Shown here: positions 1 through 64,000 of the stretch, in pieces
How positions within the stretch are numbered: position 1 is the stretch's first letter
Layout of the letters: each line of letters starts with the position of its first letter
Assembly (NCBI GenBank): GCA_947396885.1
Contig: OX377202.1
Span: 70,838,643 to 70,902,642 of the forward strand
Source of the DNA: Heligmosomoides polygyrus polygyrus
Lineage: Eukaryota > Nematoda > Chromadorea > Rhabditida > Heligmosomidae
Direction of reading: 5' to 3'
Length of the DNA stretch: 64,000 nucleotides
Made by a program: the position numbers and the translations under genes
Notes under the pieces: model-generated
What the model was told of the DNA's origin: nothing
What the model saw: the letters and a program-made list of their open reading frames with translations, nothing else
Databases searched by the model: none

Positions 1-210
1 TCCTTTCCAAAGTGGAGGTCAACGCGCGTCTGGATGATCATCTCAGCCCGAGTAAGATCATTTCCTTACCTTTGTTATTACATACTTGTGTTTTATTACG
101 GAATTGCTTCTAAAATCATTTGTAGGTGGAAGTCCTTTTTGCAACATACGCACAAAAGTGACCGCTTCGGGAGCGAAGTGCGTTCCTAACGACGTCCTAG
201 GCATAATAAG
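1..210 (+). CDS. Partial gene at window edge, two exons, unidentified
   Basis: Two exons keep one open frame. Positions 1-51 end at a GTAAGA donor in phase 1. Positions 126-210 follow a TTTGTAG acceptor and end at a GTAAGA donor in phase 2. The joined frame gives about 45 residues, including KVEVNARLDDHLSP and TKVTASGAKCVPNDVLGIIR. The intron is 74 bp, a usual nematode size. I do not recognise the product. The start lies left of the window, and no next exon with a matching phase was found before the BEL/Pao fragment. It could be a host gene interrupted by insertions in its next intron, or a transposon gene. Confidence 0.4.
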
Positions 211-598
211 GTAAGATGTTTTGGACGTAAAATCTTCAATTTCAACTGTGCCACTTTATCTGCACCACTTTTGACTTTCCTAATCATTATTGATCCACAT
301 TCGATATATCTGTTACTATCTTCTTCATCATAATGGCTGTCAACTCCACGGCCTTTGCCTTCAGTTGCCGGTGAACGAAAATGTTGTGCCCTCCGGTTTA
401 TCGTGAGCTATAATTGAAGGAAACACCAAAACAACGATCCGTGCAATATTGGCGGTGCGCGATTATCGGCAGACATGTGTAACAAGCCTAGCGGTCCGAT
501 TTGTTAACGGTGGTATTGCACCGGGCCTGGCCTTGCTGGAAACAGAAGCGCTATTTTTGGAAGGGCGCGAGATTTCGGAGGCGGAAGAGTTCCACATC

Positions 599-1446
599 CT
601 ACCACTCACGGTTGTTCCTGTCCCCAGGAACGGAAAGGATTGCGTTGGTGAAGAGATGGAAAAGGGTGGGGTCTGCTAAGGTAATGATAGGTTTCGCCGT
701 GCACAAGATCTCGTGGTGGTCGGTACCACCACATTTTGTGCACGCAAACTTGCTGTAACACTCCTCCAAAGAATGGAATCCAATGCATCGAGTGCATCTA
801 CTCAGCTTATTAAGGATGTAGGCTTTAACGCAATAGGGGAGGTCGGCTCTACACACCACGTTAGCATGGTTATCCCCACAGAGCGCGCATTCGGTTGGCA
901 TCGAACGAGAACGTACCGGGGGTTGAATAAATTTTGACTTTAGTGCGAATGTTATTGGGTGCTCTGAGCGATGAAGAGGGGATGGACTAGAAGTAGGAGC
1001 GCTTACAGGTGTATGGGACCTGTTGTCAGATCTCCCCCTTTCCTGGGATGGTTTCGCGGCAATGTGCGGTATTGTCTTCGCCTTCAGCATGGGTCTGAGG
1101 TGTGATGTCGAAATCTGGCAATGTTTCGCGGGACGGCGAGATGGACCTGCGAGGGTAAATCTACGACGAGGGACTGGAGGGGTACGACGCAAGGATCTGT
1201 AGGTGAGCTGTGTGTAACGTCCTCGTCCACGTCGTGCCATCTGTTTCGGTCGTACGATGCTGAGTCTTCATCGATGGTAGGCATAGGCGTGGTGGAGCGT
1301 GATAGTTCGTCCAGAGTAGGGGGCTTAGATGTGTTGGAGCAAACGCCGCTGCGAGACGAGCGGTTGAACCTTATTGAACAAGACTGTTTATTTTCCATTG
1401 CACGTATTATGAAGATCGATGTGAACGGGAGGTGTGTGAGGAACAA
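599..1446 (-). pseudogene. BEL/Pao-type retrotransposon gag fragment
   Basis: The 213-codon frame ending at 599 contains three successive zinc knuckles: CALCGDNHANVVC, then CTRCIGFHSLEEC, then CTKCGGTDHHEILC. This C-x2-C-x3/4-H-x4-C pattern just before the protease is typical of BEL/Pao gag. Upstream, an overlapping frame (1084-1446) begins MENKQSC and probably holds more of gag, so a frameshift lies near 1.1-1.2 kb. The frame stops after the knuckles, and no aspartic protease, reverse transcriptase or LTR is visible toward position 1. It is a broken, partial copy. The class rests on the knuckles alone, so BEL/Pao is the best fit rather than proven. Confidence 0.55.
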
Positions 1447-1449
1447 CAG

Positions 1450-2180
1450 TGGAGAGTAAAATGCGTTTATTTACATGTGAACGTACAACATACAACATAG
1501 TGCATAGTTATACATTCGATTAATAAATCACAAAGGAGTAGAGGTGCCTCAATGCCTAAGATACGAGGAAGGGCCAGCTCGGCCCTAAATGGAGGGAGGC
1601 GCGGCGTTGCCGCAGAAGTGTGTGGGGGCCTTTAGATTGTAGCTCTCACTCATGCTGATCTCGCGTAGTACTGTATTCAAGTCTGGGAAAGGTAAGTTTT
1701 CAAATAAAGGCGGTTTCGATTTCGTGCGGCAGCATTTCCTAAATCTTGAGCCCTTGTCACGCAAATTCTCGTTAAGGATATGGCACGAACTCGTATTGAA
1801 GGTATGGTAGGATTGCTCTATGCGTTTCAGGCACTCATAGGCAATGGTAAAGACTTAGGTATAGTAGTGCTCATGAGTTTGTTTGTTTTTTAAGCAGAAC
1901 GAGTCTGTTTAGCACTGCCCTAAATTAGGGAGTGGGTTGAAATTTTATTGTTTGGTCGCTTCCACCTTCAGCACACAACAGCTTTTCCATTCTTTTTCTT
2001 GGAATTTTATCTTTTGTCGGCTCCGACACTCACAACAAATTAAATAGGAGTCGTGTTCCTCCTCTTTCTGACTCCTAATGATCGGTTTTTCTTTGCAAAT
2101 AGTTTCAGTTTGTATGACTCCCTGCGAGCTTCTTCTAGCTCGCATTATGATTTCTTATAAAGATAAGGATCCTTCGTTCT
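1450..2180. other. Non-coding stretch with one MITE end
   Basis: No convincing gene. At 1611-1636 the motif GCCGCAGAAGTGTGTGGG, followed by a GGCC and TTA-like end, matches one terminus of the TTA-flanked MITE at 59.68 kb and a copy end near 15.31 kb. The partner terminus is not clear here, so this is probably a solo or decayed end. The 66-codon minus frame at 1945-2145 resembles no known family. Confidence 0.35.
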
Positions 2181-2184
2181 CGGG

Positions 2185-2400
2185 GGACGGTCAGGAGGTA
2201 CACCCACCCCTGCTGGGGGGGGGGCGTGTGATCTTCCTCTCATCCCCCTTGCTCACCCACCCCAAACCCTAAGCTTCACCGCGAGTCTAACCGCTGCCTT
2301 ACGAAACCTTTGACACACAAACCATTTTTCCTGCCCGCAGGACAGCGGCTGTGCCTACTGATGCCATGCCCCAGCAGGGGCGGGTGCACCTCCTGTCGCG
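2185..2400. repeat. Short foldback repeat with GC-rich arms
   Basis: The arm near 2191-2218 (GGAGGTACACCCACCCCTGC) is the near reverse complement of the arm near 2367-2395 (GCAGGGGCGGGTGCACCTCC). They enclose about 150 bp. This is a MITE-like hairpin with no coding capacity. A run of nine G lies just inside the left arm. Confidence 0.5.
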
Positions 2401-2839
2401 CTGCATTCACCTTCTACACATGCGAACAACCTAAGCACAAGACAGAGCCTTTGTTAGACGTCTTTTAAATTCGCTAAAAAAGTTTTAAAATTCGAAATAG
2501 CTTTCGCATACGTCTCGAGTCACCTTTCTCAGATCGGTACTCGTGTAGGACAATCGATCCTTCGCCACTCCGTGGTAGCTAAATTGGTACCAGATTTGTA
2601 CTGTGAGAGATTTGAGAGAGATAAAATACTGGGTTATTCATCTCTTGGCCACCACCAGCGATTGTATAGGCCAAATACGCACAACATTTGTAGCGTTTGA
2701 ACAATATCCCGTAGAAATAAAATGCAGGCGCAACAGGGTCGGGCCCCTATCATATTGCTCCCAACTCAGGTCCCCATCTACTCGGTGGGCATTCGCCTCG
2801 GCAGGAAGTATACACTGGATCCGAATGAACCATTTTCGG

Positions 2840-4050
2840 ATATCCCGATCCGGATCTCCCAAAAATCAGCAGTCCGCAAAATCTACATTATTCGAATCAA
2901 CCAAAAATCCGAGGTCTGCTAAATCGCTCTTATCCGTATCATCCAAAAATCGTCCGCGAAATTGCCATTATCCATTCAACCAATTATCCGGATCCTGGAG
3001 AAATGCGATGATTCGGATAAATTGAATAACGCGTTCAATTTCCTCGCTCCATTTTGAAATCGCGCATCTTGATAAAAACACATTCAAAACGAATTTCACC
3101 GGCGGCCACGTTGCTGAGTTATACGTTTTCGTGCCCAGCTATGAAATAGTGTCGTAATTGTGTTGAATATATTCAGCACGCTGCTGAGCGCTACGTCGAT
3201 CTTGGCATCTTTTTCTTCAAATATCATGTTGCGCTGCCGGAGAGGAGGGGGGGGGGGGGCTGGAAGGACGGAGACTGAGGGTGAGAATGGATTAAGTACG
3301 TACTCTCATCGGCGCTTCGACATTTTACATTGTGTAGCGTTCGGCGCAAATTGGGTAGGGAAGGGGGGGGGGGGGGTGAGGTCACAACATAGAGCAACCC
3401 CGTACCGCACTTTGTGCTGCATGATATTATAAATGTTACTCAACACGTGTGTCTACCACTTGGTGAACTGTGTTAGACCGTTTTTGATGTAATTCGACAT
3501 TCATATGCCTTCCTATGAAGGACGAAAACCACTGAATACATGATGACCTCCCCCATCGGATCCATTTTGCGCCAATTGATAATGGCATTTTGGAAAGCCC
3601 GGATCTTATGGTTAAAATAATTCATCTTGGAGTGATTCAGCTCTTTGATGTTTCCTTCATTGACGAGAAGTAAGAGCCTTTCGATACTTGCATTGTTGTT
3701 TTTGCTGTTGTTGCTATTGCTCTCAAAGAATAGGTTCCTATTTTTCCTAGGGAATGGTAGTATTCTGACAAATTGCATCTTGAGCTAATGAGTCGGATAT
3801 CCGATATCTGGGTTCCGCGAAATTGCATTATCCGAACGAATCATCCAAAAATCCGTGGTCCTCAAAATTGCCGTTATCCGAATCATTCAAAAATGCCGTT
3901 ATCCGAAGCATTCAAAAATCCTGGTTCCGCAAAGTCGCCATTATCCGAAACAACCGAAAACCGGTGTTTGCAAAATCGCTCTTATCGAATCATCCAAAAA
4001 TGCGGGGTCCGCAAAATCGCCCTTATCCGAATCACCCAATTATCCGAAGA
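2840..4050. repeat. About 42-bp degenerate minisatellite in two blocks
   Basis: Units built on ATCCAAAAAT, CCGCAAAATCG and TTATCCGAA recur at about 2840-3020 and 3785-4045, with a spacing near 42 bp and many changes. Open frames across the blocks are repeat artefacts. About 750 bp between the blocks is non-coding and includes two long G tracts (3246-3257 and 3365-3376). The blocks may be the subterminal repeats of one decayed transposon, but no matching ends were found. Confidence 0.55.
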
Positions 4051-4189
4051 TTTTCGATCGGAACCAATGTATAGTAGGAAGGCTCCTGCATGTCCAATTA
4101 TTGGGTTGATCGAAAAATCTTGCAACACTGGCACAACAATATTACAATACAATACAATATAATACAATATACAAAAACCCAGTTCACGA

Positions 4190-4850
4190 TATATTCCTCA
4201 TCTCCCACGCGGAAAACTGGTACCAAGACAGCCGAAACGTGGACACCACGAAAAGAAGGTTGTTCTGTGTTGCTGGTGGGACTCAGAAGGTATGCCTTAC
4301 TGCCAGTTGCTGGATAGTGAGATCACAGCATCTGGCTACGCCCTCCAGCTCTTGCGGGTGTGGTTAACATAAAGGACTCAGACATAAAGGACTTCATCAC
4401 CAGTAACAATGTCCTTCAGAGAGTCTTTTCTGTGCGGGCGAAGAAGCAGCGACTCAGCAACACTGATTCGGCATGCATGGTCAGGGTCCCGCAGCTCATG
4501 TGGTACCCAGGAGGACAAAACTTTGCGGTACCCAAGGATCTGCGACTGCCTCACAACGTGTTTTCGTACACCAAAGTGTCGCCGCCAATTCGCGAGTGGT
4601 TGAAATTGGCTTTACCTTGAAGGCTTCGCACAAGCTGTCTTCTTCCACAACAGAAGGGCGTCCGGAACGAGATCGATCTCTGAGAGAGATATCTCCAGCC
4701 TTGAAGCGCTGATACTGACGGGCCACTGTGGAAAAGTGAATGCTTCCTACTTGCAGCGCAGATGTTGGAGGCTGCAGTTCTTGCGGAATGACCTTGTAGA
4801 AAGTCGTAGTAGACAATAGATCGTAGGATTCTGCTGCTTATCGTTGACAT
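4190..4850. pseudogene. Scrambled mariner transposase
   Basis: The minus strand at about 4496-4850 encodes the N-terminal helix-turn-helix region of a mariner/SETMAR-type transposase in two overlapping frames. Recognisable parts are FKAGDISLRDRSRSGRPSV, TTRELA and DPWVP. It continues near 4380-4440 to VTGDE, the block with the first catalytic aspartate. The plus strand at about 4250-4330 instead encodes KKVVLCCWWDSEGMPYCQLL, the block that normally follows it (family form: K-V-x-L-C-x-W-W-D). The two halves point in opposite directions, so the copy is inverted internally as well as frameshifted. The last third of the transposase is not visible. Confidence 0.65.
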
Positions 4851-4879
4851 TGTTGCTGTATTCGTACTTTACGAGGCCT

Positions 4880-5130
4880 TATATAGTATAGCCGCGTGCA
4901 CACTTTGCAGCGGGCAGCAAGCAGTGGAATGTGGGCGGCGACCATCTTCGGCACGCAGCGCAGCAGTGGCTGGCTAGCTGCCAGAAGACAGATCGATAGC
5001 CTGCGTTTTGCTCCATTTTTAGGGGGCGAACTCATTTTTTGTTTAACCTTTGTCTTGCTCGGTAGGTGTCGTCGTATCCGTCAACGCGTTAGGAAGATCG
5101 CTTCATTTCGTCAGGTTTTTTAAGCCACGG
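4880..5130. mobile_element. GC-rich MITE copy next to the mariner
   Basis: GCCGCGTGCACACTTTGCAG at about 4890 is the exact reverse complement of a segment at about 14937-14960, so both belong to one repeat family. The copy abuts the 5' end of the mariner pseudogene after TATAGTATA. Its far end is not clear. No coding potential. Confidence 0.4.
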
Positions 5131-5306
5131 GTGTCGCAATACCTTTTTAGCCTTTTTTGCTAGTTTCTGAGCTGTTTCCCGTAACCTTCGGCTTATTACC
5201 CTTAACATTTGTAATGTTTTGGGCGATTCCAACGTTGCGCATTGTACGTGAGTCGCCATATTGGAACATCCTTTATTGCTTCTTTTTCCTTTATTGCTAC
5301 TTTCAG

Positions 5307-6929
5307 AATGGCCAGCTCAGCGGATTAAGTCGACGTTCGGGTGATGTTTTTCGGAAAAGCTCGAGAACAAGTAGAATGCGTCTACCTCGGGTCTTGCCTT
5401 ACAACAAGCTCAAGGAACTCATTTTCGCGGAAGTGAGTGCTGATTTAACACTTCACGTCACCGTTATCCTTATTATATATGGGGGATACTAGTACAGGAA
5501 CTAAGAGGGCTGGCGCCCGATGCATAGCGGCAAGGTATCGTGAAACACTCACATGACCCGCCCGCCAAGTACCTTAATATATTATATTATCACTTATTTC
5601 ACGTCGTTTTAGATGTTCAAAGTGTTCGAGTGCATCGCTCCGTCTTGTGTGCTGGCCGTTAATCTCAAGTTAGTGGCTTTTTACTCTTACTTTTCAAATA
5701 ATGTTTGATTATTGCCTCGGTGTAGCCAAAATTGACCCTAGCCACCTCTCAATGCCCAATTGCTTTTGTTTTGCTTTTGTTGAATGGCGGTATGACAAAG
5801 GTGAAATTCTAAATGAATTTCGTGATGGGTGATGCTGTGCTTTCATTGCAATAGCCTGTCGTCATTTTGGTTCATTTGGCTGAAAATTTTGGTTGTCATA
5901 TGATGGTACTCCCGCCCCCCCTTCCTTCCCACTAGAATAGATCTAGAATAGGTTGAAGCGGATTCACCGCAAAGTGGTTTTCTTGTGTAGTTGGTTTGTT
6001 CGCATTGAAATTTGAGGCTGTCTCTCTATACAAGGAATGATGCTGTTGCTTTGTTGTGTATACAGTGAAGTCCGATGTTATCGTCTTCATTCGGTTAAAG
6101 ATTCGACCGTGTCTCTTTTGTCAGAGCCCGATGGTGAAGAAACGAGTTAGTTGCAGGCCACCTCCCCGTTCTGCATTCAGCGGGTAGCCTCAGTAGTCAT
6201 TAACATCTCGGGCTTGGCAGTATGCAAAACAAAGCAACAGTATCAACTACAATGCCGAGATTCACCGAAAGTCGATCGTGGTCAACATGTAGGAGATGTC
6301 CTTTTTGAAGCTTAAAAAGGAGATCGTGCCATGTACCCGTCGGAAGGCAGCGAGTTTTCTTTTGATTGGTAGCAAGATTCTGTTTGCATGGAGTTACACT
6401 TTTGTTGACGGTGCAAATTCTTGAAAACGCATGTAACTTCACATATCTTACGGTTAGCATAGAAAGTTAGCAATTTTTAGCGCGTTAAAAGTGGAGGTCA
6501 CCTCGTGTATTCATCCAGGTCGTAGAGATTTTCCTTTGATTGATAGCGTAAATGTTGCTTACTTGAAACAACAAAGTGAAGCTATATGTTTCCTTAAGGT
6601 TGTGCCGCCGACGCTACGTATTGGGGTACAACATGAGCCAAGCAATGTGAAGGATGCCGTAACGGGGCTTATGTATTTGACAGAATTGGGGCGAAGTCAG
6701 TTTTGGAGTGATGAAAGGTAAGTACTAAGCACTTTTTTCATTAAAGCTTCGTTTTTTTTTGGAAGCGTAAGTTTTGCTATAGCCACTAAAATCTTTGTTT
6801 GCTGCTACCGGTGACACACTAGGAATGTGGCGTCTTTTCAGGTTCTGGCGGCCAGTGATAAAATGCTCAAAATGTAGAAGGCGTTGCAGACAGCTGCTTC
6901 GGCTAGCGCTCCAGCGGCCGCGGTCGTAG
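5307..6929 (+). CDS. Unidentified multi-exon gene, 3' part, Cys-rich C-terminus
   Basis: Four exons (5307-5432, 5613-5668, 6481-6717, 6842-6929) join with matching phases through three GT-AG introns of 180, 812 and 124 bp. The acceptors are CTTTCAG, GTTTTAG, TTTTTAG and TTTTCAG. Together they encode 168 residues and a TAG stop at 6927-6929. The longest exon includes GRRDFPLIDSVNVAYLK and ELGRSQFWSDER. The last exon has a basic Cys cluster, KCSKCRRRCRQ. The first listed exon begins after an acceptor, so an upstream exon with the start codon is missing from the model. I do not recognise the protein. The unbroken phase agreement argues for a real gene; its age and origin are unknown. Confidence 0.55.
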
Positions 6930-7019
6930 TGCAGACCGACTAACTTACCCCGGAAAAGGAGCGGCCACCACAGCGACAGAGCAAGAAATGACTGGCCTGG
7001 CATTAAGTTAATACTTTAT

Positions 7020-8220
7020 TATCGGTTTGTGTCGTTGTTAGATCTGATAATTATTGTCATTGCCGTCTTCTCATAATTTTTCCACAAATTTTTAAAATAT
7101 TTTTGCGATCTCAGGAGTCTACTATATCACGCTGTAACTGTGTAATTGTTTTGTATTTGAATACACTTTCTGACTTTTGCTTTTTGAGTTTTACATTGTG
7201 TGCTGAGAGTGGGGTTACTCATGGAGAGTCTCGCCTTTTCGCAAGTTATTTTTATCGATTTTTCCCAGCCGGTGCATTCCTTTCCATCCGGCGTGCGTGG
7301 GTGCGTCTAGGTGCAGGCGATTTTATTTCCGATTTTGTCGCAGAATTGACTACTAGTATTGTAGTACTAGACATAGAAGTTTTCATTCGCATGAGCCTGA
7401 AGTTGGTTTCTCGGCTGATTCTGCGAGGAAGGATCGCACGATGTATGTGCGAGAATGCGAAACTAAATGTCGCCGAATCACTCAAGGTGTTTGGTTCGGA
7501 TTCCAATTATTTCCAATGTATCCTACCCTTAAGGGCATGATCAGTAATCTAAGAGATTTGTGGCCATGTGAAAAGTGTGCTTCGACTATAGCCAGGGGAG
7601 TTTTAATATTGGAGTCCACTTTTCCGTAGAATGAGATGCCGAGCTCGAACATTATTAAATAAGTGCCAATGCTGTGGTGTTAGAAATGGTTTCTACGTGA
7701 TTCGGAATAGGTGGAAACCCTTACGGGCAATAAGGTCTCGAAACACGTGCCGACAACTATCGAACGCCCTGTCGCTGCCATATTTTCCTCAAGCTCCTAC
7801 GAACGGCAAAGTACTTTTGGAAGACCGGAGCGTCCATGGTATAGGATGAACTCGAACTTGGTTTATACGCAAGAGAGCTTCTTATGACAGAACAGTACCT
7901 GTTATCTTTCGCTCATAAACACGAGTGGTACCCGCCAAGTCCCGATTTACCACGCAATGCCATGAATCATGTCGAAATTTGAAATTCAAGTTGAAATTTC
8001 GAAACCAAACGCAAACTCAGACACTGGCAGCGGTCAACAGTCGGGGAAAATGACAATAGTAACGAAACAGGGGACCTGTCGGTGTTAAAACGGGACGGCG
8101 CTCCCTAGAGCGGTCAACTATCGGTCATTTGGTCGCGAGACACGCGACGCGAGTGGGTGCTCGAACGTAGCGCATTAATCCTCAGTGGAAATTTCCACTT
8201 ACTTCATACTTTTCAGTAAC
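7020..8220. other. Stretch with open frames but no supported gene
   Basis: Plus-strand frames at 7103-7540, 7441-7629 and 7631-7849 contain Cys pairs (CEKC, CQCC). They overlap one another and show no consistent splice phases or known domain. They could be exons of the downstream end of the 5.3-6.9 kb gene or of a decayed element. Nothing is recognised from 7850 to 8220. Confidence 0.3.
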
Positions 8221-8335
8221 AAACGGATAGATATGCGTATGCTCGAATTTTGATGCATATCCATTCAACTCCTATTAAAAGAGATGAATGAATATGCGTC
8301 GAAATTCGAGCATACGCATAGTTTTATCTCTTGGA
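8221..8335. repeat. Hairpin of about 115 bp, MITE-like
   Basis: ATGCGTATGCTCGAATTTTG near 8233 is mirrored by CGAAATTCGAGCATACGCAT near 8309. The arms extend to TCCATTCA and TGAATGAA at the centre, leaving a loop of about 20 bp. It is a near-perfect hairpin with no coding content. Downstream (8410-8500) are short repeats of AGTTTATAATAGTTAAC. Confidence 0.6.
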
Positions 8336-8601
8336 ATACGGAATTCTAATGTTTTTGCTGACTACGTTATTCAACACTATCGCAGGAGAAGGCCGATTAC
8401 GAGGTATGTTCTTTATTACAGTTTATAATAGTTAACGGGCGTAACGGGGTTAGTTTATAATAGTTAACTTAAAATAGTTAGTTAGTTATTCAATACGTCT
8501 GGAAATTGGCAATAACAAAACCAAGACCGTACTAAAGTTGTAATTGAAAAAGATCACTAGAAGAAAAAGCAACATTTAGGAATACCAGTTATTAATACCA
8601 G

Positions 8602-11600
8602 TTAAAGTATAGAAACGTAAGAAGCGCTTCCATATTCTACGAGACACGATGGGCCGATGATGGAAGAGGCGGAACGAACATTTGGTATGCTGCTGTCCAC
8701 TTTCCTAAAGAAACAGTTATGCTCGTCAACAATTCTCATTAGTTGTAGAGCTAAACGACGGCACGGGTGAGAGTAGTGATTGACCTGATTCCCCAAGTCT
8801 TCGAAAGGATTAGATAGGATAAATTCTTCGACTACGACCTTGACGGTATTGGTACCGCTGTTGCACAGGAATAATAGAATAGAGCCAAATGAGGAAGGGG
8901 TGTCATTGTCTTCTCCGTTTAACACCACTACATCCTGTCGCGTTGACTGCGATCGTTTCCAATAAACTTTCGAGGTGTAGACCTTCCCTTGTTGCACCAG
9001 TCTCGAGCTAGAATAAGGAAATATTACATAGGCGTGTACATATTAACCAGACATCTGCATACAAACTTACAATGGAACGTCACGACTTGGGAGGCGGAGA
9101 AAGCATTGGTGTTCATCCAAAAGCTCATGTATGATGCTGTTCTTAGGAATGTACATCTCCTCACTAATGAAGTGATCCATCGGAAACCTGCAAAGGTCGG
9201 AGTTAGATCTCTGTGGACAGTACAATTGCAGCCTCAATAAACACCAGCCTGGTAACGTGTTGGTTATCCACTATATCAAGCAGCCTGCGCATTTCTTCAT
9301 TGCCTTCCTCACATCGGCTAGCCAAAAGCGACCGTACTTTTTTCAACAGTAAAAATCTAAATTTGAGTAAATACACGTCTGTAAACATACATCTTCATAA
9401 GTTGAAAACATCAGGTCGAACCTGTCAATCACCACGATGCTGCTGTTTGTCGTAGTTTGGTTGATGTTAATTTGTAAACGGCGGTGGTGGCTTCCAAATG
9501 GACTTGAAGACCACTGATACATTGTTCCATAATTGTCCAACTCTTCACGCATGCCGTGATCAAAGAACCACTAAACGATTGGTGACCTTTTTCGAAAGAG
9601 ATGAGCAATATCTCGCCTACTGCGTCCTCTTTGCAATTCTTTAAAAATTGGCTAACCCACTATTTTCTAATTTTTATGGTTCAGGGGCAAGAGGGACTGA
9701 CTTACGTGACACTTCAGTGTAAAAGCAGTAGGTGCCACTGAAATCCAAAGGCTCTTGGTGATTCCAGCTATTCGCTTTGCAACTTCGAGGCATCTGTTGT
9801 CAACCAGGCCGTCTTAGCAATGATCCTCAAGCACAGCCAGTATCCAATTAGTGAAGCTGCAGCGACAGGACTAGGTAGAGCACTTACAGCAGCTAGCAGG
9901 GGGAAAGTGACGAACGCGATCTAGATGGTTGCATTTCAGTTTGTAACAGGATGATAATGAAAATTTATGGGGTAATTATTTAGAACGAAACCTGATCTAA
10001 TTCTGAACCACTACAAGTAGACATATCTTCAATTGACAGCATTGTGGCATTCGCATATGTGTGAGAGGATGCTCTCACCAAACTCTGCCTTACGCGTTCT
10101 ATTGCTCGAGAAGATCCCTATTCCAGGAAATTTGCTTCCCGGATTGAAAATGTCTGGAAAAGTCTGGCAGTTTGAGTAGTTGTAATCGTTTTCAGCTTCA
10201 TTACCGTGAAGTCGGTCCTTTGTGATCCCCTCCGAGCACACATGTAACGCGTCGGACGAAAACATGGATGGTGCCATCACCTTCATGGCAGTAGTGATTC
10301 CTAGTAAACGTGAATGTGAAAGCATTCTGAACATTTTTAGGAAGGTCTAAAGTGCAGACCAGGAATTCCGTTCGAAGTGGTTCTACCGTCGTTTAAATAA
10401 GAGTCGGGGCTTCTCAGCTGAGCGATGCTGTCTTGCTCATCGACCCATACTCGAGTCATTTCTATTCTCTTTCCACGTATCAAGCACTTAGAGCAACCGA
10501 ATTCTGAATTCCATCTTGGAATCCCAAACAAGGCCTGCTGTGCCTGAATGTGCACGAAATGACGTAGTTGTGACTTGGAGGGGGGCGGAAATTACGTCAA
10601 AAAACCTACAGACATATCCGCAACACCCCTGTATAACGCGACGGTAATCTTCCAGATACAACCTGAGAACTCGACAGCGATTGGCTGTCTTTTAATGCTT
10701 TCTAGTTCGGAAATGAATCTGAAACAGTGCTCTGTCACAGTTTACCAAATGTGGAAGAAATCGAGTGGGCTAACCTACCAAGGAGGTTATCGATAAGAGT
10801 GTCGTTTGGGTTTGTTCTCCCATATATAGCTCCACAAAGAACTGTGTTTTCGAATCTGTTGGCCTGACTTCCATCTAGGTCATCTACTCTCATGTAAAGT
10901 GGCAACATGTCCTGCCTGTAAGTTGGTATATTATATAGGTTGTAGTTGGGTTCAGTTGAATAATTTCATCTCAACGACCCCACCGTTTGATTCGCTTTGC
11001 CTTGAATCCATCTGTAGAAATAGACAACATGACACGGAGTTGATTGTTCTGGAATTGTTCGAACGACTCTGTTTTCCACAAACCCTGGGAATAGCCGCAC
11101 ATCGCTTCTGTCCGTTGTGATCCCCTAAACATTGAAGGTGATACTATTTTTGCCTATATATGGATATATTAGGTTGTCGGATTATAAATGTCGTTTTTGT
11201 TACAACTCGTAAAAAACGACCTTTCATAGTTGCGCACATTACATATATACATAATTCATAGTTGTTTACCATATTTCTGAGAGCGCGATGGTGTGCTTCA
11301 ATGATCTCTCGAAGGTGCTTGCTTACAATATCCTCAAGTTGTGGTATTATATTCAGGACATGTACTTCCACTCGTTTAGAAGATTTGGTTCGCGTGACAT
11401 TCACCCTAAAGCCTTTTTTATGGTGCTGTTATGCTTACCAAATCAGAAGTATTAGTTGATGCTTACCGATATAGGGGGCACTCGAGGTTGGAACAAACGT
11501 CTGTCATGCCGCTCAACATAGTACTGCAGTTGTTGCAATAATAGTAAATCGTAGGGTTCCAATTCGCTTTGCATCAGTGGTTCGACATCACGTTCGAACT

Positions 11601-12349
11601 AAAGGAACCACCCGTTCTCATACCAATGTCAAGTAGAATATAGCCCTTACAGTAATGGAAGGAGCCACTCCATATAACACAGCCATCAATTTCTCCATTC
11701 GCTGTATTTCTTCCTTGGACATGGCGAAGTGCAACACAAACATAGCGTAATATAGCACCTTATCAGTGTACCCTTAACAAAAATGTTTCCGTTGTCTTTT
11801 GAATTTCTTCGGCGAAAAAGCTTACCATTATATCCAGACTGCCAAATACCATCGTTTATATTCTCGTAGCTATAGCTATCGTCGTTTGTAGGTGCCTCCA
11901 CCAGGTTGCTAGTTGAATGTTCCACTTCTGTAATGATCCGTTCAGCTTCATTCTATTACTTAAACAATGTTTACCAGCTCGAATCCGTTCACTGCTTCTA
12001 TGATGTCGTTCCTTTCAGTAGTTGGCGAACAGTCGCGCAGGCATTTGGCATGCTCGCGCTCAATTCTTTTCATTTGCAGTTCTTGCTCTAGTAGCACTGA
12101 AAAGAATTTCCCTCATATCGAGCGAAATCATATATATTCAGTTTTAAAAATGCAGGTAGTACATACTTCCTCTTTCACGAACTCTATTCCTGATTGCACT
12201 GCGTGGAGAATGTATATCCAGTCTTGGAGAGGACTGCATTGAAAACCATCTGTCTGTGAAGTGTCCTGCCTCACTTTCTGAAGACTTATCTCGTTAATTT
12301 TGTTTGTGAACGTTTTCTTACGGTCGAATATAGTCATACTAGCAGGCAT
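8602..12349 (-). pseudogene. Tnp2/CACTA-like transposase gene, multi-exon, decayed
   Basis: Several minus-strand segments fit the order of animal EnSpm/CACTA-type (Tnp2-like) transposases. The N-terminal part includes exons 12177-12349 and 11975-12096 (GTAAAC donor, TTTTCAG acceptor) and one near 11281-11407 (EVHVLNIIPQLEDIVSKHLR). Next comes FRFISELESIKRQ near 10.7 kb. The family hallmark follows at 10337-10573: HIQAQQALFGIPRWNSEFG, CSKCLIRGKR, MTRVWVD and GIPGLHFRPS. A segment at 10029-10334 has SSDALHVCSEGITKD, like the conserved D-x-x-H block. The C-terminal exons lie at 9405-9555 (YQWSSSPFGSHHRRLQ), 9190-9355, 9071-9187 and 8602-8990. A frameshift near 10335 and several exon phases that do not agree suggest a pseudogene. 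It is transcribed away from the plus-strand gene at 12619. The superfamily call is by motif only. Confidence 0.5.
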
Positions 12350-12618
12350 TCAAAGGGATTTGGACGAGTTTCCCGCGCGAAGATTCGAACGGGCTTTCCT
12401 GGCGAGACCCCAGCAAGCGGGAGGCGCAAAGCGCGAAGTCGGGCGGGAAGCGCGAAGCGCGAATTCGGGACCATGCGAGTGCTCTGCCTGTGGCCTAATT
12501 TTATTGTTTCCATCACAAGACAACATACTTTCAATCATTGTTTTTGGTCGTTTTCATTCCCATCCTTAATCCTTTTCGCCACTCGCCAAGGACGAGATTT
12601 TCTTATTTAGTAATCAAA
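12350..12618. promoter_or_regulatory. Shared upstream region between two divergent genes
   Basis: About 270 bp separates the candidate starts of the minus-strand transposase gene and the plus-strand gene at 12619. It contains a GC-rich patch (12400-12470) with repeated GCGAAGCGCGAA-like motifs. Just before the plus start lies TTTTCTTATTTAG, a good acceptor eight bases before the ATG. In a nematode this could be a spliced-leader (trans-splicing) acceptor. No TATA box is obvious. The regulatory role is inferred from layout alone. Confidence 0.35.
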
Positions 12619-14725
12619 ATGTATTCTCGCGTTCGCAAAGGTGAGAGGTCTTGTGATGAGGTGGTACGATACAGGCCTTATGAAAGCTTCGGAAGGCCTG
12701 TACTTCTCAGAAGGGACAATGTTCCACCGGCGTAAGTATTTCTTATTTGGCTTGACTTATTCACTAGCATTCTGTGGTTGTAATTTGTTGCTCTTGCTCC
12801 TTCAGTAGTTCTATCATGAGTGATGATGATGTATGCATTGCACGAGAAGAGGAGCATCCGCTAGGTTTGTGCCTTTTGTGGTTATGTTGGTGTTCCTAAA
12901 CAATGTGTGTGCGAAGAAACTCTTTTTTGTCAAGTCTGTAGTAGTTGCAGTTCATTCAGGAAATGTTATGAGGAGAGATCTTACTCTCGAGGAGCTTCGT
13001 CCGCCCACAAGACCGCCTGCGCCAACCTGTCTGAAGGACTGCATCAAAAATGGAGTCATGAACATGTGTCAGGCTTCGAGGCTTTTGCACGGCTTCAAAT
13101 CTCAGAGGAGGTTCAGCCAAGGATCATATGAAGTAAGTTTCTGGTTTTAAGAAACGGTTGTGGTTGCGAAATAGAACTTCAAAACTCCGAAATTCAGGAA
13201 TTTTTTCGATATGCAGCTGCAGCTGCGATTAAAAATTCTGCTTCGTGGACCTTGAGGAGGTGGCTAGCTTCGAGGAGTTCAAGTTTCTTCAGACTGAAGC
13301 CACGCAACTTATGGTTTGCTAGCTACGTATTTCGCCAGGAATCTTATGACGTTTTGGACCATTTTCAGGCTGATATAAGCGTGGCGAAATCGCTTTCGCT
13401 TGAGAGAAGACTGACCTTATGTGCTGGGATCCGGTAACCCTCCCTCCATCCGGCATTACCTTTTCTGTTAGCAACTGCACGAATTCCTGGATTCTCAGCG
13501 CTGATCGTCCCTTTGTCAACGTAAGTTCGAAATGTTGATTGTACATGACATATACTCACATTTCTCTACCAATTATTACAGATTGATCTCGTGGCAGCGG
13601 CGATTACGTGGACACCAAAACCGAGAGAGAACATATACGTGCTTTCAATGTCACTGTATCGGTTTCTGCTGAAAATGGTACGTTCATGGTTAGTACAGAG
13701 TGTAACCGATTGGAAGTAACGGATAGATTAGTGTTTCTAGGTAAATTAGGAAAACCATCTGCTTTACATAACTTAATTATCTGCCTGAGTCTGTCTTCAA
13801 TTCATTTTAGATTACTGAACCTCCCGCTAGGGTCAAGGAGTATGCTGTGCGCATCAATGGTCGAAGTGGCAGGAACGACAATCTCAAAAATTTGCCCGGA
13901 GAAGTAGAAAATACTCTTATTAGTGAGTATTTTTTATTCCCTTTCCTCTCGTTTTGGTACTCCTAGATTATTTTGTAATTTCTGTTGAGGGGTCCTTTCG
14001 GGTATTACGACTCTGCGGTGGACTTGTTTGATTTCGAAAATTTAAACAGTATCTTGATAAAGTAGTGCTCTCCTTAATTACATTATGTACATAGATTTTG
14101 GCTAGGACATGCTTGGACTCGGAAGAGACGAGCTGAAAGTGGGTGCTGTTTTCGATCGCACCACTTCAAGGTATTTCTAGTTTTTGTTTTCTTCAGTACA
14201 ATGGTCCATGCTCATATTATTTTTCAGGTTCTTTCTGGGCCTGGGAAAAACTGATGACGAGCGTACCACAATGTACGAAAGCTTGGTTACGGAACGCATT
14301 ACTTGGAGAAAGCAGCTGCTGAAGGCACTTCAGAGGGCCTTGTAAGTTCTCCTGCTTTTATTGGAGCACCAATTGGTATGAATGTCATATAACTTTCATT
14401 TCAGAAGCGATGTTCGTGCCGACAACAATTGGCCGGACAAGATGTAGACGTTTCCCAGGACGCCTTCACTCCAACATCTTCCTCACGATTTCTACTGCGC
14501 CCGGAAGATAGCTATTTCTATGTATGTACCGGAAATGTATGTCTTTGTTTGTCTGTCTCTGTTGAAGAAGACCACTGTTTTTCTAACTGATTCTGTAGTT
14601 GAGTGTTTTGGCATATCTCCGCGGTTGTTATTTTTGCATACCTCCACAGCATTCGTATCTTCTCCTAACCTTCTGAAGATTTTGGTTCAGTTCTTTGTTT
14701 ATACATGCATATATTTGGAAATAAA
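12619..14725 (+). CDS. Unidentified multi-exon gene with intact C-terminal exons
   Basis: The likely start is ATG at 12619 (MYSRVRKGERSC), with a GTAAGT donor after 12731. The 3' exons agree in phase: one ending at 13520 (NCTNSWILSADRPFVN), then 13582-13677, 13811-13903, 14106-14170, 14228-14341 and 14405-14447 (TAG). They include TEPPARVKEYAVRINGRSG, DELKVGAVFDRTTS and MYESLVTERITWRKQLLKAL. AATAAA at 14720-14725 is a plausible poly(A) signal. The middle (12800-13400) is uncertain. One frame has a Cys cluster (CAFC, CVC, CQVCSSCSSFRKC), another is open up to the GTAAGT donor at 13132, and their phases do not join cleanly. No family recognised. It is divergent from the transposase gene, so it may be a second gene of the same element or a host gene. 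Confidence 0.5.
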
Positions 14726-14739
14726 CCTATAGCTTGTCT

Positions 14740-15990
14740 TCATGTTCTCTAGTCGTAACACCAGCAAACACTATAGATAGACTGATTTGTCTAGAAACTA
14801 GTTTCAGAACGTTCAAACAGTTAATGTAGCGAAGAAGGCGTGTAAGCAACGCATCAACCGAGATTCTGTTCAATTACTGGCCGCAGTGGGAGTCCGCCTC
14901 TCCACGGTATGCTTCACCGTGGCTGCCGCGCTGCCGCTGCAAAGTGTGCACGCGGCTTAAGAGTTCAGTGGCTCGCCGCTGCCGCTCCGCGATGCTACCG
15001 CCTACCGCTGCCAGTATAAGCCCCCACACACTGCTGCGGCAACGCGGCGGCCCTATATTTAACCCTAGGGCAGGGACGCTGAGCTCGCCGCCGGCGGGGT
15101 ACGTAGCGGCGCTGCTGCGGCAGTGGCAATAATGATTCACATCATTACTGCCGCCATGATGTGAATCATTATTGCCGCCGCCGCTGATTTAGTGCCGATT
15201 CGGCACCGGCACAGACTGTCTGCGCTCTAGCCTTTCGCGGCAGGGATCTAGAGTGACTCATCGGTAGGCGACGTGACTCTTTTTCGCCGCCCGCTGCCCG
15301 ACGCTCGCCGCAGAAGTGTGTGGGTGCCTTAGGAAAGCGTGAGCGGGGCGATTCACGGATTTTGCCACCCTCCGATTGCCGCGGAACTGAGGCGGAACCG
15401 AAATGACGGCGCTCCTCCCCAGTTTTGCCGAGCCGCTCATGCACACCCAGTTTTTGAAAGCGGAAAGTGGCGGAGGACTGGAGCGGCGAAGCACCGTACT
15501 CTTTCCAGTGGGGACCGACTTTCGCCGCGGGAAATTTAAAATTTGACTGAGTTGATCGGTATCGATCGTGGAGCTTAAAGGACGCGCCTGTTTCCACTCT
15601 AGATCTTTGTTATGCTCGCCATGAGCGTCAATAATTATGTGAATCATTACTGACGCTGCCGTACTTGTGGCGCAGCAGCCGCCTAGAATCTAGCTGTGCT
15701 CACGCGGAACGGCACCACTCGCCGCCGACGGCAAACTCTACGTGACTTCTCTATGGTTAAAGATAGGGGGCCGCTCCGCTGTCGTAAAAATGTACAAAGG
15801 CCTTTTGTCGCAGTCATTTCACTCAATGCACGTCGACGACCAGCTGCAACTACAACCGTGCATCGACGAGGGTTTTAGAGCTGTCTTCTAACTAAATGTG
15901 CATTCCTTTGAGATAGTTGAGTTGTATTTAGAAAACCGGGTATACCATTGTTAACCTCTTTGAAAATTGTTTTTAGCTGACTTTGACTTA
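14740..15990. mobile_element. GC-rich MITE cluster without genes
   Basis: Several pieces of related GC-rich MITEs. GCCGCTGCAAAGTGTGCACG at about 14934 matches the 4.89-kb copy. CGCCGCAGAAGTGTGTGGG then TGCCTTA at about 15310-15333 matches the terminus of the 59.68-kb MITE, with a TTA-like flank. A perfect-looking hairpin of AATGATTCACATCATTACTG type lies at 15115-15187 and recurs in part at 15630-15660. Open frames on both strands (for example 15169-15647) follow the GC bias and are not credible genes. Confidence 0.45.
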
Positions 15991-16464
15991 TTTTCTAACC
16001 AGGAAACTATCTCAACGGTAGGTCGGAACGGCCCAAGTGTTGTATATGGGCAGAACCGCCTCTCTCTGGGAAACAACAAAACGCAAATATCTCGACCCCA
16101 ATACAACTCTGCGCAGAGTTAGGGACGACGGAAGTTGGGCCGTTGGCAGTCTTAGCCCTATGCCTGGAGGCGGAAGGCGGGCTCAAGTTGGCCGGAAACG
16201 GCGATGGCGAGCGAGCGATGGTGTCGCAGTGCGTAGAGGGGCGGCGTAATCCCCACAATCGCTGTTTCCAGCCATCTTGAGCTCGCCCTCCGCTTGCAGG
16301 CATAGGGCTAACACCGCCAACTTCTGTCCTTCCTAACTCTGCGCAGAGTTGTATTGGGGTCGAGATATTTGCATTTTCTTGTTTCCCAGAGAGAGGCGGT
16401 TCTGCCCATATACAGCATTTGGGCCGTCCCGACCTACCGTTGAGATAGTTTCCTGGTAAGAAAA
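15991..16464. mobile_element. Foldback MITE, 474 bp with arms of about 180 bp
   Basis: The left arm starts CCAGGAAACTATCTCAACGG and runs to about 16170. The right arm from about 16280 is its reverse complement, ending CCGTTGAGATAGTTTCCTGG. Both arms share TCGACCCCAATACAACTCTG and its complement. About 110 bp of loop separates them. No transposase is encoded. It is a non-autonomous inverted-repeat element; I could not fix a target duplication or a superfamily. Confidence 0.75.
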
Positions 16465-16529
16465 CTCATGGTATAAGGGATGACCTGTTTATGTATTCGT
16501 TGAAAACGAATGAGCACTAGTCACTCTTG

Positions 16530-17051
16530 CTATGTAATGATTACTTTCACAGTATCCTGGCTTACCAGAGCTTTTGGTGAAACACAGCCTTCTTTCTCCC
16601 AAAAGATATGATCATATACTGTTTGAAGATAGCTTTTAGTCGATTTGCACGCATCTTCAATGCAACAATGGCAGTTGGGAAAAAATACCTGTTTATGACT
16701 GAAACTGTCAGTGGTAGCAAGTAATGGATGCTGTTCTGCTTCTGCATATTCCCCTAATCGAAAGCGAAGAAACGCAAAGAGACAGAGAGAGAGGAAGAAA
16801 GAGAAGAGAGTAATCAGTGATATGGTATTTCCTTGCTGAACCCCTTTCTTCACGCTGAAGAAGATGTCGTTGTAGATTGGGGAAATCTTGATCATTGTAC
16901 AGCTCTCAGATTTCTGATGCACTGAGTGGGAATACCCTGAGTGCAGGGACCTCACGACCGATTCAGTTCCGACGGAGTTGAACGCCTTCTTCAGCTCGAT
17001 GAACATAAGGCACAGCACCAGCTGTCTACTAATCCTCGAGTGATTATTCAC
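16530..17051 (-). pseudogene. RTE-type reverse transcriptase fragment
   Basis: The frame contains LCLMFIELKKAFNSVGTESV (family form: F-x-D-x-x-K-A-F-D-S-V) and later VKKGVQQGNTIS (family form: V-x-x-G-V-R-Q-G-D-x-I-S). These are two ordered blocks of a non-LTR reverse transcriptase, closest in style to nematode RTE. The key aspartates are altered (ELKKAFNS, QQGNTIS), the frame then leaves the family, and no FADD block follows. It is an internal fragment of a dead copy. Confidence 0.6.
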
Positions 17052-17059
17052 CTATTTAC

Positions 17060-18158
17060 TGAAGTGTGGATCTACATTTTGTGCTGCTGCTTCGAGAGAC
17101 GAGATGAAGCTGTAAATCATGCTCTCTTTGAGCATGTATTATTCAATAAATACACGACAACTGTAAGCTTCTTTTCGACTTAAGAAGCGGATCTTCCCAT
17201 CTCGCGGCGATCCGGCCCCTCAAATTATCTAGAGTTTGGATATGCCGACAAGACCGCTAGGCGCCTGGAGTCTCTCATCAAGCGATTCCACTCGTATGCC
17301 ACTGTTCACGACTGCCCTTTTGACTTACAGAAAAGGGATAATATCTTGAAAGTAGGAATTGAGGTGGCAAAGATCTCAAACTCAATAGTTCCAAAACAAA
17401 GCATGTCTCTTTACTATCTGGAGGATTGCGATTCTCTCTATGGTATTCGTTCTTGCCGTTGCAGCATACCTTTGAGACAACCCCTTTGTGAGATGAGACA
17501 TTTGCACTTCGACAGGCAGCATGGAGCCACGCCGGGGGTAGATGAGCACCGGTGGGAAAGTCCTCAAGCGTTTAGAGCTGATGCTGTCGGGACCGGTGCT
17601 GTACGCCTCTTCACTGAGGAGATAGCGTGTCGGATATTGGAAGGGAGGACAGAGGGGACGACGCACCCATTCTACGGATGATGGCAGTGGCAGGTGGGCG
17701 TGGCTACCAAAGAGATAGGAGCCGTCGATGACCTTCTCCATTGTCCTCCTTGGACGGGAATTGCTAAGACCACCCGCGTGGCATAAGAGAGTGTAACTGG
17801 AGCTGGAGCATACTTTTTTGACGTGCAGCACACGTGGGCTGAGTCGGCGGCAACGTGGAAATTCCATGCGCATCAGCCTATTGTACGACTGCAGTGGCGC
17901 TACTGGCAGAGTATCTGTCGGCGTTGCTTTATGCGAAGAGCTAAGGGATACGGCTCTCTCCGTCGTTGGACTTTTGCATTTCAACTGACTGGTTGAGATT
18001 TGGGGGGTTTTGATGTCTACGTAAGCTTATGGTGTTTTGTTCGCCTTTTTCCAGCTGTATGCGCTTCTGCGCTTGAAGAGCACAGAACCCAGCTGCGGAC
18101 TCTTCCTGGGCGACGAGAGCTGTTTGAGCGATGGATCACACCCGGAGCGGTGATTGTC
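17060..18158. other. Stretch before the hAT insertion, no gene recognised
   Basis: A 200-codon minus frame (17382-17984) and a 111-codon plus frame (17346-17681) overlap. Neither resembles a known family and neither has clear splice signals. The final bases (GTGATTGTC) are the left flank of the hAT target site, so this DNA was continuous with the sequence after 32826 before that insertion. Confidence 0.3.
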
Positions 18159-18570
18159 GTTAGTATCAGGGGTGTGCGTTTACCGATTAACGATTTACCG
18201 ATTTAACGGTTTAGCGGCATTTTTCGGTAAAAAGACGAAAAAATCCTTTAAATCGTTTTAACGGCTTTTGTTGAACCGGGAATTTCACCTGAAACTTAGC
18301 GCCTTTGTTCACATAGTTTGCGTTTGGACGGTATCGGTTGCCTTCCGAAGATGATTCATCTGCACGGTACCGCTAGAATCCTTTAATTTTTGAATCAGTA
18401 CAGATTTTGAGTTTGAGCTGAATGAATCTGATTTTGATTTGAATCTGAATTGATTTGGACCATTGCTCGTTCCCGCCCCGAAATTTCGACACTACTTGAA
18501 TCGTTTTTGCGTTTTTTGAAGTGTTTGTGCGTGAAGTGTGCTAAGGTGTGTGTGCCTCATTAAATTGGAA

Positions 18571-18705
18571 GTTTGTTTATTGCTTGTTACAGTTCTGAGA
18601 TACTAAGCGTTGCGCACATTTTTGTTGCTCTGCTGGACCACCGTGTGGCATTCGCCAGGAACAATTCCTCTGCCAAGGTGAGTAGTTTTGTGTTTAGCCT
18701 TCCTT
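18571..18705 (+). repeat. hAT 5' segment with splice donor, duplicated at 25.33-25.46 kb
   Basis: CAGTTCTGAGATACTAAGCG, then TGGCATTCGCC, then TCTGCCAAGGTGAG are shared with 25333-25460 at roughly 80-85% identity by eye. Both copies end at a good donor (CCAAG then GTGAG) followed by TAGTTTTGTG or CAGTTTTGTG. If the 19186-25323 insertion is removed, the two copies lie about 0.6 kb apart, as a tandem duplication inside the hAT element. This is probably a non-coding first exon of the transposase. Confidence 0.55.
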
Positions 18706-19195
18706 CTTTTGTTTCCGATTGAACCGTTTAATGCAAGCCCATTTGGGGGAAGGGGTTAGTTTTACGTTGGACAAAGCAGGCTTAGATGCCCTGCTTCAGA
18801 TGCGGATGATCTATGCGTGCTTCGTTAAATTCTTAGCTTCTCTATTTTAAGCACTTTTGAAGTACAATTTTCCTGAACTCTGCGGAGCAAACTAGGGTGG
18901 ACTCCCCCTCCCTCATTATACTTGCACCAACGGTTTCAAAGGGTTCGAGGAATTTGACGGATCTGCCCTAGTGGGTTGGGGGAGGTCAACCACTTTTTGC
19001 TCGACAACTGTTGCGGAATTGAAACTGAAATGCTTTTTTATAAAGGAATAGTAGTGTTTCCCAATTTCCGGAAGGAGAGGAGGACATCTCCTGTTTGTGA
19101 TCGTTAAGCTTTCCTGCTGTGCCACATCCAACCCTAATATAGGTCCTTGTCACTTTTTCGAGATTTCAGTATTTCGAGATTTCAGTATACTTGTG

Positions 19196-19440
19196 CTCGA
19201 ATAATCGAATTCGAATAATTATTCGAATAATTTATTCGAATTCGATTTTCGATTATTTGATTATTCGAGTTCCGTAAATTCGAATAATTATTCGAATTCG
19301 ATTATTCGAGTTTAGCAAAATCGAATAATTATTCGAATTCGATTATTCGAGTTTTGCAAATTCGAATAATTATTCGAATTCGATTATTCGAGTTTTGAAA
19401 ATTCGAATAATTATTCGAATTCGATTGTGCGAAAATTCTA
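19196..19440. repeat. Subterminal AT palindrome array (left)
   Basis: At least four tandem units of about 50-55 bp have the core TTCGAATAATTATTCGAATT followed by CGATTATTCGAG. The core is itself palindromic. It occupies the left subterminal region of the nested hAT-like element and is related to the right array. Confidence 0.85.
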
Positions 19441-19980
19441 ACAATATTCGAATTTCGAATACGGGGTAGTTTCGAATGTGGCATAATGATGATTTTTGTG
19501 TGCGGCGTTCATTTCGGTGACGACTGTTTTCGATAGCACACTGTCGAGGAGCTCACCGTAACGAAAACGCATTCAATATCCTACTATACATAGAAGGGTC
19601 GTGTGTGTGCGTGCGTGTTTCCATCAGCCCATCACAACTGGCGTGGGGAAATGGCGTATTGGCGATACTGACCGCAGTTGATGGCGATCGACTGCGGTCC
19701 GAAGCTTCAGCCGTTGAGGTCTCGTCGATCTCGCTGAACACAAATTTGAAGTTCGTTTTTGAAATTATCGGTTGAAGTTGATCGACCTATTGATTTTCTA
19801 TAGGGAATTCGTTGAAGCGCATCAATTGTATGACCGGTCTTCGTCGATATTTTCAAAACCTAACTTCACATTTGCGTTCTTTGCGACCACGACTGTCATC
19901 GATGTCATAAACTTGAATACTCTACGGAATTCGCACAATAAACACAAATTTTGACGGAAAATTAAAAAAATGAATTCAGA
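19440..19980. other. Interior of the nested hAT-like element, no gene
   Basis: Only short frames on both strands (62 codons minus, 60 codons plus). No motif recognised. It ends at a satellite-like motif, GATTCGTGTTCAGTGACC. Confidence 0.3.
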
Positions 19981-19984
19981 TTCG

Positions 19985-22230
19985 TGTTCAGTGACCTCGA
20001 TTACCTCAGGCCTGAAGTTTCGATCTTATTGAATGATGTTTGCGAAAAACCGATAGTTTGATGGTCCTTTTGTCGGCTGGACGTCTTCTCAGCGGGGATC
20101 ACAACTGTTCCAGACCGCTCGATCTCGGGCTGCTTGCATCCGGTGAGGCAGACTCCGCTCTCTGAAAGATCTTGAGAATGAGTCTCCCATCGCGTTGGCA
20201 GTCGTCCCAGTGGTCTCTTATGGTCTCTCGAAGCCATTCTGTGACACGGAGACTCCACCTATCGTCCTTTCGTCGAAGCAGGTGTCCGGCCCAGCGATAT
20301 TTGGACTTCTTCATGTACTGCAGCGGGTCTGATAATTGTGACTTCTCCCGTAGCTCCGAGCTTCGTAGGCCTTCTTGCGACTGCTGACAAAGGCTTGTCC
20401 TCAGAAAACATCTCTCCAGTGCACGATGCGTAGTTTGCATTGCTCTGGCGATTGTCTTGTTGTCGGGCCAGGTATCCGTCGCGTAACACATCACAGGCAG
20501 TACAGAGGCGTTGAATATCGAGGCCCTGAGGCCGGGGTCCTTGACCTGATCTGTGACTTCGCGAATCGAACTGAAGGCTGCCCATGCTGCGCGTCTCCTG
20601 CGGGCGGCGATTTCAGGAGCGAGGTCGTTATCCATGTTCAGCTCTCTTCCCAGATAGACGTAGGAGTCGACCTGTTGCAGAGCGACTCCATTTAACCTTA
20701 CGAGTCCCGTGTCATACCACTGGTTGACCATAAATTGTGTTTTGGACATATTCATGTCCAATCCAATCTTCATACCTGCCACATTGAGCTCGTTCAGCAT
20801 TTCCTCGACTTCTGCCGTGCTGGTAGAGATGAAAACAATATCGTCGGCGAATCGAAGGTTGCTGATCCGTATACCGTCCACAAGGTAGCCTTTATCATCC
20901 CAGTTCAAGTCTTTCATGGCATCCTGGAGTGCCGCTGTGAATAGCTTGGAAGAAATCGTGTCTCCCTGCCGTACTCCTTTCCCGATAGGAATTTTGAGCT
21001 TTAGATCGAACAGCTGGATGGTAGTCGATGTGATCGAGAAGCATTCGTCGAGAAGTCGGATGTAGGGCGATGGTATACCAACGTGCACAAGCGCGTTCAG
21101 AATGGCGTTGATTCCACAGAGTCGAACGCTTTCCGGTAATCCACGAAGACAAGGACAAGTGGAAGGTGGTATTCGCGGCTCCTCTCGATGAGCTGTGAGA
21201 CAGTCTGAATATGGTCCATGCAGGAGAAATCCTTGCGAAACCTTGCTTGCTCCACTGGCTGATATTCATCCAAGCAACGCTCTATGCGGTTATGCAGTAT
21301 CTTGGTGAACATCTTGTACACAACCGAGAGAAGACTGATGGGTCGATAGTTGTTGATATCCTCCTGCTGACCTTTTTTGAAGATTAAACTGTTTTCGACC
21401 CCTTCCATGAGTCTGGAATCCTACCAAGTCGAAGGTAGTGGTTGAAGTGCTTGGCAAGAAGTGAGCAGAGGGCACTGCCACCCGCACAAAGGAGATCAGC
21501 AGAAATGCCGTCCCGTCCGGGAGCAGTGCCCGGCTTCATCCTTCTGATGGCATGAGCAACTTCTGATTCCAGAATGGGAGGTACTTCCTCAGCGGGTGGC
21601 ATCAAGCATTTCGGGACAGTGATGGAAGAACGGAACAGATCGTAGAATTGTAGAATTAGAATTCGTAAAAAAAAAAAAAATTGTAGAATTCTTGAACGAT
21701 GACCTCCATCGCTCTTCGAGACGTTTGCGTTGTTCCATCCTTATCCACAAGGGCTAACATTATTGCCTTCTGGTCGCAGAGATCTCGTTTGCAGCGCTTT
21801 ATGCTTGAACCTTTCCCAGCCGCTTCTAACAGCTTCAATCTTTTGTAGGCTTGAATGGACTCCTTCACTGCAATTCGACAGGCCTTCGAGATGGTGACTT
21901 TTTCCAGATGGGAAGCATTAGGATCCAGTTTAACAGCTCTTCTTTGCTCCAAGAGTTTAATCGCATGTGCGTTGAGTCTTGAGGCAGACTGTGATATGGC
22001 TTCGCAAGAGCTGCTAGCACATTTCAACAGTCCTTTGGAGAGGAGGCGTAGTCTTCCGATGAATCTTCAAGAAGATTCCAATCGTACGACTTTATTGCAT
22101 ATTCCAACTCCTCAGACTTGAATATGGGAAAAATCGATAATTTGATTAATATCTTTTGATGTAGCCGTTACTGCAAAAGCTAACTTGAGATTCGTGTTCA
22201 GCGACCTCGATTACTTCGGGACTGAAGCTC
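19985..22230 (-). pseudogene. RTE-clade non-LTR retrotransposon, frameshifted
   Basis: The coding order on the minus strand is as follows. 21656-22027 is the linker before the reverse transcriptase. 21384-21605 has GTAPGRDGISADLL. 21097-21408 has INNYRPISLLSVVYKMFTK and VFVDYRKAFDSVES. 20099-21088 (329 codons) has GKGVRQGDTISSKLF, the catalytic FADDIVF and the thumb region. Two frameshifts (near 21.40 and 21.09 kb) and an A-rich microinsertion at 21.65 kb break the frame. The apurinic endonuclease domain is missing, so the copy is 5'-truncated. The 3' end near 20.03 kb has CATCATTCAAT-like sequence, in keeping with RTE tails. Both flanks carry the motif GATTCGTGTTCAG seen in the 27-30 kb satellite. 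Confidence 0.85.
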
Positions 22231-22768
22231 ACAGTTTGCATATATGACACGACAATATACCATTTTCAGTTGAAATTCAAAGTTTTTCAAATCAAATTCA
22301 ACGTTGTTACACGGGGAAGATTCCAGAAGAACGTTGAAATTTATTTCAAAAACGTTGAATTTCGACTGAAAATGCCGTATAACTCTGCAATTTGATTGGC
22401 TGACAATTCCTGTGAGATAATGAAATGAACAAATGGAGTGAACGGTTTTTTTCGCAAAGATTTGCACTTGTGCGTAGATGTTTTGCACACGTATTTCTGT
22501 AGGATTTTTTTTGTAGGATTTTGTTTGCAGGAAAAAAGTTCTCATGTCTTGCCATTTAACGAGTATTGTCAACGGTTCTGAGAAGATATTGAATGTCTTC
22601 ATTATTTGCTTTTTTTTAAAGAATTCAAATCTTTTATGTTGTCTCTGGCGAATGTTGCCGTTGAACTTACTTTACTACATTTGCTTGAGCTTACACAATG
22701 CGCTTTTGGAGTGAGTAAACGGTATCAAACAAAATTGGCTAACACAAAAATCGCATCGTCCTTATTAA

Positions 22769-24782
22769 TACACCCGGTGCAAAATTATAGATACCACCGA
22801 TTTGTCCATTAGTAGCCGAAGGATCCGCTGCCTATGCTCAGCGGTTACCGTCGTATTCCTCACTATCGAAAGCCTCTATAGAAAATTTTAAACAGGTTAT
22901 CTCTTCAGCGCAGGATACCACGAACTTTATTGAAAATTTATCGAATGGAGACCGGTGCAAAATATAAGTTTCCTTCATAAAAAACCTGATTAATCACAAA
23001 AGTCCCTACAGACAAAGTAAGATTAGTACTTCGCCACATCACCTTTGTTGCAACCATATTGAAAATTCTGTTTTTCGTAGTACTGATTAGGTTATCAATA
23101 ACAGTTCGCTCAACATTGGCTCATGCATGAAGTATGGCGTTCTTCAGATCAAAAACCTAAGTGTAAGTGATTCCATTTTTGCACACTTTGTGTACAAGAA
23201 TGCCCCAGAAGTTCTCTATCAGCGGTGAGATCTGGAGGAAAACTAGACCACGGCAAAAGTTGAATTGTATTGGAGTTGAGCCAACCTCTTATAAACCTTG
23301 TGGAAAAGGTACAGAATAACTAACTACAAGGTTCTTATTCGCATTGGCAGGTTCCTTTACTCTATGGTACCTAAAGCATCGATAAGGAACAAATACCTGG
23401 GTCTTCACACATTGGCTTCTCGCAGGAAATTCTTTGATATTTGTCGGGTTTATAAGTTAATCCACTTTTCGCGCTTTGTAGGCCCCAAATTCTTTGATCT
23501 GCGTGCGTCTCAAACAAAAGGGGAGCCTGAGAAGCTTCCTGTCAGTCGACCTAAGCTGAAGCTAGCCCTTCTCCTCATAGGACATTGGTTTGACTCGCTC
23601 TAGGTGTGTCTTCATGTTGTTGTGTTGTTGTAATACTTTTTTCTGCCGCTTGCGCTTATCGCGAACGTATTGAATAAATAAATAAATAAATAAATAAATA
23701 AACCTGCAGTTGACTGCGATACGTGTATTAATGCATTATCTTGTTTAAAAATTAGGTTGTGCCTAGGAAGTCTCCTTAAATATGTCAAAAGGTGATTTCG
23801 GAGCAATTCCTAGCAGTCTTCCCTGTTCATCCTACACGAGACGAACTTCCGAAACGAACGAGACAAGTCCGCATCCAGAAAACGCAGCCCAACCATGAGA
23901 CTTTCACCGTCAAGGTTGCGCCTAGAGGATACTCAACCTCTTTTCTCAGATCTCTCCTGTAGTGTAAAAGAAGCGGAATCTCGATGGGCCCGACGGGTAC
24001 AGACACTATTCGAGAGATTTGAGGAGAGAGAGAAGCGAGTATTCTACAGGTGCTACTTTGTCGGTGGAAGTCTCATGGTTTCGGCTGCGTTTTCTGGATA
24101 CGAACTTGTTGCCTTGGAGTTCGTCTCGCGTAGGACGAACAGTGAAGACTACCAGAAATTGCTCGGAGATTACCTTCTGCCATATTTCAGAAGTTTTCGT
24201 AGGCACAACCTTATTTTCCAACAAGATAATACATCCATACACGTATCGCAGTCAACTACAGGTTGGCTCAACTCCAACAGAACTCAACATTTGAAGTGGC
24301 CTAGCTGTTCTTCAGATCTCAACCCGAAAACTAGAAATCTAGTGGGACATTCTTGTACACAATGTACAAAAATGGAACCGCTGAGACATCGGTTTCTGAT
24401 CTGAAGAACGCCGTACTTATTGCATGGCCCAATGTAGAGCAAGCTGTTATTGATAACTTTGTCAGCAGTATGCCAAATAAAATGTTCGATATGGTTGCAA
24501 CAAAGGTGATGTGACGAAGTACTAATCTTACCTTGTTTGTAGGTACTTTTGTGATTAATCAGATTTTCTATGAAGCGAACTTATATTTTGCACCGGTCTC
24601 CATTCGATAAATTTTCAATAAAAGTTCGTGGTATCCTGCACTGATAAGATAAACTGCTTAGAATTCTCCTATAGAAGTTTTCCATAGTGAGGAATACGAT
24701 GATAACATTACTGAACCTCGGCAGCGGGTTCTTCGGGTACCAATGGACAAACCAGGGGTGAACCTATTTTGCACCGGGTGTA
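22769..24782. mobile_element. Tc1-type element rearranged as a 2-kb palindrome
   Basis: The outer ends are CACCCGGTGCAAAA at 22771 and its complement TTTTGCACCGGGTG ending at 24780, each next to TA, the Tc1/mariner target. The right arm on the plus strand encodes the second half of a Tc1-like transposase: VGGSLMVSAAF, IFQQDNTSIHVS, SSDLNP and, in another frame, SDLKNAVLIAW. The left arm on the minus strand encodes the same region again (NLIFKQDNALIHVSQSTAG). The reverse complementarity therefore runs far past ordinary terminal repeats, almost to a centre near 23.96-24.00 kb. The N-terminal DNA-binding half is absent. A frameshift near 24.33 kb and the changed SSDLNPKTRN block mean it is inactive. 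Confidence 0.85.
23285..23702 (+). mobile_element. 5'-truncated LINE 3' end inserted in the Tc1 palindrome
   Basis: The plus frame ending at 23603 contains RNKYLGLHTLASRRKFFDIC and VYKLIHF, like the conserved C-terminal tail after the reverse transcriptase in Jockey/CR1-type LINEs (family form: L-x-S-L-x-x-R-R-x-x-x-D-L-x-x-x-Y-K). A short 3' region and an (AATA)n tail (23671-23702) follow. The left palindrome arm breaks at AACCT and resumes at AACCTG, a short target duplication. The match of both arms on either side shows that the LINE arrived after the palindrome formed. Confidence 0.65.
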
Positions 24783-24784
24783 TT

Positions 24785-25312
24785 AAATTATAATAAAGTT
24801 TATTCGATTATTCGATTTTTTCGAATATTCGATTATTCGGAAATTCGAATAACGAAAAAATGGGGTTATTCGATTATTCGGAAATTCGAATAACTAAAAA
24901 ATGGGGTTATTCGATTATTCGGAAATTCGAATAAACGAAAAATGGGGTTATTCGATTATTCGGAAATTCGAATAACTAAAAAATGGTGTAATTCGATTAT
25001 TCGCTCATTCGAATTTTCGAAAAATGGGGTTATTCGATTATTCGGAAATTCGAATAACCGAAATGGGGTTATTCGATTTTTCGGAAATTCGAATAACTAA
25101 AAAATGGGGTTATTCAATTATTCGGAAATTCGAATAAACGAAAAATGGGGTTATTCGATTATTCGGAAATTCGAATAACTAAAAAATGGTGTAATTCGAT
25201 TATTCGCTCATTCGAATTTTCGAAAAATGGGGTTATTCGATTATTCGGAAATTCGAATAACCGAAAAAATGGGGTTATTCGATTATTCGTTCATTCGAAA
25301 AAATTTAAAAAA
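24785..25312. repeat. Subterminal AT palindrome array (right)
   Basis: About a dozen units of 36-45 bp have the core GGGGTTATTCGATTATTCGG followed by AAATTCGAATAAC. Some units carry the variant TTCGCTCATTCGAATTTTCG. It sits at the right subterminal region of the nested hAT-like element. The unit differs from the left array but shares the ATTCGAAT heart. Confidence 0.85.
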
Positions 25313-25779
25313 GCACAAGTATAGATTTCAGAGTAGTTTGTTGCAGTTCTGAGATACTGAGCGTTGTGCTCAGTTTCGCTGCTCCTCCGGTTCATCGCGT
25401 GGCATTCGCCTGGAAGATTCCTCTGCCAAGGTGAGCAGTTTTGTGTTTAGCCTTCTGGGACAATGCTAATGGAAAAGTGGGGGGAGGGGAGGAGAGAGAG
25501 AGATTGCTGATTGTTGTTACGCTTACTATGCACTTACTCCAATAGCGGTTGGATCATTCCTCCACTCCTTCACCGCACCACAAACTTCTTTTACACGCTA
25601 CACGCTGAACCGGCTAATGTTTGGCATTATTGCGAAGATTGTGCTTTCTTGTTTCCGATAATTTCAACAACTAATTTCATGAATGACTTCGAGTTTCAGA
25701 TAAGGGATAATGGGACAAGTATCTCATCAAAACCTCACGTGAGTGCTCTTTGCGTAAGCACGCCCTAGTGGTGTAGAAG

Positions 25780-27062
25780 AAATCGTCTACTTGCGGCTAC
25801 ATCTACCAGTTCAAGAGCAAGCATGCAAGAGTGTATGAGAAGGTATGTTTTTATTTACATAGATACTTCGATAGCATAGATCGTCTTTTAAAAGGTTACT
25901 TTAAATTGCTCTTGAAGTTTGTTTAGTAGGATAGTTTCGGTGGAGCTGTCTATTGAGATTTTTGGCGACATTTGAGGGACGCCTAATAACTCTTCTATAG
26001 AGGGGGTGAAAAACTGGCAGTGACGAAAATATGATTTTGCCGTTGAGAGAGCGTTGGATGCCCTTCTAACGTTTTTTTAAGTTTCTGTAGGTGTAAAGTT
26101 TTACTACTTTCACCACGTTTAAATTTTACTATGAGTGGTGGTGTTGGTGGGGGAAGGGGGGGGGGGGCAACCGTTTCACCAGAGACCACCGCGTTTTTTA
26201 TGCAAGGGATTATCGCTTAATTGTGCAGGTGTGACAAGGGTGTGTGATTGTCAGCAAAACTTTTGCACCGAGGTTTGCCGGGTAACGACGATATCAAGAT
26301 TTGGAAAATGTAATATCCACAATAATTTATCATTTTCTTACCTACATTTTTCAAGTTAAGATGAAGGTTTTTGCACAAATAACAATTTCAATAAAAGATG
26401 TAGAGTTGGATTTTTTAAGGTTATGTACCGTACAATTTTATGAAAGAATCCGTCAACAGGTCATGGGACTGTCCACCAAACCCGTCGATGAGAATAAAGA
26501 ACCACCGTGAACTCAGCAGAGGAAACTGTGGAGAAATGAGCTCACTTGACGCAGCAATCGATGACGTAGGCGTTTTCATTTTGGTTGAAAGTAGGCCCGA
26601 AACGAAGGACACCGGACAATCATGCAGCTGATTTGCTTAGATTCTCTTCCATTACATACAATTGAGAAATCCGGCTTTAAAAATCGCTCACGATCGTCGC
26701 TCCCTAGTGGAAACACCTCAAGTCCAGGACCCATTTCACACGAAACGAGCTGCCGCACCTTTTTAAGGAGTATGAAAACAAACTTAAGGAGGAACTGAGA
26801 AAGGCGGAATGGGTAGCCGCATCGTTCGATCTGTATACCGATGAAGGGAACATACACCAAGTGATAGCTGCTGTCGTCCACTTCTTACAAGACTCTGAAC
26901 AAGTACATCGCGTCCTTGGAATAATCCATGCAAAAATGACAGCCATCATGAAGTTTTTATCAAGAACAAGTGCTCCGTCACGCCTGTCGGCGTGCCTCGC
27001 ACTTGCGTTCTTCGCGCGATGTTGCAGTATCACTAAGCTAAGGAGATTCACGTCAAGTTAGC
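25780..27062 (+). pseudogene. hAT transposase, N-terminal remnants (outer element)
   Basis: A segment ending at a GTATGT donor at 25843 reads CGYIYQFKSKHARVYEK, like the end of a BED zinc finger. After about 850 bp with no clear frame, 26700-27060 encodes NELPHLFKEYENKLKEELRK and AEWVAASFDLYTDEGN. This is the region where hAT transposases have E-L-K-K-A-x-x-x-x-x-T-x-D-x-W-T, with the first catalytic aspartate. Stops surround both parts. A (T/G)-rich run with eleven G lies at 26158-26168. The frame is then cut by the satellite block. Confidence 0.55.
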
Positions 27063-27235
27063 TGCTCTACTTGTACAGCTTTCTTCCCCATCTAGGAGTA
27101 CAAAAGGCTCGCAGTACGTACAGTATATAGTGTGATAGGGCGATCTATTGGTTCCCCACTACTGGTCCTCCCTAGTGAAACGGTATCTCATTACTGGTAC
27201 TGGTCCCCCTCAATGATCCACCCTTAGCGTATGAC

Positions 27236-29760
27236 GTTTTCGGCACGTCTACCTGATTCTCCAAACACGTTGAGCGAAGTCCAAATCGAATTTCAGATTC
27301 GTGTTTAGAGACTTCGACCACCTCCAGGGCTGAAGTTCCCAGGCAGGGAGAAGACGTCTGGGTATTTTTCGCCTATTTTCGTGACGTAATTCACCCCCCC
27401 CCCCACCGAGTTCCCCCGCCCCTATTTTATGACTAAATCCGAACAAAGTCGATAATACGGCCTAAATGGATTGATGGCGATGGACACCTCAAATGCGGAC
27501 TTCAGCTCGCCTTCAGCGACATCGAAGTACCGAACCGCAAGAAAGATATCCACAAAAAATCGATATTCAGCCATGATTTTCGAAACTTCTCGCACCTAGG
27601 CACACTGCTCGTGAAAGAGCGTAACCGCACATGGAGCGTAATTCAATCCTGGATTTTGGTAGGGTTAGAGCGCCCTTACTACAGGATACAGGACCACAAA
27701 AAAACCGGTAATACCAGTCGATATCGACTGATAGCGCCCGATACTTCAAAAATGAACATCAGATTCCAGTTCAGTGACGTCGACTACCCCGGGAGAGACG
27801 TTTCGGATCGCGAGAAAGATACCCACAAAAAATCGATATTCAGCGATGATTTTCGAAACTTCATGCACCAAGGAACATTGCACGTGGCGTGTAATTCAAA
27901 TCTGGATTCTGGTAGGGTTAGAGCGCCCTTACTACAGAATACAGGACCACAAAAAACCGGTAATACCAGTCGATATCGACTGATAGCGCCCGATACTTCA
28001 AAAATGAACATCAGATTCCAGTTCAGTGACGTCGACTACCCCGGGAGAGACGTTTCGGATCGCGAGAAAGATACCCACAAAAATCGATATTCAGCGATGA
28101 TTTTCGAAACTTCATGCACCAAGGAACATTGCACGTGGCGCGTAATTCAAACCTGGATTTCTGTAGGGTTAGAGCGCTCTTACTACAAGATACAGGACCA
28201 CAAAGAAATCGGTAATACCGGTAGATATCGATTAATAGCGACCGACACCTCAAAAATGAACTTCAGATTCGAGTTCAGTGACGTCGGTTAGCCCGGGAGG
28301 AGTTCGGACCGCAAGAAAGATACCCACAAAAAATCGATATTCAGCGATGATTTTCGAAACTTCATGCACCAAGGAACATTGCACGTGGCGTGTAATTCAA
28401 ATCTGGATTTTGGTAGGGTTAGAGCGCCCTTACTACAGAATACAGGACCACAAAAAACCGGTAATACCAGTCGATATCGACTGATAGCGCCCGATACTTC
28501 AAAAATGAACATCAGATTCCAGTTCAGTGACGTCGACTACCCCGGGAGAGACGTTTCGGATCGCGAGAAAGATACCCACAAAAATCGATATTCAGCGATG
28601 ATTTTCGAAACTTCATGCACCAAGGAACATTGCACGTGGCGCGTAATTCAAACCTGGATTTCTGTAGGGTTAGAGCGCTCTTACTACAAGATACAGGACC
28701 ACAAAGAAATCGGTAATACCGGTAGATATCGATTAATAGCGACCGACACCTCAAAAATGAACTTCAGATTCGAGTTCAGTGACGTCGGTTAGCCCGGGAG
28801 GAGTTCGGACCGCAAGAAAGATACCCACAAAAAATCGATATTCAGCGATGATTTTCGAAACTTCATGCACCAAGGAACATTGCACGTGGCGCGTAATTCA
28901 AACCTGGATTTCTGTAGGGTTAGAGCGCTCTTACTACAGGATACAGGACCACAAAGAAATCGGTAATACCGGTAGATATCGATTAATAGCGACCGACACT
29001 TCAAAAATGAACTTCAGATTCGTGTTCGGTGACGTCGATTAGCCCGGGGGGATGGGGTTCGGCCTGCAAGAAAGATACCCATAAAAAATCGATAATACGG
29101 CTCAAAATGGAGTGAAGGCAATCGACACTTTAAAAAGGGCCTTTGCGCTCGCGTTCAGCGACGTCGACTACCCCGGGAGGGATGTTTCGGACCGCAAGAA
29201 AGATATCCAGAAAAAAATCGATAATACGGCCCAAGCTGGACTGATGGCGCTCGACACTTCAATAACGGGATTCAGAATCGTGTTGACCAACCACGATACC
29301 CCCAGGACTGAAATTTAAGACCACCACAACGACATCCACAAACAACATAATACGGGTCAAAATGCAATGAAGGCAATCGACACTTCAAAAGGTACTTCGG
29401 GCTCGAGTTCAGCGACCTTGACTACCCCATGAGGGAAGTTTTGTACCGAAAGAAAGATATCCACAAACAAACTGATAATACTGCTCAAAATAGAGTGAAG
29501 GCAATCGACACTTCAAAAAGGGACTTTGCGCTCGCGTTCAGCGACGTCGACTACCCCGGGAGGGATGTTTCGGACCGCAAGAAAGATATCCAGAAAAAAT
29601 CGACAATACTTCTCAAATAAGGATTGAAGGCGATCGACATTTCAGAAACGGGCTTGAGGCTGGTGTTCTCCGACCATGATTCAGCCAGGACTGAAATTTC
29701 CGATCGCCAAACGACATCCACAAAAAATCGATAATATCGGTCGGTATTGATTGCCTCCCC
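27236..29760. repeat. About 250-bp satellite array with 126-bp short units
   Basis: Anchor motifs such as GACGTCGACTACCCCGGGAG recur at about 27776, 28027, 28278, 28528, 28779 and 29030, a period of 250-251 bp. Two unit types (CGACTACCCC and CGGTTAGCCC) give a partial 501-bp higher-order pattern, with neighbouring 501-bp blocks nearly identical. The flanks (27480-27600 and 29080-29750) contain shorter units of about 126 bp. These lack a segment of about 124 bp starting TTCAGCGATGATTTTCGAAA. The 226-codon frame at 27611-28291 is a by-product of the repeat. Confidence 0.9.
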
Positions 29761-29789
29761 TGCTGTGAACGCCTTCCGTCGATGATCAT

Positions 29790-30030
29790 CTAAATGCCCA
29801 GGCACGGTCGCCGACGTGTTCGGCACGTCTACGGCATCGCCAAGCACGGTGGCTGACGTGTTCGGCACGTCTGCGGCTCGCCATGCAGGGTTGCCGACGT
29901 ATTCGGCACGTCTACGGCTCTCCATGCACGGTCGCCGACGTGTTCGGCACGTCTACGGCTCGCCATGCAGGGTTGCCGACGTGTTCGGTACATCAACGGC
30001 ATTGCCAGGCACGTAGAAGACGTCTGGGTA
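29790..30030. repeat. About 41-bp minisatellite beside the satellite
   Basis: Five or more units contain GACGTGTTCGGCACGTCTAC, with starts near 29814, 29855, 29897, 29937 and 29979. A single related unit (GTTTTCGGCACGTCTACCTG) lies at 27234, on the other side of the 250-bp array. AAGACGTCTGGGTATTTT also occurs at both 27351 and 30017. The satellite and minisatellite therefore arrived as one block. Confidence 0.85.
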
Positions 30031-30109
30031 TTTTCTGCTATTTTCGCGCCCCTGATGTTTCGCTGACGCATCGCTTAGCCCGTTATTATAGATTATGATG
30101 ATACGTTTC

Positions 30110-30400
30110 AGGAACTTTTCGAGGATTTTCACATAGAGGATAAGGTGAGGACAAGTGCATTATATGACGAAAGGAACTCGGTTGAAGTGCCTCATACATC
30201 AATCCACCGCCGCACACATTTGATCTTGCTTCTTCACAAAAACTCTTAGTTCAGGTGTCTGCAGTCATTCGTGATGGCGCTAGCGACATCACTCTAGTGA
30301 GAGCACTCCTCGGAATCGATCATTGGGATTGTCTCTCCCACAAGCTAAACTTGGCTTCTGTCGTGACGTTCGCCACGCTCCATCACGACTCTTCAAGGGC
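30110..30400 (+). pseudogene. hAT transposase, middle remnant
   Basis: The plus frame contains VSAVIRDGASDITLVRALLG followed by WDCLSHKLNLA. This matches the hAT block V-x-D-N-A-x-N then C-x-x-H-x-L-N-L, which holds the second catalytic aspartate and the C-x-x-H motif. Preceding DNA (30115-30205) may carry the short exon before it. The frame is interrupted after the block by the GC-rich insertion. Confidence 0.6.
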
Positions 30401-31300
30401 ACACACGCTGAGAGGCGCACTGGTCCCGCCGCGCAGGGCATACGGTCGCGCGCACGCGCCGCGACGCACTATAAACGCCTTCCCGCGCGCACCCGGCAGT
30501 CTCCGGCCGTCGTCGTCGCTCCGAGCGGTCGGTCCGCTCTCCGCTCCGGCACTCCATCGTCAGCGCAGTGTCCACACCATCAGGACTTCGACTCGACAGG
30601 CCGCGCAGGACTCCAGGACGACCAGGACAAGACGCGCAGAGATGACAACAGAGGTAACCACAGAGACCGACCGAGCCACCGCCCTCGTGAGCGCAGGCTC
30701 CAGGGTAGGAGCGAGGAAGGATCTGCGGCTTGCGCTTGGGGCTGACCCTTAGGTAAGCTGGCGGGGCTCAGTCTTGACTCGTAGGCATTGTGTTCCATAT
30801 GTGTATTGCCTGTACGTTGGGTTGATATGAAGTATAATGTTTGGTGCGCACTGTCATGTGACTTGAGAGCGGGGGAAGGTTTTACTCTGAGCACAGTGGT
30901 AATACTGCAGAAGGTCGGCTGGTTCAATTGTATCACGCGAGTGATGTGAAGATGGGCGAGAGTCGCCGTGGGGCCAGCGCAGGTGCAGACTGCGCAGGAG
31001 ATCCTAAATAACATCCGCATTGGTATGAGGTGTGCTAAGTCGGGGCAACAAGGGCCTCACCCTTACGTGGCAGGTTTGGTAAGAGCTAACGCGTATAGGT
31101 AAGACCTCGACACCGGTTGTGCCTCACACGTGGCCTCGGGTTGAGGGCCGCATGAGTTCTACCACCGATGCAGCGGACTCACCCGGGGCACGACAGCTTC
31201 GAAGCGTGGATATCAGACTTACAGCGGGCTAAAGGTCGTAGTGGAAAAGCTAAGGAAATAATCAAGAAGGTAGGCAAAAGTGATATACATCGAGCGAGAA
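30400..31300. other. GC-rich insertion with TATA-like box and short ORF
   Basis: The base composition changes sharply at about 30405, to a CG-rich segment with CACTATAAACG near 30468. Downstream is a small frame starting ATGACAACAGAGGTAACC at 30642 (MTTEVTTETDRATALVSAG), ending TAG at 30750 and followed by GTAAGC. It looks like a promoter and leader rather than hAT sequence, perhaps the 5' region of an unidentified retroelement. 30.8-31.3 kb is non-coding. Neither boundary has a clear target duplication. Confidence 0.35.
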
Positions 31301-31339
31301 TTTGAACACTTTCAAAGCCTGCTGGACCTTCCGCAACTT

Positions 31340-32433
31340 ACGCTTTGAAAAAATGCGACGTTAGCGTCGTTGTTCGAGATGCTGAACCGTTCGCTAGTGG
31401 TCAAAGATGCGCTCTACCTGCTTCTGGCCAAGCATCCTGTACGGCCAGAATTGACGGTCAGCGAGTGGGAGATGATGGAAGCTGTATGTGCCCTTCTGCA
31501 GCCGATGGTGGAAGCTATTGCATTTACTGAGGTGTATTTAGTAACCAGAAATCTCAAACTGTGCTTGAAATTCTCATTCTTCAACGTCGTGGAATGACTG
31601 CATTCGCGGTAATCCCGCTTAATAAAACTTATGATATCTGATATGGAGGCCGCGAGCGAATATCCTGTCGCTGCACGTGCTATCGCGAACAACCTGAAAG
31701 TAGAGCTTCAAAAATGTGAAGAAGTCGAGTGTTTGAATAGAGCTACTGCAGTGGACCGGCGCTTTAAGGTATTGTCACTTGAATTTTTCACAGCTAACAC
31801 GAGATACGGGCTTGAAATGATTCAATTTTTAGCTGATGTTCGTTTTGCAGAAGTGGAGAAAGCGCCTTACCGAGATTTTACTTAATGGAGAAAGCTTGAC
31901 GGACACCGTGTTACTTGCAGCGTTACGTCCTCTAGTGACCCTTCTCAGACATATTTTGAGGTGATAAAATCTCAGTGGTAAAAATAAAGAATGTTGATCA
32001 CTTCCACTTACAGAAGCGAGCCCCTATCACGCCAGTGGCTGAGGTCATCGACAAAAGAGTTATCGTTGTAGCGACAGGTTCCTTTGTACTCCCTTGCAAT
32101 ATCGGTATTCTATGAAGTCTTAGTGTAATCGAACTACTTTTGGTGAAGGAAGGACTATTTTAGGAACTGGAAAATTTTTACTCTGAGCCCTTGGACACAG
32201 CCGCAAATCCACTGAAGTATTGGACTGATTCTGTCACGAGATCTGTCTACCCTCACCTGGCGTGGTTGAGTCCAAGGTATTTTTGTTCTCCTCCGGGAAC
32301 TGTTGAGACTGAAAGAATCCTTTCCGCCGCAGGGCAAATTTTGAATGACTTCCGTAAGACGTTAGAATCGACAAATTTTGCAGCTCTCTTGCTTCTAACA
32401 GTAAACATTCCTTTGATGGGCCTTGAGCGCTGA
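31340..32433 (+). pseudogene. hAT transposase, C-terminal remnants with dimerisation domain
   Basis: Three plus-strand segments are seen. 31370-31597 has SLFEMLNRSLVVKDALYLLL and LLQPMVEA. 31631-31885 has AVDRRFKVLSLEF, the family D-P-R-F-K-like block. 32161-32433 has DTAANPLKYWTDS, CSPPGTVETERILSAAGQI and STNFAALLLL. The last is the hAT C-terminal dimerisation domain, with the W, S/T-x-x-E-R and terminal leucine-rich parts in order, ending TGA near 32431. Stops and a missing part between segments show decay, or introns that I could not fix. About 390 bp of non-coding DNA follows to the right terminus. Confidence 0.8.
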
Positions 32434-32859
32434 AATTGATGTTGTTATAGTTAAATATTTGCTTCTCAGATATCAGAGCTGATCTCTACTGATGTTAGGA
32501 AATTATTATAGAGCTGTTTTTGTTATTGCTTGGCTTAGGTGTCCTGATGATTTCTGTCGTTTATAAGTTTGTTGAAGATAGTCGGACTATCGCTCCTTGT
32601 TGCTTGTTGTGAAGATCAAGACATGCTTGTATATTTGTCACGTTGATGGAGATAACTCGATAAAGAACAGAATCTGACTGTTTACATACTAAACTACTGC
32701 CAGACTGACCGAATACTAAGGAAAACTCATTTAACGAATTTACCGAATTTGACGCAAAAAAAATTTCGTTAAAAAAGAATCGTAAAAATTTACCGAAAAA
32801 GTTTTACGCACACCGCTGGTTAGTATCGACTCGCATGCGTACTAACGACGCCGATAGTG

Positions 32860-34365
32860 CCTGGTGGAACAATTAGCGTCGACTCGCACCGCACCGACAC
32901 CGCCGCTTCGCGAAGATCCGAGGCAGCCTCGCCGCGGAGGCGATTATGACCTAGCCGACCACAGGAGATTGCAGATCGACCGCGATCCGACGGATGACGA
33001 GACTTCACAGATCTGTTAGATTTATGATTACAGTGAATAACTTAGGGTTTGCAAAGGCAGCGTAGAGAGTTGTACTGATGCGAATCCTACATACTTTCAT
33101 ATTAGAATTTCGAGCTCTATCTGATGGAATGCACAACAATGCTTAAAAATTCTCCTGTAGAGAATTTAGACCCAGGCTTCGAACTACAGTTTCACGAACA
33201 ATCAAGTACGAATTTTGTATAATTTATTATCAAAATTTTAAACTCTATCTTTAAAAATTCTCCTGTGGAGATATCTTGATGCAGGCCTCCATACATTAAG
33301 AAGGAAGAGGCACACTAACAAATCGAACTCGATCGACTAATCTTGCATAAGCATTTCATATGTAAAGCACAAGCTGTCAGGCCAAATAAAATTGTACTGA
33401 ATATCAATACATTACAGTACTCCTAAAAGACTTCTTGGAAGCGATCACTCTGCACTGGCCACATTTATGAAGCTCCTCCCGGGCACAGACCTGGCTTAAA
33501 ATAACGATGCTCCTCCACATATGTTTTTCATCATTGATGAGAGATGCAATATTATTCTACTGGTTTCAGAAACCTGGTGAAAAAAACGCCTTAAAAGGCG
33601 AGACGCTGAAAGGGGATATCTTATAGACATAGATAAAGGATAAGGATAAAGGACGGCGTTACTCAATCCCTTCTGGAATGCGCCAGCACATTCTACTCTT
33701 ACGGGATGTTGTGGAGGCGACATGAATGCGTATTTGGCCATACAATGACTTGCGGTGTCCAGCCGATGAGCAGGTCAGCGCTTTATCCTTCCCAGACAAG
33801 TCTGGCACCAATTCACCGACCCCGGAGGGATGGAAGGCTTGGTTGGCCTGGGCGAGAAATCCGAACCAGGAACCTGGTATCGGGAGCACGCGGCAGTCGC
33901 GCCTCCTCCGACTGCGCTACCCTATAGACGTAGATATATCAAAGTATTTCATTAAGGGTAAATTGTCTAGTATTTGGAATGAATTGCTTTCTGTAGGTTT
34001 ACCGAACGTTACAGTAGAAGGCGAGTGACTGCCAGAGAAAAAAGTTTTGCTCCAGGATATCAAAGTATGTCACTGGAAGAACAATTTGATGATGTCTGAT
34101 ATAAATCCTTGAGGCTTTCGTCAAAATTGCTTTACAGGGTAATTCTTAAGCATTCATCTACAGCCCACCAGGCAGAGCTTAAATAAAGTTTTGATGAGTT
34201 TCGAGTTTTGGTAATAAAATGTACAAAATTCGTATTTGATTGTTTATGAAGACTTTAGTTGGAAGTCTGCGTCTAAATATCTCTACAGGAGAATTTTTAA
34301 GCATTGTTGTACATTTCCGAAATTCTAATATGAAATTAATGTCCAAGTTAGACGCTCTTGAAAAC
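32860..34365. mobile_element. Foldback element, right terminus lost
   Basis: The left arm begins near AATTAGCGTCGACTCGC (32870), as in the complete element at 44.3-46.3 kb. Its inner part (33100-33250) is the reverse complement of 34205-34360; both hold CAATGCTTAAAAATTCTCCT or its complement. The right arm stops near 34365 without the GC-rich terminus, so it is truncated there. The interior holds a SINE. No transposase frame is visible. Confidence 0.6.
33622..33936 (-). mobile_element. tRNA-derived SINE, copy 1
   Basis: Read on the minus strand, the element starts with TAGCGCAGTCGG, a match to the RNA polymerase III A box. About 35 bp later comes GGTTCCTGGTTCGG, a B-box-like site. A unique body and a tail of TTATCC and TTTATCC repeats (33636-33655) follow. 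Flanking duplications TATAGACATAGATA and TATAGACGTAGATA support retroposition. The short plus and minus frames inside it are not genes. Confidence 0.8.
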
Positions 34366-34389
34366 TGAGTATTTTGTAACTATATTTTA

Positions 34390-34480
34390 CTCTTCTTTGC
34401 CTGACAGGTTTGATATGAATTCCTTTATTGCGACCGACGTTTCGACGAACTCGTAGTTCTCAAGGTCTAAAAAAAGCTCA
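34390..34480 (-). other. Penelope-type terminal region
   Basis: Downstream of the Penelope-like coding part, the minus strand reads CTTGAGAACTACGAGTTCGT followed by CGAAACGTCGGTCGCAATAA. Penelope-like elements carry such CGAAACGTCGG sequence in their terminal repeats, often as part of a hammerhead ribozyme. A GAAC/GTTC stem precedes CGAAAC, but the CUGAUGA half of the core is not intact here, so cleavage activity is doubtful. Confidence 0.4.
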
Positions 34481-34666
34481 AAAAGCTTGGTTTTGCAGAG
34501 TCTATTGGGTCAGAAACGCTGCGTCTACCCTTACACGAACAACATGCTCTCAAGAGTGTTAAGAAGAGAGACCACATCTGCCCCCAACTAACCCACCGAT
34601 AACCCACAGGCGCCAAGGAACCGGCTCAACTGGTCGCCATGGAGCAAGTGAGACATACTGGTCCGG

Positions 34667-35745
34667 TCAGATATACTGCTCCGAGCACAGTGGTGTTGAG
34701 AATGCATGCAAAGCAGTATACGACATCTCATATCTCACAGCAGAAGGGATAAAATGCAAGCGTTCACTGGTAACGGAGATGCACTCGTTCCTGCTGTTCA
34801 TGGATGCATTGCACCCGTGAATCCAGAAGGCCTCAAGAGCCATTCTGGTCCCTATTTCGCCCCCATGATACAGCACTGTGGATTTCACATTAAAATCGTC
34901 ACCGGAGTGGGCTTACCTTCAAAGCTTTCCAACCGGGTTTAATAAGCTTTGCTTCCTCTTTTCAGCAAGATGTTCCTTAACGCGGATGCCCAGCAGGCTT
35001 CCAGTTTGCCCAGTATACAACTCACCGCAGGTTAAACACTCTCTCTGGTAAATGACGCCTTTCTGCATGCAGTCTCCTATCTTTCCATGCGGACAAATCA
35101 CGCAGTCCTGCATTACACATACGCCGTCATATAACCGATTGCGAACAAACTGACGTTTAATGCTGTTTTTCGGGATATTCACCAGTTCAGCGCATCCAAA
35201 TCCACTCGCAAAATGCATTGACGTACAGCTGCAGTGACCTTATCCGAAATGAAAGGCAGTAAAAGCAATTTTTATTGCTAAACGAGTTAGCGTTGCGCCT
35301 ATATTGCACACAGCTTCGTACCCATTAGCCATTCTACAGGCTAACATTCGGGACTCTTCGCGGTCCTCATCAGCAACATGTTCACAACATCTTAACTGCT
35401 GTTATGAACATGTTACGGACCACAGCTCGCTTCACAGCTGAAGGATGGGCCGACCTCGCCTGGATGATGATATTCCTGGAGCTGCCCTTGCGGTACCATT
35501 TCACACTGTTCCGGCACCCTAATCTATGTTCAAAAAGGGTAACTAACCTTCAAACGGAACTTCTCGCGTAAACTTTATATACTGTGATTGCCTGTTGAGA
35601 ATGTTGAACAGCTCATCCACTTCGGACTGAGTTGTTGTTATGACATAGCAATCATCGATGTATCGGCAGTACATTTTGGGTAGCCATTCTATTAGGGTGG
35701 GCCAAAAGTAACAAGACAAGTTCAGCAAATTTATTTATCTCTTTA
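34667..35745 (-). pseudogene. Penelope-like element: RT end plus GIY-YIG endonuclease
   Basis: The minus-strand order starts with 35543-35728 (MYCRYIDDCYVI, with the catalytic YIDD). About 35380-35510 follows, with VKWYRKGSSRNIIIQARSAH and VKRAVVRNMF, the conserved thumb of Penelope reverse transcriptase. 34919-35218 has CVICPHGKIGDC, then GVIYQRECLTCGELYTGQTG and IRVKEHLAEK. This is the GIY-YIG endonuclease with its Cys linker. 34667-34888 has EIGTRMALEAFWIHGCN, the endonuclease C-terminus. Frame changes separate the parts, and the N-terminal half of the reverse transcriptase is missing (5' truncation near 35.74 kb). Confidence 0.85.
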
Positions 35746-35764
35746 TAATTCAAATCAGTTTCTT

Positions 35765-36335
35765 TAAGCCTCATTTGGCTGGTATCGAGGTTGTAAGCTG
35801 TGACAACGATGTTTTATTGCGATCAAAACCTCTAGCGCCGGGTGGGACTCGAACCCGCACCACCCTCTGACCGGGCGGCAATGCTCTACGCCTTACACCA
35901 CCGGCGCCGTCTGATCGAACGCAACATCCACACCTCGTAGGACCGATCAGCACCCACCCGTATCCGGGATGAGCTGGCCGCTGATGAGCATGGGATCAGT
36001 TAAGCTGATGGTCCCGGTCAGAGGGAGTTTGCGGGTTCGAGTCCCGCCTGGCGCTAGAAGTTTTGATCGCAACAAAAAAATCGTTGTATAGCTTACAACC
36101 TCGATACCAGCCAAAAGGCTTAAAGGAACTGATTTGAATTGTTTCTATCAAGACCACCAGCTTAACTGGTCCCATGCTGATATCAGCGGCCAGCTCATCC
36201 CGGATACGGGTGGGTGCTGATCGGTCCTACGAGGTGTGGATGTTGCGTTCAGACGGCCCCGGTGGTGTAAGGCGTATAGCATTCCCGCCCGGTCAGAGGG
36301 AGGTGCGGGTTCGAGTCCCGCCTGGCGCTAGACGA
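35765..36335. mobile_element. Second tRNA-like SINE family, three copies head to head
   Basis: Copy A (35765-36015, minus) and copy C (36165-36330, plus) share a leader (CAGCTCATCCCGGATACGGG), a tRNA-like head (GGTGGTGTAAGGCGTA ... GGTTCGAGTCCC) and a body starting CTAGAGGTTTTGATCGCAA. Copy B (about 36020-36140, plus) has the B-box half, body and tail. The head of copy A folds with a 7-bp acceptor stem (one G-U), a D arm, and an anticodon-like stem with loop GGTCAGA. The loop lacks the U33 of real tRNAs, so this is a SINE rather than a tRNA gene. Frames inside (60 and 71 codons) are artefacts. Confidence 0.75.
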
Positions 36336-36339
36336 GTCG

Positions 36340-36767
36340 TCGGTCCATCTCTTCTATTTCGTTCAACATGGCCTTGGAATCCATCGTAGCGCTTTTGGAA
36401 AACAGCTTCCAGAATACCGACCTATGGGCGCAGACTCAAAAGCTCAGAAGGTGCTTCTCGCCGTGAACATCCCGCCGAACGAAGATCGGTAACAGCTCAC
36501 CAGACCTCACCCAGTCTCGTTGCTTGGAAGGGTTAAGACAGAAGACGTACTTCTCATCTTGCACGACTATTGTTGAGTCCATGCTGCTCTGGGTTGGGAA
36601 TTGGGCGAGATTTGCGCGATATAGGTCGACTCGTCAGGCTGGGGTTTCGGCATGAGGCAGGCTGGGGTTTTGGCATGCTTCTGGAAAGGGCGGAAGTGAT
36701 AACTTCTCAGATGGGCTTCAGTAAGTAGCATACAAACGTACAAATACGAAAGCGAACAATAAACAAT
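36340..36767. other. Short unassigned stretch
   Basis: Nothing coding is seen. CAGGCTGGGGTTTCGGCATG and CAGGCTGGGGTTTTGGCATG form a small tandem duplication at about 36636-36683. Confidence 0.4.
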
Positions 36768-37695
36768 AAGAGCAAAAAAATTCGACGTTCACAAAAATGA
36801 CTATAACTCGGTAAGTTTTTGGACATTTGAAAAAGCCAATGGCTTTTTTAAACTAAAAGAAAAGAGCTGTCATCCAGTATAAAAAAAAATTCAATAAAGA
36901 GGTCTTCATACGGGGTAAAGGTTTTCGATTTTTGACACGTATTTCTCCAACCATTAATTTTTTGAAAATTGATTTCTGTATGATTAGAGAGCATCTTTTC
37001 CCTATTTTTTAAAAAACCACTGGAATTTAAAAGTCATAGCAAATTTTGTGAAGTCGTAACCAGAGGAGTTGGTTGGGCCTTTACCGGAGTCCCTAGAGTG
37101 ATTTCACAAAAAATGTCCATAACTTAGTTTATTTTTCGAACTTCAAAAAAGCCATTAGATTTTTGAAAGCTAGAAAAGGAGCGCTTTCGAAACATATAGA
37201 AATTAGTTTTCAACAGAAGAACGGTTCTTATACGGTAAGTTAGCATATTTCTTCTGTTTTTCAAAAAGCTGTTGGATTTTTTGAATTTCGAAAAACGCAT
37301 CGAGTTATGACCATTTTTACCAATGTCGACGGTACATAGTCTACGAGCAGTTCTTCACAAAATTGATCATAACTCCGTTCATTTCTTGAAGTTCAAAAAC
37401 TACTATAGTCTTTGAAAAATAGAAAAAATATGCTTTCTAAACATGTAAAACCCACTTTTCAAAAAAGGGTCTTCATACGGGGCAGGGGGAGTCGATTTTT
37501 GGCACGTATTAATGCAACAAAGGACCAGAAATCAAACCCCACCCGCTCACTATGAAGACCTCTTTACTGAAAAACAATTTTTATACTAGATGATAGCTCT
37601 TTTCTTCTTGTTTTCGAAAAGCCATTGGTTTTTTCAAATTTCCAAAAACCTACCGAGTTATGATCATTTTTGTGAACGTCCAATTTTGTCGCTCC
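36768..37695. mobile_element. Foldback element of repeated AT-rich units
   Basis: The left end AATTCGACGTTCACAAAAAT is mirrored by the right end ATTTTTGTGAACGTCCAATT. The interior is built of about five related segments in both orientations. Each contains AAAAAGCCAATGG-like and GTCTTCATACGGGG-like motifs (near 36.83, 37.14, 37.25, 37.40 and 37.62 kb). There is no coding capacity. Its repeated-unit structure differs from the simple hairpin MITEs nearby. Confidence 0.7.
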
Positions 37696-37929
37696 ACTGA
37701 CGTAGGTGCCATATCGACCAGGGGTCGATCCAATCTTTTCGTTTCAGAAAACCATGACTTTAACACTGTGCATGGGTCAAGAGCTAAAAAATTTTAACTG
37801 TGCGGATTGTCTCCTTTAGATAAAACATTTATTTTTCATGCAACATAAGAATTTGCAATTCGATCCTCCCTAATCATATCGGAGATCAGCGAAGAAGCTT
37901 ACTTTTTTTACTGTATATTAATCACATCT

Positions 37930-38520
37930 TAAACTTAAAGATGGCACAATTTTCACTCCCTGATTTTCTTCCTTCAGAAGGTAGAATTTTTTGCCACGAG
38001 AAGTTCATCCTTCATTTGCGATCGAAGATATTGGAGAGCGCAATGACCGCATGTTACTTACCATATTTTGGAGATTTCTTAAAGTCTCTCTTAAATTTTC
38101 ACAAAGCTTTGAAAACTATAAAAAGTGTGAATTCTACGTCTTGAAAAGCACGTTGTAAATATAGCAGCTTCCAAGTGATTAGTGGTGTCGATACTTTTCG
38201 GCAAATGATACAAATCGGGCCGCCTGTTCATATAGAAGATTGTCTCAGAAAAACAAGGTTTTATTACCGTGTAACAAACTGTGGCTTAAAATTTTATAGG
38301 GTACAACTTCACTTTCTGATGCTGTTTCCTGCAGAAGAGAGAATTAATTCCGTGACAAGTCCATCCAGGCCATTGCGTTATCGATTCGAAGAGCGCTTCA
38401 GTGAATCGTGCAGCTAATGCACCTAGGTCGTCCTCAGTGACTAACACTTGAAATTTTACAGAGTACAACTTTGGACGTAGCTATTGCTAGTTTAGGCAGA
38501 AAACCGTCGTGTCCATGACT
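37930..38520. repeat. Diverged repeat units without a gene
   Basis: Two or three segments of about 330 bp share TTCACT(C/T)(C/T)CTGAT then CTTCAGAAG/CTGCAGAAGA, and CGATCGAAG/CGATTCGAAGAGCG (starts near 37.95 and 38.30 kb; a partial third near 38.45 kb). Identity is low. The frames at 37941-38144 and 38175-38417 fall inside these units. Confidence 0.4.
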
Positions 38521-39243
38521 TCCTGGAAAGAATCTGAAAAAAATTGGAAACTTCTCACTGACTCCAAATCTGCCGGTAAAATCTTTATTTTTAACACGTA
38601 ATGCAAACGACATTTAAATTTTTTTACATAACTTTCGGGAACGAAGATGGAACTCCACACTGTCGTAGACACTCCTAGAAAGAACAACTTATTAAGAATT
38701 ACAAACATAGCCTAAGAACCTAAAAAATAAAAGAGAATAAAGTCAAAACCGAAAGAGTACGACCCCCCCCCCACCTCCCCATACGGCTTAACAGTACGAC
38801 CTTCGGTTCCCGAACCTCAAGTTTGAGCCTGGTCAGGACCCCACCCCGTAGTCCCTTCCCTAGCCTGATGCTGCGCTCAGAGCAATTAAATGGAGATATG
38901 CGTGTCGCAGTGTTAAGCGCTCGCGCGAGAGAAACTATGCTCCAGGTTTCGCGTTCAAAATCTATTCCGATTGGTTTTAGTGCCCATAGATCCACACTCC
39001 TTGGAATAGTGGTTGCTCCATCGGAGAGTGGCCGTCTTGGTCTTGAGGTTGGCGAAATACCGCGGGCGTTGCCACTGCTCATCCTCGCCTCCGCTGCTTC
39101 AGCCAACACTTGCGCTCTTCTTAAGGTCTTACTCTTTATCGCCTGACGCTCGTGTGCCCCATGGTGTATCAGTCCGAAAGTTTCCGGAGTCGGACTCCTC
39201 TATATGCTTCAAGCTCTGGCACTGCCGTGTGCTGTGCACAGAG
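38520..39243. other. Unassigned stretch with one 129-codon frame
   Basis: A minus frame (38720-39109) contains a Ser/Arg-rich start and RMGRWGGGRTL. A plus frame (38823-39146) overlaps it. Neither matches a family I know. A run of nine C lies at 38764-38772. The stretch is bounded on the right by a hAT terminus. Confidence 0.3.
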
Positions 39244-39316
39244 CAGAGGTGTGCGTTTAACGATTAACGATTTGCCGGATTTATCGACATTTTTCGTTAA
39301 AAGTTTTTAACGAAAT
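39244..39316 (+). mobile_element. Isolated hAT left terminus
   Basis: CAGAGGTGTGCGTTTAACGA at 39244 is nearly identical to the left end of the 18167 hAT element, including the ACGATTTGCCGG and TTTTTCGTTAAA subterminal motifs. Its partner end is not found within the window. The gypsy LTR begins 73 bp later, so the gypsy probably inserted into a second copy of this hAT family. Confidence 0.6.
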
Positions 39317-39477
39317 TGTTGTGTCCTTGGACGGTGGTAGACAACGAGATCCAGTAGTTTATTAGGAATACTGGAACACAAACGAAAAATACCGAACGAA
39401 CTGCAATGGCCGCTTATATACGGACCATAGATCAAAGATAATGATAGACCAGAGATATTTTCATTCTATACATAACA
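39317..39477 (-). repeat. Short 3' LTR of the decayed Ty3/gypsy element
   Basis: On the minus strand the LTR starts TGTTATGTATAGAATG (39477) and ends ACACAACA (39317), with TG and CA tips, 161 bp. Just upstream on the minus strand is the polypurine tract AAAAGGGGGGAGG (complement of 39478-39490). No second LTR is found right of gag, so this is the only LTR of the copy. Confidence 0.65.
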
Positions 39478-39509
39478 CCTCCCCCCTTTTAAGATTACAG
39501 GCAAGATCC

Positions 39510-42461
39510 TCAAGTGTTGTAGCTTATCTGGCGTGGATCCATGTCGAAAAGTCTTGTTGGTCTGCGTGTTCGGCCCGATCGTCGTGGTTGTTCAGCTTCC
39601 TGCACTGGAAAAGACGGTGGTGTAACGGAGTTTTGGTCCTCGAGAGCTGGAAGTGCTGGTGCGGTAGAGTTCTGGATATTGGCGGGTCGACTTAGTGAGT
39701 GGGGACGTTCCAAACCGAACGCCTCGAAGAGCGTGTCCATGTCCTTTGTTCTGTGGTTGTCGGAATCATATAGGCGCATTCTGAGCTGGTTGGCATGGCG
39801 CGTCCATAACTCGTCTTCAACTTTGATTTTGTAGAGTACTCGTCCAATGCGCTTAACAACGAGTCCTCGGTCCAGCTTTCCTTCCCTTGGTAACGTTGTG
39901 CGTACACAAGTTGACCTGGCTTGAATGCCCGCGGTTTGGCTCCATGGTGATGATTAAACTGATTCTCCATGGAAAGTTGACATGGCGCTCGGACTCCGGG
40001 ACCGGTTTAAGTACTGAGAGTGGCGTCCGGAGTTTCCTTCCAATGCAGAGCTCTGCTGGTGATCGAAGTCCATTCGTCGTTTGAGTCGGAGTTGATCGGT
40101 AGGCAAGCAAGAATGTTTGAAGAATTTCAGGGAGTGTTCCCTCCTCTCGTAGTTTCAGAAGACTTCTTTTGAGGGTGTCAACGAACCTCTCCGCTTGGCC
40201 GTTTGACTGCGGGTGGTATGGTGGGGAAAACACGTGGTGTATTCCGTTTTCTGCGCAGAATTGAGCGAAATCCGCGGAAGCAAATTGGGTTCCATTATCA
40301 GAGACCAAGATTTCCGGCATTCCATGTCTGGCGAACGTCTGCTGCAGCAGGGCGATGGTAGCTGCTGTTGTCGTACGATCGGTGTTGAAGATCTCCGGCC
40401 ACTTTGAGAATGCGTCCACTATCACGAGAAGGTTGGTTCCTTCATACGGCCCTGCGTAGTCGACGTGAATGCGACTCCACGGTTTGTCGGGCACTGGCCA
40501 TGATGCCAGCATCGTTTTGACAGGAAGTTTGGCGGCTGAAGAGCATCTTGTGCAGCGGCGGACCATATCTTCTACATCTTTGTCGATTCCTGGCCAGTAC
40601 GCGAAGCTTCGAGCAAGGCTTTTCATCCAGCGTGTATATATTCCAGCGTGTCCGATGTGCAGTTGCTGCAGAACTCGATGTTGTAGCGGTTTTGGCACGA
40701 CTACTCGTTCAGCCAGTAGAAGATATCCATTTAGCGTGGCGACTGAGTCTCTTCGGTTGAAGAAGCACAGCAGATCCGGTCTCGTAATCTTTTTCGGCCA
40801 TGACCCTGTTGTATACTTCATCACCTGACGCAGAAGGGGGTCTCTTCCGGTAGCTGTCTTGACTTCATCCGCAGTAACAGGAAGAACTCGAACCGCATTC
40901 GTGAAAGTGTAGGATGTCATCCTCCACTGAAATAGCTGCGATAACTCGGTCTTCATCGGGAGCTGAATTATCTGCGATCAGCCTTGAAAGTGCGTCAGCT
41001 TGACCAAAGTTTGATGTCGTGCGGTACTGGATGTTGAAATCGTATCCAAGAAGCGTCGTTGCCCATCTTTGGAGTCGGTTTGCGGTATATACCGGGATCC
41101 CTTTCTTTCCTCGAAATATGGTTAGAAGAGGTTTGTGATCTGTGAGGAGGGTAAACTTGCGGCCGTGGAGCATCCTGTGGAATTTCTTTACGGCGAATAC
41201 GAGTGCCAATCCCTCCTTTTCGATTTTACTGTAGTTCTTTTCTGTCGGCTGCAGGGATCGATCGAGAAGCAATTGCCTTCTCTGAGCCGTCGGGGTATCG
41301 GTGTGAAATGACGGCGCCAATTCCATAGTTCGATGCATCAGCAGCAACTACGATTTCTTGCTGAGGGTCGTAGTGCGCTAGGAGTCGATCAGAGCATAGT
41401 ATTGCTTTTGCTCTGTTGAAGCTGTTGTGGCAAGCGGAGGTCCAAACGAATTTAGCATCTTTTGCTAGAAGGGCATCAAGCGGTGCGCGAAGGTCCCTCA
41501 TTTCCTTCACAAAATTTCCGTAGTGGCTGAGGAGTCCTAGGAATGAGCGGAACTGTGTGATGTCCTTCGGAGCCGGCATCCTTCGGATCATGTCGATTTT
41601 GTGGGGATCTGGTCGTCTGCCGTCTTTGTCCACAATGTAGCCGAGGTAATTGATTTGGGATGCAGCGAACGTACATTTGTCGAGTCGAACGTGTAGACCG
41701 CTATCCACGATTCGCTTGAAAAATGCATCCAGGTTGTGTTGGTGCTCTTCCATAGTGCGTCCGACTATTATGACATCGTCGAGGTAGGCGACCACACCTT
41801 GCAGACCAGCGAGTGTCGCGTCCATGAGCTGCTGAAAAATAGCCGGTGCCGACTTGACTCCAAATGGCATTCGGTTGTACTGGCAGAGTCCTCTGTGGGT
41901 GTTGATTGTCAGAAGATTTTTAGATTGATCGTCCATTTCGACCTGGAGATATGCGTCCGCGAGGTCCACGTGTGAGAAGTATTGTCCTCCATTTAGAGTC
42001 GCAAAAATATCCTCTGGCAGAGGGAGTGGATAATGATGGAGTTCCAGGGCGTCATTGAGTCCTGTCGAGAAGTCATCGCAGATGCGTAGGGTTCCATTTG
42101 ACTTCTTGACAATCACACTAGGCGCCGCCCAATTTGAGTAGTTCACTTTTGAAATGACGCCAATAGATTCCAATCGATCAAGTTCCTTCTCTACCGCAGG
42201 TAGGGCTGCGTATGGTACCGGAAACTTAGGTCGGAAGATCGGCTTTACTCCTGCCTCAGTTGCAGGGTGGCTTTGAATAGCTTGTATCGTCCCAGACCGT
42301 TCTTGAAGGCCTCTGGATATTTCTGCTTTAGTTGCTCGGCTACGCTGATCTTCGGATCCATGGAGATGGTGCTTATTGTGGCGGGGGGTAGTCCTGGATC
42401 GGTTCTGGGGAGTGAATCCATGATAGCGTATATCCCATTTTTGAGATCCATTCTGATCCAA
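39510..42461 (-). pseudogene. Ty3/gypsy pol: RT, RNase H, integrase, K02A2.6-like, frameshifted
   Basis: 42461-41226 is the reverse transcriptase (YPLPLPEDIFATLNGGQYFS, MPFGVKSAPAIFQQLMD, catalytic YLDDVIIV, FLGLLSHYGNFV). 41347-40865 is RNase H (YSKIEKEGLALVFAVKKFH, TLLTDHKPL). 40956-39853 is the integrase. Its parts are an HHCC region (HIGHAGIYTRWM ... RRCTRCSS), catalytic VDYAGPYEG, VSDNGTQFAS and HPQSNGQAERFV, and a C-terminal tail ending near 39510 (RRSGRTRRPTRLF). Frames change near 42.3, 41.25, 40.92 and 39.9 kb, so pol is broken by at least four small indels. Domain order is that of Ty3/gypsy. The closest style I know is the nematode K02A2.6-type element. Confidence 0.9.
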
Positions 42462-43698
42462 GCAAGTTGGAGGGGATGTCGGCCACGTAAAATGTTCCTT
42501 GAGCGGAAGAATTGTTGAATTTGTAAGTGCAGTGACGTTGACCGAGGAAAGGGATACGGTCTCCTGAAGCGCTGTGAGCGATGAGTGAAGGAGGTCGCAG
42601 TTCTGGCTTCCCCATGAGCGTCCAGGTGTCTTTGCTGATGACGGTTACGTCCGAAGCAGTATCAACTTGGAAGTTGATATCCTGGTCCTGCACTTTGATG
42701 ATTGCATAAAGGCGATAAAGGCTGCAGTTGACACTTGAGACGGTGTAGATGGCTTCGGATCGTGCTGCGTGTTGATTTGACCGATTGATTGGCCGTGAGG
42801 GCCGGTGTGGTTTGGCACGGCTCCTGACTGAATAGCAGTATCCTTCCTTGTGTCCAGTTCTTCTGCATTGCGAGCACTTGTGGAGCCGGTACGTGCAGTA
42901 TCGAACGAAATGCATTCCTCCACAGAGCCAGCAGGCTGATGGAGGTAGCCTGGATCCCGTCTCTTGACAGTTGCTCTCCTTTGTAGACGCGTTAGGTCGT
43001 CTCTGTCGGTATTGAATCGGCGGTTGTCGATGCGGTTGTCGAGCGGTGGACGACTGCTCGATTGATTAGATAGCTGGAGTACCACTTTCGACCATCTCCG
43101 TGTCGTGTTTGAGGTTGATGAGCCTCTTGCACTCCTCTGTAAGAGTTTGGGTGGTGCAGGTTGAGTCCGCCTCTATTTTGTCCAGTAGATTGAGGCGAAT
43201 GTAGGCGTCCTCGCTCGATTGCAGACCACACACGAAGATTAGGCATTTGAACTGGTTGTCATCGCACCCCGACAGTTTGAACCGTCCACATTCCCGATTG
43301 ACGCGTCCTGCATACGTCGCGAAGTCGTCCTTCGGGTTCCTTGAGAGCTTCATGCAGGCATAACGTATGCTGAATAAGGACTGCTGTGGTCCAAACAGGT
43401 CCTTCAGTAAGGAGACAGCGTCGTCGAACGTGACATCTCGGGGAGTTTTCGGTAAGATGTAGTTGACGTATTTCTCGTAGGCAGCAGCGTCGAGTTTATG
43501 GAGCAGGAGTCGCACTCGAGTCGCTTCGTCCAGTCGCTGTGCGTCGATTGTAAAGATATCGTCGTGGCGGCGATACCACGCCTCGAAGGTAACGTCAGCT
43601 TCAGGCTCGTACTTGAACTGAGCGCCGCGTGCGGCCAGTAGGTCGAATTCCTTTGCTGGATCAGTCCTTGACGAAGATTGTTGTGGCTGCTGCACCAT
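42373..43698 (-). pseudogene. Ty3/gypsy gag and protease, frameshifted
   Basis: 43698-43066 is gag (FDLLAARGAQFKYEPEADVT, a start typical of K02A2.6-like nematode elements, ending MVESGTPAI). 42915-42373 holds one zinc knuckle (CSQCRRTGHKEGYC), then the retropepsin-type protease with FQVDTASDVTVIS as the active-site loop and HSASGDRIPF after it. At least two frame changes lie between 42.87 and 43.09 kb. The start at 43698 follows a region with no LTR, so the 5' end of the element has been lost. Confidence 0.85.
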
Positions 43699-43869
43699 GG
43701 AACTTTGAAGAGTGTTGATGAGCGTTCTATGCAGTCGTTTCGTAGTTTTGAGCTTTCACCTTTTCTTAATTGCTACACAATATCCTTTCCTACTATATAA
43801 AAGCGAAAACGTTTGTCGTTTGTCTGTGTGTGTGTTTTTTTTTGTTTGCACAGAAGTGCTGGAGGAGTG

Positions 43870-44275
43870 TGTTGGGATCAAGACCAGTGTGGGATAGGGG
43901 GGGGGGGGTTGTAGTTGCGTGGTGTCACCTATTCGTGTTCAGAGAGGTCAGAAGACGTGTCGCCAATGTCACGCAAAGGGCGTCCGAATTCCGAACATGT
44001 GTCATCGGCGTCGTTCAACGGGCGTCTGGGACCCAGACTCTGGGTTTAGAAGACATGTCACCGATGTCGCGCAAAGGACTTCCAGGTTGAAAAGAGGTGT
44101 CATCATTGTCGCGAAATGTCCGGATTCACACGACGTGTCAACGATGTCGTTCTGTCCGGATTGAGAACACATATCACTGACGCCCTTCATCAGGTGCCTG
44201 GGTTCAGAAGAGGTGTCACTGATGTCGCGCAAGGGGTGTTCGGATTCAGACGACGTGTTACCAGTCAAGGTGGGA
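43870..44275. repeat. About 39-48-bp degenerate minisatellite
   Basis: Units with GTGTCA(C/T)(C/T)GATGTCG(C/T)(G/T)CAA and GGATTCAGA/GGTTTAGAAGA recur eight or nine times with a variable period. Related units (GGGATTCAGAGGAC) appear at 48515-48660. The left part includes (TG)n and ten G at 43899-43908. Frames across it are artefacts. Confidence 0.65.
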
Positions 44276-44683
44276 CCAGTAATGGGGGAGCGGTGAAGAG
44301 TGGGGTCCAATGAAGAAGGGAGGGGACGCTGTGCCTGAAAGCGGCGCGGACAAAGGCGCGGGACAGTGCCTGCGGAGACAATTAGCGTCGACTCGCGCAG
44401 TGACACCCGCCGCTTCGCACTCAGCCAGACAGCTCTCGCCGCGGAGGCGATGGTGACCCTGCCAACTACAGGATCCTGTAGGTCGACCAGATTTGGTGTG
44501 ATTACAATCGATAGAGGGATAGGAGGCTCAGACGGCTGGCATTGGTAATCCAGAATATGGGACTGATCTGAACCCTATCATCTTCTATATCAGAATTTCA
44601 AGCTCTATCGAATGAGCCAAGGAAAAATCTTGTCTCAATAACCCTTACAACATTTTTTTCTGGCGCTGTTTAACTTTCATTAA

Positions 44684-44990
44684 ATAAAGGATAAAGGACG
44701 GCGTTACTCAATCCCTTCTGGGATGCGCCAGCGCGTTCTACTTCTACGGGATGTCGTGGAGGCGACATGAATGCGTATTTGGCCATACAATGACTTGCGG
44801 TGGCCAGCCGATGAACAAGTCAGCGCTTTATCCTTCCCAGACAAGTCTGGTACCAATTCACCGACCCCGGAGGGATGGAAGGCTTGGTTGGCCTGGGCGG
44901 GAAACCCGAACCAGGAACCTGGTATCGGGTGCACGCGACAGTCGCGCCTCCTGCGACTGCGCCACACGCGCCCTTCATTAAATATCAGTT
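44684..44990 (-). mobile_element. tRNA-derived SINE, copy 2
   Basis: It has the same structure as the copy at 33.6-33.9 kb, at about 95% identity by eye. On the minus strand it has an A box (TGGCGCAGTCGC), a B box (GGTTCGGGTTTCC) and a body ending in TTTATCC repeats. The flanking duplication TTCATTAAATA (44676-44686 and 44974-44985) differs from copy 1, so the two insertions are independent, although both lie in the same foldback family. Confidence 0.8.
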
Positions 44991-45352
44991 TTTATTTACA
45001 TCAGGCATGCTTCCAGGCTACTGATAAATAAACCATACCATCTCCTGTACTAGAATTTCGAGCTCTATCAAATGACTCAGAAAAACCCTGCCTCAACAAC
45101 CCGTAAAGCGGTTTTTTCAGGCGTTGTTTATTTTTCGCCAAATATCGGTTTTCAGGATGAAATGAGAGACTTGCTTCCAGGCTAAATTTGCATGAGTATT
45201 CCAATTAGATAGACGAGAGCTCTTTTAACAGAAGTTTAAAGCAATAGTTTCAACATTGCATCTCTTAGATCTTTAGCATTTCGCACACACCAAATATCGA
45301 GACTAAGACTGGATAGGTAGTTCATGAAATCTAATGTTCACCGAGAATAAAT

Positions 45353-45646
45353 TCACACACACACACACAGAATCACACAACGCTTCAAATTGCTCGCCCA
45401 GTCGTTTGTGGCTTCTAGCAGTTTTTTGTCCTCGCGTTCCACTGGCAATATACCTGCATAGCCAATGTCTCCTTCACCAATTAACGAGTTAGGAAACACT
45501 GGTGAAATGCTTTGATAAAACTGGAGTGCTTCGAGGTTGCTAGGAGGTCTACCTGTTATCGAATAGAACTCGTCGGGCAATTTCAGACTGTGAACACGCT
45601 CTACGCGCTGAAGGATCATAATGTCGTTTTCAAAAAGGGTGAGCAC
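45353..45646 (-). CDS. Unidentified ORF inside the long-inverted-repeat element
   Basis: The 97-codon frame contains VERVHSLKLPDEFYSITGRP, LEALQFYQSISPVFPNSLIG and REDKKLLEATNDWASNLKR, ending in a (TG)n-encoded tail. Its amino-acid composition is that of an ordinary globular protein, unlike the repeat-derived frames around it. It lies exactly in the loop between the inverted arms. It may be a captured exon of a host gene, or an accessory gene of the element. I do not recognise it, and splice signals at its edges are not clear. Confidence 0.35.
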   Translation of the reverse strand: MLTLFENDIMILQRVERVHSLKLPDEFYSITGRPPSNLEALQFYQSISPVFPNSLIGEGDIGYAGILPVEREDKKLLEATNDWASNLKRCVILCVCV

Positions 45647-46284
45647 TTGGGGTCTCTTAGAGGCCTCCTGGGGTTTCTATCTAACTATACTTCTCGCACA
45701 ATTTCAGCCTGGAAGCATGCCTCGCAGTTAGTTCCGATATAAATAAAAACTGAACTACTATAGAAAAATACACAACGCCTAAAAGCCGCCTTAAAGATTT
45801 TTAGACAGGGTAATTTCTATCTCATTTGATAGAGATCGAAATTCTAGTACAGGAGATAGTAGAATTCACATCAGTAGCGTGGAAGCATGCTTCGTAGTTA
45901 ATTCAGATATAAATAAAAACTGATATATAACAAGTTAAACAGCGCCAGAAAAAAATGTTGTAAGGGTTATTGAGACAAGATTTTTCCTTGGCTCATTCGA
46001 TAGAGCTTGAAATTCTGATATAGAAAACGATAGGGTTCAGATCAGTCCCATATTCTGGATTACCAATGCCAGCCGTCTGAGCCTCCTATCCCTGTATCGA
46101 CTGTAATCACACCAAATCTTGTCGACCTACAGGATCCTGTACTTGGCTGGGTCACCATCGCCGGCGAGAGCTGTCTGGCAGAGTGCGAAGCGGCGGGTGT
46201 CACTGCGCGAGTCGACGTTAATTGTCTCCGCAGGCACTTTCCCGCGCCTTTGCTCGCGCCTGCTCGCTTTCATGCAGAACATCC

Positions 46285-46760
46285 CTCACCCAGTGAAGGG
46301 GGACCGGCGAAAGATAGAGGGATCAGTGAAGAGGGGACCAGTAAATCGAGGTAGTGAAGGTGAGAGAAGTAGTAGGGGCCGACGAAGAGGGGAGACCAGT
46401 GAAGGGTGAACCGGAAAAGGGTGACAACAAAGAAGGAACCACTGAAGAGGAACCAGTAAAAGGGGGACCACTGGTTGGGACCGGTGAAGGAGGGGGGGGG
46501 GGGGGTCCAGTGAACGTGGGGGGGGGGGTGGACCTGTAAAGGGTCCACCTATAAAGGGGAACCAGTGAAGGTGGGAGCAGTAATGGAGAGCGGTGAAGGG
46601 GGTAGGGATTCAGTGAAGGAGACCAATAAATGGGGTTCCAGTGAAGGACCAGTCAAGTGGGGACCAGTAGGGCCCAATAAAGGGAATAAAGGGAACACAA
46701 GTTAAGGAGGTTGAGTAAAGGGTCCAGTAAAAAAACCATTAAAAGGAGATCGTAATTTAT
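46285..46760. repeat. GGACCAGTGAAG-type simple repeat
   Basis: Purine-rich units such as GGGACCAGTGAAGGGGG repeat at about 12-25 bp over nearly 500 bp, with runs of 14 and 11 G at about 46492-46505 and 46518-46528. The same repeat continues left of the foldback element at 44260-44330. Frames on either strand follow the repeat. Confidence 0.75.
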
Positions 46761-47089
46761 AAATAGAACAAGTACTTCAGAGAAAGGATCGCGTACGTGC
46801 AATAGAGGGTGAGGCACCATAGGAGCTGTTTTGAAGATTTTGCCCTACCGTATTCTGCTATACCATTCTATATAGCAAAACCAGTTTTTTTACTGTAATG
46901 AATGAGAGAAGGCCTAAAGAGGACAAGAGGACATTCGGGGTGTTCTGTTCTCCGGGTTTGGGGCGAAGCGTCCAACAAAACGTTTGACGACAAGCCGTTT
47001 AACGTCTGGTTCTCCATAATTCCAAACCAGTCAGTTTTCAACAGGTGAGAAAGGTGAGAAATAAGTGTAAGAGACGAAACAGGGTTAGA
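46760..47089. other. Stretch without recognised features
   Basis: AT-moderate sequence with no open frame of note, no repeat and no motif that I can name. Confidence 0.4.
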
Positions 47090-47602
47090 AGAACCCCTCA
47101 GATCTATCCTAGTCGGGGGGCCATATAACTAAAAAGTATTATATGTAACAAATCCACTTGAGACTTACCGACCGGCTCCTACAGAACAACATAGGACCCT
47201 AAACAAGAAGAAGTCGCAAAGAAAAAGACGAAAAATTACCTTTATTGCGGTAGCCGTCAATGTTGTCTGCCCTCCTCATCATGTTGGATCCTGGTTATAG
47301 CATGTCAGGCGGCGGTCAGCACTCGACACGCGGCTTCATGCGCCCTATTCACAATGTTAGAGCCTGGTTATAACATGTCAGCCGGCGGTCGGCACGCGGC
47401 ATGCATCCATTCCGTCGTTCTTTGCCCGCCGAGACGGTTGTAAACCGTGGCGATTTTTCATTTTTTTTGTATGTTCGTTTGTTTTTGGTTTCTTTTAGAT
47501 TTCAGCTCGTTCTCTAGGCGCCGCTCGGTAAGTCCCAATCCGTTTTGTTATCTACCTTTTAGTTATGTGCCCCCCGGACTAGGATAGATCCAACCCCTCT
47601 TC
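47090..47602. mobile_element. MITE with terminal inverted repeats of about 50 bp
   Basis: The left terminus (GAAGAACCCC, then AGATCTATCCTAGTC, then CATATAACTAAAAAG) is the near reverse complement of the right terminus ending at 47602. The interior has two related segments of about 90 bp (47280-47330 and 47350-47400), each with CCTGGTTATAGCATGTCAG-like sequence. No coding capacity. No clear target duplication. Confidence 0.65.
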
Positions 47603-49030
47603 ACCGCAAGTTTTCCGAAAAGCCGGAGGGGCTCTTCGTGCAGCTTTAGGTGATGATTGTAGGACTGCGTTAAGGCAACATTGACCGCCGCCTAACTGAC
47701 AGAGCTTGGCTGCTGGTACTCACGTTACTTTGTTTTTACTGAATTCCACGGTGTGCATGTCAACGATTTTGCTTAACTTTTCATCTTCACCGAGGGCTCT
47801 CTCAACGTTTTTTTTTTGGAGAAGCACAGTTAGTATACATGTCATGCAGAGAACATATCATATATGTATATAAAAGGAATAAAATTAAGAAAATAAGAGA
47901 ATAACCCAATGACCGCTTTTCGTCAGTTACTATATCTTTATCTTTAATCGGGAGAGGAATCAGTCATGTCTGAAGCTTCGCCGCGCTGTCCGAGGCCCGC
48001 GGCGAATCCCCCCTGCTGACGACACATTAGCTGTTGACGGAAGATGTTGATCGGTTCATCGCATCTAAGGTGCTTATGGAGTAATCATTATCATCTTTAT
48101 CATTATCATTACCATCATTACGAAGCCCACTGCGCTGACCAGAGCTGCAGCGCTGTCCGGAGCTCGCCGCGCTGTCCGAAGTCCGCGGCGACAGTGGGTA
48201 TTTACTGCCAAAGACACACGAACTGTGGACGGTGCATGTTGATCACATCTACATATTTGTTTGGGTGTTTATCGACCAACTACCAGAGAGATGGAAATAA
48301 ATGAACAATCCATGAGGTTTCGAAAGGCGTATCTGTACGTTTGCGTTCCGTACGGGTTCATCCACCTTTACACTTCATTTCCCCTTCATTTTCGCATTCG
48401 ATCTTTACTGCAGTTTCCGCACCTTACGGCTGATTCTTTTTCTTCGTTTTTGTGGGTTTTGACAGAACTTTTTATAAAAATACAGCATGCTTGACTTTTG
48501 TGACTATGGTGCTTGAGAGGATATGCCGCAGACATCGCTCAACGGGTGCCGGGATTCAGAAGACTTGCCGCAGCTGTCATACAGCGTGCATCGGGATGCA
48601 GAGGACCAGTCGTAGCTGTCATTTAATGACTGTGGGGATTCAGAGGACGTGCCTTAGGGCCTCTACAGAGTCTCGCGACAGCACCCCGACAACTCGTCCA
48701 TATCGCTCCCGCCGCAGTGGGACCCAAGCTGCCACTGTGGTGGAGGTTGCGGCACGGACGAGTTGTCGCATAGCCGCCGCGTGCAAAGGGGTTCGTACGT
48801 TAGGTGTCTCCCTGAGTTACGGTTGCGCGCCACCGCCGCCCGCCACCGCCCCGATTACGGAAGCGTGGCTGGCTGTTGGGCCCGCCTTGGTCGATGTGCA
48901 ACGGATGAGCAAAGAACAACATGCGCTGTGGAGCAGACTTTGTGTCGCAGGGTGGTGATTGACGACGTTGTTCATTTCTTGCTCTTTTTTCTCTTTACCC
49001 CTCTAGTTTTCATACGTTTTGGGCACTGAT
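47603..49030. other. Repeat-rich stretch without a supported gene
   Basis: Contains an (ATC/ATT)-rich microsatellite near 48085-48120 and CGCGCTGTCCGAGGCCCGCG repeated in variant form near 47975 and 48165. Units related to the 43.9-kb minisatellite lie at 48515-48660. The 168-codon plus frame at 48452-48958 begins in that repeat and matches no family. Its second half (48680-48958) is GC-rich and might be a real exon, but nothing supports this. Confidence 0.35.
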
Positions 49031-50349
49031 CGACTCCTATTGGGTAAGAGGGGTGGGGGAGGGGGTTCACCTTTTACGCCCTTTAACGAAGGCAATAACG
49101 ATCACGTGCTAGTGAGTACTGTACTCACTAACGAACTATAAAACAAGTAAAAGAAGACACAGGAGAAGTTGAAAAGGGAACATGGCCTGAGCGAAAGCTA
49201 CAAGGTTGTCGTACACTAAAAAAGCGTAAAAAAGGAAGAAACTTGACATGCTGCTCCTACTATCATTTCGACTTCAAAATCTTAGAGGCGGCATGTGGTC
49301 GGGCCGAAAACGTGCAGAAAAGAAAAGTACAGAACAAAAAATAAAAAGGAATCAGGTCCGGTATGGTTCTACACGGAATGTGCTCCACGGCAGCAATGCG
49401 CGCTCCGCTCAGTTCGCCTCATCTCGTAGTGAAATCTCGTCCTTGGTGGGCGCGGCACCAGGTCTGCCTACGGTAATCGAGCGCGTCGCCCCGCCCTTAC
49501 AGCAATGGGAGACATCTAACGTAAAGCACCCACGCAAAGGTCCCCGAGGGCTGCCGCAGTTCATGGCGATTCTCACCCGCAGCGCCAGGAGCTGCAGGTG
49601 AGACCCGCCGGAGGCATGATAAAGGGGTGTCCATAATGGTTCATCTACTTTGAAACATTTTTTAAACGAATTTACATGTTAGGAATATAATAGGTTGGTG
49701 CGTAATTTCTGTCCTTAAAAGGGCTTGACAACCAACAATATAATCACCACTAGTGACGACAAATTGAGGCGTATGGGATCCTGCACTCGAAACGTAACGC
49801 AAAAAAAACCTTAGCACGATAATAGGTAACCTTAATTGCACAGAAAATTTTACTGGCCTTCCAGCCACAAGTTAGCCGTATGAGGTTTAGGAAACACCCT
49901 TGCACAGAAATGCAACAACAAGGCAGACCGTTCTTTTTAGTGTGAGCTATAACTGCATCGGACAGACCTCCCGGACTCAACAAGGCATCGGAGGGAATGC
50001 TGTTAAAGGGCTACCACATTATCTGCGAGCTTCTTGTCAACCTAGGATTTTTTAGTGGAGTTAGAACGACAAAGTGAGAGCAAGCGCAAAATGGTACAGA
50101 ACTGATGAGTTATAAGGAGTGTTCTATTAGATTTCGGGGCTTACATTCAAAAACTCCTAACTTGGCTTAGGAAACGCTTTTTCATAAAAGCGTTTTGCTT
50201 ATTACATCTCTGGCATTCTTAGAGGCGGAAATTGCCGGCAAAAGTGCGCAGTATTGCGCACAGTGACCTCGTGGCACCGCACCACCCGCCGCTGTCATGG
50301 ATGGTCCGCGGCACCCGCAAGACTGCTGTCGGCCTTGTCGTCATCCGCA
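49031..50349. other. Stretch with one 117-codon frame and a mariner-like end
   Basis: The plus frame 49248-49601 contains TRNVLHGSNARSAQFAS and VERVAPPLQQWETSNVKH-like sequence. It is not identified and may be a fragment of a retroelement or gene. TAGGTTGGTGCGTAATTTCT at 49691 is close to the terminal repeat of mariner elements, but no transposase or second end follows. The rest is non-coding. Confidence 0.3.
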
Positions 50350-50626
50350 CATCGTCGAACGTGCGTTTACGCAACCATGATGGCTGACGGGAGGGCTTCA
50401 CAGCAGAGGAGATGCTTCGATCAGGCAGTCAATATCGATAGATAATATCGAGGTTTGCTCTCAGAGCTAACTTATCAGGGTGGTAGTTGCGTGATTCTGT
50501 TGGCCGAAGGAAGCGCTCCACAGCCGAGCTAGTTTTGACCAGGAAATCAATACTTGTCGAGAATGTCGATCTTTTGAGAGATGCTTTCGGTTTTCTCTTG
50601 GACTCAACCGATCAGGGTGGGAGTTG
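50350..50626. repeat. Target repeat of the young gypsy element, left part
   Basis: Two or three units of about 130 bp share GATCAGGGTGG(T/G)AGTTGCGTG and a GATGGCTGACGG- or TTGGCCGAAGG-type segment. The same family lies right of the gypsy at 58410-59130. The retrotransposon therefore landed inside an older dispersed or tandem repeat. Confidence 0.6.
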
Positions 50627-50630
50627 CGTG

Positions 50631-51234
50631 AGTTGCTTCCGGTATGGAACCCAAATGAAGTATTGCACGGCCGTAGACCGCAAGTCAGCGACTACAAGGA
50701 GTACGAGCAATCAGAAACAACTGTTTATTCGGTACAACGTAATACAACCAAAACGAGCGAACGTCTATAAAAGGAAAGTAAGAGTATAATAAAACGGGTA
50801 GGCTAAACGACGGCGGACCCTCGGGAGATCAGAGCGTCCCGGAGGCTCGGGTGGTCCCGTTGCTGTGGTGATCGCTACTCGGAATCCTAGACCAGAGGAA
50901 CGCACTCGCAGGAAACCCCGAATGTGGCAACTGAACTGAGGCGACTAGAGCGAGACTGCGCACAGGGTCAAAGGTAGAAACGCTTTCAGATGGCTCCCGT
51001 AGCCAGAGACAACTAAACCGGTGCTATGAGGCGAGGATGGCGAAGTAGGACCGGTTACCCCCACCAAAACTGTTTCACGATGGCCGCGACCCCCCTTGTC
51101 ATTTTCTTCGCGCCCGATTCTTGGCGCCTCCGACGGTTAAACGACCCAAGCGGCGCAGTACCATTTTCGACCTACCGTTTCCCCCGATCCACCTCAACCG
51201 CCAAGGAAACTGAAAACATGGTTCACTTCTAACA
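50631..51234 (-). repeat. 3' LTR of the young gypsy element
   Basis: On the minus strand it begins TGTTAGAAGTGAACCATG (51234) and ends GGAAGCAACT. It is aligned base for base with 57800-58403. The purine-rich AAGGGAGGGCA precedes it directly and serves as the polypurine tract. On the minus strand the LTR contains TTTTATAGACG, a possible TATA region, near 50770. Confidence 0.9.
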
Positions 51235-51279
51235 TGCCCTCCCTTACTGACAGGACCGTTCCACTCGGTCGAGACGCTC

Positions 51280-51809
51280 TTATACGAGACCATCCGCCGC
51301 TGGTCTCCTAGATCTCGGGTCTCTCCAGTCCCATCTACTACGTTTACCAATTCGTCCAGTTCGGATGTGTGGATATCTCTCGCGACTTGTACGCCTTCGT
51401 CGTGCCGTTTCCAATATGTCTTCCAACTGGACCCATTGGGTCAGCTGCTTTCTGCAAGCCGTATAAAATGCGCACGCCTGCCTTTGTGTCACCGCTGATT
51501 CCGCGTTCTCGACCACACCTAAGACGGCGCAAGGGGCATGCATCTCCACGACGTCTGTCCCTCTCGGCAGCGTATCATGAATCTGTGCTTGGAATGCTGG
51601 TTTTATATGCTTCTCCAGAATTTCTCTCGCTTTTGTCGCTAGCCGCATCCACGCGGCGTCGTTACCGGTTCGGGATCCGGCGACCAGAAATACTTTGCTC
51701 CCGCTGCCACCCACATTGCAACAGCGTCGGCTAGCGCGTTCCACGACCCGACACCATTTTCCGTTGCCGGCAGCACAAAAATTACGTGCTTGATTCTCCT
51801 GTCGAACAT
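51280..51809 (-). CDS. Extra ORF after integrase, unidentified, one frameshift
   Basis: It starts at ATG 51809 (MFDRRIKHVIFVLPATENGV) after the integrase stop and before the polypurine tract. After about 40 codons (AMWVAAGAKYF) the open frame shifts near 51.69 kb to FLVAGSRTGNDAAW, GTDVVEMHAPCAVLGV and YTACRKQLTQWVQLEDIL, and ends at 51280. It occupies the place where some gypsy elements carry env, but it has no signal peptide, no transmembrane helix and no glycoprotein features. The hydrophobic VIFVLPAT strand and the Ala-rich helix suggest a soluble alpha/beta protein. I do not recognise it. Confidence 0.5.
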
Positions 51810-51902
51810 GAACGTTCTTCTCGGATGTATTGGTAGCGAGACGCGGCGCCTGCGCCTTATATACCCCTAGCGTGGAACTCTGGAGAACCTTCTAGAAGGT
51901 TT

Positions 51903-54900
51903 TTACACTTGCCTGATACTATGATGGAGGTCCTGAAACGTCCAGTAGTAGAATACTTCGGTGGTCTGCCACCGTGTTGCCCTCTTCAGTGCGCGGAGTA
52001 TCGCTGGAACGATCATAGCAACACGGGAGGTTTCTCCACATCCCCATAGCGGGTTGACACCGGGTCCATTCTGATTCTCTCGGTCTCTTGACTCCAGCGT
52101 TCCTGAGTACTCCCTCGGTACCGAGGCGTCGCAGGCTGTCCTGAAATACGAAGTTGTCCGTTGGTTTCCTTCTATGTTTACCATAACTCTCGCGCTTCTC
52201 ACACACTCCCCCCTACCACGCGGTTTCCTGCCTGTTCTACCTCTTACGGGATCGTTGCTGATTTCTTCTGGGCACACCCTCAACATGTCCATTTGGATTC
52301 GCAAAGGTTCTTCTTCAGCACCGATGCGTGTTATTAACGCGGAATTCTCACTAGCTTCTATTACTCTGAAGGGGCCGTCCCATTCCGCCGCCAACTTGGG
52401 GTGCTTGCTCCGTCTACGTTCGCAAGGCAGCTTCATGAACACTCTTGCCCCTACCTTAGGCAATCGTTGCTCTTCCACCGCGTGCTTTTTATTAAAATAC
52501 CTCTTCATGTTTTCCCTGTACTTGTCGGCGAACTCTTTCACCTCATCCCGTATGAGCTGCATGCCACGCATCAATTCCGATTTATAGTCGTCCAAGTCAC
52601 ACTGATAGGCCGTCACCGTACCTTCGGGTATCACCGCCGAGGGAATGCACGGGTCGAACCCATGCAGCAAAAAGAAAAGGCTTTCCCCCGTGCCTTCATG
52701 CGGAGTTACGTTGTATGCATATACCGCGTTAGGCAGCCACGTATCCCAGTTATCGGGGCGTTCCACCTTCTTCTTCAGGATTCGCTGCAAGGTTCCGATC
52801 GCTCTTTCACAGACTCCATTCGCCCGGGAATCATAACCTTTCGTGGTGGATCTCCTTACCCCCGCTGCCCGAGCCAGCTCCTCCATCGCCTGGTTCACAA
52901 ACTCTGCTCCCAAATCCGAATGCAGCGGCCAGCGCCCGTTCTCGCATATCCATCTTTGGAATAAGGTCGTCGCAACTGTCGGAGCACTCTTGTTCGGGAT
53001 CGCGTAGGCCCCGAGCCATTTAGAAAAATGATCGACGAGGACCACGACATACTTCATTCCCGGTGTGCTCATACCCATTTCAAGGAGATCCACACAAACC
53101 AGATCGAAAGGTCTGCTCGCTATCATGGGTTTCAGGCCCGGACACAGCGCCTGCCGCGGGTTAGTCAGGAAGCACTCTCGACAGCCTCTTACCCACTTGG
53201 CGATGTCCTGCTGCATCCCTTCCCAAAAATACTCGTTTCCCTAGTACCCGCGCCATCTTTTTCGCAGCAAAATGTCCGGCTAGAGCTCCTCGATGGGCCT
53301 CGTCGAACACTTCCCGCCTCCTAGCATGTGGCACCACCACGACCGCCTCACCGTCTTCTCGGAATAACTTCAGATTTCCATCTTCCACAGTGAAATCAGC
53401 GACTTTCAACCGCCTGCTCGTTCGTGGTAACTGGACCTCTCGATCTAAGTCTCCCTTGCGCAACAATTCCATAACCTCGCCGTAAACCGGGTCCGCTTCC
53501 AACTCTACCAGCCATTTCGACGGCATGTCTGCAACCACGGCACCCACTACACTCTCCAGCCCTCCTTCTTCCTGGTCGGCGTCCCGTGCAAGATACGGTA
53601 CCCCCCTTGACAGCGCATCCGCGACCGGGTTTGCCTTCCCTTTCACGTATTCTATCTTAACTCGGTATTGTTGAATTTCCAACGCCCATCGCAACACCCG
53701 ACCCGAGATATTTGTCCGTCTGAACAGCGCCGTTAGGGGGAGGTGATCCGTCCGCAATACTACGTCCATGCCATATACAAAAAAAATGGAACTTGCGTAA
53801 TGCGAAAACAACGGCGATGGCTTCTGCGTCGGTCACATGATAATTCTTTTCGGCCTTAGTGAGGCTACGCGATGCAAAATACACCGGATGCAGAAGCTCG
53901 CCTAGTCCTTCCTGACATAAGACCGCTCCTATCCCTGATTGGGATGCGTCCGTGTATACTATAAACGGTCGGTTCCCCATTCTTGCCGCTTCGGCATCGG
54001 GCTGTCCCAACACGGGGGTGCTACTAAGGGCCTCCTTCAACCGCACGAACGCCTCCTCTTGCTCTGAATCCCATTTCCAGGATGCTTTTCGGCTTGTGAG
54101 CTCAAACAACGGGCGCGCGATCTTTGCAAAGTTCCAAATAAATTTCCTATAGTAGCCACACATGCCCAGGAAGGTTCTCAACTCCACCAGACTCGCTGGC
54201 TTAGGATACTGCCGAACCCTCTCGACCTTATCCGGATCCACCCGCACACCTTGGCCACTAACTCGGTGCGCTAGAAAGGCTATTTCTTCCTCCAGAAACG
54301 TGCATTTCTGTGGCTTGAGTTTCAAATTGGCTTCAGGGCTTGCAACACCTCACGCAGTACTTCATAGTGCCGTTCTTTCGATTCCGTGGCGATGAGAATG
54401 TCATCGATGTAAACGAACACCTCTTTGTCTTTTCGCTCTCCGAGCACCCTATCCATCAGTCGCTGGAATTCGGCGGGGGAGGTACTAAGTCCAAACGGTA
54501 ATACCGTGAACTAAAACAGCCCTTCCAACGTCGTGAAAGCGCTCTTCGACCTGGCCTCCCGCGATAAAGGTATTTGCCAGTACCCCGAGCACAGATCCAG
54601 ACTGGTGAATACCCTCTTCCCCTGCAGGCTCTGCAGCATGGCATCCACAGTAGGCAATGGGTACGCATCTTGTCGGGTGTGCTTATTTAGCTCTCGATAA
54701 TCCACACATAGCCGCAGTGACCCGTCCTTTTTCCGTACCAACACTACCGGGGAAGCCCATGGAGAATGCGAACGCTCGATAATGCCCCGCTCCAACAGGT
54801 CCCTTAGAATCACCTTCAACTCCTCTCTAGCTCCTATTGGTACCGGTCTCGTCCGTTGCCTTATGGGCGGAGTCTCCCCCGTGTCTATCTCGTGAGTCAC

Positions 54901-56775
54901 GAGGTGCGTTTGGGTGAGTTCCGCATCGTACACGGCGAAAACGTCGAGGCTCTCCTGCAGCACCCGCCACAACTCACTAGGCATCACCTTCTCCTTCCGA
55001 TTTCCCTCGAGAAGGGATCTTAGCACATCTAACTGATCTTGCTCTGACTGTCCAAAAGGCTTCACCTCCAACAAATCGCTGGGTACCTCTCTCCTTGCCA
55101 CCTCCTTCCAGTCCTCATCCTTCTCTTCCCACCGGCCAACCGCTTCCCCCGCTCTCAGTACTGCGGGTTCCTCACTCCGATTTACAACCGGCACCTCAAC
55201 CACACCCTTGACTCCAACCTTACATACTCCAGAGTATATCAGCTCATGCGTCGACGACAACATATATTCCGTCTTATGGCCACAACCACTTAAACCGACC
55301 CAAGTTACTGATCCCGGCGCCACATAGGTCCTTTGGGCAACACACGCCACTTTGGACCCTCGCCGATCGGCAGGTAACTGGTTTTCGCTACACCTATCTT
55401 CCATCGAGTCCTCTTTCCATTCCATGGCGTGAGTTCCCAGTTCCTTCCGTATCAACTCATACCCCAAAGTGGGAAGGACGTTAGTGCCCAAAATGATAAA
55501 ATCGTCCATAGCTCTGGTAACGTACATACTCGCTACGGCTTCTCTCACTGTCTCTCTCCCTTCTCGCAGCTTAACCTCGACAACGGTGACGAACCCCATC
55601 CGCCTGCCCGACGCGTCGCATACGCGCACGGACCTGTCCATCCTATGCTCTACTACCTCACGGTCGATATCATAGCCGTCTTCCTTCGCTTTGAGCAATA
55701 CCGCAGCGGGAAGGATTGAAATTTCGGAACCCGTGTCTAACAGACCCGTCCACTTCCTGCCGAACACTTCCACAGTTGTCGTGTGCAAGGGTCCGATCAA
55801 CGGGCAAGATAGCATTTCCTGTGGGGCCCCCCGGGCCTCCCTCATTCCTACCATCCGACACGCAGGCTGCAACAGTCGAGCTGAGAGGGAACTCGCTTCC
55901 CTACTCCGCAGCCCCTTCGCGGAGCACTCCCTGGCAAAATGGCCGGCCTCGTGACACTGGTAGCATACTGGGCCTCGCTTCTTAGCCGCTGCTGGACGGG
56001 ACTGCTCCTCCCTAGTGTCCGTACTTCCCCTGGGTTCTGCCACCGGTTCTTCCTTCTTAAACCTGCTTTTCTCCCTACCGGTACGAGTTCCGGGTTCGAC
56101 TGCCCCTCTACTGTGGCGCAACGTCCAATCCCGTCGCTCTATCCGGAGCGCGGTTTGCTTCAACCGGTCATACGCGTGGGCTTCGCTTTCCAATGCCTCC
56201 ATCAAATGATACGAATCACCCCAGTGGGCCAACTGCTCATACAACAATTGCGCTCTCTCCGCATCCAACGCTACCTCGTCCATGTGGGGATGTGCGCGTC
56301 GGGTCAGCCGCTCTAGCTCCACACAAAAATCCGCCACGGTCTGCCCTTCCTTTTTCCTGAGTTTCTTCAGCTCACTCAACGCCACAATTCTATGACTCCT
56401 CAACTCGACCCTACAGGCCTCCTGCATCGCCGCAACTAAACCGTCAAAACTTCCTTCGCGTACGCCAACAGGTAACGCCTCGTACTGCCTTTTGGCCTTC
56501 CCCGTGAGTTTTGTTCTGAACAGAATACATAGTTCAGCCTCCTCCCAGCTACCCTTGGGATACTTCAACATGAAGTTCTCGAGGAAAGTGCTGAACCCAT
56601 AAGTTGCATCTTCTCCACTATACGGCTTCACCTCGGGAATAGCTAGATACCTCAAATAGTGACCCAATGGGTCCTTTCGGTTAAACTCTGGCGCGCCTCG
56701 CTCCTCGCCCTTCTCATCACCTGGCGTCGTTCTCACAAACCCACATCTCTGGCCCGTGTCCAGCCCACATGGCAT
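51903..56775 (-). pseudogene. Ty3/gypsy pol of the young element
   Basis: 56775-54511 runs without a break. It starts with a second gag-like part (LGHYLRYLAIPEVKPYSGED) and a zinc knuckle (CYQCHEAGHFAREC). The protease follows (WTGLLDTGSEISILPAAVL), then the reverse transcriptase as far as SLDLCSGYWQIPLSREARSK. A TAG at 54508-54510 stands just before FTVLPFGLSTSP. The catalytic YIDDILIA follows near 54.4 kb. After a frame change near 54.33 kb come the connection and RNase H (YTDASQSGIGAVL, DAEAIAVVFALRKFHFF), another change at the 8-A run 53779-53786, and the integrase HHCC region. A further change near 53.22 kb leads into the catalytic part, 53216-51903 (VCVDLLEMG, HSDLGAEFVN, RANGVCERAIG, WDGPFRVIEA). 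Confidence 0.9.
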
Positions 56776-56850
56776 CGGGGCACCTCGTTGGTCCGCTTCC
56801 GCAATCCTTGCCCATTTCTCGCCGGCATGCTCCTTGTGAAACTGTAACAG

Positions 56851-57647
56851 TCAACCCTTAGCATCACCACTGGCTCCTGAGCCCGTCCGTAGAATTTCTA
56901 GCACGTCTGCGCTCCGCCGGTGCCTACCTGAACCATTATCCGCTGCACCATCCCTCCTGGCCCGCTCGGCTGACTCCAGTTGGCGCCTTAGCCGCATCAG
57001 TTCTTGTTCGCGCTCCGCCAGCTGCTTCCTGACTTCTCGCAATTCCTTGATTTCGTGCTGTTGGTGCCGGACCTCTCCCTGCAACAGTTCATTTTCTTTC
57101 ATTACACCTTCGAATCTCTGTAGGAGAGTCTCAATGGGCGCACCATACTTCTCACTCAGGCCACACAAATCATCGCGCATGGCTAGAAGCCTTGCCAGTT
57201 GCTCTACACCCTCTTCTCGGCTTTGGCATTCCAAACTCTCAAGTACAACCTGTACCCATTTCTCGACCACCGCGCTTTTCTTACACCTCAAGCGCAACCT
57301 GCTCAACACACGCATAGTAGCTGCCGTAGCTCTCTCACCCGCTCGCTCAATGGCGTCCCGGTGCGGGTTCCCACAGCGCATCGTCTTGGCTACATCAGCC
57401 AAAACAAACACCTGACTCTCTTTGATGGCACGCTCTAACTGGTTACACACCTGGTGCACCTCGGATTCATCTGCTGGGTATAGCCGGCGGAACACTTCCT
57501 CCAGAGCGTCATGTCGTCGTCGCTAGCCATCTGTGTTAATGACCGCGACCGGCGCGGATCTGAAACAGTGACCATCTCCGCTTGCTCTTCGCGGTTCTCT
57601 ATCACTTGATCCACGGTAATCGACTCGCCACTCGGTGTCGCCTCCAT
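56851..57647 (-). pseudogene. gag of the young gypsy element, one frameshift
   Basis: It starts at ATG 57647 (MEATPSGESITVDQVIENRE). After about 45 codons the frame moves near 57.51 kb into the 57495-56851 frame (FRRLYPADESEVHQVCNQLE). The C-terminal half is a strongly predicted coiled coil, rich in E, Q, R and L (residues around KENELLQGEVRHQQHEIKEL and QLAEREQELMRLRRQLESA). No zinc knuckle lies in this part; it lies in the next frame. The gag frame ends in TGA shortly before the pol frame begins, so a frameshift or stop bypass would be needed to express pol. Confidence 0.75.
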
Positions 57648-57784
57648 GGCTCTGGTCTTCTATCGATACTCACGCAACACACGTGAACTACTGAGCCACC
57701 ACACTACACCGATCACGGCTCTTCCACGGAAAACCGTTGTTTCTAATTACCGCACCCTCGCACGCGCTGACTGCACTTGGGTCA

Positions 57785-57799
57785 CCGGATTGGCCCCCA
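57785..57799 (-). other. Primer binding site, TGGGGGCC type
   Basis: Directly after the 5' LTR end on the minus strand lies TGGGGGCCAATCCGG. The leading TGG pairs with the CCA end of a tRNA, with no spacer between LTR and site. Which tRNA is the primer cannot be decided without the tRNA set of the organism. Confidence 0.65.
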
Positions 57800-58403
57800 A
57801 ATTGTTTCCGGTATGGAACCCAAATGAAGTATTGCACGGCCGTAGACCGCAAGTCAGCGATTACAAGGAGTACGAGCAATCAGAAACAACTGTTTATTCG
57901 GTACAACGTAATACAACCAAAACGAGCGAACGTCTATAAAAGGAAAGTAAGAGTATAATAAAACGGGTAGGCTAAACGACGGCGGACCCTGGGGAGATCT
58001 GAGCGTCCCGGAGGCTCGGGTGGTCCCGTTGCTGTGGTGATCGCTACTCGGAATCCTAGACCAGAGGAACGCACTCGCAGGAAACCCCGAATTTGGCAAC
58101 TGAACTGAGGCGACTAGAGCGAGACTGCGAACAGGGTCAAAGGTAGAAACGCTTTCAGATGGCTCCCGTAGCCAGAGACAACTAAACCGGTGCTATGAGG
58201 CGAGGATGGCGAAGTAGGATCGGTTACCCCCACCAAAACTGTTTCACGATGGCCGCGACCCCCCTTGTCATTTTCTTCGCGCCCGATTCTTGGCGCCTCC
58301 GACGGTCAAACGACCCAAGCGGCGCAGTACCATTTTCGACCTACCGTTTCCCCCGATCCACCTCAACCGCCAAGGAAACTGAAAACATGGTTCACTTCTA
58401 ACA
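57800..58403 (-). repeat. 5' LTR of the young gypsy element
   Basis: It begins TGTTAGAAGTGAACCATG at 58403 and ends GGAAACAATT at 57800. Nine single-base differences from the 3' LTR were counted by eye (about 1.5%), with no indels, which points to a recent insertion. Confidence 0.9.
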
Positions 58404-59540
58404 CGTGGACGACGGAAAGGCCTCACAGCAGAGGGAGCTTCGATCGTGCAATTAAAAAGCATGGGGAAACTTCGATCAGACTTACTTCCCGCACTGGGTT
58501 ACTAACCTATTTCTAGCTCCATAGGTCCTCCAATTTCCAGCAGTGGACCATGACCGGCCGGCGAAGAAAGAAGGGGTGGGGGCACCTACTCTGGGTGGTG
58601 GAAAACGTCGCTCCGCCGCACCATTCGCTTCTTCTTCACTCCAAGATCACTACTGTTCCGCTACACGTTCTCGCTAGCGTGTACTTCTTTGTTCGACTCC
58701 CTAACATAAGCAACAGCATATTATGATGGCCGATCGTGTTTCGATCGAGCACTCGTTCCTATTAGTCGCTCAGAAAATCAATGTCGATCTATATCATCCA
58801 TCACTTGAGCGGAGCTATTGGTTCTCGCCAAACTTTATCGATCTAGGTGGGTGTTCCGTGATTATGATGGCCGACGGAGGGTCGATCAGGAAATCAGCCA
58901 CCATGACGAAGTTTGAGATAGGCAATCAATATTGACCGATATTATTGATATTTTGAGCGCTGATATCGGTTTACTCTCAGACCTTATATCGATCGATATT
59001 ATCGATCGTTTCCTGTTCTCTCTCAGACTTAAATCATCGTAATCACGTCGGTCATCATAATCACGGAACACCCACCCCTTGATCGGATTCCGTGATTATG
59101 ATGACCGACGAAAGGTCGACCACGTAATCAGCCACCATGTTGAAGCTTCCACCAAGCAATCAATATCAACCGATATTATTGATTGGTCAATGTCATGGTC
59201 TGAAAGACGGTTCTTTTGATTTGGAAATTTTGCATTTTGATCTCAAGAGCATACATACTTCGCGCGCTGGATTATTAAACTATTTCTACCTGCCCAGGTC
59301 TTACAATTTCAAGGGATGTGCAGAGGAGGATAGTTTTTTGTCTTAAGTTACCCTTTCCGAAATTCACCACACCTCGTGGTTTAAAGCACGACGACTGGAC
59401 AGAAACGTCAGAAATTCGATGTATCTTCCGAAAGACCGGCAAGAGAAGCGTATAAGTCGAGGTCATGCGAAAATCAAAACCTTGCTCGAGGTGGTTGTCC
59501 TATCCCGTGTACATTTGGGACGATAGGGATGCGAGATCAG
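58404..59540. repeat. Repeat family with a 230-bp foldback, no gene
   Basis: GGTGGGTGTTCCGTGATTAT at 58849 is mirrored near 59045-59080 (ATAATCACGGAACACCCACC), giving a hairpin of about 230 bp. Further units with TGATGACCGACGAAAGGTCG follow at 59100. ATATTATTGATA/ATCGATAT-rich parts recur. This is the right flank of the gypsy target repeat. 59140-59540 has short frames only. Confidence 0.55.
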
Positions 59541-59678
59541 GGGCCAGATTCATCAACAATTAAACCCGTGGGTATGCAGGGTACAATGGGTAGAGATAAG
59601 ATAAGGGTTAGGTAGAGATAAGGTAAGATTCAGAGACGGAGGCTTCATCGTGAGTATCTCTACCCCTATACCCGCTGG

Positions 59679-61252
59679 TTAAGGCCCCGCACACTTCTGC
59701 GGCAAAGCCGCATCCCTTTCTTAAACCATAGGGCAGGGACGCAGGGCTCGCCGTCGGCGGCGTCCCTGCCCTATCCCTAGCCATTGTGGGGAGCTGTGTT
59801 GCCGCAGTGTGTGGAGCAGGGATGAGCGGATAATGAAATTTTGAAAACCGGATATTGGATAACGGATAATTTTGCCCGAAAATCGCTGGATATCGGAAAA
59901 GCGGATAACGAACAAACAACAAAAATCAAAACTCGTTTTAAATTACACCAATTTCAACAACAGATCAGGGCTTGAAGCGCTGTTAATTTATAAGACATTT
60001 CTAGACGCTTTAGTTGCGTTTTTATACGTTTTGCAGTCGCCACACTAACGACGCTCTATGGGGTTTCTGCCTATCCGTACGTAGACAAACGCACAGACAT
60101 CAACATACCCGGTTTTCACCTGTTTCCAAAGGATAGGTTGGATTGTCTTATTTATCAGCCTTAGTCTGCGCTTAACTCTTTTTCGAATAGAGCAGTTGAA
60201 AAATATAATAGTCCTTGGAAGAGCAATTCTTCCGATGTCTGGAAATAAGAAGGCACATCGAGCGAAACAAGCTTCACAGCTTAACGATCTTGTACTACAC
60301 ATGCTATGGACCGTTATTGTTGTTGCTGCTCCCAAGATCCAAGGTACTTCAACGTGGAATTATCTGTGATGGATAAAAAACTAACTTCTGGGTAGTAGCT
60401 GTAAGCAGTCGTGTACGGCGAACAAACACTCAAAGAGTTATGACATCCAGACCTTCTAGATCTGGGGAAGAATATTCGACCTAGCCCCAAAACGAAGGTG
60501 TCCCCTATGTTGCAGATAAGTTTCGCAAAAAGCACAAAAAAAAACAAAGAAAATCTACATGTCTTCAGCGCCCACGACGATAAGTTTGTTTAGCAGTTTA
60601 TTGCTCATCTAAATTTTTTAATTGAGAAGTTGCTTACTCTATGTATTTGGATTAATCCTATTTCTTTTGCTAGTATTCACTGCTGTACTGCAGTATTTTT
60701 GATAATTCACGACAGCATATGGCTAAAAAGGTACCGTTACTGCCTGCAATCAAATCGGGAATACGGCAATCGTGTAACCACAAATGATACGATGGAAAGA
60801 TCGGCGGTAAAAATTCTTCCCAGGATGCGGCTCTCCACTTTTGACGATTGCTGGAAGCAGTTTGTGTGCCTTCTTGATCAGCACATGACTTGAGATGAAA
60901 GAACAATGCTGTGCTAAGTAGGCCTCACATAAGTATGGTACAGGCTTAGCGCGCCTTCTGGAAGGCTGAAAGTTAGATATCTTTAAACTATGTAGCCAGT
61001 TCCCAAGTGAGGAAACTTGAATTAACCCTTCTAGATTTGAAAACTTCTGTTGTTTCTGACGACCACTCTTACGATCGTGAAGGATCCTGTACATAGCCCA
61101 CCCATCACCACGTCCAAAGGTAAGACTCAGCTAATTTGTTGTTCGTTATCCGGCCCAAAATCGCCGGATAACGAACAACAAAACGGATAGGCCAAAACCC
61201 CCCGGAAACCGGATAACGGTTAATCCGCTCATCCCTGGTGTGGAGGCCTTTA
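59679..61252. mobile_element. Middle nested MITE, TTA target, PIF/Harbinger-like
   Basis: AGGCCCCGCACACTTCTGCG starts at 59682 after TTA. CGCAGTGTGTGGAGGCCT ends at 61249 before TTA (61250-61252), with the inner hAT sitting just inside the right end. A 3-bp TTA duplication with GGCC-containing tips fits PIF/Harbinger-type MITEs. Without the inner insertion the element would be about 139 bp. Related termini occur at 1.61 and 15.31 kb. Confidence 0.7.
59809..61245. mobile_element. Inner non-autonomous hAT element, 1421 bp
   Basis: Ends CAGGGATGAGCGGAT at 59817 and its complement ATCCGCTCATCCCTG at 61237 have typical hAT CAGGG tips. The 8-bp duplication GTGTGGAG is exact at 59809-59816 and 61238-61245. 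Subterminal GGATAACGGATAA repeats lie at both ends. Frames inside (for example minus 60045-60335 and 60750-61094) show no transposase motifs. It is a non-autonomous or heavily decayed copy of a hAT family distinct from the one at 18167. Confidence 0.9.
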
Positions 61253-61272
61253 GACGTTGATGAATCCGGCCC

Positions 61273-62900
61273 AGGGTCATCTATGCCTTGCGACAAAATG
61301 CAAATGTAACCCATACCAATAGGAAGCTGTTATCGATCGATTTTGTGGAGACACTGATAAGAAGAGATGGATTGAGAGCATAAGAATTCATATGAAGTGG
61401 GTAACATACATATTTTGCACGGTCGCTCGCTCCCGACCCGGTTGTTTCATGCATCTGGTTTTGAAATGCACTTTATCATTATTGTGCACACCGTGACAAA
61501 ACGCAGTCTGCTTCCGTTTGGATCATCCACGCGTGCACCTCCAGTCACTTCCCGTTATCGAGCCTCCTCGCAGTTATGTTCCGGATGGCCAGATCTCACG
61601 AACTGCAGCTACCCGTCGTATCGCCGACCTGGACATGCAACGTCTCGCTGCAGACAATATCGTCGCCACTAAAACGCACGGAGAGTAACAGTTGCTGCCG
61701 GCAACTGACGACCACATCGATCAACTCCACCAATTGCCTGATCTCCTCGCACCTTGGTCTTCCCAACGCCACTATTCCTCCCCTGGAGCGTCCTAAACTA
61801 ACTCCACATCGAAGGGGTGCCGTCAGGAAGGAGCACGTCCAGCAGCAGATTGCATTTTGAGGATATCTAGGCTCAAATCGGGTGGGGGGGGGGTCAACAT
61901 GGCCTGCCGCGGAGAGTAGCTACATACAGCGAATGTAAATGCAGTCTTATCTCCTTGTTTCGATTACATATCCGAGTTTTATGTGCTTCCGAATTGGACA
62001 AAGGAGGAAACTCCAGGATGTAGGCAATTTTAACACAAGCGCGTCACTCGAGCCACACCCTGGAGTACCTTCCCCTGCCCAAGTCTTTTGTCGCCTTGTT
62101 TTTGTGTTGGTGACACTTTCTAGGTGAGCACACCACCAAATCACGCACTGGCGATAGCTGCTTCCTACAAGCAATTACGCAAGGCGTCCTAACCATTGGT
62201 AAGCTCCGCCTACTGTCCTCTCGACCCAAGCAGATTCAACTGTGTGTGGATGGTTCTAGCTGCCTTGTTAGCCACAGAAATCTACCTCGAAGATCCCATT
62301 CCGTTCCCCAATGTTTATTCAGACGCAACAGCAACTAGTAACATTCACAGAAGAGGTCAACATGTGAACGTGGAAGGAAACGAGCGAAAGCAAACCATCC
62401 ATTCTAGGAGAACTCTGCCATGCGAATTATCCTTTAGCATTCAAGCCAGAAGTTCCACTGTCAGCGAACGCCTAATCAATTCAGTTGAGTCAAGCCAGAA
62501 ACAACTGGAACAGTTCTCAAGAATCCGCCACACGGGTACGAGTGCCTCACTCGTTGCTATTACATGCCACGATACCACCGCAACTAATACGGAATCACCG
62601 GCAAATCACCGGAACAGCGAGGAGAAAGAAAGGAACAAGAGCAAACAGAGGCATTGAACCGCACAGCACAGCTACCTATTACCGCTTCAGGTGATGAAGA
62701 CGCTCTAGCGTCACATGAGCCCAAGGAGCTTGACAGGGTGCAGAAGGCGCGTGCACTTAGACACCGCCAGATGACCGCCCAAACTGACGTCCACAGTCGG
62801 GAACAATTTTATTCTCCTTAAATACAGACTCAAGATCGATAAATCACATTCAACGGCGACGGGATATTTCATAGCACAATTGAAACCCTAATGAAGAAAA
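61273..62900. other. Stretch with several frames, no gene supported
   Basis: Plus frames 61576-61860, 61939-62127 and 62196-62657 (153 codons, Ser/Thr/Asn-rich) and minus frames at 61947-62229 overlap. None shows a known domain or consistent splicing. A run of nine or ten G lies at 61884-61893. Confidence 0.3.
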
Positions 62901-62937
62901 TCAGGGGAAGGCAAAAGCGGTAATAGAACTTTTATAA

Positions 62938-63096
62938 TTTATTCAAACAAGTAACGTCGAAACAAAGAAACGGAACTGTTTGCGGGAACAAGCCACCCAA
63001 GAGACAATCACCCGCTTTAATCAGCCTGCTTTACTCCTTGGTGGAGATCTTGTATCCGAGAATGGCCTCCTCTCCACAAGCAGACACGACGGACAC
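62938..63096 (-). CDS. Last exon and 3' end of a minus-strand gene, unidentified
   Basis: After a CTTTCAG acceptor (complement of 63097-63103) the exon 63096-63031 reads VSVVSACGEEAILGYKISTK then E and TAA, in phase 0. AATAAA on the minus strand at about 62938-62943 is a plausible poly(A) signal some 90 bp downstream. The short conserved-looking tail suggests a real, possibly single-domain host protein. Its earlier exons should lie at higher coordinates. I could not find them with confidence between 63.1 kb and the window edge, so they may lie beyond it. Family not recognised. Confidence 0.45.
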
Positions 63097-63103
63097 CTGA
63101 AAG

Positions 63104-63637
63104 ACGGTTCGAGTAAGTATTGCAAATAACAAGGTCGGGCGCAATAAAACTCAAGTGCGACGCAGAACATACGAGTTATATTTTATACAGCTGCAGCATT
63201 TCGAAGGCGTACTTAGTCTGTGGAATACCCTGCTAAGCTAGGAGCGAGGAGACTGAGAGAACACGTTCTTCAGAAAACGTTTCTTATGCCTCTTCGTCAG
63301 TCAGATTTCCAGACACAATTCTACTGAAAGTTTACGAAAAGCGTGCGTTCATATCCCCAATTCGTTCGATAACACAGATAAAAACAAAACAAACAAATGA
63401 AGACAAGACATAACCAACGAGAGGGAGTGATCGGGACTCATAAACGCTCCACTCTACTCCAAGCATACGAGGAAAATAAGAAGACCGGTAGTTTACCCTT
63501 ACATAGCAGTTCCACTTTTTACGAAAATCTAATTAATTCAATTTCCTCTAGCAGTCCATGATTATCAGTCCCAAACAATCCCGACAATTTACCGATACTT
63601 CAAGAAAGCAACCTGCCGGTTCTACTTGTGCGCAAAA
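63104..63637. other. Non-coding stretch, probably intron
   Basis: No frame or repeat is recognised. It lies upstream of the minus-strand last exon, so it is probably that gene's intron. Confidence 0.3.
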
Positions 63638-63834
63638 TTAAGGCTGTTCATAGTTCGCGACAAGAGCGACTTGTCGCCCATGCAAAATATGCATACTGAT
63701 TAAAACCGACAGCGCGCCGCCGAGAAGTGTTCATACTCGAGCGCCGGCGCAGTCGCTCCAGTTGCTCTTATCGGTCTTGTCGTCTGTTCATACTTCCACA
63801 CGCCGCGCTCTCGCAAAGTATGAACAGGCCCTTA
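63638..63834. mobile_element. MITE of 191 bp with TTA duplication, PIF/Harbinger-like
   Basis: AGGCTGTTCATAGTTCGCGA at 63641 and its near complement TCGCAAAGTATGAACAGGCC (ending about 63830) are the inverted termini. TTA flanks both ends (63638-63640 and 63832-63834). The interior contains further GTTCATAC(T/G) copies in both directions. It is non-coding. The remaining 166 bp to the window end holds nothing recognised. Confidence 0.75.
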
Positions 63835-64000
63835 GATCTTGAATTGCAGCATTTTCACAACACCGTCACTAATCAAAATAGGAGATGCATCAAAGAGATG
63901 GTTTTACGATAGTGAGGAACTGAACGTTAAATTTCCTGCTTTCTGTTAACTCATATTTGGATTTGTTTCAAGACATCACCCGATCGAAACAACTTTGCTT

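What the first reader, a model, noticed from the sequence alone, without database searches (positions are those of the whole stretch)
22771..24780. A Tc1 transposon turned into a 2-kb palindrome
Both arms encode the same C-terminal half of a Tc1-like transposase in opposite directions, and the complementarity reaches nearly to the centre. The outer ends still look like proper Tc1 ends at TA. Transcription from either side would give a long hairpin RNA, a natural trigger for siRNA silencing of Tc1 relatives. Because both outer ends are terminal repeats, the unit might also still be mobilised as a foldback element.
Basis: partly seen in the sequence, partly recalled or inferred. Interest (0 to 1): 0.75.

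Follow-up and report, generated by a model that had tools for sequence, protein, structure and literature searches.

The report
Palindromic Tc3 remnant inside hAT-like transposon
A broken jumping gene that was once copied into a mirror image of itself has been carried around a worm genome hundreds of times as a passenger inside a larger, different kind of jumping gene; it could form long hairpin RNA, but nothing yet shows that it does anything.

Summary
The palindrome is real. Element 22771-24780 lies between TA dinucleotides. Its arms align over 768 bp at 84% identity, apart from a one-sided 418-bp insert. Both arms are the 3' part of a Tc3-like transposase gene. They meet near the first catalytic-Asp codon, with a 37-bp loop belonging to the right arm only.

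It is not a one-off, and it does not look like the mobile unit. The same junction occurs 226 times at up to 3 mismatches (control 0). Of 58 places I could read, 55 share the right host junction and 41 share both. The palindrome sits in a 6.1-kb repeat (19186-25323) with 11-bp terminal inverted repeats and 8-bp target duplications in 4 of 4 copies checked. This is a hAT-like element that also holds a reverse-transcriptase ORF.

In both trees made, left and right arms lie on opposite sides of one branch, so one duplication event preceded amplification. Arm differences show no codon-position bias. An assembly artefact is excluded. A hairpin RNA is energetically plausible; an RNAi role is untested. 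Genome statistics match Heligmosomoides polygyrus (inferred).

The parts
19186..25323 (.). Whole mobile unit: hAT-like, apparently non-autonomous element of 6.1 kb
   Evidence: TIR TATACTTGTGC at 19186-19196 and its inverse at 25313-25323; three other copies begin at the same left end with different outer flanks; 8-bp target duplications in 4 of 4 copies
19178..19185 (+). 8-bp target duplication GATTTCAG, left copy
   Evidence: note that the left flank holds a 16-bp tandem that repeats these letters
25324..25331 (+). 8-bp target duplication GATTTCAG, right copy
19197..19432 (.). AT-rich 41-bp minisatellite at the left end of the unit
20102..22066 (-). Reverse-transcriptase reading frames (broken) inside the unit; RVT_1 in 20102-21265
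   Evidence: Pfam RVT_1 E = 5.7e-13; ORF list
22769..22770 (+). TA at the left end of the palindrome
22771..24780 (.). Tc3-like palindrome
22771..23965 (-). Left arm: 3' part of transposase gene and terminal region, reading right to left, interrupted by the insert
22771..22785 (+). Outer direct-repeat motif CACCCGGTGCAAAAT, left
22952..22963 (+). Inner copy of the motif, CCGGTGCAAAAT (IR/DR-like arrangement), left arm
23288..23705 (+). One-sided 418-bp insert ending in (AATA)n, with 5-bp duplicate AACCT; looks like a truncated non-LTR retrotransposon end
   Evidence: alignment, tandem repeat, duplicate; Pfam found nothing in its 102-aa ORF
23962..24002 (+). Centre: loop present only in the right arm, encoding KKRNLDGPDGYR; begins at the DE codons of the first catalytic Asp in the single-orientation relative L087
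24003..24780 (+). Right arm: 3' part of the transposase gene (to about 24514) and terminal region
24585..24596 (+). Inner copy of the motif, ATTTTGCACCGG, right arm
24781..24782 (+). TA at the right end of the palindrome
24800..25312 (.). AT-rich 41-bp minisatellite at the right end of the unit; length varies between copies

Best explanation
A Tc3-like transposon lost its 5' half and was duplicated head to head in a single event, giving two 3' halves that face outward from a centre near the first catalytic-Asp codon. The result cannot encode a transposase. It came to lie inside a hAT-like non-autonomous element, gained a truncated retrotransposon insert in one arm, and was then multiplied to hundreds of copies by transposition of that larger element, as a passenger. 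Shown: single shared junction, shared host flanks, unit TIRs and 8-bp target duplications, arm clades, absence of coding constraint. Inferred: that a hAT transposase moved the unit, that the palindrome entered by TA insertion, and that the duplication arose by template switching or fold-back repair. No function beyond passive carriage is shown.
For: One junction, 226 matches at up to 3 mismatches, reversed control 0. 31 of the scored places, the window's own copy counted, include both palindrome ends and the insert at 90-100% identity. Host flanks: right junction shared in 55 of 58 places, both in 41 of 58. The three places without the right junction are L081 and L088, truncated, and L087, a single-orientation relative. 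Unit ends: TIRs and 8-bp duplications GATTTCAG, ATACGTAG, GGGCATAC, ATATTTAG in 4 of 4 copies with both ends held. Left arms and right arms on opposite sides of one branch, support 100/100 with 15 copies and 100/99 with 18 copies including old ones. Arm differences by majority 84 of 761, codon positions 18/17/13. L087 carries the missing N-terminal half in a single orientation and places the breakpoint at the DE codons.
Against: The empty host site was sought once (36-bp pattern, up to 3 mismatches) and not found, so entry of the palindrome by TA insertion is not proven. No hAT transposase with these ends was identified; Pfam found none in the two neighbouring ORFs tried. 7 of the first 39 fetched copies lack the left end and none lacks the right, a pattern that a plain cut-and-paste element does not explain. 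L087 is itself decayed.
Confidence: 0.82

Rival explanations
1. The palindrome itself is the mobile unit, moved as a foldback or MITE-like element by a Tc3-type transposase acting on its outer ends.
For: Both ends carry the TIR with TA, and an inner copy of the motif about 180 bp in. The terminal region is better conserved between the arms than the coding part, 12% versus 18% mismatch.
Against: 55 of 58 places share the host right junction; no copy at an independent TA site was seen among the places read. The places read are 58, against 226 junction matches, so a minority of independent insertions is not excluded.
Confidence: 0.06
2. Two Tc3-like elements inserted head to head and a deletion removed both 5' halves, instead of one element being duplicated.
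For: Arms already differ at 11% of sites in the majority comparison.
Against: The two breakpoints fall within about 40 bp of each other in the transposase gene, which independent deletion ends would rarely do. Mismatches lack the third-position excess expected if the arms had come from two lineages under coding selection; two dead copies would not show that excess either.
Confidence: 0.13
3. The palindrome is kept because it works: read-through transcripts fold into long hairpins that feed siRNAs against Tc3 relatives (or into the worm's secreted siRNA pool).
For: Predicted transcript has MFE -1065 (plus) or -1098 (minus) kcal/mol against about -504 to -534 for 5 mononucleotide shuffles, with 669-677 arm-to-arm pairs. 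siRNAs from transposons and new repeats are loaded on exWAGO in H. bakeri (passages of PMC6468290). Natural RNAi against Tc1 is cited in PMC6829131 (reference entry only).
Against: No transcript or small-RNA data here. Arms drift apart with no sign of being kept alike: median within-copy arm identity 0.852 against 0.940-0.951 between copies of the same arm. Against the one relative tested, L087, only 15 21-mers of the right arm and 0 of the left match exactly.
Confidence: 0.1
4. Assembly artefact.
For: None beyond the general risk for palindromes.
Against: 226 places with one junction, 16% arm divergence with 13 gaps, insert on one side only.
Confidence: 0.01

Closest known systems
Tc3-like elements (Tc1/mariner superfamily)
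   Same: DDE-type transposase with a DEKK.NLDGPDG motif (family motif recalled), TA flanks; relative L087 matches HTH_Tnp_Tc3_2_like at 26.5 bits, just under the 27.2 cut-off
   Different: Two 3' halves, no N-terminal half, no working frame
Tc4, a fold-back element of C. elegans (Yuan et al. 1991; seen only as a reference entry in PMC6829131; details recalled)
   Same: Long inverted repeats with a short centre
   Different: Tc4 moves as a unit itself (recalled); here the larger hAT-like element moves. Arms here are 15% divergent in the median copy
hAT non-autonomous elements
   Same: 8-bp target duplications, short TIRs, many copies (family rules recalled)
   Different: Carries a reverse-transcriptase ORF and a palindromic Tc3-like remnant; transposase source not identified
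Mu killer of maize (recalled; only named as a search term here)
   Same: Inverted-duplicate transposon derivative able to make a hairpin RNA
   Different: Mu killer is a single locus with shown silencing (recalled); here hundreds of copies and no shown silencing

Membership tests
Tc1/mariner, Tc3-like | DDE transposase domain related to Tc1/Sleeping Beauty | tested here: met
   Sleeping Beauty 5cr4 E = 2.6e-8; Pfam DDE_3 below cut-off
Tc1/mariner, Tc3-like | N-terminal HTH domains of Tc3 type in the relative that keeps them | tested here: inconclusive
   L087: HTH_Tnp_Tc3_2_like 26.5 bits (cut-off 27.2), HTH_Tnp_Tc3_2 25.1 (31.5)
Tc1/mariner, Tc3-like | TA target duplication | tested here: inconclusive
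   TA at both ends; empty site not found
hAT-like (the larger unit) | 8-bp target site duplication | tested here: met
   4 of 4 copies with both ends held
hAT-like (the larger unit) | Short terminal inverted repeats | tested here: met
   11 of 11 bp in the window
hAT-like (the larger unit) | Movement by a hAT transposase | not tested
   No transposase with matching ends was sought genome-wide; other superfamilies with 8-bp duplications exist (recalled)
Fold-back element | Moves as a unit with its long inverted repeats as ends | tested here: not met
   55 of 58 places share the host right junction
Natural siRNA source | Small RNAs from the arms | not testable with these tools
   No small-RNA reads are held

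The most novel reading that the evidence does not exclude
A hAT-like transposon has become a vehicle for a built-in long-hairpin cassette: hundreds of dispersed, near-uniform Tc3 palindromes whose read-through transcripts supply the worm's siRNA pathways, possibly including the secreted exWAGO pool, and silence Tc3 relatives in trans.
Probability: 0.08. Interest if true: 0.75.

Novelty: new variant of a known kind. Interest (0 to 1): 0.42.

Why it matters
It shows an inverted-duplicate transposon remnant persisting and multiplying by riding in another transposon superfamily, which turns one chance palindrome into hundreds of dispersed potential hairpin loci. If the organism is H. polygyrus, exWAGO small-RNA libraries from that species already exist (passage of PMC13195028), so whether such hairpins feed siRNA production is directly testable.

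Tried and rejected
Protein relatives: one search with the ORF across the centre, 41 candidates, none at E <= 0.001. Viral contigs: 4 pattern stretches, none confirmed. Empty host site: 0 matches. A longer joined-flank search and a search for full-length relatives with the N-terminal part of L087 did not complete. Independent foldback transposition was considered and rejected on the shared flanks. A LINE as the carrier was considered because some copies lack the left end; rejected because the unit has TIRs and 8-bp duplications and the RT frame runs the other way. Paper searches showed me no listing that describes this element (one returned nothing at all); I looked at listings and at passages of five papers only (PMC10682056, PMC13195028, PMC6468290, PMC6829131, PMC3072357; the last held nothing under the term Mu killer).

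Full report
The element proper is 22771-24780, bounded by TA at 22769-22770 and 24781-24782. The arms align over 768 bp with 124 mismatches and 13 gaps, one of them the 418-bp one-sided insert. The outer block of the self-comparison has E = 3.8e-147. Both arms read outward from the centre as the 3' part of a transposase gene. The right-arm frame matches Sleeping Beauty (5cr4, E = 2.6e-8). Pfam's DDE_3 is hit below its cut-off in the right arm; the left-arm pieces gave no Pfam hit.

The centre can be read closely. In frame 23968 the right arm starts KKRNLDGPDGYRHY. A single-orientation relative, L087, carries the same motif preceded by ISDE and by an N-terminal half, which scores 26.5 bits against HTH_Tnp_Tc3_2_like, cut-off 27.2. 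The palindrome therefore starts at the first catalytic-Asp codons in the right arm and about 37 bp later in the left arm. Both breakpoints lie within about 40 bp of each other, which favours a single head-to-head duplication.

It is one of hundreds. After five unanswered requests the genome search worked. The window is on contig C13 of a 656-Mb genome of 1130 contigs. The first look gave 969 candidates, of which 40 were scored; 31 places reach both ends of the palindrome, insert included, at 90-100% identity, the window itself being one. A protein query across the centre gave 1675 candidates, of which 150 were scored. A 35-bp pattern across the junction matched 226 times at up to 3 mismatches (108 forward, 118 reverse; reversed control 0), and the places listed include all six large contigs (only the first places are listed).

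It is a passenger. I read 58 places: the window, 39, 10 more, and 8 low-identity ones fetched. The host sequence beyond the right end is shared in 55 and beyond both ends in 41. L019 has a few extra bases at the right junction before the same flank. Without the right junction are L081 and L088, truncated, and L087, the single-orientation relative. The larger unit runs from 19186 to 25323. Its ends are TATACTTGTGC and the inverse. In the four copies for which both ends are held the flanks carry 8-bp duplications: GATTTCAG, ATACGTAG, GGGCATAC and ATATTTAG. That is the signature of hAT-like transposition (family rule recalled). The window's left duplicate lies in a 16-bp tandem that repeats the same letters, but the other three copies do not depend on it. 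The unit also holds a reverse-transcriptase frame on the minus strand (RVT_1, E = 5.7e-13) and AT-rich 41-bp minisatellites at both ends.

History. In 31 full copies the median arm identity within a copy is 0.852, while left arms of different copies agree at 0.940 and right arms at 0.951. Majority letters of the two arms differ at 84 of 761 scorable sites, with 4 ambiguous. At codon positions 1/2/3 these are 18/17/13 (window alone 32/29/21, chi-square p = 0.23), so there is no third-position excess. Two trees put left arms and right arms on opposite sides of one branch: 15 of the 31 copies, L015 left out on purpose, support 100/100; and 18 copies including old ones, 100/99, with the short left arm of L088 left out and L081's left arm on a long branch. 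So the duplication came first, the arms decayed as non-coding DNA, and the unit then multiplied, apparently more than once. Some old copies (L082, L084, L085, L086) hold a longer form of the insert.

The arms still recombine. In L080 the core is inverted relative to its outer arms and host flanks. In L015 the right flank and arm end also replace the left ones, and in L037 part of the left arm matches right-arm sequence better.

Function. The predicted transcript of the palindrome has MFE -1065 or -1098 kcal/mol against -504 to -534 for 5 mononucleotide shuffles of the plus strand, with 669-677 arm-to-arm pairs and a longest perfect helix of 43 or 48 bp. A hairpin is thus plausible. Nothing shows transcription or small RNAs. 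Of the right arm's 21-mers 15 occur exactly in L087, and none of the left arm's do. I regard silencing as an untested possibility.

Organism. G000 has 656.17 Mb; the six large contigs met here sum to about 631.7 Mb (96.3%), and half the genome is reached at a contig of 107.4 Mb (lengths, sums mine). PMC10682056 gives 656.6 Mb, N50 107.4 Mb and 96.2% for Heligmosomoides polygyrus (passages). The identity is inferred, not given.

Limits. The empty site was not found. The search for full-length relatives and a longer empty-site search did not complete. 58 places were read against 226 junction matches. 7 of the first 39 fetched copies lack the left end while none lacks the right (two of the 7 share flanks); I cannot explain this asymmetry.

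Noticed in passing
L040, L041, L043-L047: Seven of the first 39 fetched copies lack the left part with unrelated sequence there, none lacks the right end; L041 and L043 share flanks. Unexplained for a cut-and-paste element.
   Followed up: partly
L080, L015, L037: Palindrome core inverted between its own arms (L080) and right-arm sequence found on the left side (L015, L037): the arms recombine.
   Followed up: partly
window 26708-27058 and 30186-30749, + strand: Reading frames that look to me like hAT transposase pieces, flanking a 250-bp tandem array at 27627-29094; Pfam did not confirm.
   Followed up: partly
window 50633-51234 and 57802-58403: 602-bp direct repeat at 98.7% identity around gag-pol-like frames on the minus strand: probably the LTRs of a young Gypsy-like element.
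   Followed up: no
window 39513-43755, - strand: Second set of Gypsy-like gag-pol frames.
   Followed up: no
window 44323-46285 and 35747-36332: Further inverted repeats, the second pair holding two tRNA-Thr-like sequences in opposite directions; only one passes Rfam.
   Followed up: no
window 4499-4837, - strand: Fragment with a mariner-like HTH (HTH_32 below cut-off).
   Followed up: no
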